Assembly (NCBI GenBank): GCA_036271555.1
Contig: DATBAK010000044.1
Location: 1-44,855, forward strand
DNA length: 44,855 nucleotides
Source: Acidimicrobiia bacterium
GTDB lineage: Bacteria > Actinomycetota > Acidimicrobiia > IMCC26256 > PALSA-610
Direction: 5' to 3'
Below are positions 1-44,855 of the stretch, in pieces. Below the pieces are notes generated by a model. That model was not told the DNA's origin and did not search any database. It was given only the letters and a program-made list of their open reading frames with translations. The position numbers and the translations under genes are program-made. Every line of letters begins with the position of its first letter. Within the stretch, counting starts at the first letter, position 1.

Positions 1-370
1 CGACCAGACCGCCTTCGGCGAGCCGACGCGTCCAGTAGCCGAGCATCCCGGTGGGAAACGTCCTGCCGCAGACAACAACGCGTGCGTGGCCAGGTGGCGC
101 TGCGAGCTGCGCTTCGACGACAGCGTTCAGCGTGAGATAACCGAGGACGTCCGTCCCATCCCAGCGCTCGTATCCCGGCTCCGCGACAATGCGCGTCGGC
201 TTCGCGTCGGGATGAAGATCCGTCCAGGTCTCCAGCCACTCGATGCGCGTCAGCCCGTGGCCAGCCAATCCCCGCTCCTCGGCGGCGATAAAGTGCGCCG
301 CGAGCACCTCGACGTCCTCGCCGCAAAAACCGAGTGCCGCTAGGCGCGAACGGGCTTCGTCGGGCGTCAC
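1..370 (-). CDS. Ldh_2-type malate/lactate dehydrogenase-like oxidoreductase, cut off by window edge
   Basis: This is the N-terminal part (about 123 residues) of an NAD(P)-dependent malate/L-lactate dehydrogenase family protein. The family reduces or oxidises 2-hydroxy/2-keto acids in the cytoplasm. The translated frame shows the HGLTR stretch near residue 42, a DGTDVLGY segment like the family's DG..lGh strand, and TGMLGYWTRR in place of the usual NSxHFGxxGYY motif. The GTG start overlaps the mrp stop as TAGTG, so translation is probably coupled to mrp. The C-terminus lies outside the window. The family call rests on a few motifs; the substrate cannot be told. Confidence 0.68.
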   Translation of the reverse strand, partial: MTPDEARSRLAALGFCGEDVEVLAAHFIAAEERGLAGHGLTRIEWLETWTDLHPDAKPTRIVAEPGYERWDGTDVLGYLTLNAVVEAQLAAPPGHARVVVCGRTFPTGMLGYWTRRLAEGGLV

Positions 371-1455
371 TAGCCGACGAGCGGCAACGTGCGCGTGAAG
401 CCGCCGCTGCGGCTTGCGTCGAGCCCTCGAGCGATCTCGAAGATCGCCTCCGAGATCTCCGATGACGGGTCCGATACGACAAGTGGCACACCCGAATCGC
501 CGGCTTCCCGCAAACGCACATCGAGCGGAACGGAGCCGAGCAGCGGCACACCAAGCTCGGTCGCGAGCCGCTCGCCTCCACCGGAGCCGAAGACCTCAGA
601 CGTCATGTTCTCGATCACTCCGAGCACGCGCATGCCGGTCTTCTCGGCCATTGACGCCGCGCGCACCGCAACTTCCTGGGCGAGCAGCTGCGGAGTCGTG
701 ACAACGACCGCTTCGGCGCGCGGCAGCAGCTGCGCGAGCGACATCGAGACATCGCCGGTTCCTGGCGGCATGTCGACGACGAGGACATCCAACTCGCCCC
801 AGTGCACGTCGGAGAGGAACTGCTCGAGCGCCTTGTGCAGCATCGGGCCGCGCCACACGACGGGTTGGTCCTCACGCGCGAAGAAGCCCATCGAGATGAG
901 CGTCACGCCGTTCGCATCCGGCGGCACGATGACATCGTCGATGACGGTCGGTGGCCGGTCGATGCCGAGCATGCGCGGCATCGAGAAACCCCAGACGTCG
1001 GCGTCGACCGCGGCGACCTTGTGGCCCGCCTGCGCGAGCGCGACCGCGAGGTTGGTGGTGACCGACGACTTGCCGACGCCGCCTTTGCCCGACGCGATCG
1101 CGATGACGCGCGTGCGGGAGTCGGTGAAGGGGTTCGTGCGTGCGGACCCGTCGGCGGGCGCCCCGCCGCCCTCGGCCCGCAGTCGCTGCGCGAGCGCCTG
1201 GCGCTCCTCGTCGGTCATGACCGTGAAATCGAGGTCGACGCCGCCGACGCCATCGAGCGCCTCGACCGCGCCGGTGACCCGGCTCGTGATCTCGTTCCGC
1301 AGCGGGCAGCCGGCGACGGTGAGCGCCACCGTGACCTTCACCCGGTCACCCGCGAAGCCGATCCCCCGCACCATGCCCAGGTCGACGATCGAGCGGTGGA
1401 TCTCCGGATCCTCGACCGGTCGCAGGGCCTCGATGACTTGGGCCTCGGTCGGCAT
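370..1455 (-). CDS. mrp: Mrp/NBP35-type iron-sulfur cluster carrier ATPase
   Basis: A 361-residue P-loop ATPase of the ApbC/Mrp family, which binds and passes on Fe-S clusters in the cytoplasm. Residues 1-85 form a MIP18/DUF59 domain with Cys50 in AGCPL. The deviant Walker A motif GKGGVGKSS is near residues 123-131, followed by DADVWG and VDMPPGTGD. The CXXC pair found near the C-terminus in many homologues is absent; the region reads ENMTSEVFGSGGG. The start at MPTEAQ fits the domain boundary; the frame stays open upstream but only as the shadow of the divergent regulator gene. Neighbours (SufR-like regulator, cysteine desulfurase) support a role in Fe-S biogenesis. Confidence 0.93.
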   Translation of the reverse strand: MPTEAQVIEALRPVEDPEIHRSIVDLGMVRGIGFAGDRVKVTVALTVAGCPLRNEITSRVTGAVEALDGVGGVDLDFTVMTDEERQALAQRLRAEGGGAPADGSARTNPFTDSRTRVIAIASGKGGVGKSSVTTNLAVALAQAGHKVAAVDADVWGFSMPRMLGIDRPPTVIDDVIVPPDANGVTLISMGFFAREDQPVVWRGPMLHKALEQFLSDVHWGELDVLVVDMPPGTGDVSMSLAQLLPRAEAVVVTTPQLLAQEVAVRAASMAEKTGMRVLGVIENMTSEVFGSGGGERLATELGVPLLGSVPLDVRLREAGDSGVPLVVSDPSSEISEAIFEIARGLDASRSGGFTRTLPLVG

Positions 1456-1500
1456 GGGGCGGCTCCGTGGGGGCCCGGGGATTTGCACTACGGACGTAGG

Positions 1501-1506
1501 TAGAAT
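1501..1506 (+). promoter_or_regulatory. -10 box TAGAAT, leaderless start for the SufR-like gene
   Basis: TAGAAT lies 6 nt before the ATG at 1513. At this spacing the transcript should begin at or next to the start codon. No convincing -35 box is visible. The box sits in the 57-nt divergent gap shared with mrp. Confidence 0.6.
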
Positions 1507-1512
1507 ACCCGC

Positions 1513-2220
1513 ATGCCCCCGGCGGCCCTCAGTCCGGACGAGTTCGGCGCCGCCGTCGCGGCGGTCACCTCGGCCTTCGGCGACCCCACCCGGCGCGACA
1601 TCTTCGTCCTCGTGCGCGCGCACCCCGCAGGTCTGCGCGCGGCCGAGGTCGCGACCCAGTTCTCCCTCCACCCGAACGTCGCGCGCCACCACCTCGAGAA
1701 GCTCGCGTCGGGCGGCTACCTCGTGGTCCAGCTCTCCCGGGGCGAGACCGCGGGCCGGCCGTCGAAGGTCTACCGGGCCGCCGACCTCGACACGCACCTG
1801 AACTTCCCGCCCCGCCGCGACGACCTCCTCGGCACCCTGCTCGCCCGGGCGCTCGAACGGCTGCCGCGCGACGAGGCCCAGGCGCTCGCAGAGGAGGTCG
1901 GCTACGAGTACGGGCGCGGCCTCGCCGCGAACATGGAGCCCGGCGACGGCCATCGCTCGGTGAAGGCCGCGGTCGCGTCGGTCGCCGACGCGCTCACCGC
2001 GCACGGGTTCGCCGCCCACGCCGAAGCGCGCGGCGGATCGCTCACGCTCGTGTCGGAGCACTGCCCGTTCGGCGAGGCCGCGCAGCGCTATCCGCACGTC
2101 CTCTGCGCGGTCGACACCGGCATGGTGCGCGGCATGCTCGAAGGTCTGTACGGCGAGACGCAACCCCACATCGAGGAGTCGCGTCCCGACGGCGGCACCC
2201 ACTGCGTCACCCGCGTGTGA
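1513..2220 (+). CDS. SufR-like winged-helix regulator with C-terminal cysteines
   Basis: A 235-residue transcriptional regulator. Residues 15-95 form an ArsR/DeoR-like winged helix (FGDPTRRDIFVLV, NVARHHLEKLASGGYLV, KVYRAA). The C-terminal part carries Cys184 (EHCPF), Cys198 (VLCAV) and Cys231 (THCVT). SufR-type repressors bind an Fe-S cluster through cysteines in this region and control suf genes; the cysteine layout here resembles that group, but cluster binding is inferred. The ATG has a -10 hexamer 6 nt upstream, so the mRNA is probably leaderless. The stop overlaps the GTG of the cysteine desulfurase (GTGA), so the two are one operon. Confidence 0.82.
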   Translation: MPPAALSPDEFGAAVAAVTSAFGDPTRRDIFVLVRAHPAGLRAAEVATQFSLHPNVARHHLEKLASGGYLVVQLSRGETAGRPSKVYRAADLDTHLNFPPRRDDLLGTLLARALERLPRDEAQALAEEVGYEYGRGLAANMEPGDGHRSVKAAVASVADALTAHGFAAHAEARGGSLTLVSEHCPFGEAAQRYPHVLCAVDTGMVRGMLEGLYGETQPHIEESRPDGGTHCVTRV

Positions 2221-3362
2221 CCCGCGCCTACCTCGACCACGCCTCCACCTCGCCGCTGCGCGCAGTCGCGCTGGAGGCGATGCTCCCGTTCCTCGCGGAG
2301 CACCACGGCGATCCGGGTCGCCTGCACGCCGAAGGCCGCGCGACGCGCGTTGCGCTCGAGGACGCGCGCGAGCAGGTCGCCGCGTTCGTCGGCGCGCGAC
2401 CGCGTGAGGTCGTGTTCACGGCGTCGGGGACCGAGGCGATCAACACTGCGATCTTCGGCGCGCTCGCGCGCGGGCGCGAGCAGGGCCGCCAGCACGTGGT
2501 CACCACCGCGGTCGAGCACTCGGCGGTGCTCGAAGCGGTGCGCCGCGCGAGCGACGACGTCACCGTGATCGGCGTCGATGCGCGCGGTCGCTTCGACGCG
2601 GCCGCCGTCACGGCGGCCGTGCGACCCGACACCGTGCTCGTGTCGCTGCAGCTCGCGAATCACGAAGTCGGCACGATCCAGCCGATCGCGGAGGCCTGTG
2701 CTGCCGCGCGTACCCAGGGCGCGCTCGTGCACGTCGACGCGTGCGCGGCCGTCGGTCACCTGCCCTTCGCCTTCTCCGCCCTCGACGCCGACCTCGCGTC
2801 GATCACCGCGCACAAGCTCGGGGGTCCGAAGGGCGCGGCGGCACTGCTCGTGCGGCGCGGTCTGCGGCTCGACCCGTTCGTCGTCGGCGGCGCGCAGGAA
2901 CGGGCGCGGCGCGGCGGTCTGGAGAACGTGGCCGCGCTCGTCGGCTTCGGGGCCGCGTGCGTCGACGTGACCGACCGTCTCCACGACGAAGCCCGCGCCG
3001 CGCGCGCGTTGATCGAACGGGCCGCGAGCGTGCTCGACGTCGTCGGCGCGACGCGCTTCGGTGACGTAAGCGAAGCGGGCTCGCTTCCCAACGTCCTCTG
3101 CTTCGGCGTCACCGGCGTCGAGGCCGAGCCGATCCTCCTCGCGCTCGACCAGCACGGCGTCGCCGTGCACTCGGGATCGGCGTGCTCGAGCGAGCTGCTC
3201 GAGCCGTCGAGCGTGCTCGCGGCGATGGGCGTCGACGCCGAGCACTCGTTGCGGGTGTCGGTCGGATGGAACACGACCGAGGCCGACGTCGACCGCTTCG
3301 TCGACGCGCTCCCCGGCATCGTCGACCGCTTCCGCGCCCTCCGCACCGAGGCCTCGTTGTAG
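2217..3362 (+). CDS. NifS/IscS-like cysteine desulfurase
   Basis: A 381-residue class V aminotransferase-fold enzyme that removes sulfur from cysteine as an enzyme-bound persulfide, for Fe-S clusters or tRNA thiolation. Seen: YLDHASTSP at the N-terminus, EHSA with His101, the PLP lysine Lys200 in ITAHKLGGPKG, and catalytic Cys323 in SGSACSS. Length and motifs are typical of the NifS/IscS group rather than SufS. The GTG start overlaps the regulator stop. Its product may feed the Mrp carrier encoded divergently. The stop codon is part of the base of the hairpin at 3360-3407. Whether it serves Fe-S assembly or tRNA modification (MnmA partner) is open. Confidence 0.9.
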   Translation: MTRAYLDHASTSPLRAVALEAMLPFLAEHHGDPGRLHAEGRATRVALEDAREQVAAFVGARPREVVFTASGTEAINTAIFGALARGREQGRQHVVTTAVEHSAVLEAVRRASDDVTVIGVDARGRFDAAAVTAAVRPDTVLVSLQLANHEVGTIQPIAEACAAARTQGALVHVDACAAVGHLPFAFSALDADLASITAHKLGGPKGAAALLVRRGLRLDPFVVGGAQERARRGGLENVAALVGFGAACVDVTDRLHDEARAARALIERAASVLDVVGATRFGDVSEAGSLPNVLCFGVTGVEAEPILLALDQHGVAVHSGSACSSELLEPSSVLAAMGVDAEHSLRVSVGWNTTEADVDRFVDALPGIVDRFRALRTEASL

Positions 3363-3407
3363 TGGTACTGCGTTGTCGGCGTATAGCCGAACAACGCAGT
3401 ACCACTA
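3360..3407. terminator. Long hairpin between convergent genes, candidate bidirectional terminator
   Basis: A near-perfect inverted repeat. The arm AGTGGTACTGCGTTGT at 3361-3376 pairs with its exact complement at 3391-3406, and CGGC at 3377-3380 pairs with GCCG at 3386-3389 around a GTATA loop with one bulged A (3390). It lies between the convergent desulfurase and TMEM175 genes. There is no U-tract, so a Rho-independent mechanism is uncertain. Confidence 0.7.
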
Positions 3408-3420
3408 ACGGGCGCTCGGC

Positions 3421-3999
<579 letters not shown>

Positions 4000-4005
4000 C
4001 CGGGG

Positions 4006-4011
4006 ATGATA
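4006..4011 (-). promoter_or_regulatory. -10 box TATCAT for the TMEM175-like gene
   Basis: TATCAT on the minus strand ends 6 nt before the ATG at 3999, inside the 19-nt gap after the aconitase gene. It would give this gene its own leaderless transcript. Confidence 0.5.
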
Positions 4012-4018
4012 CGGAGAC

Positions 4019-6316
4019 TCAGGCGCGCTTCGCCGCGAGCAGGTTCAACGCGGATCCCGCGCGGAACCACTCGATGTGCTCTTCCGACATCGAGTGCGTC
4101 GTCGTGATCTCGTCGTTCGTGCCGTCGGTGTGGTGCAAGACGACGGTCACCGGGCGAGCGGGCGCGAGATCGGCGAGCCCGACGACGTCGACGGTGTCGT
4201 CGACGCGCACCTTGTCGTAGTCGTCGACATCGGCGAACCACAGCGGGAGGACGCCCTGCTTCTTCAGGTTCGCCTCCGCGATGCGCGCGAACGACCGCGC
4301 GATCACCGCGCGTCCGCCCTGCGCGCGCGGCTCCATCGCCGCGTGCTCGCGCGACGAGCCCTCGCCGTAGTTCTCGTCGCCGATCGCGACCCACTGGATG
4401 CCGTCGCCGCGGTACGCCTTGGCCAGATCGGGCAGCGGCACGATCGCACCCGCGCTCCCCGCGCGCTCGTCGACGCCCTTGCCCGTATCACCGGGCACGA
4501 ACGCGTTGTTCGCGCCGATGAACAGGTTCCCGGAGATGTTCGTGAGGTGACCTCGGTAACGCAGCCACGGACCCGCGGGCGAGATGTGGTCGGTCGTGCA
4601 CTTCCCCACCGCCTTGAGCAGCACACGCAGACCCTGGAGATCCTTGCCGTCCCAGGCCGGGAACGGCTGCAGGAGCTCGAGCCGCTCGGAGTCGGGACGC
4701 ACGATCACGGCGACCGTCGACGGGTCGCTCGCCGGCGCGAGGAACCCGGACTCGCCGGGGTCGAATCCCTTCGCGGGCAGGTCGTCGGCGTGCGGCGGCT
4801 CGAGCTTCACCGCGGTGCCGTCGGGCGCGGTGAGCGTGTCGCGGGTGAAGTCGAAGTCGAGGCGGCCGCCGAGCGCGAGCGCGACCACGGTCTCGGGCGA
4901 GCCGATGAACGACAGCGTCGCCGCGTTGCCGTCGTTGCGCGCCGGGAAGTTGCGATTGAACGAGTTGACGATCGTGTTCACCTCGCCCTTCACGATGTCG
5001 TCGCGCTGCCACTGCCCGATGCACGGGCCGCACGCGTTCGCGAGCACGGTCCCGCCGATCGCTTCGAGGTCGTCGAGCAGACCGTCGCGTTCGATCGTGG
5101 CGCGCACCTGCTCGGAACCGGGCGTGATCATCAACGGCGTCTTCACGCGCAGACCCTTTGCCGACGCCTGACGCGCGACGTGCGCGGCGCGCCCGATGTC
5201 CTCGTACGACGAGTTCGTGCACGAGCCGACGAGCGCGGCCGAGATCTCGATCGGGTAACCCTCCTTCTCCGCGGCGGCGCGCACGTCGGAGATCGGACGG
5301 TCGAGGTCGGGGCTGTGCGGACCGACGAGGTGCGGCTCGAGCTCGTCGAGATCGATCTCGATGACGCGGTCGTAGAAGCGCTCGGGATCGGCGTCGACCT
5401 CGGGGTCGTTGCGCAGGAACTCCGCGACGTGGTCGGCGAGATCCGCGATCTCCTCGCGGCGCGTCGCCTTGAGATAGCGCGCGGCCTGCAGGTCGTAGTG
5501 GAACAGCGAGCAGGTCGCGCCGATCTCCGCGCCCATGTTGCAGATCGTCGCCTTGCCCGTCGTCGAGATCGACTCCGCGCCGGGACCGAAGTACTCGACG
5601 ATCGCGCCGGTGCCGCCCTTCACCGTGAGGATGCCCGCGACCTTGAGGATCACGTCCTTCGACGCGGTCCATCCCGACAGCGAGCCCTTGAGGTGCACGC
5701 CGATGAGCTTCGGCACGCTCGTGTTGAACGGCCAGCCCGCCATCACGTCGACCGCGTCGGCGCCACCGACGCCGATCGCGATCATGCCGAGCCCGCCCGC
5801 GTTCGGCGTGTGCGAGTCGGTGCCGATCATCATCCCGCCGGGGAACGCGTAGTTCTCGAGCACGACCTGGTGGATGATCCCGGAGCCGGGCTTGTGGAAG
5901 CCGATGCCGTACTTGGCCGACACCGAACGCAGGAACTCGTAGACCTCCGAGTTCACGTCGAGCGCGGCCTTGAGGTCGATGTCGGCGCCGACGCGCGCCT
6001 GGATGAGATGGTCGCAGTGCACGGTCGTCGGAACCGCGACCGTCGGCATCTTCGCGAGCATGAACTGGAGCAGCGCCATCTGCGCGGTCGCGTCCTGCAT
6101 CGCGACGCGATCGGGTCGGTAGTCGCCGTACTCCGCACCGCGCCCGAGCCCGATCGTGTTCGGATCGTTGGCGTGTGCGAAGAGCACCTTCTCGGCGAAG
6201 GTCACCGGACGCCCGAGCCGTTCGCGCGCGATCGCGACCCGTTCGGGCAGCCGTGCGTACACACCCTCGATGAGACTGGTCGGGGTGCTCGGACCGACGT
6301 TCGTTGCTTCAGCCAT
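4019..6316 (-). CDS. Aconitate hydratase, mitochondrial type
   Basis: A 765-residue aconitase that interconverts citrate and isocitrate in the TCA cycle through a [4Fe-4S] cluster. The three cluster cysteines are Cys366 (SCTNSS), Cys429 and Cys432 (CGPC). Length and sequence ([39 protein letters not shown]) match the eukaryotic mitochondrial enzyme rather than the roughly 900-residue AcnA/IRP type found in many actinobacteria, or AcnB. A GAGGAG Shine-Dalgarno precedes the ATG. The locus lies near the Fe-S biogenesis genes. Confidence in the reaction is high; the sub-family call is by eye. Confidence 0.95.
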
Positions 6317-6335
6317 GACGTCTCCTCACTCTCTG

Positions 6336-6419
6336 GTCGCGCTCGCTGCGCTCGCCGCTCGTGACGCCTCCGCATCCGACCGTGGCCGCGCCGCTCGCTT
6401 CGCTCGTGCGCTCTTGCGA
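6336..6419 (+). repeat. Dispersed GC-rich element, family A copy 1
   Basis: Begins GGTCGCGCTCGCTGCG and contains the palindromic cores GCTCGCTGCGCTCGC and GCTCGCTTCGCTC. It lies in the 123-nt gap between the GntR gene and aconitase and closely resembles the copy at 12120-12205. Its palindromes could form RNA hairpins. Confidence 0.75.
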
Positions 6420-6439
6420 GAGCGACTCTTCATTGCAGG

Positions 6440-7186
6440 CTACGACCCGTTCACGAGGCGAAGGCCCGGGGCCTCGCTGGTCGCTTCGACGAACGGGAAA
6501 TCGATCTCGAAGGTCGTGCGGTGCGCGGGATAACGATGCTCGGACACGACGACCGGCATGCCGTCGCGCGCCGTGGTGACGCGCCGACACGCGAGGACCG
6601 CGGCGCCGCGCTCCAGCCCGAGCAGCCGCACGTCGTCGTCGCCCGCGAGGTCGGCGCCGATGAGCTGGGTCGCGGAGCCGAGCTGCGTGCCGCGCGCGGC
6701 GAGCAGCTCGTAGAACGGCGCGCGCTGCGCGTCGTCGCGGCTCAGCTGCGCGCCGAGCGCGCCCGGCAGCCAGACGGTGACGAGCGCGAATGGTTCGCCG
6801 TCGGCGAGCGTGAGCCGGCGCACGCGCAGCACCTCGGCGCCGGCTTCGAGGTGCAGTGCCGCCGCGATCGCCGCGGTCGAGGGCTCGAAGCCGAACTCGA
6901 GCACGCGCCGCTCGGCGGTCGCGCCCGAGGCCTCGAGCGCGGCTTCGACCGTCGTGACCCGACCGAGCACCTGGCACACCGGGTCGAGGGCGACGAACCA
7001 GCCCGCACCGCGCCGGCTCGTGACCAGTCCCTCGCGGCGCAGCTCCTCGAGCGCCCGGCGGACCGTGACCCGGCTCACGCCGAAGCGCCCACCGAGCTCG
7101 GCCTCGCTCTCGAGCGCTCCCCCCGCGCCGTACGCGCCGGCGGCGACCGCGGTGCGCAGATCGGCGGCGACCTCGAGGTACCTCAC
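6440..7186 (-). CDS. GntR/HutC family transcriptional regulator
   Basis: A 248-residue one-component regulator. Residues 1-70 form the GntR winged helix (LESEAELGGRFGVSRVTVRRALEELRREGLV), and residues 85-240 resemble the UTRA ligand-binding domain of the HutC subgroup (RRLTLADGEPFALVTVWLP, MPVVVSEHRYPAHRTTFEIDF). The GTG start is preceded at 7 nt by TAAGAT, so the mRNA is probably leaderless. The 9-nt palindrome ACAACTTGT overlaps the start and could be an autoregulatory site. The ligand is unknown; the co-directional downstream gene is aconitase, separated by repeat element A. Confidence 0.9.
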   Translation of the reverse strand: MRYLEVAADLRTAVAAGAYGAGGALESEAELGGRFGVSRVTVRRALEELRREGLVTSRRGAGWFVALDPVCQVLGRVTTVEAALEASGATAERRVLEFGFEPSTAAIAAALHLEAGAEVLRVRRLTLADGEPFALVTVWLPGALGAQLSRDDAQRAPFYELLAARGTQLGSATQLIGADLAGDDDVRLLGLERGAAVLACRRVTTARDGMPVVVSEHRYPAHRTTFEIDFPFVEATSEAPGLRLVNGS

Positions 7187-7193
7187 AACTTGT

Positions 7194-7199
7194 ATCTTA
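7194..7199 (-). promoter_or_regulatory. -10 box TAAGAT for the GntR gene
   Basis: TAAGAT on the minus strand is 7 nt before the GTG at 7186. A TTGTCT hexamer 18 nt further upstream is a possible -35. The palindrome ACAACTTGT (7185-7193 area) sits between the box and the start codon. Confidence 0.6.
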
Positions 7200-7229
7200 T
7201 CTGTCTGCCGTTACCCAAGACAAGCTCGC

Positions 7230-7260
7230 GTCACGGAGGGCGACGCGTGCGAGCCCGACC
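7230..7260 (-). repeat. Degenerate family A element
   Basis: Aligns with the inverted family A copy at 34095-34127 with scattered substitutions (GTCACGGAGGGCGA, then GCGAGCCCGACC). It lies in the 80-nt gap between the GntR and first Rrf2 genes. Confidence 0.45.
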
Positions 7261-7266
7261 AAAAAC

Positions 7267-7725
7267 TCAGTGCGGCTGCCAGGCGTCGGGGTCCTTGGCC
7301 AGGCGGGCGATCGCGGCGGGGAGCTTGCTCGCCGCGAGGTCGGCCAGGGTCACCGTCTCCAGCACCGCCCGCAGATTGGCACGCAGCGCCACCCAGACCT
7401 CCGGGAGCCGGGTCGCCGCGCCCGGATATTCGAGCGCCTCGGGGCGCGTCCCCCGCACCGCCGCGAGCGGGCCCTCGACCGCCCGCAGGACCTCGGCGAC
7501 GGTGATCTCCGACGCCGGCCGGCCCAGCATCGATCCGCCCTCGGGCCCCCGCAGCGTCCGCACCAGGCCCGACGCGCGCAGCTCGCTCAGGATGTTGTCG
7601 AGGAAGTTGCGCGGGATGTCCTGGGAGGCGGCGAGCGCCTCGGCCTTGATCGGATGGTCCGCGGGGGCGGCGGCGAGCTCCGCCATCGCCCGCACCGCGT
7701 AGTCCGCCTTCGCCGAGATCCGCAC
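7267..7725 (-). CDS. Rrf2 family regulator lacking Fe-S cysteines (paralogue 1)
   Basis: A 152-residue Rrf2-type regulator with the typical N-terminus RISAKADYAVRAMAELA, a winged helix to about residue 75 (RTLRGPEGGSMLGRPASEITVAEVL) and a dimerisation helix. It has no cysteine at all, so it cannot bind a cluster as IscR or NsrR do; it resembles the CymR-like side of the family. It is divergent from the TauE/SafE gene and clearly paralogous to the regulator at 8775-9242. GTG start. Control of sulfur transport genes is inferred from position. Confidence 0.87.
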   Translation of the reverse strand: MRISAKADYAVRAMAELAAAPADHPIKAEALAASQDIPRNFLDNILSELRASGLVRTLRGPEGGSMLGRPASEITVAEVLRAVEGPLAAVRGTRPEALEYPGAATRLPEVWVALRANLRAVLETVTLADLAASKLPAAIARLAKDPDAWQPH

Positions 7726-7792
7726 GGCCCAAATCTCCCACGCGGAGGCGCCACCGTGCCGAGCGCGACGGCAGTGGTTCGAGCCGCACCCC

Positions 7793-7829
7793 TTGACCCA
7801 CCAAGTCGACTTCTTCTATGTTGTCGATC
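7793..7829 (+). promoter_or_regulatory. Promoter and operator half-site of the TauE/SafE gene
   Basis: TTGACC (7793-7798), an 18-nt spacer and TATGTT (7817-7822) form a sigma70-like promoter. The -10 box is embedded in TATGTTGTCGATC (7817-7829), a sequence repeated exactly at the -10 of the ABC transporter promoter (9300-9312). AGTCGACT palindromes flank it on both sides. A common regulator, probably one of the Rrf2 proteins, is likely. Confidence 0.65.
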
Positions 7830-7862
7830 GTTCTAGTCGACTAAGACCCAGGGACGGGCCTC

Positions 7863-8768
7863 GTGCATCTCGATCTCGGTATCGCATTCGCCGGACTCAT
7901 CGTCGGCTTCGTGATCGGACTCACCGGTGTCGGCGGCGGCGCGCTGCTCACGCCGGTGCTCGTGCTCTTCTTCGGCATCACGCCCGCGGCCGCGGTCTCG
8001 AGCGACATCGTCGCCTCGCTGATCCTGAAGCCGATCGGCGGATCCGTGCACATGAAGCGCGGCACCGTGAACCTCAAGCTCGTCGGGTGGCTCGCGATCG
8101 GTTCCATACCGGGCGCGCTCGCGGGCACGTACACGCTCGGTCACCTGCACGGACCGGGCGTCGACAACTTCATCAAGACGACGCTGGGTTGGGTGCTCGT
8201 CACCGCCGCGGTCGCAATGCTCGTGAAGGGTCTCATCGAAGCGCGACGCAAGGTCGAGCCGCTGGCGCCGGGCACGATCGCGCTGCGCGCGGTGCCGACG
8301 ATCACGATCGGTCTCGTCGGCGGCTTCATCGTCGGCATGACGTCGGTCGGCTCCGGCTCGCTGATGATCGTGCTGTTGATGATCCTCTACCCGCGCATCT
8401 CGATGCGCGAGCTCGTCGGCACCGACCTCATCCAGGCGGTGCCGCTCGTCGGCGCGGCCGCGATCGGGACCGCGTTGTGGGGCAACCTGCAGGTCTCGCT
8501 CGTCGGCTCGCTGCTGATCGGCGCGATCCCCGCGGTATGGCTCGGCGCGCACGTCTCGTCGAAGGGTGCCGACCGCTTCATCCGGCCCGTCATCGTGCTC
8601 GCGATGTCGATCTCGGCGCTGAAGCTGCTCGGTCTCACGAACACCGAGCTCGGCATCGTCGTCGTCGCCGGCACCATCGTGATGCTCGGCGCGTTCGGGT
8701 TCATGCGGTTGCGCGCGAACCGCAACGAAGTGCAACGCGCGTCCGACGCGCACTTCGCGACGAGCTGA
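7863..8768 (+). CDS. TauE/SafE family sulfite/organosulfur permease
   Basis: A 301-residue polytopic membrane protein with the two repeated TauE/SafE halves. Each contains the family glycine-rich helix: GLTGVGGGALLTPVLVLFFG near residue 20 and GMTSVGSGSLMIVLLM near residue 160. The family exports or moves sulfite, sulfoacetate and related anions. The GTG start follows AGGGAC by 7 nt and gives a leader of about 34 nt. It ends 6 nt before the convergent Rrf2 paralogue 2. Shared promoter sequence with the ABC operon at 9379 supports a sulfur role, but the substrate is not shown. Confidence 0.88.
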   Translation: MHLDLGIAFAGLIVGFVIGLTGVGGGALLTPVLVLFFGITPAAAVSSDIVASLILKPIGGSVHMKRGTVNLKLVGWLAIGSIPGALAGTYTLGHLHGPGVDNFIKTTLGWVLVTAAVAMLVKGLIEARRKVEPLAPGTIALRAVPTITIGLVGGFIVGMTSVGSGSLMIVLLMILYPRISMRELVGTDLIQAVPLVGAAAIGTALWGNLQVSLVGSLLIGAIPAVWLGAHVSSKGADRFIRPVIVLAMSISALKLLGLTNTELGIVVVAGTIVMLGAFGFMRLRANRNEVQRASDAHFATS

Positions 8769-8774
8769 CGCGCG

Positions 8775-9242
8775 CTACGTCGGCGTCGGCGTCGGCGCGG
8801 GTGCGTCGGCGATGGGGATGACCGCGCGCACGGAGTCCGGAAGGTTGCCGGCCGCGAGGTCGGCGAGTGTCACCGAGCCGATCACTGCGTGCATGCCGGC
8901 GCGCATCGCGATCCACACGTCGGCGAGCCGTTCCGCGGCGCCGTGGTACGCGAGCTCTTCGAGCGGGACGCGCTGTACCGACGCGAGCGGACCTTCGACC
9001 GCGTTCAGGATCTCGGCGACCGTGATCTCCTCCGCGGGACGCGCGAGTCCGTAGCCGCCCTCCGCGCCGCGCTGCGCGATGACGACTCCGGCGACGCGCA
9101 GCTCGCGCAGGATGTTCTCGAGGAACTCGAGCGGGATGCCCTGCGCGCGTGCAAGCTCTTCGCCCTTCACGAGCCGGCCCGACGCGGCCGCGAGCTCCGC
9201 CGCCGCGCGCACCGCGTAGTCACTCTTCGCCGAGATCTTCAC
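8775..9242 (-). CDS. Rrf2 family regulator lacking Fe-S cysteines (paralogue 2)
   Basis: A 155-residue Rrf2 protein starting VKISAKSDYAVRAAAELA, with winged-helix residues RGAEGGYGLARPAEEITVAEIL and a C-terminus with a PTPTPT tail. Like its neighbour at 7267-7725 it has no cysteine. The GTG at 9242 is chosen because family homology begins exactly there; the frame remains open upstream without homology. It is divergent from the ABC transporter operon, and the palindrome at 9294-9325 lies between them, so it is the best candidate to bind that site and control both sides. Confidence 0.87.
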   Translation of the reverse strand: MKISAKSDYAVRAAAELAAASGRLVKGEELARAQGIPLEFLENILRELRVAGVVIAQRGAEGGYGLARPAEEITVAEILNAVEGPLASVQRVPLEELAYHGAAERLADVWIAMRAGMHAVIGSVTLADLAAGNLPDSVRAVIPIADAPAPTPTPT

Positions 9243-9276
9243 GGTCGTCCCCGCTCTGGGCCCTCGCGGCGGCCGC

Positions 9277-9325
9277 TTGACCGCGCTCCGTCCATACAAT
9301 ATGTTGTCGATCAACATAGTTGTAT
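9277..9325 (+). promoter_or_regulatory. Promoter with large palindromic operator before the ABC transporter operon
   Basis: TTGACC (9277-9282), a 17-nt spacer and TATGTT (9300-9305) form the promoter. The -10 box is the left arm of TATGTTG-TCGAT-CAACATA (9300-9318), which extends outward with ATACAA (9294-9299) and TTGTAT (9320-9325), giving 13-bp arms with one extra base on the right. A dimeric repressor here would cover the -10. The inner half-site recurs before TauE/SafE. Confidence 0.75.
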
Positions 9326-9378
9326 ATCGGCGGCGGGGTCGAGAACAACCCCTCCGGCCCCGGGAGGTCTTGTTCGTC

Positions 9379-10446
9379 ATGTCCACGTCACGAACCCGGA
9401 TGCGGGTACTGATTCCCGTCGTTGCGCTCGCGCTGCTCGCGGCGGCCTGCGGCAGCAGCGGCTCGAAGCAGCCGGCCTCGGACAACACCGGCGGCGGGGG
9501 CGAGAAGGTCACACTCCGACTCGGCTACTTCGGCAACGTCACGCACGCGCCGGCCATGGTCGGGCTGCAGGGCGGCCAGTTCGCCAAGGCGCTCGGCTCG
9601 AACGTCACGCTGAAGACGAGCGTGTTCAGCGCCGGCCCGGCTGCGGTCGAGGCACTGTTCGCCAAGAGCATCGACGCGTCGTTCGTCGGCCCGAACCCGG
9701 CGATCAACGCCTACGCCCAGTCGAAGGGCTCGGCGATCCGCATCGTCGCGGGCACCGCGTCGGGCGGCGCGTTCCTCGTCGTCAACAAGGACATCAAGAG
9801 CGCGGCCGACCTCAAGGGCAAGAAGATCGGATCGCCGTCGCTCGGCAACACCCAGGACGTGTCGCTGCGCTACTGGCTGAAGCAGAAGGGGCTCTCGACC
9901 GACGTCAACGGCGGCGGCGATGTGCACATCGTCCCCGGCCCGGACAACGGCACGGTCGTCACCGAGTTCCAGACCGGCGCGATCGCCGGTGCGTGGATGC
10001 CCGAGCCCTACGCCACGAAGATGGTGCAGGCCGGCGGCCACGTGCTCGTGAACGAAGCCGACCTCTGGCCCGGCGGTAAGTACGTCACGACGCTGCTCAT
10101 CGTGCGCACCGACTTCCTCAAGGCGCACCCCGACGTCGTGACGAGCCTGATCAAGGGCCTCTCGGCGTCGATCGACGAGATCAAGAGCGACCCGTCGACC
10201 GCGGCCGGCCTCGTGTCGAAGGGCATCGAGACCGCGACGTCGAAGCCGATCAAGACGAGCCTCGTCACCGACTCCTTCAAGAGCATCCAGTTCACGCTCG
10301 ACCCGATCGCGTCGAGCCTGCGGAGCGACGTCGACCACGCGGAGGCGCTCGGCATCCTCAAGCAGACCGACCTCACGAGCATCTTCGACCTGACGCTGCT
10401 CAACAAGTTCCTCGCGTCCGAGAACCAACCCGCGGTGTCGTCGTGA
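9379..10446 (+). CDS. NitT/TauT-type ABC substrate-binding lipoprotein
   Basis: A 355-residue periplasmic-type binding protein of the SsuA/TauA/NrtA group. The signal peptide MRVLIPVVALALLAAACGSS ends in a lipobox (LAAAC), so it is anchored outside the membrane. Mature motifs include LGYFGNVTHAP, FVGPNPAINAYAQSKG, DLKGKKIGSP and AGAWMPEPYA. GGGAGG precedes the ATG by 11 nt; an in-frame ATG at 9277 would fall inside the promoter and is unlikely. The stop overlaps the ATPase start (GTGA). Sulfonate or taurine is the favoured substrate because of the TauE/Rrf2 context, but nitrate/bicarbonate-type ligands cannot be excluded. Confidence 0.9.
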   Translation: MSTSRTRMRVLIPVVALALLAAACGSSGSKQPASDNTGGGGEKVTLRLGYFGNVTHAPAMVGLQGGQFAKALGSNVTLKTSVFSAGPAAVEALFAKSIDASFVGPNPAINAYAQSKGSAIRIVAGTASGGAFLVVNKDIKSAADLKGKKIGSPSLGNTQDVSLRYWLKQKGLSTDVNGGGDVHIVPGPDNGTVVTEFQTGAIAGAWMPEPYATKMVQAGGHVLVNEADLWPGGKYVTTLLIVRTDFLKAHPDVVTSLIKGLSASIDEIKSDPSTAAGLVSKGIETATSKPIKTSLVTDSFKSIQFTLDPIASSLRSDVDHAEALGILKQTDLTSIFDLTLLNKFLASENQPAVSS

Positions 10447-11249
10447 GCACGGCCGGCGTCGTCGAGCGTCCGAGCGTGAACGGCGCCGCGCCGCAGGTCG
10501 ACGCGGCGCCGGCCATCCGGATCGACAACGTCTCGAAGGCCTACGGGCACTCGGGCAACGCGGTCGTCGCGCTCGACCGGCTGTCGTTGACGGTCGCGCC
10601 GGGCGAGTTCGTGTGCCTCGTGGGCGCGTCGGGATGTGGCAAGAGCACGCTGCTCAACATCGTCGCCGGTCTCGACTCGCCCACGCAGGGCACCGTGTCG
10701 GTTGCGCTCGGGCGCCCGGCGTTGATGTTCCAGGAATCGGCGCTGTTCCCGTGGCTGTCGGTGCGCAAGAACATCGAGCTCGCGTTGCAGCTGTCGAAGG
10801 TGCCGAAGCGCGAGCGACGGGCCCAGGCCGAGGCGCTGCTCGAGATGGTGCACCTCGGCGGTTTCGCCGACAAGAAGCCGCACGAGCTCTCGGGCGGCAT
10901 GCGCCAGCGCGGCGCGCTCGCCCGCGCGCTCGCGCAGCGGGCGCAGGTGCTCCTGATGGACGAGCCGTTCGGCGCGCTCGACGCGATGACGCGCGACATC
11001 CTCCACGACGAGCTCGACCGGCTCTGGAAGGAGAACGGGCTGTCGGTGCTCTTCGTCACGCACAACGTGCGCGAGGCCGTGCGCCTCGGTGACCGCGTCG
11101 TGCTGCTGTCGAGCCGGCCCGGGCGGGTCGTCGCCGAGTTCGACGTCGACATCGAACGCCCCCGCCGCATCGACGCGGCCGAGATCGCGAACGCCGCCGC
11201 GACCATCACCGACCGCCTGCGCGAAGAGGTGCGCCGTCATGCAGATTGA
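10443..11249 (+). CDS. ABC transporter ATPase, SsuB/TauB type
   Basis: A 268-residue nucleotide-binding subunit. It shows Walker A GASGCGKST, Q-loop MFQESALFPW, signature LSGGMRQRGALARAL, Walker B VLLMDEPFGALD and the switch histidine in FVTHNVREAV. It drives uptake through the permease encoded next. GTG start within GTGA overlap with the binding-protein gene; the 3' end overlaps the permease start by 11 nt, so all three subunits are translated as a unit. Confidence 0.93.
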   Translation: MSTAGVVERPSVNGAAPQVDAAPAIRIDNVSKAYGHSGNAVVALDRLSLTVAPGEFVCLVGASGCGKSTLLNIVAGLDSPTQGTVSVALGRPALMFQESALFPWLSVRKNIELALQLSKVPKRERRAQAEALLEMVHLGGFADKKPHELSGGMRQRGALARALAQRAQVLLMDEPFGALDAMTRDILHDELDRLWKENGLSVLFVTHNVREAVRLGDRVVLLSSRPGRVVAEFDVDIERPRRIDAAEIANAAATITDRLREEVRRHAD

Positions 11250-12114
11250 TCTGCGTCCCGAGACCAAGGGCACGCACCTCGAACGCGAGCTCGCAGGTAT
11301 CGATGCGCTGGAGCTCTCGGTTCCCGCCGCGCCGAATCACGCGAAGGCGATCTGGTCGGGACTGTGGCCGAAGCTGCTCGCCGTCGCGATCTTCCTCGGT
11401 GCGTGGCAGGTCGTGGTGTGGACCCATTGGAAGCCGTCGTACGTGCTCCCGGGTCCGGTGCCGAGCTTCAAGGCGTTCTTCGACAGCCGCACGTTGCTGC
11501 GCCGCGCCGCGACCGACACGCTCGAACGTGGTGTCGTCGGCTTCGCGCTCGCGATCGTGATCGGCACCGTCATCGGGATCGCGACCGCGAGCTCGCGCGT
11601 GCTGCGATCGGGCATCGGCTCGATGATCACCGGCCTGCAGACGATGCCGTCGATCGCGTGGTTCCCGCTCGCGATCGTGCTCTTCGGCCTCAGCAGCTGG
11701 GCGGTGCTGTTCGTCGTGATCCTCGGCGCGGCGCCGTCGATCGCCAACGGTCTGCTCAGCGGTTTCGACAACATCCCGCCGATCCTGCTGCGCGCGGGGC
11801 GCGTGCTCGGCGCGCGCGGCTGGTCGTCGCTACGGCACGTCGTGATCCCCGCGTCGCTGCCGAGCTTCGTCGGCGGACTGAAGCAGGGCTGGTCGTTCGC
11901 GTGGCGCAGCCTGCTCGCAGGTGAGCTCATCGGCGCGGCGCCGGGATCCCACGCGCTCGGTCAGGTGCTCGACGCCAACCGGAACCTCAACGACTACACG
12001 GGCATCATGGCGACGATGATCGCGATCTTCCTCGTCGGCGTGATCCTCGACGCGCTCGTGTTCGGTCAGCTCGACCGCGTCGTGCGCAAGCGCCACGGCC
12101 TCATCGACGCGTAA
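11239..12114 (+). CDS. ABC transporter permease, SsuC/TauC type
   Basis: A 291-residue membrane subunit with about six transmembrane helices after a roughly 35-residue cytoplasmic N-terminus. It contains the binding-protein-dependent permease domain: TDTLERGVVGFALAIVIG, MPSIAWFPLAIVLFGLS, and the EAA-loop-like stretch RVLGARGWSSLRHVVIPASLP that contacts the ATPase. The ATG at 11239 is chosen for homology and coupling. The operon probably ends here, since a family A repeat and a convergent gene follow. Confidence 0.92.
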   Translation: MQIDLRPETKGTHLERELAGIDALELSVPAAPNHAKAIWSGLWPKLLAVAIFLGAWQVVVWTHWKPSYVLPGPVPSFKAFFDSRTLLRRAATDTLERGVVGFALAIVIGTVIGIATASSRVLRSGIGSMITGLQTMPSIAWFPLAIVLFGLSSWAVLFVVILGAAPSIANGLLSGFDNIPPILLRAGRVLGARGWSSLRHVVIPASLPSFVGGLKQGWSFAWRSLLAGELIGAAPGSHALGQVLDANRNLNDYTGIMATMIAIFLVGVILDALVFGQLDRVVRKRHGLIDA

Positions 12115-12119
12115 TTTCG

Positions 12120-12205
12120 GGTCGCGCTCGCTGCGCTCGCCGCTCCTGACGCCTCAGCCTCCAAGTCGGGCCGCGCCGCTCGCTTCGCTCACGCGCTCAG
12201 GCGGG
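12120..12205 (+). repeat. Dispersed GC-rich element, family A copy 2
   Basis: Near-identical to the copy at 6336-6419, with the cores GCTCGCTGCGCTCGC and GCCGCTCGCTTCGCTCAC. It fills the 114-nt space between the convergent permease and cyclophilin genes, where it may serve as a hairpin terminator. ACCTCTGAGGT just after it is a further short palindrome. Confidence 0.78.
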
Positions 12206-12228
12206 AACCTCTGAGGTCGCGTGACCGA

Positions 12229-12705
12229 TCAAGACCGCTCGACCTCTTCGACGACGACGGTCTTCATCGTGTCGCCGACCTCGGTCGCCTGCGCGACCTC
12301 GATGCCGGAGGTGACGTAGCCGAAGAGGCTGTAGAGCTTGTCGAGCTTGCGCTGGCAGTCGTCGATGCAGATGAAGAACTGCGAGCCGTTCGTGTTCGGT
12401 CCCGAGTTCGCCATCGCGACCGCGCCGAGCGTGTACTCGGCCTTCACGGGCTCGTCGGCGAACTTGTAGCCGGGACCACCGCGACCGCTGCCGTCGGGGT
12501 CGCCACCCTGGATGACGAACTCGGGCACGACGCGGTGGAACGTGAGACCGTCGTAGAAGCCCTTCCGCGCGAGGCCGACGAAGTTGTTCACCGTGTTCGC
12601 GGCGAGCGTCGGGTCGAGCTCCATCACGATGACGCCGCGATTCGTGGTGATCGTGACCTTGTAGTTCTTCGAGCCGTCGATCTGGTACTCGGGCTGGTCG
12701 GGCAC
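12229..12705 (-). CDS. Cyclophilin-type peptidyl-prolyl isomerase
   Basis: A 158-residue cyclophilin that speeds cis-trans isomerisation at proline bonds. Motifs include NFVGLARKGFYDGLTFHRVVPEFVIQGGDP, GPGYKFADE, LGAVAMANSGPNTNGSQFFI and GYVTSGIEV; the catalytic arginine is in FHRV. No signal peptide, so it is cytoplasmic. The GTG at 12705 follows GAGGAG by 6 nt, a strong ribosome site; the frame is open further upstream but that part overlaps the preceding gene. It lies 31 nt after the ccmI-like gene on the same strand and is probably co-transcribed with the ccm operon. Confidence 0.92.
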   Translation of the reverse strand: MPDQPEYQIDGSKNYKVTITTNRGVIVMELDPTLAANTVNNFVGLARKGFYDGLTFHRVVPEFVIQGGDPDGSGRGGPGYKFADEPVKAEYTLGAVAMANSGPNTNGSQFFICIDDCQRKLDKLYSLFGYVTSGIEVAQATEVGDTMKTVVVEEVERS

Positions 12706-12736
12706 GCGGATCTCCTCGTTCGGGACGGTCCGGAAC

Positions 12737-13576
12737 TTAACCGGCAGTCGTGGTCGTGGTTGCACCGGCGGGCGCGTTCGCCGCCTGTTGTGCGGCCTGC
12801 AGCTCGGTGCGTACCTCGGATACCTCGGGCCCGTTCGGTGCGAGCTGGATGTACTTCTGCAGCAGCGGGATCGCGCCCCTGGGATCGTTCATGAACCGCG
12901 AATGCACGAGACCATCGAACGCCCACGCGTCCGCGTACTTCGGACCGACGCGGTGCGCGATCGCGAGCTCGTGCAACGACTCCGCGATGACCTGCTGGTG
13001 GTCGCTCGCGTTCGTCACGCCCTCCGAGCTGAGGCCGTAGATCCAGCCGATGTACGTCGGCGGTTCCGGTTGGTTCGGCTCGAGTCGTTCGGCGGCGGTG
13101 TATTGCTTCAGGGCGTCGACGAAATCGGTCGACAGCAGCGATCGCGCGTACTGGATGCGCGCGCTGTAGTCGTTCGGATGGTCGATCGTCGCCTGCTTCA
13201 GCGTCGCCTCGCTCTGTTGTGCGCTGGTCGTCGGCACGCCGCCGGTCACCGTTTGGCCGGGCGTCCGCTGCGAGATCGTGAGACCGAGCACGACCGCGGC
13301 GGCGATGGCGAACGCGACCATCGCGCCGATGATCAGCACGCGGCGACCGGCGGGGACCGACTCCGCCTCGGGCAGCGCATTCACCTGCTCGCCGTCGAGC
13401 GCGCGCAGAACCGCGGCGGCGCGCGCGGTGTAGTCGCCGTGGAGACGCGCGTAGGTCTCGTCGTCGACATTGCCGGCGTCGCGCTCGGCCTCGAGGTCCT
13501 CGAGCGAGCGGATCAGGAACTCGCGACGCGACTCGAGCTCGTCGCGCGCCTCGACGGTGTCGGTGGCGTCGGTCAT
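12737..13576 (-). CDS. ccmI: CcmI-like TPR membrane protein of cytochrome c maturation
   Basis: A 279-residue protein with an N-terminal cytoplasmic helical part (ESRREFLIRSLEDLEAERDAG, as in the N-terminal region of CcmI), one transmembrane segment near residues 80-105, and an extracytoplasmic domain with TPR-like repeats (YSARIQYARSLL, ALKQYTAAERLEP, AIPLLQKYIQLAP). CcmI proteins bind apocytochrome c and hand it to the CcmF/CcmH heme ligation complex. The ATG overlaps the ccmH stop (ATGA). The tail is a low-complexity run of threonines. The symbol follows architecture and operon position. Confidence 0.78.
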   Translation of the reverse strand: MTDATDTVEARDELESRREFLIRSLEDLEAERDAGNVDDETYARLHGDYTARAAAVLRALDGEQVNALPEAESVPAGRRVLIIGAMVAFAIAAAVVLGLTISQRTPGQTVTGGVPTTSAQQSEATLKQATIDHPNDYSARIQYARSLLSTDFVDALKQYTAAERLEPNQPEPPTYIGWIYGLSSEGVTNASDHQQVIAESLHELAIAHRVGPKYADAWAFDGLVHSRFMNDPRGAIPLLQKYIQLAPNGPEVSEVRTELQAAQQAANAPAGATTTTTAG

Positions 13577-14040
13577 GACTGCTCCCGGGCGCGCGCGACG
13601 ACGGCCTCGTCGGCGCCGGTCGCCGCGAGGCGGGGCTGGCGCGACCAGCGCCGCAGCGCGAAGCCGAGGCCGACCGCGCCGAGGAAGAGCACGACGAGCG
13701 GCCCGACCCACACGATGAGGCCGATGCCGTTGCCGTCGGGCGACAGCAGGATGTACTGCGTGTAGTGGTCGACCTCGGCGGCGCGGATCTGCGCGTCGCT
13801 CTCCCCCGCCGTGATGCGACGCTTGATGTCGGAGCGGATCGCGACCGCCGCCGTCGACTGACTGTTCGCGACCGACTCGGACTCACACGTCGGGCAGCGC
13901 AACTCCGACGCGAGGCGCGCGGCGCGCGCCGACGGCGAGTTGCTCGGCCGCGACCGCGCGAACGTGATCGCGAGCACGACGACGACGAGCACCGCGAGCA
14001 CGATCCACGGGCCGAACGTCTTGAGGCGACGCGAGTCCAT
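13573..14040 (-). CDS. ccmH: CcmH-type thiol-disulfide component of heme lyase
   Basis: A 155-residue CcmH/CcmL/NrfF-family protein. An N-terminal transmembrane helix (residues 12-27) is followed by the motif LRCPTCESESVANS with Cys49 and Cys52, matching the family's LRCxxCQNQSIADS, then a three-helix domain and a second transmembrane helix near residues 105-128. It keeps the CXXCH cysteines of apocytochrome c reduced for heme attachment. It lacks the TPR extension found in E. coli CcmH; that part is the next gene (ccmI). It starts 3 nt after ccmG. Confidence 0.93.
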   Translation of the reverse strand: MDSRRLKTFGPWIVLAVLVVVVLAITFARSRPSNSPSARAARLASELRCPTCESESVANSQSTAAVAIRSDIKRRITAGESDAQIRAAEVDHYTQYILLSPDGNGIGLIVWVGPLVVLFLGAVGLGFALRRWSRQPRLAATGADEAVVARAREQS

Positions 14041-14043
14041 TCC

Positions 14044-14595
14044 TCAGACTCGCTGCGCGACGGCGAGCATCTCGTCGAGGTCGGCGACGCTGACCGGTGA
14101 CCGGAACAGCGCACGGACCACACCCTGCGCGTCGACCATGTACGACTCGGGCTGACCGGTCGTACCGAAGTCGATCGACGCCCGCCCCTGCGGGTCGGTG
14201 ACGAAAGTCCACGGGTCGTGGTGCTGCGAGACGTACTGGCGCGCAGCCGACGCGGTGTCGTCGCGCACGATGCCGATCATCTCGAAGTTCGGATCGGCCT
14301 TGTGCTCGGCGTAGAACTGTGCGAGCGCGCTGTGCTCCTGATTGCACGGGATGCACCACGAGTTCCAGAAGTTCACGAGGAAGACCTTGCCTTGCAGACC
14401 GGTCGAGCTCACACGCGCGCTGCTGGTGAGCGAGGGCAGGTCGAACTCGGGCACGGGCTTGTCGAGGAGCTTGCCACCCTTGAACGACGGGTCGTTGTGC
14501 ACCTGACTCGCGAGCAGTACCGCGAACGCGACGAGCATGACGCCGACGCCCAGCGAGATCCACCGCAGCGCGTGCTTCTTCCTCACAGCGCCCAT
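14044..14595 (-). CDS. ccmG: CcmG/ResA-type membrane-anchored thioredoxin
   Basis: A 183-residue TlpA/ResA/CcmG-like protein. A transmembrane anchor (residues 11-30) precedes an extracytoplasmic thioredoxin fold with active site Cys81-Ile-Pro-Cys84 in NFWNSWCIPC and the conserved proline region GQPESYMVD. It supplies reductant to apocytochrome c and CcmH. The ATG falls at the end of a family B repeat, and the short bridging ORF at 14583-14639 overlaps the start. Operon position between ccmF and ccmH fixes the role. Confidence 0.92.
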   Translation of the reverse strand: MGAVRKKHALRWISLGVGVMLVAFAVLLASQVHNDPSFKGGKLLDKPVPEFDLPSLTSSARVSSTGLQGKVFLVNFWNSWCIPCNQEHSALAQFYAEHKADPNFEMIGIVRDDTASAARQYVSQHHDPWTFVTDPQGRASIDFGTTGQPESYMVDAQGVVRALFRSPVSVADLDEMLAVAQRV

Positions 14596-14639
14596 GCGCT
14601 CGCGCCTTCGGCTGCACGAGGAGCCGGTCTCCGGGTCAC
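14583..14639 (-). other. Tiny bridging ORF over a family B repeat between ccmF and ccmG
   Basis: An 18-codon frame whose GTG overlaps the ccmF stop (GTGA) and whose stop lies just inside ccmG. It reads through a short family B repeat and contains AAEGASA, the same peptide core as at 34904 and 43619. It may be translated to couple ccmF and ccmG. Whether the peptide matters is unknown. Confidence 0.35.
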
Positions 14640-16678
14640 GACGTCACGCCTGCGAGGTCGCCGGTGTTCTCGGGCGCCTCCGGCGGCGCGGCGACCGCCT
14701 CGGGCTCGCGCCGCGTCGGGCGGCGGATCGTGCGCTTCTTCATCGGCACGAGCGCGATCGCGGTGCCGAGCCCCATGACGAGGCCACCGATCCAGAGCCA
14801 GATCACGAGCGGATTGACCGCGACTCCGATCGTCACCCGCCCTTCCGACGGGTTCGACACGAGCGTCAGGTAGAGGTCGCGCAGGATGCCGGTGTGCACC
14901 GACGGCGTGCCGATGCCGCCGTCGACGTTCGGGTACGAGGAGATCGCGGGCTCGTACACACCGAGGCTGTGGCCGCCGTCGAAGACCTGCACGCGCGCCG
15001 CGACGGTCGTCTTCTGACCGGTCGCGCTCGTGCTCGAGCCGAGGTACTTCACGCGGTAGCCGGCGACGGTCGCGGTCTCGCCGCGCTGCAGGCTCACCTC
15101 GCGACGGGTCGCGTAACCCGACGAGACGCCGAGCGCGATCGCGATGATCACGACGCCCGCGTGGACGATCAAACCGCCGTAGAGGCGCGGGTTGCTCCGC
15201 ACGGTGTTGACCAGCGCGCGCGGCGGCGCCTCCGCGAACGCCTTGCGGCGCGTGCGCACCGAGAGGAGGAGATTGCGGCCGATCCCCGCGAGCGCGAACG
15301 CGCCGAGACCGAACGACACGATCTGCGCGACGCCGTGCGCGCCGAAGAGCAGCGTGACGATCATCGTCGCCACACCGATGTACGCGGGCACGAGCAGGCG
15401 GCGGCGCAGCACCTCGCCGCTCGTCGCGCGCCACGGCAGCGCGGGCGCGACCGCCATGAGGAACAGCAGCGCGATGCCGATCGGCACGACAAGTCGGTCG
15501 AAGTAGGGCTGCCCGACCGAGAGTTGCCGGTCGGCGATCGCCTCCGCGAGCAGCGGGAACACCGTGCCCATCAGCACGACGAACGCGAAGCCGGTGAAGA
15601 GCAGGTTGTTGGCGAGGAACGCGGCCTCGCGCGACACCGGCGAGTCGATACGGCCGGGCGCGTGCAGCTTGTCGGCGCGCCACGCGATGAGCCCGAGACC
15701 GACGGCGACGACGACGCCGAGGAACCCGAGCAGCGACGGCCCGATGTTCGACTGCGAGAACGCGTGCACCGAGTTGATGACGCCCGAGCGCGTGAGGAAC
15801 GTGCCGAGGATCGTGAGCGAGAACGTCGCGATCACGAGTGAGAGGTTCCAGACTCGCAGCATCCCGCGTCGTTCCTGCACCATGAGCGAGTGGATGAAGG
15901 CGGTCGCCGTCAACCACGGCATGAACGACGCGTTCTCGACCGGGTCCCACGACCAGTAGCCACCCCAACCGAGCACCTCGTAGCTCCACCACGCGCCGAG
16001 CACGATCCCGATCGTGAGGCAGCCCCACGCGATGAGCGTCGAGCGGCGCACGTCGGCGAGCCAGCCCTCACCGAAGCGGCCGGTGACGAGCGCGCCGACC
16101 GCGAACATGAACGGCACGGTCATGCCGACATAGCCCGCGTAGAGGATCGGCGGGTGGAACGCCATGATCACGTTGTTCTGCAGCAGCGGGTTCGGTCCCG
16201 CGCCGTTCGCGGGCACGAGCCCCGACATCACGCGGAACGGGTTCGCAGGCCCGAGCATCAACCCGAAGAAGAAGAGCGCGACGCAGTAGCCGGTGATCGT
16301 GGCCCACGCGACGAGCGGGTCGGTACCGCGCTTGCGGAAGAGGATCGTCACGACGACGAGGTAGGTCGAGAGGATCAGCGACCACAGCAGGATCGACCCC
16401 TCGAGCGCGCCCCACAACGCGGTGATCGTGAACAGCCGTGGCGTCGCGTTGGCGACGTTGTCGGCGACGTACTTGAGCGTGTAGTCGTGGGTGTTGAGCG
16501 CCCACTCCATCACCGCGCACGCAACGACCGACCCACCCGCGATGCCGAACACGTAGCGCCGACCGACCGCGATGAGGCGTGCGCTCTCGGCGCGGATGCC
16601 GGCGACGAGCGTGACGATGCCGAGCAGGCACGACGCACCGCCGACGCTCAGCGCCGCGTAGCCGAGCGACGCCCTCAC
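14636..16678 (-). CDS. ccmF: CcmF heme lyase core subunit
   Basis: A 680-residue polytopic membrane protein of the HemeHandling superfamily. Many transmembrane helices; the tryptophan-rich WWxWD-type motif appears as GGYWSWDPVENASFMPWL near residue 240, with flanking histidines such as HPPILY and TAFIHS. It ligates heme to the CXXCH of apocytochromes on the outer face. The ATG overlaps the ccmE stop (ATGA). The C-terminus carries a large extracytoplasmic domain (residues 500-630) and a final helix. Length is typical of System I CcmF. Confidence 0.95.
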   Translation of the reverse strand: MRASLGYAALSVGGASCLLGIVTLVAGIRAESARLIAVGRRYVFGIAGGSVVACAVMEWALNTHDYTLKYVADNVANATPRLFTITALWGALEGSILLWSLILSTYLVVVTILFRKRGTDPLVAWATITGYCVALFFFGLMLGPANPFRVMSGLVPANGAGPNPLLQNNVIMAFHPPILYAGYVGMTVPFMFAVGALVTGRFGEGWLADVRRSTLIAWGCLTIGIVLGAWWSYEVLGWGGYWSWDPVENASFMPWLTATAFIHSLMVQERRGMLRVWNLSLVIATFSLTILGTFLTRSGVINSVHAFSQSNIGPSLLGFLGVVVAVGLGLIAWRADKLHAPGRIDSPVSREAAFLANNLLFTGFAFVVLMGTVFPLLAEAIADRQLSVGQPYFDRLVVPIGIALLFLMAVAPALPWRATSGEVLRRRLLVPAYIGVATMIVTLLFGAHGVAQIVSFGLGAFALAGIGRNLLLSVRTRRKAFAEAPPRALVNTVRSNPRLYGGLIVHAGVVIIAIALGVSSGYATRREVSLQRGETATVAGYRVKYLGSSTSATGQKTTVAARVQVFDGGHSLGVYEPAISSYPNVDGGIGTPSVHTGILRDLYLTLVSNPSEGRVTIGVAVNPLVIWLWIGGLVMGLGTAIALVPMKKRTIRRPTRREPEAVAAPPEAPENTGDLAGVTS

Positions 16679-17166
16679 GTGGACGCCTGCGCCGGGCAGC
16701 TCTTGTTCTTCGCCTCCGCCGCCTCGTCGGCCGCCTTCTGCTTGGCCGAATACTCGGCGCCGTGGCGGATCAAGAGCTGGTCACCAACGAAGGTCGTGCC
16801 GCTCCAGTGCCCGTCGACGACGACGGGCGCACAGTCCTTGAACAGCGCCGGCGGGCTGCCGTCGAGGTCGACCTGCGCGTGCGCAGCGCCATCGAACATC
16901 ACGAACCGCACGCCGGTGTCGCCGAGCTTCTTGATCGTCCCGCGCTGCACCTGCCCGGCCATACGGAAGGTCTTCGTGCCCTCCTGCGAGCGGTGCGCGA
17001 CCGCGTAGCCAACCGGGCGCAGATACACGATGTTCGACGCGAGTCCGCCGATGAGCAGCCACGCGACGATCGCGACGCACACGACCGTGGCGACGACGTA
17101 GCGGGCGCGGACCGTGCGGCGCGGTTTCGGCGCGACGACCTGCGGGTCGTCGTCGGTGAGCGTCAT
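16675..17166 (-). CDS. ccmE: CcmE heme chaperone
   Basis: A 163-residue heme chaperone that holds heme covalently outside the membrane before passing it to CcmF. One transmembrane helix (residues 22-47) precedes an OB-fold beta domain. The heme-binding histidine is His135, in HGAEY, which fits the HxxxY motif with Tyr139; the CxxxY variant of some archaea and sulfate reducers is not present. Starts and stops overlap the neighbours as ATGA. Confidence 0.93.
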   Translation of the reverse strand: MTLTDDDPQVVAPKPRRTVRARYVVATVVCVAIVAWLLIGGLASNIVYLRPVGYAVAHRSQEGTKTFRMAGQVQRGTIKKLGDTGVRFVMFDGAAHAQVDLDGSPPALFKDCAPVVVDGHWSGTTFVGDQLLIRHGAEYSAKQKAADEAAEAKNKSCPAQAST

Positions 17167-17303
17167 CCGTGTCCCGCGCCCTCGGTGGGCTCGACCGTCC
17201 GCCGCGCGCGCCGCAGCCGCGTGAGCAACCAGGCCGCGTACCCACCGACGACGGCGGCCGTGAGCCCGTATCCCGCGCCGACGTAGCCCCAGTAGTTCGG
17301 CAT
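17163..17303 (-). CDS. ccmD: CcmD small heme-export subunit
   Basis: A 46-residue membrane peptide starting [18 protein letters not shown], with one transmembrane helix (about residues 5-28) followed by a basic LLTRLRRARR stretch. Size, Tyr-rich start and position between ccmC and ccmE match CcmD, which links CcmC-heme-CcmE to the CcmAB release ATPase. ATGA overlaps at both ends. Confidence 0.88.
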   Translation of the reverse strand: MPNYWGYVGAGYGLTAAVVGGYAAWLLTRLRRARRTVEPTEGAGHG

Positions 17304-18046
17304 CAGACGGTCTCCATCTGGATCCCGGCGTGCGCGTCGACGCCCTCTTGCGCGAGCCGCTCCGCGATCGCCTGCGCGATCTCGCGCTCCTCGAGGCCCT
17401 CCTCGAGCTCGAGCAACGACATGCGCCGCACGACGAGGTACGCGTAGAGCAGCGTGAACGCGGCGACCGAGATGAGCAACGTCGTCGCCATCGAGCCGTG
17501 GATCTCGACGTGCATCTTGTTGTTGAACACGGTCCCCTGCTGGTGCAGCGTCGTGAACCAGTTCACCGAGAAGTGCACGACCGGCACGTCGACGAACGCA
17601 ACGAGCGCGGCGATCGCGCTCCGCTTCGCGCGCTGGTCGGGGCTCCCGCCGGCACGGCGCAGCGTGAGGTAGCCGAGGTAGAGGAAGAAGAGGATCGCGG
17701 TCGTCGTCAGGCGCGCGTCCCACGCCCACCATGCGCCCCAGATCGGCTTGGCCCAGATCGACCCGACCGCGAGGCACAGCCCGGTGAAGAGCACGCCGAC
17801 CTCGGCCGAGGCGCCGGCGAGCAGATCCCACGTGATCGAGCGCGTCCTCGGAAGGAGATAGAGGATCGACGCGATCGCGGTGACCCCGAACGCGAGGTAC
17901 GCGACCCACGCCGACGGCACGTGGAGATAGAGCAGGCGTTGCGCGTCGCCCTGGTTCACGTCCGGCGGTGCGACGACGAGCGCCATCACCGCGGTCACGC
18001 CGAGCGCGGCGACGACCGCTCCCCCGAACCACGGCACCTTTCTCAT
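17303..18046 (-). CDS. ccmC: CcmC heme exporter/loading protein
   Basis: A 247-residue membrane protein with six hydrophobic segments and the tryptophan-rich motif [11 protein letters not shown] near residue 105, flanked by heme-ligand histidines in YLHVPSAW and [10 protein letters not shown]. It attaches heme to CcmE. A 30-residue cytoplasmic tail ([20 protein letters not shown]) follows the last helix. The ATG overlaps the stop of a 29-codon ORF that bridges from ccmB. Confidence 0.95.
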
Positions 18047-18132
18047 GCGGCTTCGACCTCCGGCGCTCGAGCCGGACGGCGAGCCAACGCGCAGAGCCCG
18101 ACCGCGCCTTCGGTCTGCGCCTGGCTCTTCAT
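18043..18132 (-). other. 29-codon ORF exactly bridging ccmB and ccmC
   Basis: An ATG overlapping the ccmB stop (ATGA) opens a frame MKSQAQTEGAVGLCALAR that ends in an ATGA overlap with ccmC. The whole 82-nt gap is thus readable, in a run of genes otherwise joined the same way. The DNA includes a CCGAAGGCGC core related to family B repeats. It may be a translated coupling peptide; no homologue is recognised. Confidence 0.4.
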
Positions 18133-18806
18133 GAATCCTCCAGCAGCGACCCGAAGGTCAGCACACCCATCGTGACGTACAGGACCGCGAACACGGCCAG
18201 AAGCTGGACCCACGGCCAGGCCTGCGAGGTCGTGCCGTCGAGCGCGGTCTCGAACGCCCGGGTTCCACCGATCATGACCGGTGCGAGGACCGGCAGGAGG
18301 AGGAGCGGGATCAACGTCTCCCGCTGCCGCAGGCCACCGGCCAGCGCGCCGTAGACGGTACCGGCCGCGGCGATGCCGGCGGTCGCGGCCACCGCCGCGG
18401 GGATCAGCGCGATCAGCCCGACCACCGACACGTCGTAGAGCAGGAACACGCCGAAGGCGAGCACGACCTCGAGCGCGAGCAGCTGCACCGCGATCGCGGC
18501 GGCCTTGCCGAGGAACACGGCCGCCGCGTCGATGCCCGCGAGGCGGAGGCCGTCGAGCGCCCCGTTCTCGGTCTCGACGGTGAACGCCCGCGAGATCGCG
18601 AGCAGCGCCGACAGGAGGACGGTCACCCAGAACAGGCCCGGCGCGACGCGCGGCAACAGGCCCCTGCTCGGGTCGAGCGCGAAGGCGAAGAGGAGCAGCA
18701 CGATCGTCCCGAACGCCGCGATCTGCTGCATGGCGACGCGCGATCGCATCTCGATGCGCAGGTCCTTGCCCATGACGAGGGCGCTCTCGCGCCAGAACTC
18801 GCTCAC
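18129..18806 (-). CDS. ccmB: CcmB heme exporter permease subunit
   Basis: A 225-residue integral membrane protein with six hydrophobic segments, the membrane part of the CcmAB complex that uses ATP to release holo-CcmE from CcmC. The N-terminus SEFWRESALVMGKDLRIEMRSR and the segment SRAFTVETENGALDGLRLAG match CcmB. The GTG at 18806 is chosen because upstream sequence in frame is arginine-rich and non-homologous. It lies 97 nt downstream of ccmA, a gap that holds the hairpin GGCGCCGACGGCGCC. Confidence 0.9.
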   Translation of the reverse strand: MSEFWRESALVMGKDLRIEMRSRVAMQQIAAFGTIVLLLFAFALDPSRGLLPRVAPGLFWVTVLLSALLAISRAFTVETENGALDGLRLAGIDAAAVFLGKAAAIAVQLLALEVVLAFGVFLLYDVSVVGLIALIPAAVAATAGIAAAGTVYGALAGGLRQRETLIPLLLLPVLAPVMIGGTRAFETALDGTTSQAWPWVQLLAVFAVLYVTMGVLTFGSLLEDS

Positions 18807-18903
18807 GCTTCCCGCTCCTGGCGCCGACGGCGCCGGGGCGCTCGGGCCCCGCTCGCTTGGATCGGCATGCGGACGCGGCGCTCGCCGGTTCGGGCTCGCT
18901 CGC

Positions 18904-19581
18904 TCACACGGCCGCCTGCGCGGCGCCGGAATCCGGCACCGCGTGGAGTGGCGCGCTCGTCGGGATCGCGCGTCCCGCGACGATGCGGACCTCGCGTGTC
19001 GAGATCGCACGGGCGCGGCCGAGCTCGTGCGACGCGATCACCACGGTGCGACCCTCGGCGGGTGCGGCCGCGATCACGCCGTCGAGCAGCTCACGGCCGC
19101 CGGCGTCGAGACCGGCGTGCGGCTCGTCGAGGAGGAGCAGGCGCGGGTCGCGCGCGAGCGCGATCGCGACCGCGAGCCGGCGCTGTTGCCCGGCCGACAA
19201 CCGCCGGTGCACGACCCCCGCGACACGGGTCAGCTCGAGCCGGGCGAGCGCCTCGTCGGCGGCCGCGACGGGCCGGCGCGCGGCGCGCGCCGCGAACCGC
19301 GCGTTCTCGGCCGTGGTCAGGTCGTCGTAACAGAACGTCTGGTGGCCGACGAGCGCCACGTCGCGCCGGACGCCACGGCGGTCCTGCGCGAGGTCGTGCC
19401 CGAGGACGGTCGCGGCGCCCGACCGCAGCGGCAGCAGCCCCGCGAGCAGGCGCAGCAGCGTTGACTTCCCGGCGCCGTTCGGGCCCGAGAGCAGGACGAT
19501 CTCACCCTCGTCGACGTCGAGATCTGCGCCGGCGAGTGCGGGAAACCGGTCCAGCAGGCACACGGCCGAACGGATGCACAC
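18904..19581 (-). CDS. ccmA: CcmA heme exporter ATPase
   Basis: A 225-residue ABC ATPase. Walker A is GPNGAGKST, the signature reads LSAGQQRRLAVAIAL (as in CcmA, with A for G), and Walker B is LLLLDEPHAGLD, followed by ASHE. Its small size and place at the head of ccmBCDE identify it. The GTG at 19581 is the best start; a GGAGGG lies 14 nt upstream, and a longer upstream frame is not homologous. A TACACT hexamer at 19626-19631 on the minus strand could be the operon -10. Confidence 0.9.
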   Translation of the reverse strand: MCIRSAVCLLDRFPALAGADLDVDEGEIVLLSGPNGAGKSTLLRLLAGLLPLRSGAATVLGHDLAQDRRGVRRDVALVGHQTFCYDDLTTAENARFAARAARRPVAAADEALARLELTRVAGVVHRRLSAGQQRRLAVAIALARDPRLLLLDEPHAGLDAGGRELLDGVIAAAPAEGRTVVIASHELGRARAISTREVRIVAGRAIPTSAPLHAVPDSGAAQAAV

Positions 19582-19700
19582 GACGGGCAACGCGGCCCTC
19601 CGGGGCCTGGGGGCAATACCGCACGAGTGTACGAACGCGTACGCCGGGGCGGCGAACCGCCGGAGCCCCGACCTGGTCCGGAACGCGCACGACGCGCCGA

Positions 19701-19706
19701 TATCCT
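19701..19706 (+). promoter_or_regulatory. -10 box TATCCT for the class E sortase gene
   Basis: TATCCT is 7 nt before the ATG at 19714. Upstream lies a hairpin (CGGGGC-GGCG paired with CGCC-GCCCCG, 19645-19670) in the divergent ccmA/sortase gap. Confidence 0.58.
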
Positions 19707-19713
19707 CGATTTG

Positions 19714-20658
19714 ATGCGCAGGACGGCCGCCAGCGTCGGGCGGATGCTGGTGACGGTTGGGGTGCTGATCCTGCTGTTCGTGGCGTACCAGCTCTGGGGC
19801 ACGGGCTACTTCACCCAGCGGGCGCAGCGCGACCTGCGCCACCAGTTCGAGCAGGAGCTGAACGACAACCCGACCGTCGGCAGCAGCACGACGAGCGCAC
19901 CCCCGTCGACGACGGGCGTCGCGCCCACGACGACCGCACCGGCCACGACCGCTGCGAAGGTCGTGCAGGTGCTCCAGGAGGGCGGGCCGGCCGCCCGGAT
20001 CCGGATCCCGAAGATCGGCGTCAACGACATCGTCGTGCAGGGCACCGCACGTGACGACCTCGCGAAGGGTCCCGGCCACTACCCCGCGACGCCGTTGCCG
20101 GGCCAGATCGGAAACGTCGCGATCGCGGGCCACCGCACGACCCACTCGAAGCCCTTCTACAACCTGAACGAGCTGGTGCCCGGCGACGACATCATCATCG
20201 ACACCCTCGGCTACGGCACGTACACGTACCGCATGTACGAGCAGCTGATCGTGCCGCCGAGCGACGTGAGCGTGGTCGCGCCCACGAGCGACGCCGAGCT
20301 CACGCTGACGACCTGCAACCCGCGCTACTCCGCGCGCCAGCGCCTGGTGGTGAAGGCGCGGCTCGTCGTCAACCGCAGCGCGCCCGCGCGCGTGTCGGTG
20401 CCCGTGAAGGTCGTCTCGCCGGTGCGGAGCTCGGGCGACAAGAAGACGTCGCTCGCCGACAGCCTCTCGGGCGACATCTCGTCGCGCACGCCGACGTTCA
20501 TCTGGGGAACGCTCACGGTGCTGCTCGGGCTGCTGTGGTGGTGGCTCTATCGCCGCTTCCGCCACCCGCTCACGTGGCTCGGTGGCGTGCTGCCGTTCCT
20601 CGTGGTGCTGATCGCGTTCTACGTGTACCTCGAACGGCTCCTGCCCGCGAACTTCTAG
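19714..20658 (+). CDS. Class E sortase
   Basis: A 314-residue membrane-anchored transpeptidase of the actinobacterial class E sortases, which attach surface proteins to cell-wall peptides. One N-terminal helix (residues 11-30), a Thr/Pro-rich linker (55-85) and the sortase barrel (90-225) with catalytic His140 (AGHRTT), Cys201 (TLTTCNP) and Arg in ARQR. Two further transmembrane helices at the C-terminus (about 260-312) are an extra. The ATG at 19714 with a -10 box 7 nt upstream is preferred over one at 19627. No obvious substrate gene is adjacent. Confidence 0.93.
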   Translation: MRRTAASVGRMLVTVGVLILLFVAYQLWGTGYFTQRAQRDLRHQFEQELNDNPTVGSSTTSAPPSTTGVAPTTTAPATTAAKVVQVLQEGGPAARIRIPKIGVNDIVVQGTARDDLAKGPGHYPATPLPGQIGNVAIAGHRTTHSKPFYNLNELVPGDDIIIDTLGYGTYTYRMYEQLIVPPSDVSVVAPTSDAELTLTTCNPRYSARQRLVVKARLVVNRSAPARVSVPVKVVSPVRSSGDKKTSLADSLSGDISSRTPTFIWGTLTVLLGLLWWWLYRRFRHPLTWLGGVLPFLVVLIAFYVYLERLLPANF

Positions 20659-20662
20659 TGGC

Positions 20663-20887
20663 GGAGCAGGCGCGCGGTCGGCAACGAACCGCGGAGTCGC
20701 TCCGTGCCGGGACGAGCGAGAATGCGACCATGCGGTCGGAGCAGGCGCGCGGTCGGCAACGAACTGCGGAGTCGCTCCGTGCCGGGACGAGCAAGCATGC
20801 GACCATGCGGTCGGAGCAGGCGCGCGGTCGGCAACGAACCGCGGAGTCGCTCCGTGCCGGGACGAGCAAGCATGCGACCATGCGGTC
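20663..20887 (+). repeat. Three tandem 75-bp repeats filling the gap before the threonine dehydratase gene
   Basis: Units run 20663-20737, 20738-20812 and 20813-20887. Units 2 and 3 differ at one base, and units 1 and 3 at two. The array ends at the base before the GTG start of the next gene and begins 4 nt after the sortase stop. The 75-bp period is 25 codons, so frames stay open across units. Each unit holds the hairpin CGCGGT/ACCGCG and ends GACCATGCGGTC, which sits where a leaderless -10 (GACCAT, 6 nt before GTG) would be. Promoter triplication is one reading. Confidence 0.9.
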
Positions 20888-21820
20888 GTGATCGCGTTCG
20901 AGGACGTCGAGATCGCGCAGCGCCGGCTGGCACCGTTCGTTCACCGAACGCCGGTGATGACGTCGCACTCGCTCGACGAGTGGCTCGACACGAACGCGTT
21001 CCTGAAGTGCGAGCATCTGCAGCGTTGCGGCGCGTTCAAGTACCGCGGCGCGACGAACGCAGTGCAGTCGCTGGCTCCCAACGTCGCGGCGCGCGGCGTC
21101 GCCGCACACTCGTCCGGCAACCACGGCGCCGCGCTCGCGCTCGCGGCCCGCACGCGCGGCATCCCCGCGCACATCGTCGTGCCGCGCACCGCGACGCGCA
21201 CCAAGCGCGACGCGATCGCGGCCTACGGCGCGCACGTCGTGCTGTGCGAACCGACGCTCGCGGCGCGCGAAGCGGGTGTCGCCGCCGTGATCGCGGAGAC
21301 GGGCGCGGTCGAGATCCATCCGTTCGACCACGACGACGTGATCGCGGGCGCGGGCACCGCCGCACTCGAGCTCGTCGACGACGTGCCGGGCCTCGACATC
21401 GTGATCGCACCGGTCGGCGGCGGCGGTCTGCTGTCGGGCACCGCGATCGCGGCCCATGGACGCCGCCCCGAGCTGCGCGTGATCGGCGCGGAGCCGGCTG
21501 CGGCCGACGACGCGGCGCGTTCGCTGCAAGGCGGCGCGATCGTGCCGCCCGACCCGCCCGCGACGATCGCCGACGGGCTGCTCACGGGGCTCTCGGCACG
21601 GACGTTCGCGGTGCTGTCGGAGCACGTCGAGACGATCGTCACCGTGAGCGAGGCCGAGATCGTCGCCGCGATGGACGTCGTCTGGCAGCGCACGAAGCAG
21701 CTCATCGAGCCGAGCGCGGCGGTCGCGGTCGCGGCGGTGCGGGAGGGCGACTACGCGGGTGCGCGCGTCGGCATCATCCTCAGCGGCGGCAACGCCGATC
21801 TCGCACTCGCGGCAGGTTGA
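20888..21820 (+). CDS. Threonine dehydratase/serine racemase-like PLP enzyme
   Basis: A 310-residue fold-type II PLP enzyme. The PLP lysine is Lys51 in FKYRGA, with SSGNHG as the phosphate-side loop, the glycine-rich GGGGLLSG, and SGGN near the C-terminus. There is no ACT regulatory domain, as in catabolic threonine ammonia-lyases and serine racemases. The likely reaction is deamination of threonine or serine to 2-oxoacids; racemase or hydroxyaspartate lyase activity is possible. The GTG start directly abuts the tandem repeat array and has no Shine-Dalgarno. Confidence 0.87.
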   Translation: MIAFEDVEIAQRRLAPFVHRTPVMTSHSLDEWLDTNAFLKCEHLQRCGAFKYRGATNAVQSLAPNVAARGVAAHSSGNHGAALALAARTRGIPAHIVVPRTATRTKRDAIAAYGAHVVLCEPTLAAREAGVAAVIAETGAVEIHPFDHDDVIAGAGTAALELVDDVPGLDIVIAPVGGGGLLSGTAIAAHGRRPELRVIGAEPAAADDAARSLQGGAIVPPDPPATIADGLLTGLSARTFAVLSEHVETIVTVSEAEIVAAMDVVWQRTKQLIEPSAAVAVAAVREGDYAGARVGIILSGGNADLALAAG

Positions 21821-21829
21821 AGGCGGGCG

Positions 21830-22183
21830 TCAGCCGTCGCTCCCGCCTTCGTCGCCTCGACCGCGCTCCCACTCCTCGAGCATCCGGTCGAGCTCCGCGG
21901 AACGGCGGTCGGTGATGACGCGCTGCGCGGCGTCACGCGGGGTCTCGGGCTCGGGCGGCGCGTGACGGCGTGGACGACGCGGCGCCTGCGGTTGCGTCGC
22001 GCTCATCTCGCGCGGCGGACGTCCGAGGAACACCCAGCACAGCGCACCGATGATGAAGAGGACCACGACGATGCCGATCCACAAGATCTTCGGCAGGTTC
22101 CGCACCCGGTTCTGATCGACCGTGATCACGTCGTACAGCGCCCACAGCCAGAACAGCAGGAAGCCGACGAAGAGCAGATCCAT
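21830..22183 (-). CDS. PLDc_N domain small membrane protein
   Basis: A 117-residue protein with two transmembrane helices (residues 2-20 and 33-53) surrounding the PLDc_N-type loop ALYDVITVDQNRVRNLPKILW, a domain that occurs at the N-terminus of cardiolipin synthases and alone in actinobacteria. The tail (residues 58-117) is polar and rich in Arg, Pro and Glu. The ATG is preceded by TATTCT at 6 nt. Function of stand-alone members is unknown. Confidence 0.8.
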   Translation of the reverse strand: MDLLFVGFLLFWLWALYDVITVDQNRVRNLPKILWIGIVVVLFIIGALCWVFLGRPPREMSATQPQAPRRPRRHAPPEPETPRDAAQRVITDRRSAELDRMLEEWERGRGDEGGSDG

Positions 22184-22189
22184 GCGGCG

Positions 22190-22195
22190 AGAATA
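22190..22195 (-). promoter_or_regulatory. -10 box TATTCT for the PLDc_N gene
   Basis: TATTCT on the minus strand ends 6 nt before the ATG at 22183, within the 72-nt gap after the enoyl-CoA hydratase gene. Confidence 0.58.
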
Positions 22196-22255
22196 GGCGC
22201 GAGCGCCCAGCCGGCGAACGGCTCGCGCGTGCCGGATGGGGCGATTCGACCCGGT

Positions 22256-23017
22256 TCAGCGGCCTTCGAAGCGCGGTGTCCGCTTCTCGGCGAACGCCGC
22301 CATGCCCTCCTCGAGGTCGTGCGACGAGAACGCCGCCGCTTCGAGGGCGCTGACCTCCGCGACGGCCTCGGCGCCGAGCGCGGCCTGCGCGGCAACGAGG
22401 TTCAGCGCCCGCTTGTGGCCCTGCACCGTCAGCGGCGCGAGCGCCGCGATCTCGGTCGCGAGCTCGCGTGCCGCGGCGATCGGATCGTCGGCGGTGCGTT
22501 GCACGAGCCCGATCATCGTCGCTTCGGCCGCGTGCACGCTGCGTCCCGTCAGCAGGAAGTCGCGCGCCGCGCCCTGACCGACGAGCACCGCGAGGCGCGT
22601 GATGTTCGTCGGGCTCAGCAGGATGCCGAGGTTGCCGCCGGGAATCGCGAGTCGCGCGCGCGGGCCGGCGATGCGCAGGTCGCACGCGACCGCGAGCTGC
22701 ATGCCCGCGCCGATCGCGGGACCGTGGATCGCCGCGATCACCGGCGCCGGGTAATCGACGATCGCGTCGAGCACGAGCTCGAACGCGGGACGGAACGTGT
22801 CGGCCCCGCGGCCGCCGCCGTCGGCGAAGCGCGTGCCGAGATCGGCACCCGCGCAGAACGCGGTGCCCGCACCGCCGATGACGACGGCGCGGAGACCGGC
22901 ATGCTCCGTGAGCGCGACGCGCAGCTGTTCGCAGTGCTCGGCGTCGAGCGCGTTGCGGCGCTCGACCCGGTCGATCGTGGCGACGCCGACGCGCCCGTCG
23001 ACCTCGAAGCGGATCAC
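22256..23017 (-). CDS. Enoyl-CoA hydratase/isomerase family protein
   Basis: A 253-residue crotonase-fold enzyme acting on CoA thioesters. It contains RVERRNALD, the oxyanion-hole segments GAGTAFCAGADLG and AAIHGPAIGAGMQLAVACDLRIA, and the C-terminal family ending EGMAAFAEKRTPRFEGR. The usual catalytic glutamate position after the second oxyanion loop reads PGGNLGILLSP without a clear Glu pair, so hydratase activity is not certain. GTG start, 4 nt after the biotin-carrier gene, last of a four-gene run. Confidence 0.88.
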   Translation of the reverse strand: MIRFEVDGRVGVATIDRVERRNALDAEHCEQLRVALTEHAGLRAVVIGGAGTAFCAGADLGTRFADGGGRGADTFRPAFELVLDAIVDYPAPVIAAIHGPAIGAGMQLAVACDLRIAGPRARLAIPGGNLGILLSPTNITRLAVLVGQGAARDFLLTGRSVHAAEATMIGLVQRTADDPIAAARELATEIAALAPLTVQGHKRALNLVAAQAALGAEAVAEVSALEAAAFSSHDLEEGMAAFAEKRTPRFEGR

Positions 23018-23021
23018 GCGC

Positions 23022-23240
23022 TCACGACTCGTCGATGAGCGCGATCAGGTCGCCTTCCTGCACGGTCTGGTTCGGCTCGACGTGCAGCTCACGGATCACG
23101 CCGGGCACCTCGGCCACGACGGGGATCTCCATCTTCATCGACTCGAGGATCACGATCTCGTCGCCCTCGGCGATCATCTGACCCTCGTCGACGACCACCT
23201 TCCAAACGCTGGCGGTGATCTCCGCTCGAACCTCGTGCAC
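23022..23240 (-). CDS. Biotin/lipoyl attachment domain carrier protein
   Basis: A 72-residue stand-alone carrier consisting only of the biotinyl domain. The attachment site is Lys36 in ESMKMEIP, with the usual Met-Lys-Met. It would carry the carboxyl group between a biotin carboxylase and the carboxyltransferase encoded just upstream. GTG start with TAGCGT 8 nt upstream, which gives it a possible leaderless transcript of its own. No biotin carboxylase gene is in the window, so the partner is elsewhere. Confidence 0.9.
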   Translation of the reverse strand: MHEVRAEITASVWKVVVDEGQMIAEGDEIVILESMKMEIPVVAEVPGVIRELHVEPNQTVQEGDLIALIDES

Positions 23241-23248
23241 GATTCAGG

Positions 23249-23254
23249 ACGCTA
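23249..23254 (-). promoter_or_regulatory. -10 box TAGCGT for the biotin-carrier gene
   Basis: TAGCGT on the minus strand is 8 nt before the GTG at 23240, inside the 81-nt gap after the carboxyltransferase gene. Confidence 0.52.
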
Positions 23255-23269
23255 CCCGCGAACCGCAAT

Positions 23270-23318
23270 TCGCTCCCACCTCGCAGACCGGAGGCCGAGC
23301 TTGCGAGGCCGACCAGAG
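23270..23318 (-). repeat. Degenerate family A-like element
   Basis: Read on the minus strand it begins CTCTCTGGTCGGCCTCGC, like the 5' ends of the copies at 6336 and 30333, then diverges. It fills the space between the carboxyltransferase stop and the carrier promoter. Confidence 0.4.
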
Positions 23319-23321
23319 AGC

Positions 23322-24923
23322 TCAAACCGGCAGGACGCCGTGCTTGCGCCAGGGGCGGTCGACGCGCTTGCCGGCGGCCACGCGCAGGCCGCGCGCGATC
23401 GCGGCGCGCGTGTCGGCGGGGTCGATCACGTCGTCGAGCTGCGCGTGGCCCGCGGCGACGTACGGATCGATGTTGGCGCGGATCTCCTCGGCGAGCTCGA
23501 GCCGCTTCTGCGCGCGCTCCTCCTCGGGCACCGCCTCGAGCGTGCGGCGGTGGATGATCGCGACCGCGCCGTCGGGTCCCATCACCGCGATCTCCGCGGT
23601 CGGCCACGCGACGATGTAGTCGGCCTCGTACGCGAGCCCGTTCATCACGAAGTAGCCGGCGCCGTAGCTCTTGCGCATCACGACGCTGACCTTCGGCACC
23701 GTCGCCTCCGACACCGCGAAGAGCATCTTGGCCCCGTGCCGGATGATCCCCTGCTTCTCGACCGCGGAGCCGACGATGAAGCCGGGCACGTCGTGCAGGA
23801 ACACGAGCGGGATGTTGAACGCGTCGCACAGCCACACGAAGCGCGCGGCCTTGTCGGCCGCGTTCACGTCGAGCGCGCCGCCGAGCACCATCGGCTGGTT
23901 CGCGACGACGCCGACCGGCCCGCCACCGATGCGCGCGAACCCGGTCACGATGTTCTTCGCCCACTCGGGTTTCATCCAGAGCACGTCGCCGTCGTCGGCG
24001 ATCGCGGTGACGACCTTGCGGACGTCGTACGCGCGCCGCGGCGCGGTCGGCACGATGTCGTAGAGCTCCTCCACGCGGCGGTCGACGGGGTCGGTGCACT
24101 CACGCACGGGCGGCGACTCGCGGTTGTGCTGCGGGAAGAACGAGAGGTAACGGCGCACGGTCGCGAGGCACTCGCGGTCGTCGGCGACCTCGAGATCGGC
24201 GACACCCGAGATCTTCGTGTGCACGCCCGAGCCGCCCATCTCGTCCTCGGTGACGTCCTCGCCGACCGCGGCCTTCACGAGATGACGGCCGCCGAGCGCC
24301 ATCGACGACGTGCCCTTCACCATCGGCACGAAGTCGGCGAGCGCGGGGATGTACGCGGTGCCTGCGGCGCAGTGCCCGAGCATCGCCGCGACCATCGGCA
24401 CGACACCGCTCATCGCGACCTGCTCGCGGAACAGGTCGCCGGTGCCCGCGAACGACGAGCCACTCGTGGCCTGAATCCGCGCGCCCGCGGAGTCGAGCAG
24501 CCACACCATCGGCATGCGCTTGCCGACCGCGTGCGCGCGCAAGCGTTTGATCTTCTCCTCGCCGACGCGCCCCATCGAGCCGGCCATCACGGTGAAGTCG
24601 TACGCCGCGACCGCGATCGGACGACCGTCGATCATGCCGATGCCCGTGACCGCGCCGTCGGCCGCGAGGTAGCGGTCACCGAGCCCCGCGTCCATGTGAT
24701 CGGCGAGCAATCCGTACTCCACCCACGAGCCGGGATCGAGGAGGAGTTCGAGGCGCTCGCGCACGGTGAGCTTGCCGAGCGAGTGCTGCCGCTCGACGCG
24801 GTCGGCGCCGCCCATTCCCTCGGCGCGCGTCTTGCGCTGCACGAGGTCGTCGACGAGCGGCCCCCACTCGTGCTTGTTGGTCGCGCTCGCGCCCTCGGGA
24901 GTCGTGCTCAACGGCCTTTCCAC
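23322..24923 (-). CDS. Acyl-CoA carboxylase carboxyltransferase (beta) subunit
   Basis: A 533-residue carboxyltransferase with both crotonase-like halves: LGKLTVRERLELLLDPGSWVE, GSMGRVGEEKIKRL, LLDSAGARIQ in the N half, and FLHDVPGFIVGSAVEKQGIIRHGAKML and RKSYGAGYFVMNG in the C half. It moves a carboxyl group from biotin to an acyl-CoA (propionyl-, methylcrotonyl- or similar). The start is ambiguous: GTG at 24923 overlaps the upstream gene by 16 nt, while TTG at 24911 overlaps its stop as TTGA and has AAAGG 4 nt before. Flanking enoyl-CoA hydratases suggest acyl-CoA degradation. Confidence 0.93.
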   Translation of the reverse strand: MERPLSTTPEGASATNKHEWGPLVDDLVQRKTRAEGMGGADRVERQHSLGKLTVRERLELLLDPGSWVEYGLLADHMDAGLGDRYLAADGAVTGIGMIDGRPIAVAAYDFTVMAGSMGRVGEEKIKRLRAHAVGKRMPMVWLLDSAGARIQATSGSSFAGTGDLFREQVAMSGVVPMVAAMLGHCAAGTAYIPALADFVPMVKGTSSMALGGRHLVKAAVGEDVTEDEMGGSGVHTKISGVADLEVADDRECLATVRRYLSFFPQHNRESPPVRECTDPVDRRVEELYDIVPTAPRRAYDVRKVVTAIADDGDVLWMKPEWAKNIVTGFARIGGGPVGVVANQPMVLGGALDVNAADKAARFVWLCDAFNIPLVFLHDVPGFIVGSAVEKQGIIRHGAKMLFAVSEATVPKVSVVMRKSYGAGYFVMNGLAYEADYIVAWPTAEIAVMGPDGAVAIIHRRTLEAVPEEERAQKRLELAEEIRANIDPYVAAGHAQLDDVIDPADTRAAIARGLRVAAGKRVDRPWRKHGVLPV

Positions 24924-25687
24924 TCCGGTTTGCGCTTCTCCGCGAACGCGGCGACACCCTCGGCCGCGTCCTCGGAGCTCGTCGTGACCGTGAGCATCGT
25001 CTGGAGGTACGCGAGCGCGGCGTCGGAATCCGGCTGTTCGAGCACGCGGTAGAAGGAATCGCGACCCCAGCGCATGATCAGCGGCGACTTCGACGCGAGC
25101 GTCGCCGCGAGCTCGTCGACCGCGCCGTCGAGCGCGTCGACGGACACGACGCGCGTCACGATGCCGAGGCGCTCAGCTTCGCGCGCGTCGACGCGGCGGC
25201 CCGTCATCATGAGCTCGAGCACGCGCTTTGGCGGCAGCGTGCGCAGCAACGGCACGGTGATCATGTACGGCCAGAGCCCGACGTCGATCTCCGGGGTGCC
25301 GAAGATCGCGTCGTCGGCGGCGACGATGAGGTCGCACGCGCACGCGAGTCCGAACCCGCCCGCGAGCGCGTAGCCGCGGACGCGCGCGATCGTCGGCTTG
25401 CCGAGGCCGTACATCGTCCGGAACAGCTCGGCCAGCAGACCACGAGCGTCGTGCGCCGCGGCGGGACCGGCGTTGTCGGCGATGCCGCCGAGATCCGCGC
25501 CCGCGCAGAACGCGCGATCGCCGGCGCCGGTGAGCACGACGACGTGCACATCGCCGTCGTCACGCGCGCGCCGCATCGAGTCGAGCAGGCCCTGCATCAC
25601 CCCGAACGACATCGCGTTGCGGCGCTCGGGTCGGTCGATCGTGACCCGGGCGATCGCCCCGTCGACCTCGTAGCGAACCTCGGTCAT
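24908..25687 (-). CDS. Enoyl-CoA hydratase
   Basis: A 259-residue crotonase-fold enzyme. It contains IDRPERRNAMS, oxyanion-hole GAGDRAFCAGADLGG, VRGYALAGGFGLACACDLIVA, and the acidic stretch FGTPEIDVGLWPYM that carries a family catalytic glutamate. It ends with AFAEKRKPEWKGR. First gene of the run followed by the carboxyltransferase, biotin carrier and second hydratase. The ATG at 25687 is supported by homology and by TACGAT 8 nt upstream; the longer open frame upstream is not homologous. Confidence 0.92.
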   Translation of the reverse strand: MTEVRYEVDGAIARVTIDRPERRNAMSFGVMQGLLDSMRRARDDGDVHVVVLTGAGDRAFCAGADLGGIADNAGPAAAHDARGLLAELFRTMYGLGKPTIARVRGYALAGGFGLACACDLIVAADDAIFGTPEIDVGLWPYMITVPLLRTLPPKRVLELMMTGRRVDAREAERLGIVTRVVSVDALDGAVDELAATLASKSPLIMRWGRDSFYRVLEQPDSDAALAYLQTMLTVTTSSEDAAEGVAAFAEKRKPEWKGR

Positions 25688-25695
25688 CGGCGCGC

Positions 25696-25701
25696 ATCGT
25701 A
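25696..25701 (-). promoter_or_regulatory. -10 box TACGAT for the enoyl-CoA hydratase operon
   Basis: TACGAT on the minus strand is 8 nt before the ATG at 25687 and would start the four-gene acyl-CoA carboxylase run as a leaderless transcript. Confidence 0.57.
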
Positions 25702-25770
25702 CGGTCACCGTCCCCGAGACGCGAACAGCAGGAGCGGAGCGAGCACGCGACCTGCCCACTCCCATGCCGC

Positions 25771-25827
25771 GTCACGGAGCGGCGAGCGTCTGCGGGCCGG
25801 GTATCCCGGCCCGCAGCGAGCGCGACC
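25771..25827 (-). repeat. Family A element interrupted by a perfect hairpin
   Basis: An inverted family A copy whose two halves (GTCACGGAGCGGCGAGCG and GCGAGCGCGACC) are separated by a 27-nt hairpin at 25790-25816. Its arms CTGCGGGCCGGG and CCCGGCCCGCAG are perfectly complementary around TAT. The copy at 34095-34127 lacks this insert. It lies in the divergent gap before the DUF5317 gene. Confidence 0.75.
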
Positions 25828-25841
25828 ACAAAGATGGCTCC

Positions 25842-26678
25842 GTGTCGTTCCTCGGGCTCGTGGTGCTCGTCGCGGCGATCGTCCCCCTCGTCACCGGCGG
25901 CAGCTACCGCCGGCTTGCCGACGCGCCCTGGCGCGGGGGCGGACTGCTCGCGCTCGGCCTCGGCCTCCAACTGCTCCTCGACACCGGCCTCGTCCCGAAG
26001 TCGGCGTGGCACAGCGTCGGCTTCGGCATCCTCGTCGCGTCGTACGTCGTGCTCGTCGGCTTCTGCGGGGGCAACATGCTCGTGCGGGGCATGGCCGTCG
26101 TGCTCATCGGCGTCGCGCTGAACGGCTTCGTCATCACGATCGACCAGGGCATGCCGGTGAAGATCCCGCCGGACTGGCAGACGTCGAGCCCGGTCGGCGC
26201 GACCGTGAAGCACCATCCGCGCGCAGCGGGCGACCACCTGCTCGCGCTCACCGACGTCATCGTGCTGCGCAAGCTCGACGCGGTGATCTCCTTCGGCGAC
26301 CTCATCATCGCCTTCGGCCTCATCGACGTGACGTACTGGGCGAGCCGGCGCACCCGGCGGGCGCGCACCGGTACACCACTCGCCGAGAAGCACGCCGACG
26401 CGACCCCGGTCGTGCGCGAGGTGCTCGAGCTCCCGGCCCTCCCGACACCGACACCGACACCGACACCGACATCGCCGACACCGACACCCGCACCGGCACC
26501 GGCGCGGCGACCCGATCGGACGCGACCGCCGCGCCCCGTGCGCGTCCGTCAGCCCGCGCGTGTGCCGGCCGAATCGGCTGCGCCTCCCGAACCGGAATCG
26601 GAGCCGGCCACCCGCTCAGGCGCGGGCGGCTCGATGTCGGCGATCAAGGAGGCGCTCGAGCGCCTCGAGCGCCCGTAG
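25842..26678 (+). CDS. DUF5317-like membrane protein with Pro/Thr-rich tail
   Basis: A 278-residue protein. Residues 1-175 hold about five transmembrane helices and the DUF5317 hallmarks: TGGSYRRLADAPWRG near the start, NGFVITIDQGMPV, a KHH stretch and a final ISFGDLIIAFGL. The tail from about residue 195 is cytoplasmic or external low complexity: TPTPTPTP and PAPAPA repeats, then Arg/Pro-rich sequence. The GTG at 25842 is preferred; AAAGAT lies 6 nt upstream as a weak leaderless -10. Function of the family is unknown. It ends convergently, overlapping the next gene by 63 nt. Confidence 0.75.
   Translation: MSFLGLVVLVAAIVPLVTGGSYRRLADAPWRGGGLLALGLGLQLLLDTGLVPKSAWHSVGFGILVASYVVLVGFCGGNMLVRGMAVVLIGVALNGFVITIDQGMPVKIPPDWQTSSPVGATVKHHPRAAGDHLLALTDVIVLRKLDAVISFGDLIIAFGLIDVTYWASRRTRRARTGTPLAEKHADATPVVREVLELPALPTPTPTPTPTSPTPTPAPAPARRPDRTRPPRPVRVRQPARVPAESAAPPEPESEPATRSGAGGSMSAIKEALERLERP
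26444..26510 (+). repeat. CCGACA/CCGGCA short tandem repeat inside the DUF5317 gene
   Basis: Hexamer repeats of ACACCG with minor changes encode the TPTPTP and PAPAPA segment. The six-base unit keeps frame, so copy changes would only alter tail length. Confidence 0.75.
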
Positions 26679-27797
26679 GTTGTAGACGTACCCGGGGCTC
26701 GAATACAGGGCCTCGAGCGCGGCGCCGGAACGGTCGGCGTCGCCTCCGGTCAGATCGTCGAACGCACTCGCGACCTTCAGGGTCTGACTGGCGATCGCGA
26801 CGGGCGCGTTCGACCCCCGCGTCTCGCGCGCGCCGCGCGGCTCGCCGGCGACGATCTCGGCGGCCGACTGCAACGGCTCGATGCCGCGCATGAGCGCGGC
26901 GGTGACCGCGGCGACCTCGCCGGCGTCGGCGCGGGTGCCCGGGGCCGGCTCGTCGAGCGTGACCTGACCGATGTGGTGCAGCCGCGCCGCGGTCTCGAGC
27001 GTCTGGAGGTGCGCGTCGTCGAGGTCGAGCTCGCGTCCGATCGCGGTCGCGAGCTCCGTGACGCGTTCGGCGTGACCGTCGGGCACGAGTCCGCCGAGCT
27101 CGGGAGCCATCGCGAGCGCCTCGATCGTCTGGCGATAGGTCCGGTTGATCGACGCGAGCCGGTCGAACGAGTACCACGTCGCGAGCAACGGGATCGAGAA
27201 GAGCAGCGGACCCCAGACGCCGAGGTCGCCGCGCCCGTTGACGCCGCTGTAGCCGATCGCCATCAGCACCGTGCACGATCCCAGCGCGGTCCACGCGACG
27301 TTTCCGCTGCCGACCAGCCCGCTGTGGCGGTGGGTGACGAAGCGCAAGAGCTCGTCGACGAGCAGCGCGGCGACGACCGTGACGACGAGCGCGCCGAGTA
27401 CCGCGCCGAGGTGTGCGCGCGCACCGAAGAGGTGGCGCGCGACTCGGAAGGCACCGAGCGCGCCGGCGGCGACGAGGACGCGCCAGACGCCGATCGCCAC
27501 GCGCGACGCGAGCGCACGTGGTTCCTCGCGCACCACGACTGCGACCAGCTCGGCGCCGAGCACGAGCGCGACGACCGCGAGTGGCGGGAAGCAGGTGACG
27601 ATGACGACGAGCACCGCGTACGACAGCGGCAGGCCGGTTCCGTCGCCCAGTCGCAGCAGCAGCAGCTCACCGAGCACGACGCCCGCGGCGAGCAGGATCG
27701 CGCCCGCGGCCGTCGAGTGCGGCTGCGCGATGCGCACGGTCACCGAGGCGACGATGCTGCCGGCGCCGGCGACGCCGACGCGATCGCGCGTGTTCAT
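26616..27797 (-). CDS. Membrane protein with degenerate HD domain
   Basis: A 393-residue protein with about seven N-terminal transmembrane helices (residues 10-205) and a C-terminal helical domain of the HD/HD-GYP fold (about 235-393). The fold is recognisable from GHAERVTELATAIGRELDLDD and ETAARLHHIGQVTLDEP, but the metal-binding His-Asp pair reads His-His and the GYP region is absent. It is therefore probably not a phosphodiesterase and may bind or regulate. The ATG overlaps the stop of the upstream HD-GYP-like gene (ATGA); the two share architecture. The 3' end overlaps the convergent DUF5317 gene by 63 nt. Confidence 0.75.
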   Translation of the reverse strand: MNTRDRVGVAGAGSIVASVTVRIAQPHSTAAGAILLAAGVVLGELLLLRLGDGTGLPLSYAVLVVIVTCFPPLAVVALVLGAELVAVVVREEPRALASRVAIGVWRVLVAAGALGAFRVARHLFGARAHLGAVLGALVVTVVAALLVDELLRFVTHRHSGLVGSGNVAWTALGSCTVLMAIGYSGVNGRGDLGVWGPLLFSIPLLATWYSFDRLASINRTYRQTIEALAMAPELGGLVPDGHAERVTELATAIGRELDLDDAHLQTLETAARLHHIGQVTLDEPAPGTRADAGEVAAVTAALMRGIEPLQSAAEIVAGEPRGARETRGSNAPVAIASQTLKVASAFDDLTGGDADRSGAALEALYSSPGYVYNLRALEALERLLDRRHRAARA

Positions 27798-29152
27798 CGC
27801 GCCCGCTCGCCCGCGTCGTCGAGCAGGTCGCCGAGGCCCGCCGATCCGAGGCCGGCGCGCGGCGGTGCGACCTCCCAGTCGGGTTGCGGCGTGACGGCTT
27901 CGACCGGACGCACGACGCCGCGTCGCTCGAGCACGCGGATGAGCGCGGCCGTGCACTCGGGGTGGAACTGCGTGCCCGACTTGTCGAGGAGCTCCGCGAT
28001 CGCGACCTCGGTCGGCAGCGCGAGACGATACGAGCGCGTCGACGTCATCGCGTCGAACGCGTCGGCGACCATCACGATGTAGGGCTCGATCGGATGCTTC
28101 GCGTGATCGGGTTGGTACACGGTGTGCGAACTCAGCGACGACTGCGCGACCGGCGCGAGGAAGTCGATGTGCGAGAGCATCTGCGCGGAGACGGCTTCGT
28201 GCATCCGCACGCGGGCGAACTCTTCCGCCGTCAGCTTGCCCGGCTTGTTCAGGAGATGGTTCGGCACGACGAGCTTGCCGATGTCGTGCATGAGCGCGGC
28301 GAAGCGCAGTCGTTCGAGGCGCGCGGGCGTGAAGCGCAGCTCCTCACCGATCAGCCGCGCGTACTCGGCGACCCGTTCGGCGTGGCCCGCGGTGTAGCGG
28401 TCCTTGGCCTCCAGCGCGCGCACGAGCATCTGCACGGTGTCCTCGTTCGCCGCCTTCACGTCGAGGTACGACGCGAACGTGTCGCGCGCGACGAGGATGG
28501 GGACGACGAGGAGCACGACGACGGCGGGACCGACGTCGAGGTACAGCCGGCCGAGGCAGACACCGACGAACGCGAACGGAACCGCCTGCGCGAGCGAGGG
28601 CCCGAGGCCGTGCGCGAGCTCGCGTACGGGTCGACCTTCTTCGACGACGTACGAAGCGGCGAGCAACGTCCAGTTGATCAGCACGAATGCGATCGTCGCG
28701 GGTACCGCGGCGACCAGCGCGGCGGGCATCTCGGTCGCGGGCCAGTGCGGCATCGCGTCGAACACGAGCGCCGACGCGGCGTACGCGAGCGCGAAGACGC
28801 CCGCGTTGAACGCGATCCAGCCCCGTTTCCCCCGCCGCAGGTTCGGCAGGTACAGCGCGCTCGACACGCCGACGAGCAGCGGACCGAGGAGCGAGCCGTC
28901 GTGCGCGAACACGACGATCGCGGCCGTGCAGATCATGAGGCTCGCGCTCACGGCGACGCCGTTCGGCAGCACCACGCCGCGATGCTCGCTGAAGACCATG
29001 AGCGCGCCGAAGAGCACGAGCGGGAGCGCCGCCGGCGCGGGACGCAGCAGCGCGCACACGACCGCCGCGACGATCCCCGCACCGAGCACCGCCGCGGTGA
29101 GCCCGCGCAGCTGCGAGGGGAAGGTCGACACTGAGCTCTTCTCGGGTTGCAA
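27794..29152 (-). CDS. Membrane HD-GYP-like protein with altered GYP motif
   Basis: A 452-residue protein with about eight N-terminal transmembrane helices (to about residue 235) and a C-terminal HD domain of the HD-GYP group, whose active members cleave cyclic di-GMP. Seen: TAGHAERVAEYARLIGEEL, ALMHDIGKLVVPNHLLNKPG, RMHEAV, and VADAFDAMTSTRSYR. The HHExxDGxGYPxGL stretch is replaced by SSHTVYQPDHAKHPIEPYI, so GYP and one His are lost. The TTG start is supported by GGAGG at 5 nt. It is 48 nt downstream of a tiny hydrophobic ORF and coupled to the degenerate partner downstream. Confidence 0.82.
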   Translation of the reverse strand: MQPEKSSVSTFPSQLRGLTAAVLGAGIVAAVVCALLRPAPAALPLVLFGALMVFSEHRGVVLPNGVAVSASLMICTAAIVVFAHDGSLLGPLLVGVSSALYLPNLRRGKRGWIAFNAGVFALAYAASALVFDAMPHWPATEMPAALVAAVPATIAFVLINWTLLAASYVVEEGRPVRELAHGLGPSLAQAVPFAFVGVCLGRLYLDVGPAVVVLLVVPILVARDTFASYLDVKAANEDTVQMLVRALEAKDRYTAGHAERVAEYARLIGEELRFTPARLERLRFAALMHDIGKLVVPNHLLNKPGKLTAEEFARVRMHEAVSAQMLSHIDFLAPVAQSSLSSHTVYQPDHAKHPIEPYIVMVADAFDAMTSTRSYRLALPTEVAIAELLDKSGTQFHPECTAALIRVLERRGVVRPVEAVTPQPDWEVAPPRAGLGSAGLGDLLDDAGERAR

Positions 29153-29200
29153 CGTTGCCTCCGGAGGGAGGCGGCAGGGCCTCGACGGGCGGTTGCCGGC

Positions 29201-29290
29201 TCAGCGACGCGACCAATTCGCGCCGCCGGCGAGCAGCACTGCCATGAGACTCGAAGCCATGACCGTCAAGCGGACTTTGGTCCTCTTCAC
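29201..29290 (-). CDS. 29-residue hydrophobic peptide ORF upstream of the HD-GYP-like gene
   Basis: A GTG preceded by GGGAGG at a 6-nt spacing opens a 29-codon frame: a basic N-terminus (KRTKVR), a hydrophobic core LTVMASSLMAVLLAGG and a polar end ANWSRR. It resembles a bare signal or membrane peptide. The near-ideal ribosome site argues for translation. It may be a leader peptide or a small membrane protein linked to the HD-GYP pair. No homologue is recognised. Confidence 0.55.
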   Translation of the reverse strand: MKRTKVRLTVMASSLMAVLLAGGANWSRR

Positions 29291-29302
29291 CAGGTACCTC
29301 CC

Positions 29303-29480
29303 GAATTCGTTCGGCGTCCCGCCGCTTCGCTGTTCCGGCGGACTGCTTCGCTTCGCTGAGGTGGTGAGTCGTTCGTCCGCCCGGCTCGAGACCCTGCCGT
29401 CTGCTTCCGGACGCGTGCGTTCCCTGGCTGCTGCCTCCCCTGACTCCCCGAGCCGGCTGGTCGGGTGAGTCACATCAGTC
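29303..29480 (-). ncRNA. Candidate structured 5' leader of the HD-GYP-like operon
   Basis: This 178-nt stretch has no gene. On the minus strand it offers CCGGCTCG (29449-29456) paired with CGAGCCGG (29381-29388), which encloses a purine-rich internal region with a CGTC/GACG hairpin. There is also a GTCCGCCG/CGGCGGGAC hairpin (about 29317-29345), and CCGAA/TTCGG directly before the Shine-Dalgarno of the tiny ORF. It could be a riboswitch or attenuator. I could not match it to a known class. Confidence 0.4.
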
Positions 29481-29609
29481 TCACCAGCAACAGGACGGGA
29501 CGCAAGGGGCGAACCGACACATTGGCGCAGCGCGCGAACCCGCCCACGGAGGGCGAGCCGCAGTGGTGATCCGCCGGCCGAATGCCGCGCTCCGCCGCCG
29601 GACCGGCCG

Positions 29610-29615
29610 TAGTGT
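29610..29615 (+). promoter_or_regulatory. -10 box TAGTGT for the gene at 29623
   Basis: TAGTGT is 7 nt before the ATG at 29623 and supports that start over the ATG-like start 60 nt upstream. Confidence 0.57.
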
Positions 29616-29622
29616 CGCCACG

Positions 29623-30327
29623 ATGGGTGACGACGCGGACGCCGACGCGGGCACGCTCGACACCGATGGCCCCGAGCCACTCGACCTGATCGCCTTCGAG
29701 CGCGAGCTGTGTCGGCTCCCGGACGTGTCGGTGGCCCGGCTCGTGGCCGACGACGTGGGCCGCATCATCGAGGCCCACATCATCGCGGCGCCGACGAAAC
29801 ACCCGAAGCAGATCGTGCGCGACGTGCAGTCGGTGCTGCTCGCCGAGTTCGGCGTCGAGCTCGACCGCAAGGTCGTCTCGGTCGTGCAGCTGGGCGACGC
29901 GGATCTCGGCGGGGCGCCCGGCGACGACCGCAGCGGCCCGGCGCGGCCGTCGATCGTGTCGATCCAGGGCGAGACCAACGGGCTGCGGAGCCTCGTGCGG
30001 GTGACGCTCGGCGACGGCGACGGCGAGGCCATCGGCAGCGCGCAGGGCTCGATCGCGACGACCGCACGCCACCGGTTGGTCGCCGACGCGACCATCGACG
30101 CGCTGCGCCGGCTCGATCCCGCGGCCGAGTGCCTCGATGTCGAGCACGCGCAGGTCGTGCGCGTCGGCGCGTCCGACGTCGCGGTCGTCACCATCGTCTT
30201 CGTCGTTCCGCCGAACGAGCAGGTCGTGTCGGGATCGGCGATCGTGCGCGCCAACCACGACGCCGACGCGGTCGCGCGGGCGGTGTTGGACGCCACCAAC
30301 CGGCGGCTCCCGCACTTCGATTCATAA
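29623..30327 (+). CDS. Unrecognised conserved-looking cytoplasmic protein
   Basis: A 234-residue soluble protein that I do not recognise. After an acidic start (GDDADADAG), residues 20-85 look like an alpha/beta unit (SVARLVADDVGRIIEAHIIA, HPKQIVRDVQSVLLAEFG). Residues 105-230 look like a second alpha/beta unit with alternating strands (SLVRVTLGDGDGEAIGSAQG, VAVVTIVFVVPP) and helices (ADATIDALRRL, ADAVARAVLDATNRRL). No catalytic motif, signal peptide or membrane helix is visible. Leaderless -10 at 7 nt. It is divergent from the HD-GYP operon and followed by a family A repeat. Confidence 0.75.
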   Translation: MGDDADADAGTLDTDGPEPLDLIAFERELCRLPDVSVARLVADDVGRIIEAHIIAAPTKHPKQIVRDVQSVLLAEFGVELDRKVVSVVQLGDADLGGAPGDDRSGPARPSIVSIQGETNGLRSLVRVTLGDGDGEAIGSAQGSIATTARHRLVADATIDALRRLDPAAECLDVEHAQVVRVGASDVAVVTIVFVVPPNEQVVSGSAIVRANHDADAVARAVLDATNRRLPHFDS

Positions 30328-30332
30328 TTTCT

Positions 30333-30416
30333 GGTCGGGCTCGCAGGCGGCGCCCTCCCCGACGCCTCCGCCCCACGCCGAGGTCGCGCGGCTCGCTCCG
30401 CTCACGCGCTGTGACA
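30333..30416 (+). repeat. Dispersed GC-rich element, diverged family A copy
   Basis: Begins GGTCGGGCTCGCAGGCGG and ends with GCGGCTCGCTCCGCTCACGC, matching both ends of the copies at 6336 and 12120 with a diverged middle. It occupies the 150-nt gap before the glycosyltransferase gene; the rest of that gap holds only the promoter. Confidence 0.65.
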
Positions 30417-30463
30417 GGCACGCCGGTCCGCGGCGCCCTGCGAAACGTGGGGAGCGAAGGAAA

Positions 30464-30469
30464 TAACGT
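30464..30469 (+). promoter_or_regulatory. -10 box TAACGT for the glycosyltransferase gene
   Basis: TAACGT is 8 nt before the GTG at 30478. Confidence 0.55.
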
Positions 30470-30477
30470 CGCGACCC

Positions 30478-31563
30478 GTGGCTCCCGTCGCGACGATCAT
30501 CTCGTTCCGCCTCGGCGGCGACGACGGCGTCGCGGTGGAGGCGCGCAAGTGGTCGGACGCGCTCGACGGCTTGGGCTTCGACGTGCGCAGGGTCGCGGGC
30601 GAGCTGCGCGGCACGATCGAGGCCGACGATGTCGTGATCCCCGACCTCGGGATCGGCGGCGGTGAGCCGGCTCGCGCCGACGTCGCGGCGGCGATCGCCG
30701 GCAGCGACCTCGTCGTCGCCGAGAACATCTGCTCGCTGCCGATGAACGCGAAGGCATCGCTCGCCGTGGCGGACGCGCTCGTCTCACACCGCGGCCGGGT
30801 CGTCTTCCACCATCACGATCTGCCCTGGCAGCGCACGACGTTCCGCGATCTGGAGGCCGTGCTGCCGCCGCGCGTCGAAGGCGCGCTGCACGTCACGATC
30901 AACCACCGCTCCCGGCGCGAGCTCGAAGCGCGCGGCTTCGCCGGCGCGGTGACGATCCACAACCACTTCGATCTCGACGCGGAGCCGGCCGACGCGCAAC
31001 GCGAGTCGGTGCGCACCACGCTCGGCTTCGGCCCCGACGACCTCGTGCTGTTCCATCCCGCGCGCGCGATCCCGCGCAAGAACGTGCCCGGCGGTGTGCG
31101 CTATGCCGCGCAACTCCAGCGCGTGCTGCCGGATCGGCGCGTGCGGTACTGGCTGTCGGGTCCCGCGGAGGACGGGTACGAGGACACGCTCGCGCGCGTA
31201 CGCGAACGCAGCACGGTGCCGATGACGCTCGGCCGCGTCGAGCGCGCCGCCGACGCGTACGCGGCGTGCGACGTGGTGGTGCTCCCGTCGACCTGGGAGG
31301 GCTTCGGCAACCCGACGATCGAGACGATCGCGGCGCGCCGCCCGCTCGTCGTGCACCGGTATCCCGTGCTCGGCGAGATCACCGCGTACGGGCTGCGCTA
31401 CTTCGACCTCGACGACGCGGCGCCGCTCGCACGCTTCGTCCGCGCGCCCGACTCGGGGCTCCTCGATGCGAACCTGCGCCGCGCGCGCGCCAACTTCTCG
31501 CTCGTCGATCTCCCGGCCGCGATCGAAGCCGCGTTCGTCGCGCACGGATGGCGGGCGTGGTGA
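30478..31563 (+). CDS. GT4-like glycosyltransferase
   Basis: A 361-residue GT-B fold glycosyltransferase. The C-terminal nucleotide-sugar domain shows LVLFHPARAIPRKNVPGG, RYWLSGPAEDGYEDT and the donor-binding stretch VVLPSTWEGFGNPTIETIAARRPLV, with the E-x7-E pattern of GT4 enzymes. The N-terminal half has VVFHHHDLPWQR, like acceptor-domain loops of mannosyl/glucosyltransferases. No membrane helix. GTG start with TAACGT 8 nt upstream; the stop overlaps the next small membrane gene (GTGA). Acceptor and sugar are unknown. Confidence 0.85.
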   Translation: MAPVATIISFRLGGDDGVAVEARKWSDALDGLGFDVRRVAGELRGTIEADDVVIPDLGIGGGEPARADVAAAIAGSDLVVAENICSLPMNAKASLAVADALVSHRGRVVFHHHDLPWQRTTFRDLEAVLPPRVEGALHVTINHRSRRELEARGFAGAVTIHNHFDLDAEPADAQRESVRTTLGFGPDDLVLFHPARAIPRKNVPGGVRYAAQLQRVLPDRRVRYWLSGPAEDGYEDTLARVRERSTVPMTLGRVERAADAYAACDVVVLPSTWEGFGNPTIETIAARRPLVVHRYPVLGEITAYGLRYFDLDDAAPLARFVRAPDSGLLDANLRRARANFSLVDLPAAIEAAFVAHGWRAW

Positions 31564-31838
31564 ACGAGGATCCGGTCCTGCGGCGCCGGGCGCGCGTCGC
31601 GAAGCTCGTGCAGATCGCGCAGCGCGCCGGTTACGGCTGCCTGCTCGCGGCGATGGTCGTCTTCGGCATTGCGGCCGCGACGAGCTTTCCCCACTGGGCG
31701 GTCACGACGTGCGTGGCCGCGCTCATTGCCGCGTGCGTGATCCTGCCGGTGCCGATCGTCCTCGGCTACGGCGTGCGCGCCGCGCAGCGCGACGAGGACC
31801 GGGCCGCCCGCGGGCTGCCCCCACGCCGCGGCCACTGA
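31560..31838 (+). CDS. Small two-helix membrane protein
   Basis: A 92-residue protein with two hydrophobic segments (about residues 20-42 and 48-72) between a basic N-terminus (LRRRARVAKLVQIAQRAGYG) and a charged tail (RAAQRDEDRAARGLPPRRGH). The GTG overlaps the glycosyltransferase stop (GTGA), so they are co-translated. I do not recognise a family with confidence. Confidence 0.72.
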   Translation: MNEDPVLRRRARVAKLVQIAQRAGYGCLLAAMVVFGIAAATSFPHWAVTTCVAALIAACVILPVPIVLGYGVRAAQRDEDRAARGLPPRRGH

Positions 31839-31845
31839 CCTCGCC

Positions 31846-31905
31846 GGTCGCACTCGCTGCGCTCGCCGCTCCGGCCGCCTCAGCCTCCGGGTCGGACCCG
31901 AATCC
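31846..31905 (+). repeat. Dispersed GC-rich element, family A copy
   Basis: Starts GGTCGCACTCGCTGCGCTCG and runs through GCCGCTCCGGCCGCCTCAGCC. It resembles the 5' two-thirds of the copy at 12120 and lacks the second palindromic core. It lies between the small membrane gene and the aldo/keto reductase. Confidence 0.7.
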
Positions 31906-31956
31906 GCCGGCGTCGCGCCGCGACCCGTCCGTTCCCGCGCCGGCGAACCGCAGCCG

Positions 31957-31962
31957 TACCAT
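31957..31962 (+). promoter_or_regulatory. -10 box TACCAT for the aldo/keto reductase gene
   Basis: TACCAT is 6 nt before the ATG at 31969. Confidence 0.57.
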
Positions 31963-31968
31963 CGCCGC

Positions 31969-32985
31969 ATGCGCTACCGGCGGTTCGGAAAGAGCGACCT
32001 CATCGTCTCCGAGGTCGGCCTCGGCACCTGGACGTTCGCAAGCGACTGGTGGGGCAAGGTCGACGATGCCGACGCGGTGATCGCGGCCGCGCTCGACGCG
32101 GGCGTCACGTTCATCGACACCGCGCCGGTCTACGGCGCGGACGGCATCGGCGAATCGATGCTCGCACCGTGGCTCGGCAAGCGCCGCGACGAGCTCGTCC
32201 TGACGACGAAGTGCGGCTACGACCTGCGCGCCGAGCGCAAGGGCGGCGGGCAGAACGAGCGCGCGCAGGACTGGAAGCCGACCGCGGTGCGCACCCAGCT
32301 CGAGGACTCGCTGCGCCGCCTGGGCACCGACTACGTCGACCTGTACCAGCTGCACAACGCGCGCATCGACCCGATCCTCGACGACGACCTCTGGGCCGAG
32401 CTCGAGGAGCTGCGCGGCGAAGGCAAGGTGCGCGAGCTCGGCGTCGCGCTCGGGCCCGCGATCGGTTGGATCGACGAAGGCGTGCGCGCCGTCGACGACC
32501 GGACGATCGTGTCGCTGCAGACCGTCTTCAACATCATCGAGCAGGAGCCCGGACTCACGTTCGCGAAGCGACCGCGTGTCGCGGCCGGCGAGTGCGGACT
32601 CATCTCGCGCGTGCCGCACGCGTCCGACACGCTCACCGGCAAGGTCACGCCCGACACCAAGTTCGAGCTGCCGGACCATCGCGCGCACCGCAACCGCGAC
32701 AACATGCTCGACAACTTCGAGAAGGTCGACACGCTGTCGTTCCTGTGGGCGCCGGAGACGGGTCGCACGATCGGTCAGGCCGCGATGGCCGGCATCCTCG
32801 CGAACCCCGCGTTCACGACCGTGTTGCCGACGGTCGTGAGCGTCGACGAGATCGAGGAGTACGCGGCGGCGTCGGAGCTCCCGCTCACCGACGACGAGCG
32901 GCGCGCGACCGACGAGCTGTTCGCGCGCAACTTCGACCACGAAGATCGCTACGTGATGCCGATGAAGTCGAGCATCGGTAGCTGA
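31969..32985 (+). CDS. Aldo/keto reductase
   Basis: A 338-residue (beta/alpha)8-barrel NADPH-dependent oxidoreductase. The start MRYRRFGKSDLIVSEVGLGTW, the catalytic Asp/Tyr region FIDTAPVYGADGIGESMLAPWL, the lysine in LVLTTKCGYDL and histidine in DLYQLHNAR are all present. It is longer than a basic AKR, with an insert around residues 190-250, resembling the AKRs of carbohydrate or xenobiotic metabolism. Leaderless -10 at 6 nt. The MtfA-like gene follows 6 nt after its stop, so they form one unit. Substrate unknown. Confidence 0.92.
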   Translation: MRYRRFGKSDLIVSEVGLGTWTFASDWWGKVDDADAVIAAALDAGVTFIDTAPVYGADGIGESMLAPWLGKRRDELVLTTKCGYDLRAERKGGGQNERAQDWKPTAVRTQLEDSLRRLGTDYVDLYQLHNARIDPILDDDLWAELEELRGEGKVRELGVALGPAIGWIDEGVRAVDDRTIVSLQTVFNIIEQEPGLTFAKRPRVAAGECGLISRVPHASDTLTGKVTPDTKFELPDHRAHRNRDNMLDNFEKVDTLSFLWAPETGRTIGQAAMAGILANPAFTTVLPTVVSVDEIEEYAAASELPLTDDERRATDELFARNFDHEDRYVMPMKSSIGS

Positions 32986-32991
32986 CCGAGC

Positions 32992-33747
32992 GTGATCCAC
33001 CACCGCCGGGGTCTCCCCGACGACTGGGACGCGATCGCGCGTGAGCACCTCGGCGCGTGGGACGACTTCTCGCGCGACGAGCAGGAGCGGCTCGCCGGCA
33101 TCGCCGACTGGCTGCTTCACCACAAGGACTGGGAGGCCGCGCACGGCTTCGCACTCGACGACGCGATGCGTACGACGATCGCGATCGAAGCCGCGGAGCT
33201 CGGACTCGAGCTCGACACCGGCTTCTACAGAGAGGTCGGCGCGATCGTGGTCCATCCGCGCACATTCGTGAACCGCGCGCCGCACGCGGGCCCGGCGGGA
33301 ACCGTGAGCGAGGAGCTCGTCCCCGTGCTCGGTGAGGCGCACGACGCGCGTGGCGCGGTGCTCGTCGCGTGGGACTCGGTGCGCGACGCCGCGCGCAATC
33401 CTGGGCGCGGGCGAAACGTGGTGTTCCACGAGTTCGCCCACAAGTTCGACATGCTCGATGGCAGCCTCGACGGCACGCCGCCGCTCGCGAGGAAGGACCT
33501 GCTCGCGCGCTGGGTCGCGGCGTGCACCGACGCGTACACAGCGCTGCGCCAGGGCCGATCTCGCGACCCGATCGATGCCTACGGCGGCACGAACCCGGCC
33601 GAGTTCTTCGCCGTGGCGACCGAGACGTTCTTCGACGCGAGCATCGCGCTCGAGCGTGAAGAGCTCGCGGTGTACGAGGTGCTGCGCGACTTCTACCGCC
33701 AGGACCCAGCCGAGCGCGCGCGGCGCGCCGTCAATCCTCCGCGGTGA
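32992..33747 (+). CDS. MtfA-like zinc metallopeptidase (M90)
   Basis: A 251-residue protein of the MtfA/DUF980 family; E. coli MtfA binds the Mlc repressor and is a zinc peptidase. The zinc motif HEFAHKFD (HExxH) is near residue 146, and the downstream glutamate region NPAEFFAVATETFF near residue 200 supplies the third ligand. The N-terminal LPDDWDAIAREHLGAWDDFS is typical. GTG start, 6 nt after the aldo/keto reductase. Its 3' end overlaps the convergent VOC gene by 17 nt. No Mlc homologue is visible here. Confidence 0.9.
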   Translation: MIHHRRGLPDDWDAIAREHLGAWDDFSRDEQERLAGIADWLLHHKDWEAAHGFALDDAMRTTIAIEAAELGLELDTGFYREVGAIVVHPRTFVNRAPHAGPAGTVSEELVPVLGEAHDARGAVLVAWDSVRDAARNPGRGRNVVFHEFAHKFDMLDGSLDGTPPLARKDLLARWVAACTDAYTALRQGRSRDPIDAYGGTNPAEFFAVATETFFDASIALEREELAVYEVLRDFYRQDPAERARRAVNPPR

Positions 33748-34093
33748 CCAAACAGAATTCGTTGCCTTCGGGGTCGCGCAGCACCTGGTAGCTGCCGTTC
33801 GACTCCGCGACGACACCGCCGACGGTCGTCGCACCGAGCGCGACCGCGGACGCGGTCGAGTCGACGAGCTCGTCGACGAGCAGGTCGACGTGCACGCGAT
33901 TCTTCGTCACCTTGCTCTCGGGGACGGGCTGGAACGCGACGCGCGCGCCGTTGGGCGTGCGCGCGAGCGCGACCCACGTGGCGTCCCGGTACGCGACACC
34001 GACCCCGAGCAGCTCACCCCAGAACTGGGCGAGGCGCTCAGGGTCGGCGCAGTCGAACACGATCGTCGAGAGAACCGGAGTCGCTCCCGTCAC
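33731..34093 (-). CDS. VOC/glyoxalase-fold protein
   Basis: A 120-residue single-domain VOC protein (PVLSTIVFDCADPERLAQFWGELLG, NRVHVDLLVDEL, DPEGNEFCLV). Family members include glyoxalase I, dioxygenases and binding proteins; the ligand cannot be told. It shares fold and ending with the VOC gene at 39368, including the DPEGNEFC strand. GTG start immediately next to an inverted family A repeat. Confidence 0.86.
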   Translation of the reverse strand: MTGATPVLSTIVFDCADPERLAQFWGELLGVGVAYRDATWVALARTPNGARVAFQPVPESKVTKNRVHVDLLVDELVDSTASAVALGATTVGGVVAESNGSYQVLRDPEGNEFCLVTAED

Positions 34094-34094
34094 G

Positions 34095-34127
34095 CGTCAG
34101 GAGCGGCGAGCGCAGCGAGCGCGACCG
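34095..34127 (-). repeat. Short inverted family A element
   Basis: On the minus strand it reads GGTCGCGCTCGCTGCG followed by CTCGCCGCTCCTGACGC, identical over this length to the 5' half of the copy at 12120. It separates the tiny ORF at 34131 from the VOC gene. Confidence 0.75.
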
Positions 34128-34130
34128 TCA

Positions 34131-34235
34131 TCAGCGGCCTCGGCGGGCGGCGCGTGCGTCGCGGGCCCGGCGGGCCTGGTCGGCTTCGCGACGCAGCTCG
34201 GTCGATCGCGTCTTGGCGTACAGGAGGGCGAGCAT
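34131..34235 (-). CDS. 34-residue arginine-rich small protein, hypothetical
   Basis: An ATG preceded by AAGGAAG at 7 nt opens a 34-codon frame: MLALLYAKTRSTELRREADQ followed by an Arg/Ala-rich helical tail. The composition suggests one short amphipathic, strongly basic helix. It is co-directional with the VOC gene, with only a repeat between, and divergent from the CGNR regulator. Translation is plausible from the ribosome site; function is unknown. Confidence 0.45.
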   Translation of the reverse strand: MLALLYAKTRSTELRREADQARRARDARAARRGR

Positions 34236-34269
34236 GTCCTTACTTCCTTGCATTCGGGGGGACTTCGGT

Positions 34270-34310
34270 GGGTGACACCGCCATGGAGGTTACACCGGTG
34301 TCGCGCTCCA
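34270..34310. promoter_or_regulatory. Inverted repeat GACACCG/CGGTGTC in front of the CGNR regulator
   Basis: GACACCG (about 34275-34281) is the exact complement of CGGTGTC (about 34298-34304), and the second arm is itself part of the palindrome ACACCGGTGT. A further ACCGGTAA copy lies 12 nt downstream. The site lies between the small ORF at 34235 and the regulator at 34342 and could be an autoregulatory operator. Confidence 0.45.
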
Positions 34311-34329
34311 TTGCAACCGGTAAACGGCG

Positions 34330-34335
34330 TACGAT
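34330..34335 (+). promoter_or_regulatory. -10 box TACGAT for the CGNR regulator gene
   Basis: TACGAT is 6 nt before the GTG at 34342. Confidence 0.58.
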
Positions 34336-34341
34336 GGTGTC

Positions 34342-34998
34342 GTGAGTCGCACCCCGGATCCGGTGCTCCCGAGCGAGCTCGAGCTGCCGCTCGCCTTCGT
34401 GAACACGCTCGACGTCGAGGACGCCGTCGACCGCTTCGGCAGCCCGGCCGCGCTGCGTTCGTGGCTCATCGATCGGGGCCTGATCGGGTCGGATGCCCGG
34501 GTCACCCGGCGGGACCTCGGGCTCGCGATCGAGCTGCGGGACGCGCTGCGGCACGCCTTGATCGCCCATGCGGGGATCGACTCGTCGACGCACGAGGTTG
34601 CCGGCGTCAACCGCACGCTCGCCCGCTTCCCCGTCGGCGTACGGGTCGACGAGACCGGCTCGCCGCAGCTCGAGCCGCGCGGGGCCGGCGTCGCGGGCGC
34701 GCTCGGAAGGGTCGTGTGCGACATGAACGCGGCGCAGAGTCGCGGCACGTGGGACCGACTCAAGCTCTGCCCGGCGGAGGACTGCTTGTGGGCGTTCTTC
34801 GACGCGTCGAAGAATCGCTCGCGCCGCTGGTGCTCGATGAACGTGTGCGGCAACCGCACGAAGACCCGCGAGTACCGACGTCGCCGCGCCGCGCATGCTC
34901 ACGCGGCCGAAGGCACGAGCGGAGCGAGCGTCGAGGTTCGCCGGCGGGTGCCCGAATCGACGACCCGGGAGGGAGCCGGCGAAGAAGCGAGCGAATAA
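34342..34998 (+). CDS. CGNR zinc-finger (ABATE-like) transcriptional regulator with repeat-derived tail
   Basis: A 218-residue protein. Residues 1-130 form the ABATE-like domain (LPLAFVNTLD, AALRSWLIDRGL, ELRDALRHALIAHAG). Residues 135-185 form the CGNR zinc finger: KLCPAEDCLWAFFDASKNRS followed by RRWCSMNVCGNRTKTREYRRR, with four cysteines. The last 33 residues or so (AAEGTSGASVEVRRR onward) are encoded by a family B dispersed repeat, so the normal C-terminus was probably at the basic AAHAHA stretch. GTG start, leaderless -10 at 6 nt. It probably acts as a DNA-binding regulator. Confidence 0.88.
   Translation: MSRTPDPVLPSELELPLAFVNTLDVEDAVDRFGSPAALRSWLIDRGLIGSDARVTRRDLGLAIELRDALRHALIAHAGIDSSTHEVAGVNRTLARFPVGVRVDETGSPQLEPRGAGVAGALGRVVCDMNAAQSRGTWDRLKLCPAEDCLWAFFDASKNRSRRWCSMNVCGNRTKTREYRRRRAAHAHAAEGTSGASVEVRRRVPESTTREGAGEEASE
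34904..34994 (+). repeat. Family B element inside the 3' end of the CGNR gene
   Basis: Starts GCGGCCGAAGGCACGAGCGG and ends CCGGCGAAGAAGCGAGCG. It matches the copy at 43649-43740 at both ends, with a different middle. It is read in frame as the tail of the regulator, and its end abuts the TetR promoter. Confidence 0.78.
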
Positions 34999-35001
34999 GG
35001 T
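34996..35001 (+). promoter_or_regulatory. -10 box TAAGGT for the TetR gene, overlapping the CGNR stop codon
   Basis: TAAGGT is 7 nt before the ATG at 35009. Its first three bases are the TAA stop of the CGNR gene. Confidence 0.52.
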
Positions 35002-35008
35002 CCGGTCC

Positions 35009-35620
35009 ATGCGCCTGCCGGCCGAGCAACGCCGCCGCCAGCTTCTCGACGTCGCCCTCGACATCTTCGCGGCGCGCGGGTTCCACGCGACGTCGATGGA
35101 CGAGGTCGCGACGGCCGCGGGCGTCACGAAGCCGGTGCTGTACCAGCACTTTCCGTCGAAACGGGCGCTGTACGTCGAGTTGCTCGAGGACGTCGGCACC
35201 CAGCTCCTCACGCAGCTCGCCAGCGCGACCGACCGCGCGACGACCGGACGGCAGCGCGTCGAAGAGGGATTCGGCGCGTACTTCCGCTTCGTCGACGAGA
35301 ACCGCAGCGCGTTCCGGTTGCTGTTCGGCGCGTCGGTGCGCAACGACCCCGAGTTCTCGGCGGTCGCCGATCGCTTCATCGACCGCGCGGTCGGCGCGAT
35401 CTCGACGCTCATCCAGATCCCCGTCTCCGGCGAGCACCGGCTGCTCCTCGCGAACGCGCTCGTCGGGATCGCGGAGGCGACGAGCCGGCGTTCGCTCGCG
35501 CGCGGTGAAGGTGTCGACTCGGCGCGGCTGGCGGCCTGGATCGCCGAGTTCGCGTGGTTCGGCCTCCGCGGCGTGCGCGCCGGCGACGACGTCGCGTCGT
35601 CGATGCCCGCGCCCCGCTAG
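35009..35620 (+). CDS. TetR family transcriptional regulator
   Basis: A 203-residue regulator with the TetR N-terminal HTH (RRRQLLDVALDIFAARGFHATSMDEVATAAGVTKPVLYQHFPSKRALY, residues 8-56) and an all-helical ligand domain. The ATG is preceded at 7 nt by TAAGGT. It is 10 nt after the CGNR gene. It probably represses nearby or distant genes; acyl-CoA metabolism is common for relatives but nothing here proves it. The 94-nt gap after it holds GC-rich palindromic sequence and no gene. Confidence 0.9.
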   Translation: MRLPAEQRRRQLLDVALDIFAARGFHATSMDEVATAAGVTKPVLYQHFPSKRALYVELLEDVGTQLLTQLASATDRATTGRQRVEEGFGAYFRFVDENRSAFRLLFGASVRNDPEFSAVADRFIDRAVGAISTLIQIPVSGEHRLLLANALVGIAEATSRRSLARGEGVDSARLAAWIAEFAWFGLRGVRAGDDVASSMPAPR

Positions 35621-35714
35621 TTCGCTCGAACCTTCGCCCGCTGCACCCCGGGTCGCGGACTCGCACGCTCGCGCTCGCGCGTTCCGCGGCGTGAGTAGTG
35701 AGCCGGGACCGGGC

Positions 35715-36665
<951 letters not shown>

Positions 36666-36673
36666 GGCGAGTG

Positions 36674-36679
36674 AGCGTA
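36674..36679 (-). promoter_or_regulatory. -10 box TACGCT for coaA
   Basis: TACGCT on the minus strand is 8 nt before the ATG at 36665. Confidence 0.55.
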
Positions 36680-36848
36680 AACCGGCGCCGCAACGGGCGT
36701 TTCGCGGGCGATTCCATCCGCATGGGGTTTCCGCGCCGTACACGAGGCATGCACGACGTTCAGCGGTTCGAGATGACGACGCACGATCGTTCGTCGTCGG
36801 TGCCGCCGGGCTGACGCCGCGCGTCGCATCGGAAACCTCCCAGGGATC

Positions 36849-36877
36849 GTGCCGTCGTCGCGCGCCGACGAAGGCAC
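36849..36877. promoter_or_regulatory. Hairpin upstream of the CHRD protein gene
   Basis: GTGCC and TCGTCG (36849-36860) pair with CGACGA and GGCAC (36866-36877) around CGCGC, with one G-A mismatch. It lies 48 nt before the CHRD start in the 259-nt divergent gap from coaA, which otherwise contains no gene; a second short stem ACGACG/CGTCGT lies upstream of it. Confidence 0.45.
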
Positions 36878-36924
36878 GGCTCGGTTCGACGCGTCCCCCA
36901 ACCCCCATTGAAGGGAATCAACAC

Positions 36925-37698
36925 ATGAACGTCCGCAGAGCTCTTCTCGCGTCGCTGGCAGCCGGTGCGCTGTCGGGTGGCGCGTTGTTCGCGGTGGCGG
37001 CACCGGCCGGCGCCGCGACCGCGTCCTACGAAGCCAACCTCGCGTCAGTCAACAACTCGGGCGCGTCGGGCACGTTGATGCTCACGCTCAACGGCGACCA
37101 GGCCACGATCACCGAGCAGGCCAGCGGGCTTGCGGCGACGTTCTCGAACGCGCCGTACCCGCACGTGCAGCACATCCACATCAACGGTGCGGGCACGTGC
37201 CCGACGACCGCGGCCGACACGAACGGCGACGGCGTGATCAGCACGACCGAAGGCGCGCCGGCGTACGGACCCATCGGCACGACCCTCTCGACGAGCGGCC
37301 CGACGACGCCCGCCGCGGGCACGACGCTGAACATCGCGCCGAGCGGCGCGACGATCAACTACAGCCGCACGTTCACCCTCGACGCCGCGACGGTCGCCGC
37401 GATCCAGGCGAACAAGGCCGTCATCGTCGTGCACGGACTCGACCCGAGCACGCTGACGACGAAGGCTCAGGGTGAGAAGAGCGACCTCGTCCCGTCGTTG
37501 CCGCTCGCCGCGACGTCGCCCGCGCTGTGCGGCGTGCTCGCGGTGTCGCAGACCGCCGCCGGGAACGGTGGCGTGGCGACCGGTGCGGGCGGCACGTCCG
37601 GCACCGAGGACACCGGCCTGTTGATCCTGGGCGGGTCGATGATCGCCGGTGCGGCGATCGTGTTCGGCAGCCGGCGCTACGCGCTCAAGAGCAACTAG
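36925..37698 (+). CDS. Secreted CHRD-domain protein with C-terminal membrane/sorting tail
   Basis: A 257-residue exported protein. A signal peptide (MNVRRALLASLAAGALSGGA to about residue 31, ending APAGAA) is followed by a CHRD-like beta domain (residues 33-195) with HVQHIHINGAGTCP. A Gly/Ser linker and TEDTG precede a hydrophobic helix LLILGGSMIAGAAIVF and GSRRYALK. This layout is that of a sortase signal, but the pentapeptide is not LPxTG or LAxTG. A class F sortase is the next gene, 26 nt downstream. AAGGGA lies 8 nt before the ATG. Confidence 0.82.
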   Translation: MNVRRALLASLAAGALSGGALFAVAAPAGAATASYEANLASVNNSGASGTLMLTLNGDQATITEQASGLAATFSNAPYPHVQHIHINGAGTCPTTAADTNGDGVISTTEGAPAYGPIGTTLSTSGPTTPAAGTTLNIAPSGATINYSRTFTLDAATVAAIQANKAVIVVHGLDPSTLTTKAQGEKSDLVPSLPLAATSPALCGVLAVSQTAAGNGGVATGAGGTSGTEDTGLLILGGSMIAGAAIVFGSRRYALKSN

Positions 37699-37724
37699 TC
37701 GCCGGCTCGATCGGAGACTCGATC

Positions 37725-38417
37725 ATGTTGTCGAAGCTCCGCGGATTGCGGCCGTCGCGTCATGCGGCGGCCGCAATCGCGCTGGTGTTGCTGATCGGAG
37801 GAATCGTGGTCATCGGTGTTGCGGTCCACGCGCAGCGTTCTGCGCCACAGCCGTCGAAGCGCGCCGCGGGTTCACTCGTCGACCTTCCGACGACGACGTC
37901 GATGCCGCGCCGAGCGACGACGACACCGACGGCATCCGCGCCCACGACGACGGTGCCCGCCGTGCACGCGCTCGCGCCGTCGGTGCCGACCGCCATCACC
38001 GTCCCGAGCATCGGGGTGCACAGCTCGCTCGTCCAACTCGATCAGAACGCCGACGGGAGCGTGCAGGTACCGACGAGCTTCCACGTCGCGGGCTGGTACC
38101 GGCGCAGCGTCACGCCCGGGCAGATCGGTCCGACGATCATCCTCGGCCACGTCGACTCGAAGGCCGGGCCCGGCATCTTCTACCGGCTCGGCGCGCTCCA
38201 TCCGGGCGATCGCGTCACGGTGAACCGCGCCGACGGATCCGTCGTCACCTTCGAGATCACCGGCGTGCGCGAGTACCTGAAGACCCAGTTCCCGACGCTC
38301 GCCGTGTACGCCGACACGCCGGTGCCGACGATCCGGCTCGTCACGTGCGGCGGCACCTTCGACCGCGCGACGGGGCACTACCTCTCGAACATCGTCGCGT
38401 ACGGGCGGGTCGTATGA
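37725..38417 (+). CDS. Class F sortase
   Basis: A 230-residue membrane-anchored sortase. An N-terminal helix (residues 15-34) and a Thr/Pro-rich linker lead to the sortase domain, with catalytic His142 (LGHVDS), Cys208 (LVTCGGTFDRATGHY) and Arg214. The GHVDS and TCGG motifs with short length mark class F. It probably processes or anchors the CHRD protein encoded before it. GGAG precedes the ATG by 9 nt; the stop overlaps the next gene (ATGA). Confidence 0.92.
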   Translation: MLSKLRGLRPSRHAAAAIALVLLIGGIVVIGVAVHAQRSAPQPSKRAAGSLVDLPTTTSMPRRATTTPTASAPTTTVPAVHALAPSVPTAITVPSIGVHSSLVQLDQNADGSVQVPTSFHVAGWYRRSVTPGQIGPTIILGHVDSKAGPGIFYRLGALHPGDRVTVNRADGSVVTFEITGVREYLKTQFPTLAVYADTPVPTIRLVTCGGTFDRATGHYLSNIVAYGRVV

Positions 38418-38965
38418 CCCCGCGACGCGCGCTCGTCGCAATGACAACCGTCGCCGCGCTCGCGCTCGCGGGTTGCGGCAGTACGGCATCGTCGTCGAGC
38501 GCGCCTTCGTCGCACGCGACACCGGCGTCGGCATCGGCAGGCGGCCCGTCGGCCCAGACCCGCATGATCTGCGCGACCGAAGCGCAGCACGACCTCGCGG
38601 CGACGCTCGGACTGCAGGCGGCGAACGTGTCGACGCCGACGTGGCGCGCGGACGTGTACTCGTGCGCGTACCGCTACGCGAACGGATCGTTCACGCTCTC
38701 GGTGCACCAAGCGGCCGACACCCGCGCCGCGCACTCGACGTTCACCGCGCTCGGCGCGCAGCTCACGCGCCGCACCGCGCTGGAAGGCCTCGGGGACGAC
38801 GCGGTCACGACGGCGAACGGCTCGGTCCTCGTGCAGAAGGACGACGACGTGCTGCTCGTCGACATCCGCGCGCTGGCATCGCGATTCGGCGTGCCGCCCG
38901 ACACGCGCGCCAACGCGGCGATCAGCATCGCCGCGACGATCATGGGCTGCTGGACGGGATCATGA
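38414..38965 (+). CDS. DUF3558-like lipoprotein
   Basis: A 183-residue lipoprotein: signal peptide MTPRRALVAMTTVAALALAG with lipobox ALAGC, a Ser/Ala-rich linker, then a soluble domain with four cysteines (MICAT, YSCAY, IMGCW) and a layout like small actinobacterial lipoproteins of the DUF3558 kind (CATEAQHDLAATLG, GLGDDAVTTANG, VLVQKDDDVLLVDI). Role unknown. ATGA overlaps at both ends link it to the sortase and the cupredoxin gene. Confidence 0.82.
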   Translation: MTPRRALVAMTTVAALALAGCGSTASSSSAPSSHATPASASAGGPSAQTRMICATEAQHDLAATLGLQAANVSTPTWRADVYSCAYRYANGSFTLSVHQAADTRAAHSTFTALGAQLTRRTALEGLGDDAVTTANGSVLVQKDDDVLLVDIRALASRFGVPPDTRANAAISIAATIMGCWTGS

Positions 38966-39387
38966 ACACACCACGGATCAAGGCCCTCATCGCCGCGGTC
39001 GGACTCACGATCGCCGTCGCCGCCTGCGGGTCCGGTGCGGGGTCGTCGTCGTCCGCGCCTTCACCGAGCAGCACCGCGACGACCGTCATGCCGGTTTCGC
39101 CGACGACCGGCCGCGACGCGGGCGCGGCCGCCACGATCACGATTCACAACTTCAGCTTCGGCGCGCCGGTGACCGTGACGGCGGGCGCCACCGTCACCGT
39201 GCACAACTCCGACTCCACGACCCACTCGCTCTCCGCCGACGACGGGAGCTTCGACGCCGGCGCCAACGTCCCCGCGGGCCAGACCCACACGTTCACGGCC
39301 CCCACGAAACCGGGACGCTACGCATTCCACTGCAACTTCCACGCCGAGATGCACGGCACGCTGATCGTCACCTCGAAGGCGGCGTGA
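38962..39387 (+). CDS. Cupredoxin (plastocyanin-like) lipoprotein
   Basis: A 141-residue lipoprotein with a signal peptide ending VAACG, a Ser/Pro linker and a single cupredoxin domain (residues 55-138). Type 1 copper ligands are visible as His in STTHSLSAD and Cys-His-Met in FHCNFHAEMHG. It may carry electrons outside the membrane; c-type cytochromes matured by the Ccm system would be possible partners. Last gene of the envelope operon. Its 3' end overlaps the convergent VOC gene by 20 nt. Confidence 0.9.
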   Translation: MNTPRIKALIAAVGLTIAVAACGSGAGSSSSAPSPSSTATTVMPVSPTTGRDAGAAATITIHNFSFGAPVTVTAGATVTVHNSDSTTHSLSADDGSFDAGANVPAGQTHTFTAPTKPGRYAFHCNFHAEMHGTLIVTSKAA

Positions 39388-39742
39388 ACACGCAGAACTC
39401 GTTGCCCTCGGGATCCACGAGAACAACCCACTCGCGGTCGTCGGCCTTGGGCAGCACGACGCGTGCGCCGAGCGCGACGAGCTCGTCGACGGTGCCGAAC
39501 ACGTCGATGTGCATGCGGTTCTTCACGGTCTTGGGCTCGGGCACGGGCACGATCCAGATGAGCGGTCCGGTGCCCGTCGGGTCGACGATCGGGACCGGCC
39601 ACTCGCGGGGCCGCACCCAATCGGGTTCCTCGGGATCGACCGCTTCGACCCGCCGCTCGTAGCCGAGGGCGGTGCACCACCAGTCGGCGAGCGCCTGGTG
39701 ATCGCCGGCGTCGAGACACAGATCCTTGAACCGTGCGGCCAT
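39368..39742 (-). CDS. VOC/glyoxalase-fold protein
   Basis: A 124-residue VOC protein: RFKDLCLDAGDHQALADWWCTALGYERR, then MHIDVFGTVDELVALGARVV and DPEGNEFCVFTPP. It belongs to the same group as the VOC gene at 33731. The ligand is unknown. ATG start with TAGCGT 7 nt upstream. Confidence 0.87.
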   Translation of the reverse strand: MAARFKDLCLDAGDHQALADWWCTALGYERRVEAVDPEEPDWVRPREWPVPIVDPTGTGPLIWIVPVPEPKTVKNRMHIDVFGTVDELVALGARVVLPKADDREWVVLVDPEGNEFCVFTPPSR

Positions 39743-39749
39743 GCCCCGG

Positions 39750-39755
39750 ACGCTA
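39750..39755 (-). promoter_or_regulatory. -10 box TAGCGT for the second VOC gene
   Basis: TAGCGT on the minus strand is 7 nt before the ATG at 39742. Confidence 0.55.
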
Positions 39756-39849
39756 CGCCCGCCCCGACCTGGGCTTTCGCGGATCTGATCGAGAACGGTG
39801 ACGCGCGCGCGTCACCGGGATCGATCAGTTCGCCGGAACTTCGCGCCCC

Positions 39850-39855
39850 TACAGT
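39850..39855 (+). promoter_or_regulatory. -10 box TACAGT for the first CaiB/BaiF gene
   Basis: TACAGT is 7 nt before the GTG at 39863 and identifies this start; the frame is open far upstream without homology. Confidence 0.57.
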
Positions 39856-39862
39856 GCCCGCC

Positions 39863-41107
39863 GTGAAGCTCGGGGATGTCGCCAACGCGGGCGCGCAGGA
39901 ACACGGCAAGCCGCTCGACGGCGTGCGGGTGCTCGCGGCCGAGCAGATGCAGGCGCTCCCGTACGCGACGCAGATGCTGGCCCGCCTCGGCGCCGAGGTC
40001 GTGAAGGTCGAGCACCCGGTGCACGGCGAGTCGGGCCGCGGCTCGACGCCCGCGATGACCGACCCGGAAGGCCGCGCGGTCGGCGCCACGTACCTGCGGA
40101 ACAACCTCGGCAAGCGCAGCGTCGGACTCGACCTGAAGTCGGCCGACGGCCGCGCGCTGTTCCTCGATCTCGTCGCCAACTTCGACGTGGTCGCCGAGAA
40201 CTTCAAGGCCGGGACGATGGACCGGATGGGCCTCGGCTACGACGTGATCGCGGCCCGCTACCCGCGCGCGATCTACGTGTCGATCTCGGGCTTCGGCAAC
40301 TCGGTCGAGACGCCGTACCGCGACTGGCCCGCGTACGCGTCGATCGTCGAGGCGATGTCGGGCATCTACGACTACAAGAACCCTGACTCACCGCCGGTGA
40401 CGATCCCCGTCGGCGCGCTCGGCGACATTTCGTCCGCCCTCTACGCCGTCATCGGCATCCTCGCCGCGCTCCGCCATCGCGAGCACACCGGTCGCGGGCA
40501 GTACGTCGACATCGCGATGCTCGACGCGATGGTCGCGATGACCGACGTCGTCACGAACTTCTGGTCGATGGGCGTGCGCCCGGAGCCGGGCAAAGGGCTG
40601 GAGCTGATCTGCGAGGGCTTCCGTGCGTCCGACGGCTACGTCGTGATGCAGGTGGTACGCGAGCACCAGTTCGAGAAGCTCGCCGACCTCGTCGGCAAGC
40701 CCGAGTGGAAGACCGATCCGCGCTTCGCGACGCGCGCGGGATGGATGCCGAACCTCGAGACCGAGATCCGTCCGGGCATCGAGGCATGGACGTCGACGCG
40801 CACGAAGCTCGACGCGACACACGAGCTCACCGCCGCGGGCATCGTCGCGGGACCGAGCAATCACGCATCCGACGTGATCGCCGACCCGCACGTCGCGGCG
40901 CGCCACATGCTCGTGGAGGTGCCGCGCACCGACGACGGTCCCGACGTGCTCGTGCCCGGAAACCCGGTGAAGCTCTCGAACGTCGCCGAGGGGCCGGAGA
41001 CGCGCGTGCCGTGGGTGGGCGAGCACACCGACGCGGTGCTGCAGGCAGAGCTCGGCCTCGCCGCCGCCGAGATCGAGCGGCTGCGCGCCGCCGGCGTGGT
41101 GACCTGA
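39863..41107 (+). CDS. CaiB/BaiF (family III) CoA-transferase
   Basis: A 414-residue family III CoA-transferase that swaps CoA between carboxylic acids. Seen: LDGVRVLAAEQMQALPYATQMLARLGAEVVKVEHP, the NLGKRSVGLDLKSADGR segment, FDVVAENFKAGTMDRMGLGYD and GRGQYVDIAMLDAMVAMTD. The catalytic aspartate is expected in the last stretch. GTG start, leaderless -10 at 7 nt. First gene of a plus-strand CoA cluster. The acid is unknown. Confidence 0.92.
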   Translation: MKLGDVANAGAQEHGKPLDGVRVLAAEQMQALPYATQMLARLGAEVVKVEHPVHGESGRGSTPAMTDPEGRAVGATYLRNNLGKRSVGLDLKSADGRALFLDLVANFDVVAENFKAGTMDRMGLGYDVIAARYPRAIYVSISGFGNSVETPYRDWPAYASIVEAMSGIYDYKNPDSPPVTIPVGALGDISSALYAVIGILAALRHREHTGRGQYVDIAMLDAMVAMTDVVTNFWSMGVRPEPGKGLELICEGFRASDGYVVMQVVREHQFEKLADLVGKPEWKTDPRFATRAGWMPNLETEIRPGIEAWTSTRTKLDATHELTAAGIVAGPSNHASDVIADPHVAARHMLVEVPRTDDGPDVLVPGNPVKLSNVAEGPETRVPWVGEHTDAVLQAELGLAAAEIERLRAAGVVT

Positions 41108-41158
41108 CCCGCGGTTGAGCCGATCCGGCCGGACGGGCGTGGCGGCGTGACCCACCCG

Positions 41159-41164
41159 TAACAT
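41159..41164 (+). promoter_or_regulatory. -10 box TAACAT for the acyl-CoA dehydrogenase gene
   Basis: TAACAT is 10 nt before the ATG at 41175, so a very short leader or none is expected. It suggests that the dehydrogenase can be transcribed apart from the CaiB gene. Confidence 0.45.
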
Positions 41165-41174
41165 CGGCGTCCGT

Positions 41175-42380
41175 ATGGACTTCGACTTCACCCCCGAGCA
41201 GCAGGCCTTCGCCGACGAGGTGGATCGCTTCCTCGACGAGCACGACGATCCCGACGTCTTCGACCTGACGCGAGAGAACATGGCGCAGATCGTCGACACG
41301 CCCAAGCGGCGCGCCTTCATGCGCACCATGGGCCAGCGGGGCTTCCTCGGCATGACGTGGCCGAAGGAGTTCGGCGGCACCGAGGGCGAGGGCGTCTACG
41401 AGTATCTGCTGAACGAACGGCTCGCCGGTCGCGGAGGCCCGCAGATCGGCAAGGGCGTCGGCATCATCGGCAAGACGCTGATCGCGCACGGCAACGACTT
41501 CCTCAAGCAGAAGTTCCTGCCGATGATCCTCAACAACGACGTCGAGTTCGCGGTCGGCTACAGCGAGCCCAACGCAGGCTCCGACGCCGCGTCGATGCGG
41601 CTCAAGGCCGAGCGCGCCGAACGCGACGGCCAGAGCGGTTGGGTGCTCAACGGTCAGAAGACGTGGACGACGTCCGCGCACTTCGCCGAGTGGTACTGGC
41701 TCGGCACCCGCACCGACCCGAACGACAAGCACCGCGGCATCACGTTGATGCTCGTGCCGCTCGACCAGCCCGGCGTCGAGATCCGCGCGATCTGGACGAT
41801 GGGCGACGAGCGCACGAACGAGGTGTTCATCGACGACGTGTTCGTGCCCGACGAGTACGTCGTCGGCGAGGTCGGCCGTGGGTTCCAGTACATCTCACAG
41901 GCGCTCGATCTCGAGCGCTTCACGATGTTCACGATCTCGCCAATGCAGCAGCGGCTCGACCTGCTCTGCGACTACGTGCGCGACACGGTGCGCGACGGCA
42001 AGCCGCTGCGCGACGATCCGGTCATCCGTCAGCGCCTCGCGCGACTGATGACCGAGATGGAAGTGGCGCGCGTGCTCGGGCTGCGGGTCGTCGACGCGTC
42101 GATGAAGGCCGAGACGGTTCCGGGCGCGCCGCCGCCGACCGTCGAGTCGTCGCAGTACAAGCTCTACGCGACCGGACTCTCGCAGCGGCTCGCCGACGCC
42201 GCGATGGACATCGGCGGGCCCGGCAGCCAGCTGCGCGTGAAGACGAAGGACGCGCCGATGGAGGGCCGCTCCGAGTCGACGTATCGGTACACGGTGATCG
42301 ACACGATCGGCGGTGGCGCGTCGGAGATCCAGAAGAACGTCATCGCCCGCCGCGGTCTCGGGCTCCCGAAGAACTTCTAG
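41175..42380 (+). CDS. Acyl-CoA dehydrogenase
   Basis: A 401-residue FAD-dependent acyl-CoA dehydrogenase that introduces the alpha-beta double bond. N-terminal helices MDFDFTPEQQAFADEVDRFL; FAD/substrate motif VGYSEPNAGSDAASM; GWVLNGQKTWTTSAHFAEWY; C-terminal domain GRGFQYISQALDLERFTMF and the family ending TYRYTVIDTIGGGASEIQKNVIARRGLGLP. The GGGASEIQKNVIA segment is typical of actinobacterial FadE-like enzymes, some of which work as heteromers. A second dehydrogenase begins at 44752 and could be its partner. Confidence 0.94.
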   Translation: MDFDFTPEQQAFADEVDRFLDEHDDPDVFDLTRENMAQIVDTPKRRAFMRTMGQRGFLGMTWPKEFGGTEGEGVYEYLLNERLAGRGGPQIGKGVGIIGKTLIAHGNDFLKQKFLPMILNNDVEFAVGYSEPNAGSDAASMRLKAERAERDGQSGWVLNGQKTWTTSAHFAEWYWLGTRTDPNDKHRGITLMLVPLDQPGVEIRAIWTMGDERTNEVFIDDVFVPDEYVVGEVGRGFQYISQALDLERFTMFTISPMQQRLDLLCDYVRDTVRDGKPLRDDPVIRQRLARLMTEMEVARVLGLRVVDASMKAETVPGAPPPTVESSQYKLYATGLSQRLADAAMDIGGPGSQLRVKTKDAPMEGRSESTYRYTVIDTIGGGASEIQKNVIARRGLGLPKNF

Positions 42381-42386
42381 GTCTCG

Positions 42387-43622
42387 GTGTCGGACTCGAT
42401 GCTCGGCGGCATCACCGTGCTCGACCTCGCGACCGTCGGTCCTGCGGCGCGCACCTCGCGCTGGCTCGCCGACTACGGCGCGCGCGTCGTGAAGATCGGC
42501 GCGCCACCCGCCCAGCACGGCGTGCAGATCACGCCTCCGTTCTATGCGTACGCGGGACATCGCGGCATGCAACGCGCGCTGCTCGACCTCAAGACGCCGG
42601 CGGGTGTCGACGCGTTCCTGCGGCTCGCGGCGAACGCCGACGTCGTGATCGAGAGCTTCCGCCCCGGCGTGATGGATCGACTCGGCATCGGCTACGACGC
42701 CGTGAAGACCGTGAGCCCGCGTGTCGTCTACTGCTCGACCACCGGCTACGGGCAGGACGGGCCGCACGCGCAGTGGGCCGGTCACGACCTCAACTACCTC
42801 GGTATGGGCGGCTACCTCGACTGCACCGGTCGCGATCCGAGCGGTGGTCCCGCGCTGCCCGGCGCGACGATCGGCGACGGCGCGGGCGGCGGCATGCACG
42901 CGGTGATCGCGATCCTCGCCGCGCTCGTTCAGCGCGCCGCGACCGGTGAGGGCGCGTACCTCGATGTCGCGGTCGCCGACGGAGTGGTCGCGCTGATGTC
43001 GCTCGCGATCGACGAGTACCTCGCGACCGGCGAGGTGCCGGGCCCGCGACACGGGCTGCTCACCGGTCGCTTCGCGTGTTACGACGTCTACGAGTGCCGC
43101 GACGGACGCTGGCTGACGGTCGCCGCGATCGAGCCGCGGTTCTGGGCGAACCTCTGCCGCGCGCTCGGTTGCGAGCAGTGGAGCGCGCACCAGACCGACG
43201 ACGATGCGCAAGACACGATCCGCGCCGACCTGCGCGCCGCGTTCGCGCAGCGCGATCGCGACGAGTGGGTGAAGGCGCTCGGACCGGCCGACACGTGCGT
43301 CGCGCCCGTCTCGTCGATTCCCGAGGTCGCAACCGATCCGCACCTGACCGCGCGCCACGTCTTCGTCGACGCCGAGCGGGTGAGCGGTCAGCCGGACCAC
43401 GAGACAGAGCTCCGTGCCGACCGGAGTGAGGACGCGACCGTGCGATCGCGCGACGACGGCGACTCGTTGCGGCAGGTCGGCTGGGTGCTCGCGGGCATGG
43501 ACCGCGGACAACAGTCGGTCGTGCGCGAGCCGACGGTGAGCGATACCGACGCGCTGCTCGTCGACGCCGGACTCGACGCCGCGACCGTCGCACAACTTCG
43601 CAGCGAAGGAGTGATCGCGTGA
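42387..43622 (+). CDS. CaiB/BaiF (family III) CoA-transferase, second copy
   Basis: A 411-residue family III CoA-transferase: GGITVLDLATVGPAARTSRWLADYGARVVKIG, RGMQRALLDLKTPAGVD, ADVVIESFRPGVMDRLGIGYD, CSTTGYGQDGPHAQWAGHDLNYL and GEGAYLDVAVADGVVALM. It is only distantly similar to the copy at 39863; its AGHDLNYLGMGGYL resembles the alpha-methylacyl-CoA racemase subgroup, so racemase activity is possible. GTG at 42387, 6 nt after the dehydrogenase; ATG at 42399 is an alternative start. Confidence 0.92.
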   Translation: MSDSMLGGITVLDLATVGPAARTSRWLADYGARVVKIGAPPAQHGVQITPPFYAYAGHRGMQRALLDLKTPAGVDAFLRLAANADVVIESFRPGVMDRLGIGYDAVKTVSPRVVYCSTTGYGQDGPHAQWAGHDLNYLGMGGYLDCTGRDPSGGPALPGATIGDGAGGGMHAVIAILAALVQRAATGEGAYLDVAVADGVVALMSLAIDEYLATGEVPGPRHGLLTGRFACYDVYECRDGRWLTVAAIEPRFWANLCRALGCEQWSAHQTDDDAQDTIRADLRAAFAQRDRDEWVKALGPADTCVAPVSSIPEVATDPHLTARHVFVDAERVSGQPDHETELRADRSEDATVRSRDDGDSLRQVGWVLAGMDRGQQSVVREPTVSDTDALLVDAGLDAATVAQLRSEGVIA

Positions 43623-43744
43623 GCAGGCAGTGGTCGACCGCCGGAGACGCGGCCGAAGGCGCGAGCGGAGCGAGCGTCGAGGCTCGCCCGCGCGCGTGCC
43701 AGCCGGCGAGCCGAAGCGGCGTCGGCGAAGGAGCGAGCGCATGA
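43619..43744 (+). other. 41-codon bridging ORF over a family B repeat
   Basis: A GTG overlapping the CoA-transferase stop (GTGA) opens a frame that ends in an ATGA overlap with the MaoC gene at 43741. The peptide contains AEGASGASVEARPRACQPAS and GVGEGASA, close to the tail of the CGNR regulator at 34904. Almost the whole ORF is repeat DNA. It may be translated as a coupling link; function is unknown. Confidence 0.45.
43649..43740 (+). repeat. Family B element, copy 2
   Basis: Starts GCGGCCGAAGGCGCGAGCGG and ends GGCGAAGGAGCGAGCGC directly before the ATG at 43741. Both ends match the copy at 34904-34994; the middle is unrelated. Confidence 0.8.
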
Positions 43745-44253
43745 GTACCGATCTGCCCGCCGACGTCGAGGCCCTGATCGGCGTCGTGCAGTACGAGGAA
43801 CGCGGCGAGTTCCCGGTGGAGCGGGGCTACATCTGGACGACGTGCGCGTCGGTCGAGAACGGGAATCCACTGTTCTGGGACGATGCCGTCGCGCGGGAGA
43901 TCACCGACGGCCCGATCGCGCCGCCGACGATGCTCTCGGTGTGGTTCCGCCCCCATCACTGGGCGCCGAACCGCGACGAGCCCGGGCTCCCGCTGCAGGT
44001 GCACTTCGACCTGAAGGCGCGCTTCGAGCTCCCGGAAGCGGTGATGAGCGACAACACGATCGTGTTCCACGAACCGGTGCGACCCGGCGACGTGATCACG
44101 AGCCGCCAGATCCTGCGCTCGGTCAGCGCGCCGAAGACGACGAAGCTCGGTACCGGCCGCTTCTGGATCATCGACGTCGAGTACCTGAACCAGCGGGACG
44201 AGATCGTCGGAGTGGAGTCGTACACCGGCTTCGGCTATCGGAGGAACGCATGA
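43741..44253 (+). CDS. FAS1-like/MaoC-N dehydratase subunit
   Basis: A 170-residue hot-dog-fold protein of the MaoC N-terminal dehydratase type (NPLFWDDAVAREITDGPIAPPTML, ARFELPEAVMSDNTIVFHEPVRPGDVIT, GRFWIIDVEYLNQRDEIVGVESYTGFGYR). Such subunits pair with a second MaoC subunit to form a heterodimeric enoyl-CoA hydratase, as in actinobacterial fatty-acid and steroid side-chain pathways. The ATG ends a family B repeat; the stop overlaps the next MaoC gene (ATGA). Confidence 0.88.
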   Translation: MSTDLPADVEALIGVVQYEERGEFPVERGYIWTTCASVENGNPLFWDDAVAREITDGPIAPPTMLSVWFRPHHWAPNRDEPGLPLQVHFDLKARFELPEAVMSDNTIVFHEPVRPGDVITSRQILRSVSAPKTTKLGTGRFWIIDVEYLNQRDEIVGVESYTGFGYRRNA

Positions 44254-44735
44254 CGACCGCGACGCGCGCCCGCCGGCTCACCGACGTGAAGGTCGGTGAC
44301 GTGCTGCCCGACCTCGCGTATCCCGTCACCGCGACGACGGTCGTGCTCGGCGCGCTCGCGAGCCGCGACTGGCGACCGATGCACCACGACCACGACTTCG
44401 CCGTGAACCGCAACGGCACCCAGGACATCTTCCTCAACACGCCGAACCAGGCCGCGTGGTTCGAGCGCTACCTCACCGACTGGAGCGGCGCGACCGGCCG
44501 GCTCGGGCGCGTGAAGTTCCGCATGAAGGGATCGGTGTTTCCCGGCGACACGATGGTGCTGCGCGGCACCGTCGACGACGTGACGACCGACGACGCGGGA
44601 TGCGGCTGGGCCAGCGTGAGCATGACGCTGTCGGTCGACGACGACGTGAAGACCGAGTGCACCGCGCGCATCGCGCTGCCGGTCTCGGAATCCGACAACC
44701 CCTGGACGCGACGCGGCGACGCGTGGCGACCGTAG
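44250..44735 (+). CDS. MaoC-like dehydratase subunit
   Basis: A 161-residue hot-dog-fold hydratase. The segment SRDWRPMHHDHDFAVNRNGTQDIFLNT carries the MaoC-type Asp/His catalytic region (normally D-x4-H). GGAGG lies 5 nt before the ATG. With the gene before it this probably forms a heteromeric enoyl-CoA hydratase: one subunit carries the catalytic pair and the other mainly shapes the substrate tunnel. This division of labour is inferred from known actinobacterial pairs. Confidence 0.88.
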   Translation: MTTATRARRLTDVKVGDVLPDLAYPVTATTVVLGALASRDWRPMHHDHDFAVNRNGTQDIFLNTPNQAAWFERYLTDWSGATGRLGRVKFRMKGSVFPGDTMVLRGTVDDVTTDDAGCGWASVSMTLSVDDDVKTECTARIALPVSESDNPWTRRGDAWRP

Positions 44736-44751
44736 AGAGGACGAGCGCACG

Positions 44752-44855
44752 ATGGATCTCGACCGCACACCCGAGCAGGAGATGCTCGCCGAGCTCGTGC
44801 GCGGCGTCTGCGCGACCTACGCACCGGTCGACACCGTGCGCGCGCTCGAGGACGA
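44752..44855 (+). CDS. Acyl-CoA dehydrogenase, N-terminal part only (window edge)
   Basis: The first 34 codons of a gene cut by the window end: MDLDRTPEQEMLAELVRGVC followed by ATYAPVDTVRALED, matching the N-terminal helix of acyl-CoA dehydrogenases. GAGAGGA lies about 10 nt before the ATG. It is 16 nt after the MaoC gene and so in the same operon. A heteromeric partnership with the dehydrogenase at 41175 is possible. Confidence 0.75.
   Translation, partial: MDLDRTPEQEMLAELVRGVCATYAPVDTVRALED

Follow-up and report, generated by a model that had tools for sequence, protein, structure and literature searches.

The three 75-bp tandem units between a class E sortase gene and a gene of the PALP family in the window (the whole 44,855-nt stretch of DNA analysed, contig DATBAK010000044.1 of an Acidimicrobiia bacterium) are probably copies, arranged head to tail, of an interspersed repeat that is small, non-autonomous, and lineage-specific. 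The element was dispersed in the genome, sat at gene junctions or in frame within genes at sites that relatives leave empty, and was tandemly multiplied both here and in other arrays.

Results

Structure of the sortase-PALP junction

Tandem Repeats Finder, run on the whole window, reported an array at 20662-20888 with 3.0 copies, 97% matches, no indels, and a period of 75 bp, which confirmed the period of 25 codons proposed in a sequence-only reading of this DNA. This array was by far the strongest of the window, with a score of 433; the runner-up array scored 72. Units 1, 2, and 3 (20663-20737, 20738-20812, and 20813-20887) showed three differences between 1 and 2, two between 1 and 3, and one between 2 and 3, so the earlier estimate of one or two differences held for the last two pairs but not for units 1 and 2. 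The near identity of the units supported the proposal that the array was recently amplified or has been kept homogenised. Every 75-bp unit ended in GACCATGCGGTC, and the third GACCATGCGGTC directly abutted GTG 20888, the PALP start, which bore out the claim that the array ends exactly at a start codon; this start region was supported by the proteins of relatives, which aligned from the same region as GTG 20888. The sortase TAG lay at 20656-20658, and the 225-bp array plus 4 nt made up the entire gap between the two genes, as had been read from the sequence. Elsewhere in the window, the same program reported 9.5 tandem copies of the 6-bp unit CCGACA at 26442-26501.

The coordinates of the features are collected in Table 1. 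The best NCBIfam model for the PALP gene was BhcB, with 384 bits, under its cut-off of 550. The ORF spanning the array overlapped both neighbours, with its GTG on the sortase TAG (TAGTG) and its TGA on the PALP start (GTGA), and gain or loss of one whole 75-bp unit keeps its frame. Its codon-usage score was -0.14 per codon, compared with 0.26-0.40 for five genes of the window, and thus did not point to selection at the protein level. By eye, a purine-rich Shine-Dalgarno sequence was not evident just 5' of the PALP start or within the short gaps that several relatives have at this junction; at the PALP start, this lack would suit termination-reinitiation. Neither a sigma-70-type promoter nor a terminator was found at 20500-21000, and the dinucleotide TA was absent from the array units, which excludes a TAnnnT -10 box within any unit.

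Table 1. Positions of the repeat copies and of the genes and ORFs around them in the window
Feature	Position	Strand	Evidence
Class E sortase gene, start approximate (ORF from 19627)	19717..20658	+	Pfam Sortase E, 7.8e-36; NCBIfam NF033747 class_E_sortase, 176.5 bits over cut-off 160
77-codon ORF spanning the whole array	20658..20891	+	Translation VAEQARGRQRTAESLRAGTSENATMRS...
Element copy 1 (71 nt), then linker CGGT to 20736	20662..20732	+	R1 63.5 bits, E 1.0e-16
Element copy 2 (71 nt), then linker CGGT to 20811	20737..20807	+	R1 66.1 bits, E 1.7e-17
Element copy 3 (71 nt), terminal ATG 20880-20882, then CGGTC and the GTG start	20812..20882	+	R1 65.7 bits, E 2.2e-17
PALP-family (serine/threonine dehydratase-like) gene, start GTG	20888..21820	+	Pfam PALP, E 2e-73
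CaiB/BaiF-like CoA-transferase ORF, 411 aa, host of the 43372-43442 copy	42387..43622	+	NCBIfam CoA-transferase models all below cut-off, best E 2e-48
Element copy in frame within the CoA-transferase gene	43372..43442	+	R1 44.4 bits, E 9.4e-11 for 43374-43442

A dispersed family of the same element

The window's own genome, a 4.68-Mb draft of 104 contigs and the only genome of its genus included, was searched with R1, a sequence-only model of the element. A search of this genome with the unit itself also yielded many further copies. R1 gave 55 matches at E <= 3.3e-5; with one further match at 4.3e-4, 56 copies were examined, which became 48 rows when arrays were collapsed and 47 places when one contig-end array that had been counted twice was corrected for. 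The search for the single unit elsewhere in the genome, which had been suggested as a check, therefore found it about 50 times, including once more in the window itself at 43372-43442. In an alignment of 25 copies, most matched end to end and consisted of a left arm, CGGAGCnGGyGmGCGGTCAGC, approximately 18 variable bases, and a right arm, CCGTGCCGnGnnGAGCrAGCATGCGACCrTG, with both arms strongly conserved in primary sequence. The conserved element was approximately 71 nt, or 72-75 nt where the insertion was measurable. Its length ranged from 68 to 73 nt across copies, so no frame was conserved family-wide; this variation, a stop in the best-anchored frame in 4 of the 25 copies, and the codon usage of the array ORF, which was not gene-like, led to rejection of a coding function across the family.

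No conserved RNA fold was found in the family (consensus, -2.7 kcal/mol), and conserved RNA structure was rejected, as a hairpin can be formed by the window unit alone and is not kept by the family. Among four copies tested, the window unit had a 17-nt imperfect inverted repeat, which was not terminal at the right end, and the other three had neither inverted repeats nor terminal inverted repeats. A match to the Rfam sRNA AS1726 (29.4 bits against a cut-off of 50) was judged to be due to chance; AS1726 also matched elsewhere in the same genome, in no case over the cut-off. The Y1 (RAYT-type) transposase domain PF01797 was absent from this genome and was detected by the control in E. coli and others, and a RAYT/REP system was rejected on this ground. 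No transposase or other mover for the element was identified.

Further tandem copies were found on other contigs: two-unit arrays at 75-bp spacing on C33 and C57, and arrays of four and three copies at 74-75-bp spacing within which C103 and C39 start (G000:C103:14-303 and G000:C39:1-205; L094 and L095), perhaps opposite ends of a single assembly-breaking array. The C33 array was antisense to its neighbouring genes; therefore, an open frame cannot explain tandem copies in general.

Placement and ends of the copies

With genes called by a home-made codon-usage caller, 35 of the 48 rows lay between two called genes, nine overlapped a called ORF, and four lay at contig ends. The 35 intergenic rows comprised 21 in sense orientation and six in antisense orientation between co-directional genes (p 0.006), eight in divergent gaps, and none in convergent gaps; among element-free adjacent pairs, 16 of 109 were convergent (p about 0.004). 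An intact GACCrTG end was present in 33 copies, of which 11 had A as the next base and seven had TGA next. The terminal rTG opened a coding-like ORF in 11 of these 33 copies, nine of them intergenic. These ends fit insertion at stop/start overlaps, but chance alone would place one in three in frame. Target-site duplication was weakly suggested, as 33 and 20 of 1,000 shuffles reached the observed values at 27 non-tandem places; an earlier test had appeared significant owing to the repeated flanks of tandem copies.

Sites that are empty in relatives

Three copies lay in frame inside genes. The best-scoring copy of all was carried by an FMO-like gene, in which exactly 25 codons (75 nt) were absent from all five close orthologues aligned (11 non-own loci fetched), and the 24 codons (72 nt) contributed by the copy in the CaiB-like CoA-transferase gene were absent from all nine homologues aligned (11 fetched). 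The third lay in a reprolysin-like metallopeptidase gene (L010, G000:C70:19676-19745), for which no homologue was found in 60 relatives. A single frame was used by the three intragenic copies (EPVSGQRRTTPKSRAETSEHAT, ERVSGQPDHETELRADRSEDAT, and EQASGQRRTTQPRRAEPSEHAT), and the array ORF (EQARGRQRTAESLRAGTSKHAT) was in this same frame.

Junctions between genes were compared in the same way. For the sortase-PALP pair, among 29 loci examined besides that of the window, 19 had no upstream sortase, a paralogue in the window's own genome being one of these; in the remaining 10, all syntenic and from the same family, the gap was -4, 7, 7, 12, 13, 13, 13, 26, 33, and 100 nt, compared with 229 nt here. 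The sdhA-sdhB gap, which holds one copy, was 91 nt here, whereas 27 relatives had values from -1 to 76 nt. The ftsY-ffh gap, with a weak copy, was set aside as non-discriminating, since it was 78 nt here and 3 to 188 nt in most relatives.

In the 60 relatives searched with R1, 13 of the same family and none of the same genus, no match was better than 1.1e-4 and none was convincing. In a survey of the class, in which approximately 12 first-look candidates per genome were scored in 395 genomes, 1e-5 was reached in the window's own genome and in none of the 394 others. The exact right-arm pattern gave no exact match in genome_contigs, from which the window's own genome may itself be missing. It was likewise absent from viral_contigs, and a phage origin was rejected. 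Because none of the 60 relatives belonged to the same genus, gain of the element along this lineage would be placed at genus depth.

Discussion

The sequence-only reading had proposed that the array may be a promoter or leader multiplied ahead of the PALP gene, its copy number changing expression. Such a role would suit an array that directly precedes the PALP start, and in M. tuberculosis the length of a MIRU-VNTR upstream of fpg1 is described as correlated with fpg1 mRNA (PMC2734929), and promoter activity is reported for the senX3-regX3 region with its MIRUs (PMC4213456). However, the unit was generic to 47 places, antisense and intragenic ones included, the sortase-PALP pair was almost gapless in relatives, and the region 20500-21000 contained no promoter-like site, nor the units any TA; the proposal was not upheld, and we consider it distinctly unlikely. 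It is also unlikely that the element is a functional site, either a protein-binding site or an RNA leader, which was selected at gene starts and amplified here rather than being mobile. Although the strong conservation of both arms, the absence of copies from convergent gaps, and the coding-like ORFs opened by the terminal rTG, mostly in intergenic copies, agree with a site of this kind, two genes carried internal copies at positions that relatives leave empty, some copies were antisense, the family had no conserved RNA fold, and the element was absent from all relatives searched even though the genes it flanks are conserved.

The 77-codon ORF that overlaps both neighbours, and the shared frame of the intragenic copies, could be taken to point to a genuine gene for a small repeat protein, which is very improbable given that the codons of this ORF were not gene-like and that the varying element lengths and the stops in 4 of 25 copies left no family-wide frame. 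An assembly artefact at this locus is hardly probable at all: the units differed at fixed positions, the array ran without a break into the genes on either side, and solo copies occurred throughout the genome. The draft does consist of 104 contigs, and as two of them start within an array of this family, the number of units could be misjudged.

The array is therefore best explained as tandem copies of a dispersed repeat. Several points counted against this explanation: no mover was identified, three of four copies tested had no inverted repeat, target-site duplication was weakly suggested, gain would be placed at genus depth, the ftsY-ffh site did not discriminate, six of the 27 co-directional copies were antisense, and translation of the array ORF was a prediction. 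The element would spread as a mobile (selfish) sequence by means of a putative helper, and would persist where harm is small, that is, at gene junctions and in-frame positions; once settled, it could be multiplied by slippage or unequal crossing-over. As the array ORF is open from the sortase stop to the PALP start, ribosomes leaving the sortase gene could translate through it and then reinitiate at the PALP gene. With an array ORF lacking gene-like codons and no promoter- or terminator-like site, the simplest view is that of a tolerated selfish insertion which leaves coupling possible. The main role of the array for the cell is probably none beyond tolerated spacing, and PALP expression might be modestly affected.

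More tentatively, the family may represent a new type of tiny mobile element that is non-palindromic and without terminal inverted repeats, and that is moved by a putative machinery. Such an element would insert at stop/start junctions, where the ATG or GTG at its end would serve as, or restore, the start codon of the following gene, and would form a harmless in-frame linker of 24-25 residues inside genes, while its tandem copies would act as a frame-preserving, variable-number spacer tuning translational coupling. It would then parallel both MIRU and RPE, independently of either.

Comparison with known repeat systems

MIRU-type repeats are used for fingerprinting tuberculosis strains. In the published descriptions, MIRUs are tandem repeats of 40-100 bp at gene junctions, with 41 loci in M. 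tuberculosis H37Rv (PMC2734929), and the element was similarly a short unit at gene junctions, with 47 places and 35 intergenic rows. The senX3-regX3 junction of H37Rv is described as holding three 77-bp MIRU units (PMC4213456), comparable to the three 75-bp units here, and one class I MIRU is described as making up an entire 77-nt 5' UTR (PMC4128351). The orthologous junctions are nearly empty in relatives in both cases; the rnc-fpg1 gap is given as 358 bp in M. tuberculosis and 1-54 bp in mycobacteria outside the complex (PMC2734929), and the sortase-PALP gap behaved likewise. A MIRU was available for direct comparison in L087 (JAHREJ010000087.1, 1-3327), labelled Bacillus subtilis SK7B5, in which a SenX3-like kinase (410 aa) is followed by 77-bp MIRU units; this contig appears to be a contaminant of the B. 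subtilis draft from the M. tuberculosis complex. In L087, the MIRU begins at the stop codon of senX3 and contains a small ORF, a layout similar to that of the window array. The small MIRU ORF was reportedly noted by Supply et al. in 1997 to overlap the neighbouring stop and start codons. An ORF overlapping the codons of both neighbours was present at the window array, with a frame that was not conserved across copies of the element. Whereas the 77-bp period of MIRU restarts the ORF in each unit, the 75-bp period here keeps one ORF open. Homology to MIRU was unsupported in the only MIRU compared, the 77-bp senX3-regX3 unit of L087: R1 gave no significant match to it, and Smith-Waterman scores were not above those of shuffles (459 and 124 of 500 reached the score).

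In-frame coding repeats are taken as a feature above all of Rickettsia. The in-frame insertions in the FMO-like and CaiB-like genes, lacking in five of five and nine of nine homologues, respectively, resembled RPEs, which are described as palindromic repeats of 100-150 bp lying in frame inside unrelated genes, with a peptide absent from orthologues (PMC10969869, PMC3767692). In contrast to RPEs as described there, the element was approximately 71 nt, was non-palindromic in three of four copies, had no conserved fold, and formed tandem arrays, and it would belong to a different phylum. The enterobacterial RU-1/ERIC, RU-2, and RU-3, compared by description only, are presented as small, MITE-like, mobile intergenic elements that have open frames and are sometimes intragenic (PMC2759123); this habit is like that of the element, but at 103-168 bp they are longer.

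No report of MIRU-like elements outside mycobacteria was found in the open-licence literature; MIRUs of the senX3-regX3 type are described as restricted to the M. tuberculosis complex and M. leprae (PMC4213456), and a 2024 review describes in-frame coding repeats outside Rickettsia as conceivable (PMC10969869). Here, MIRU-like and RPE-like behaviour were combined in one unrelated genome, with the empty sites measured. The element thus offers a system for asking how such repeats move and whether array length alters coupling, as well as a ready typing marker for its lineage. We read it as working like both MIRU and RPE and belonging to neither, since it lacks a tested defining feature of each, namely the sequence of MIRU and the palindrome of RPE.
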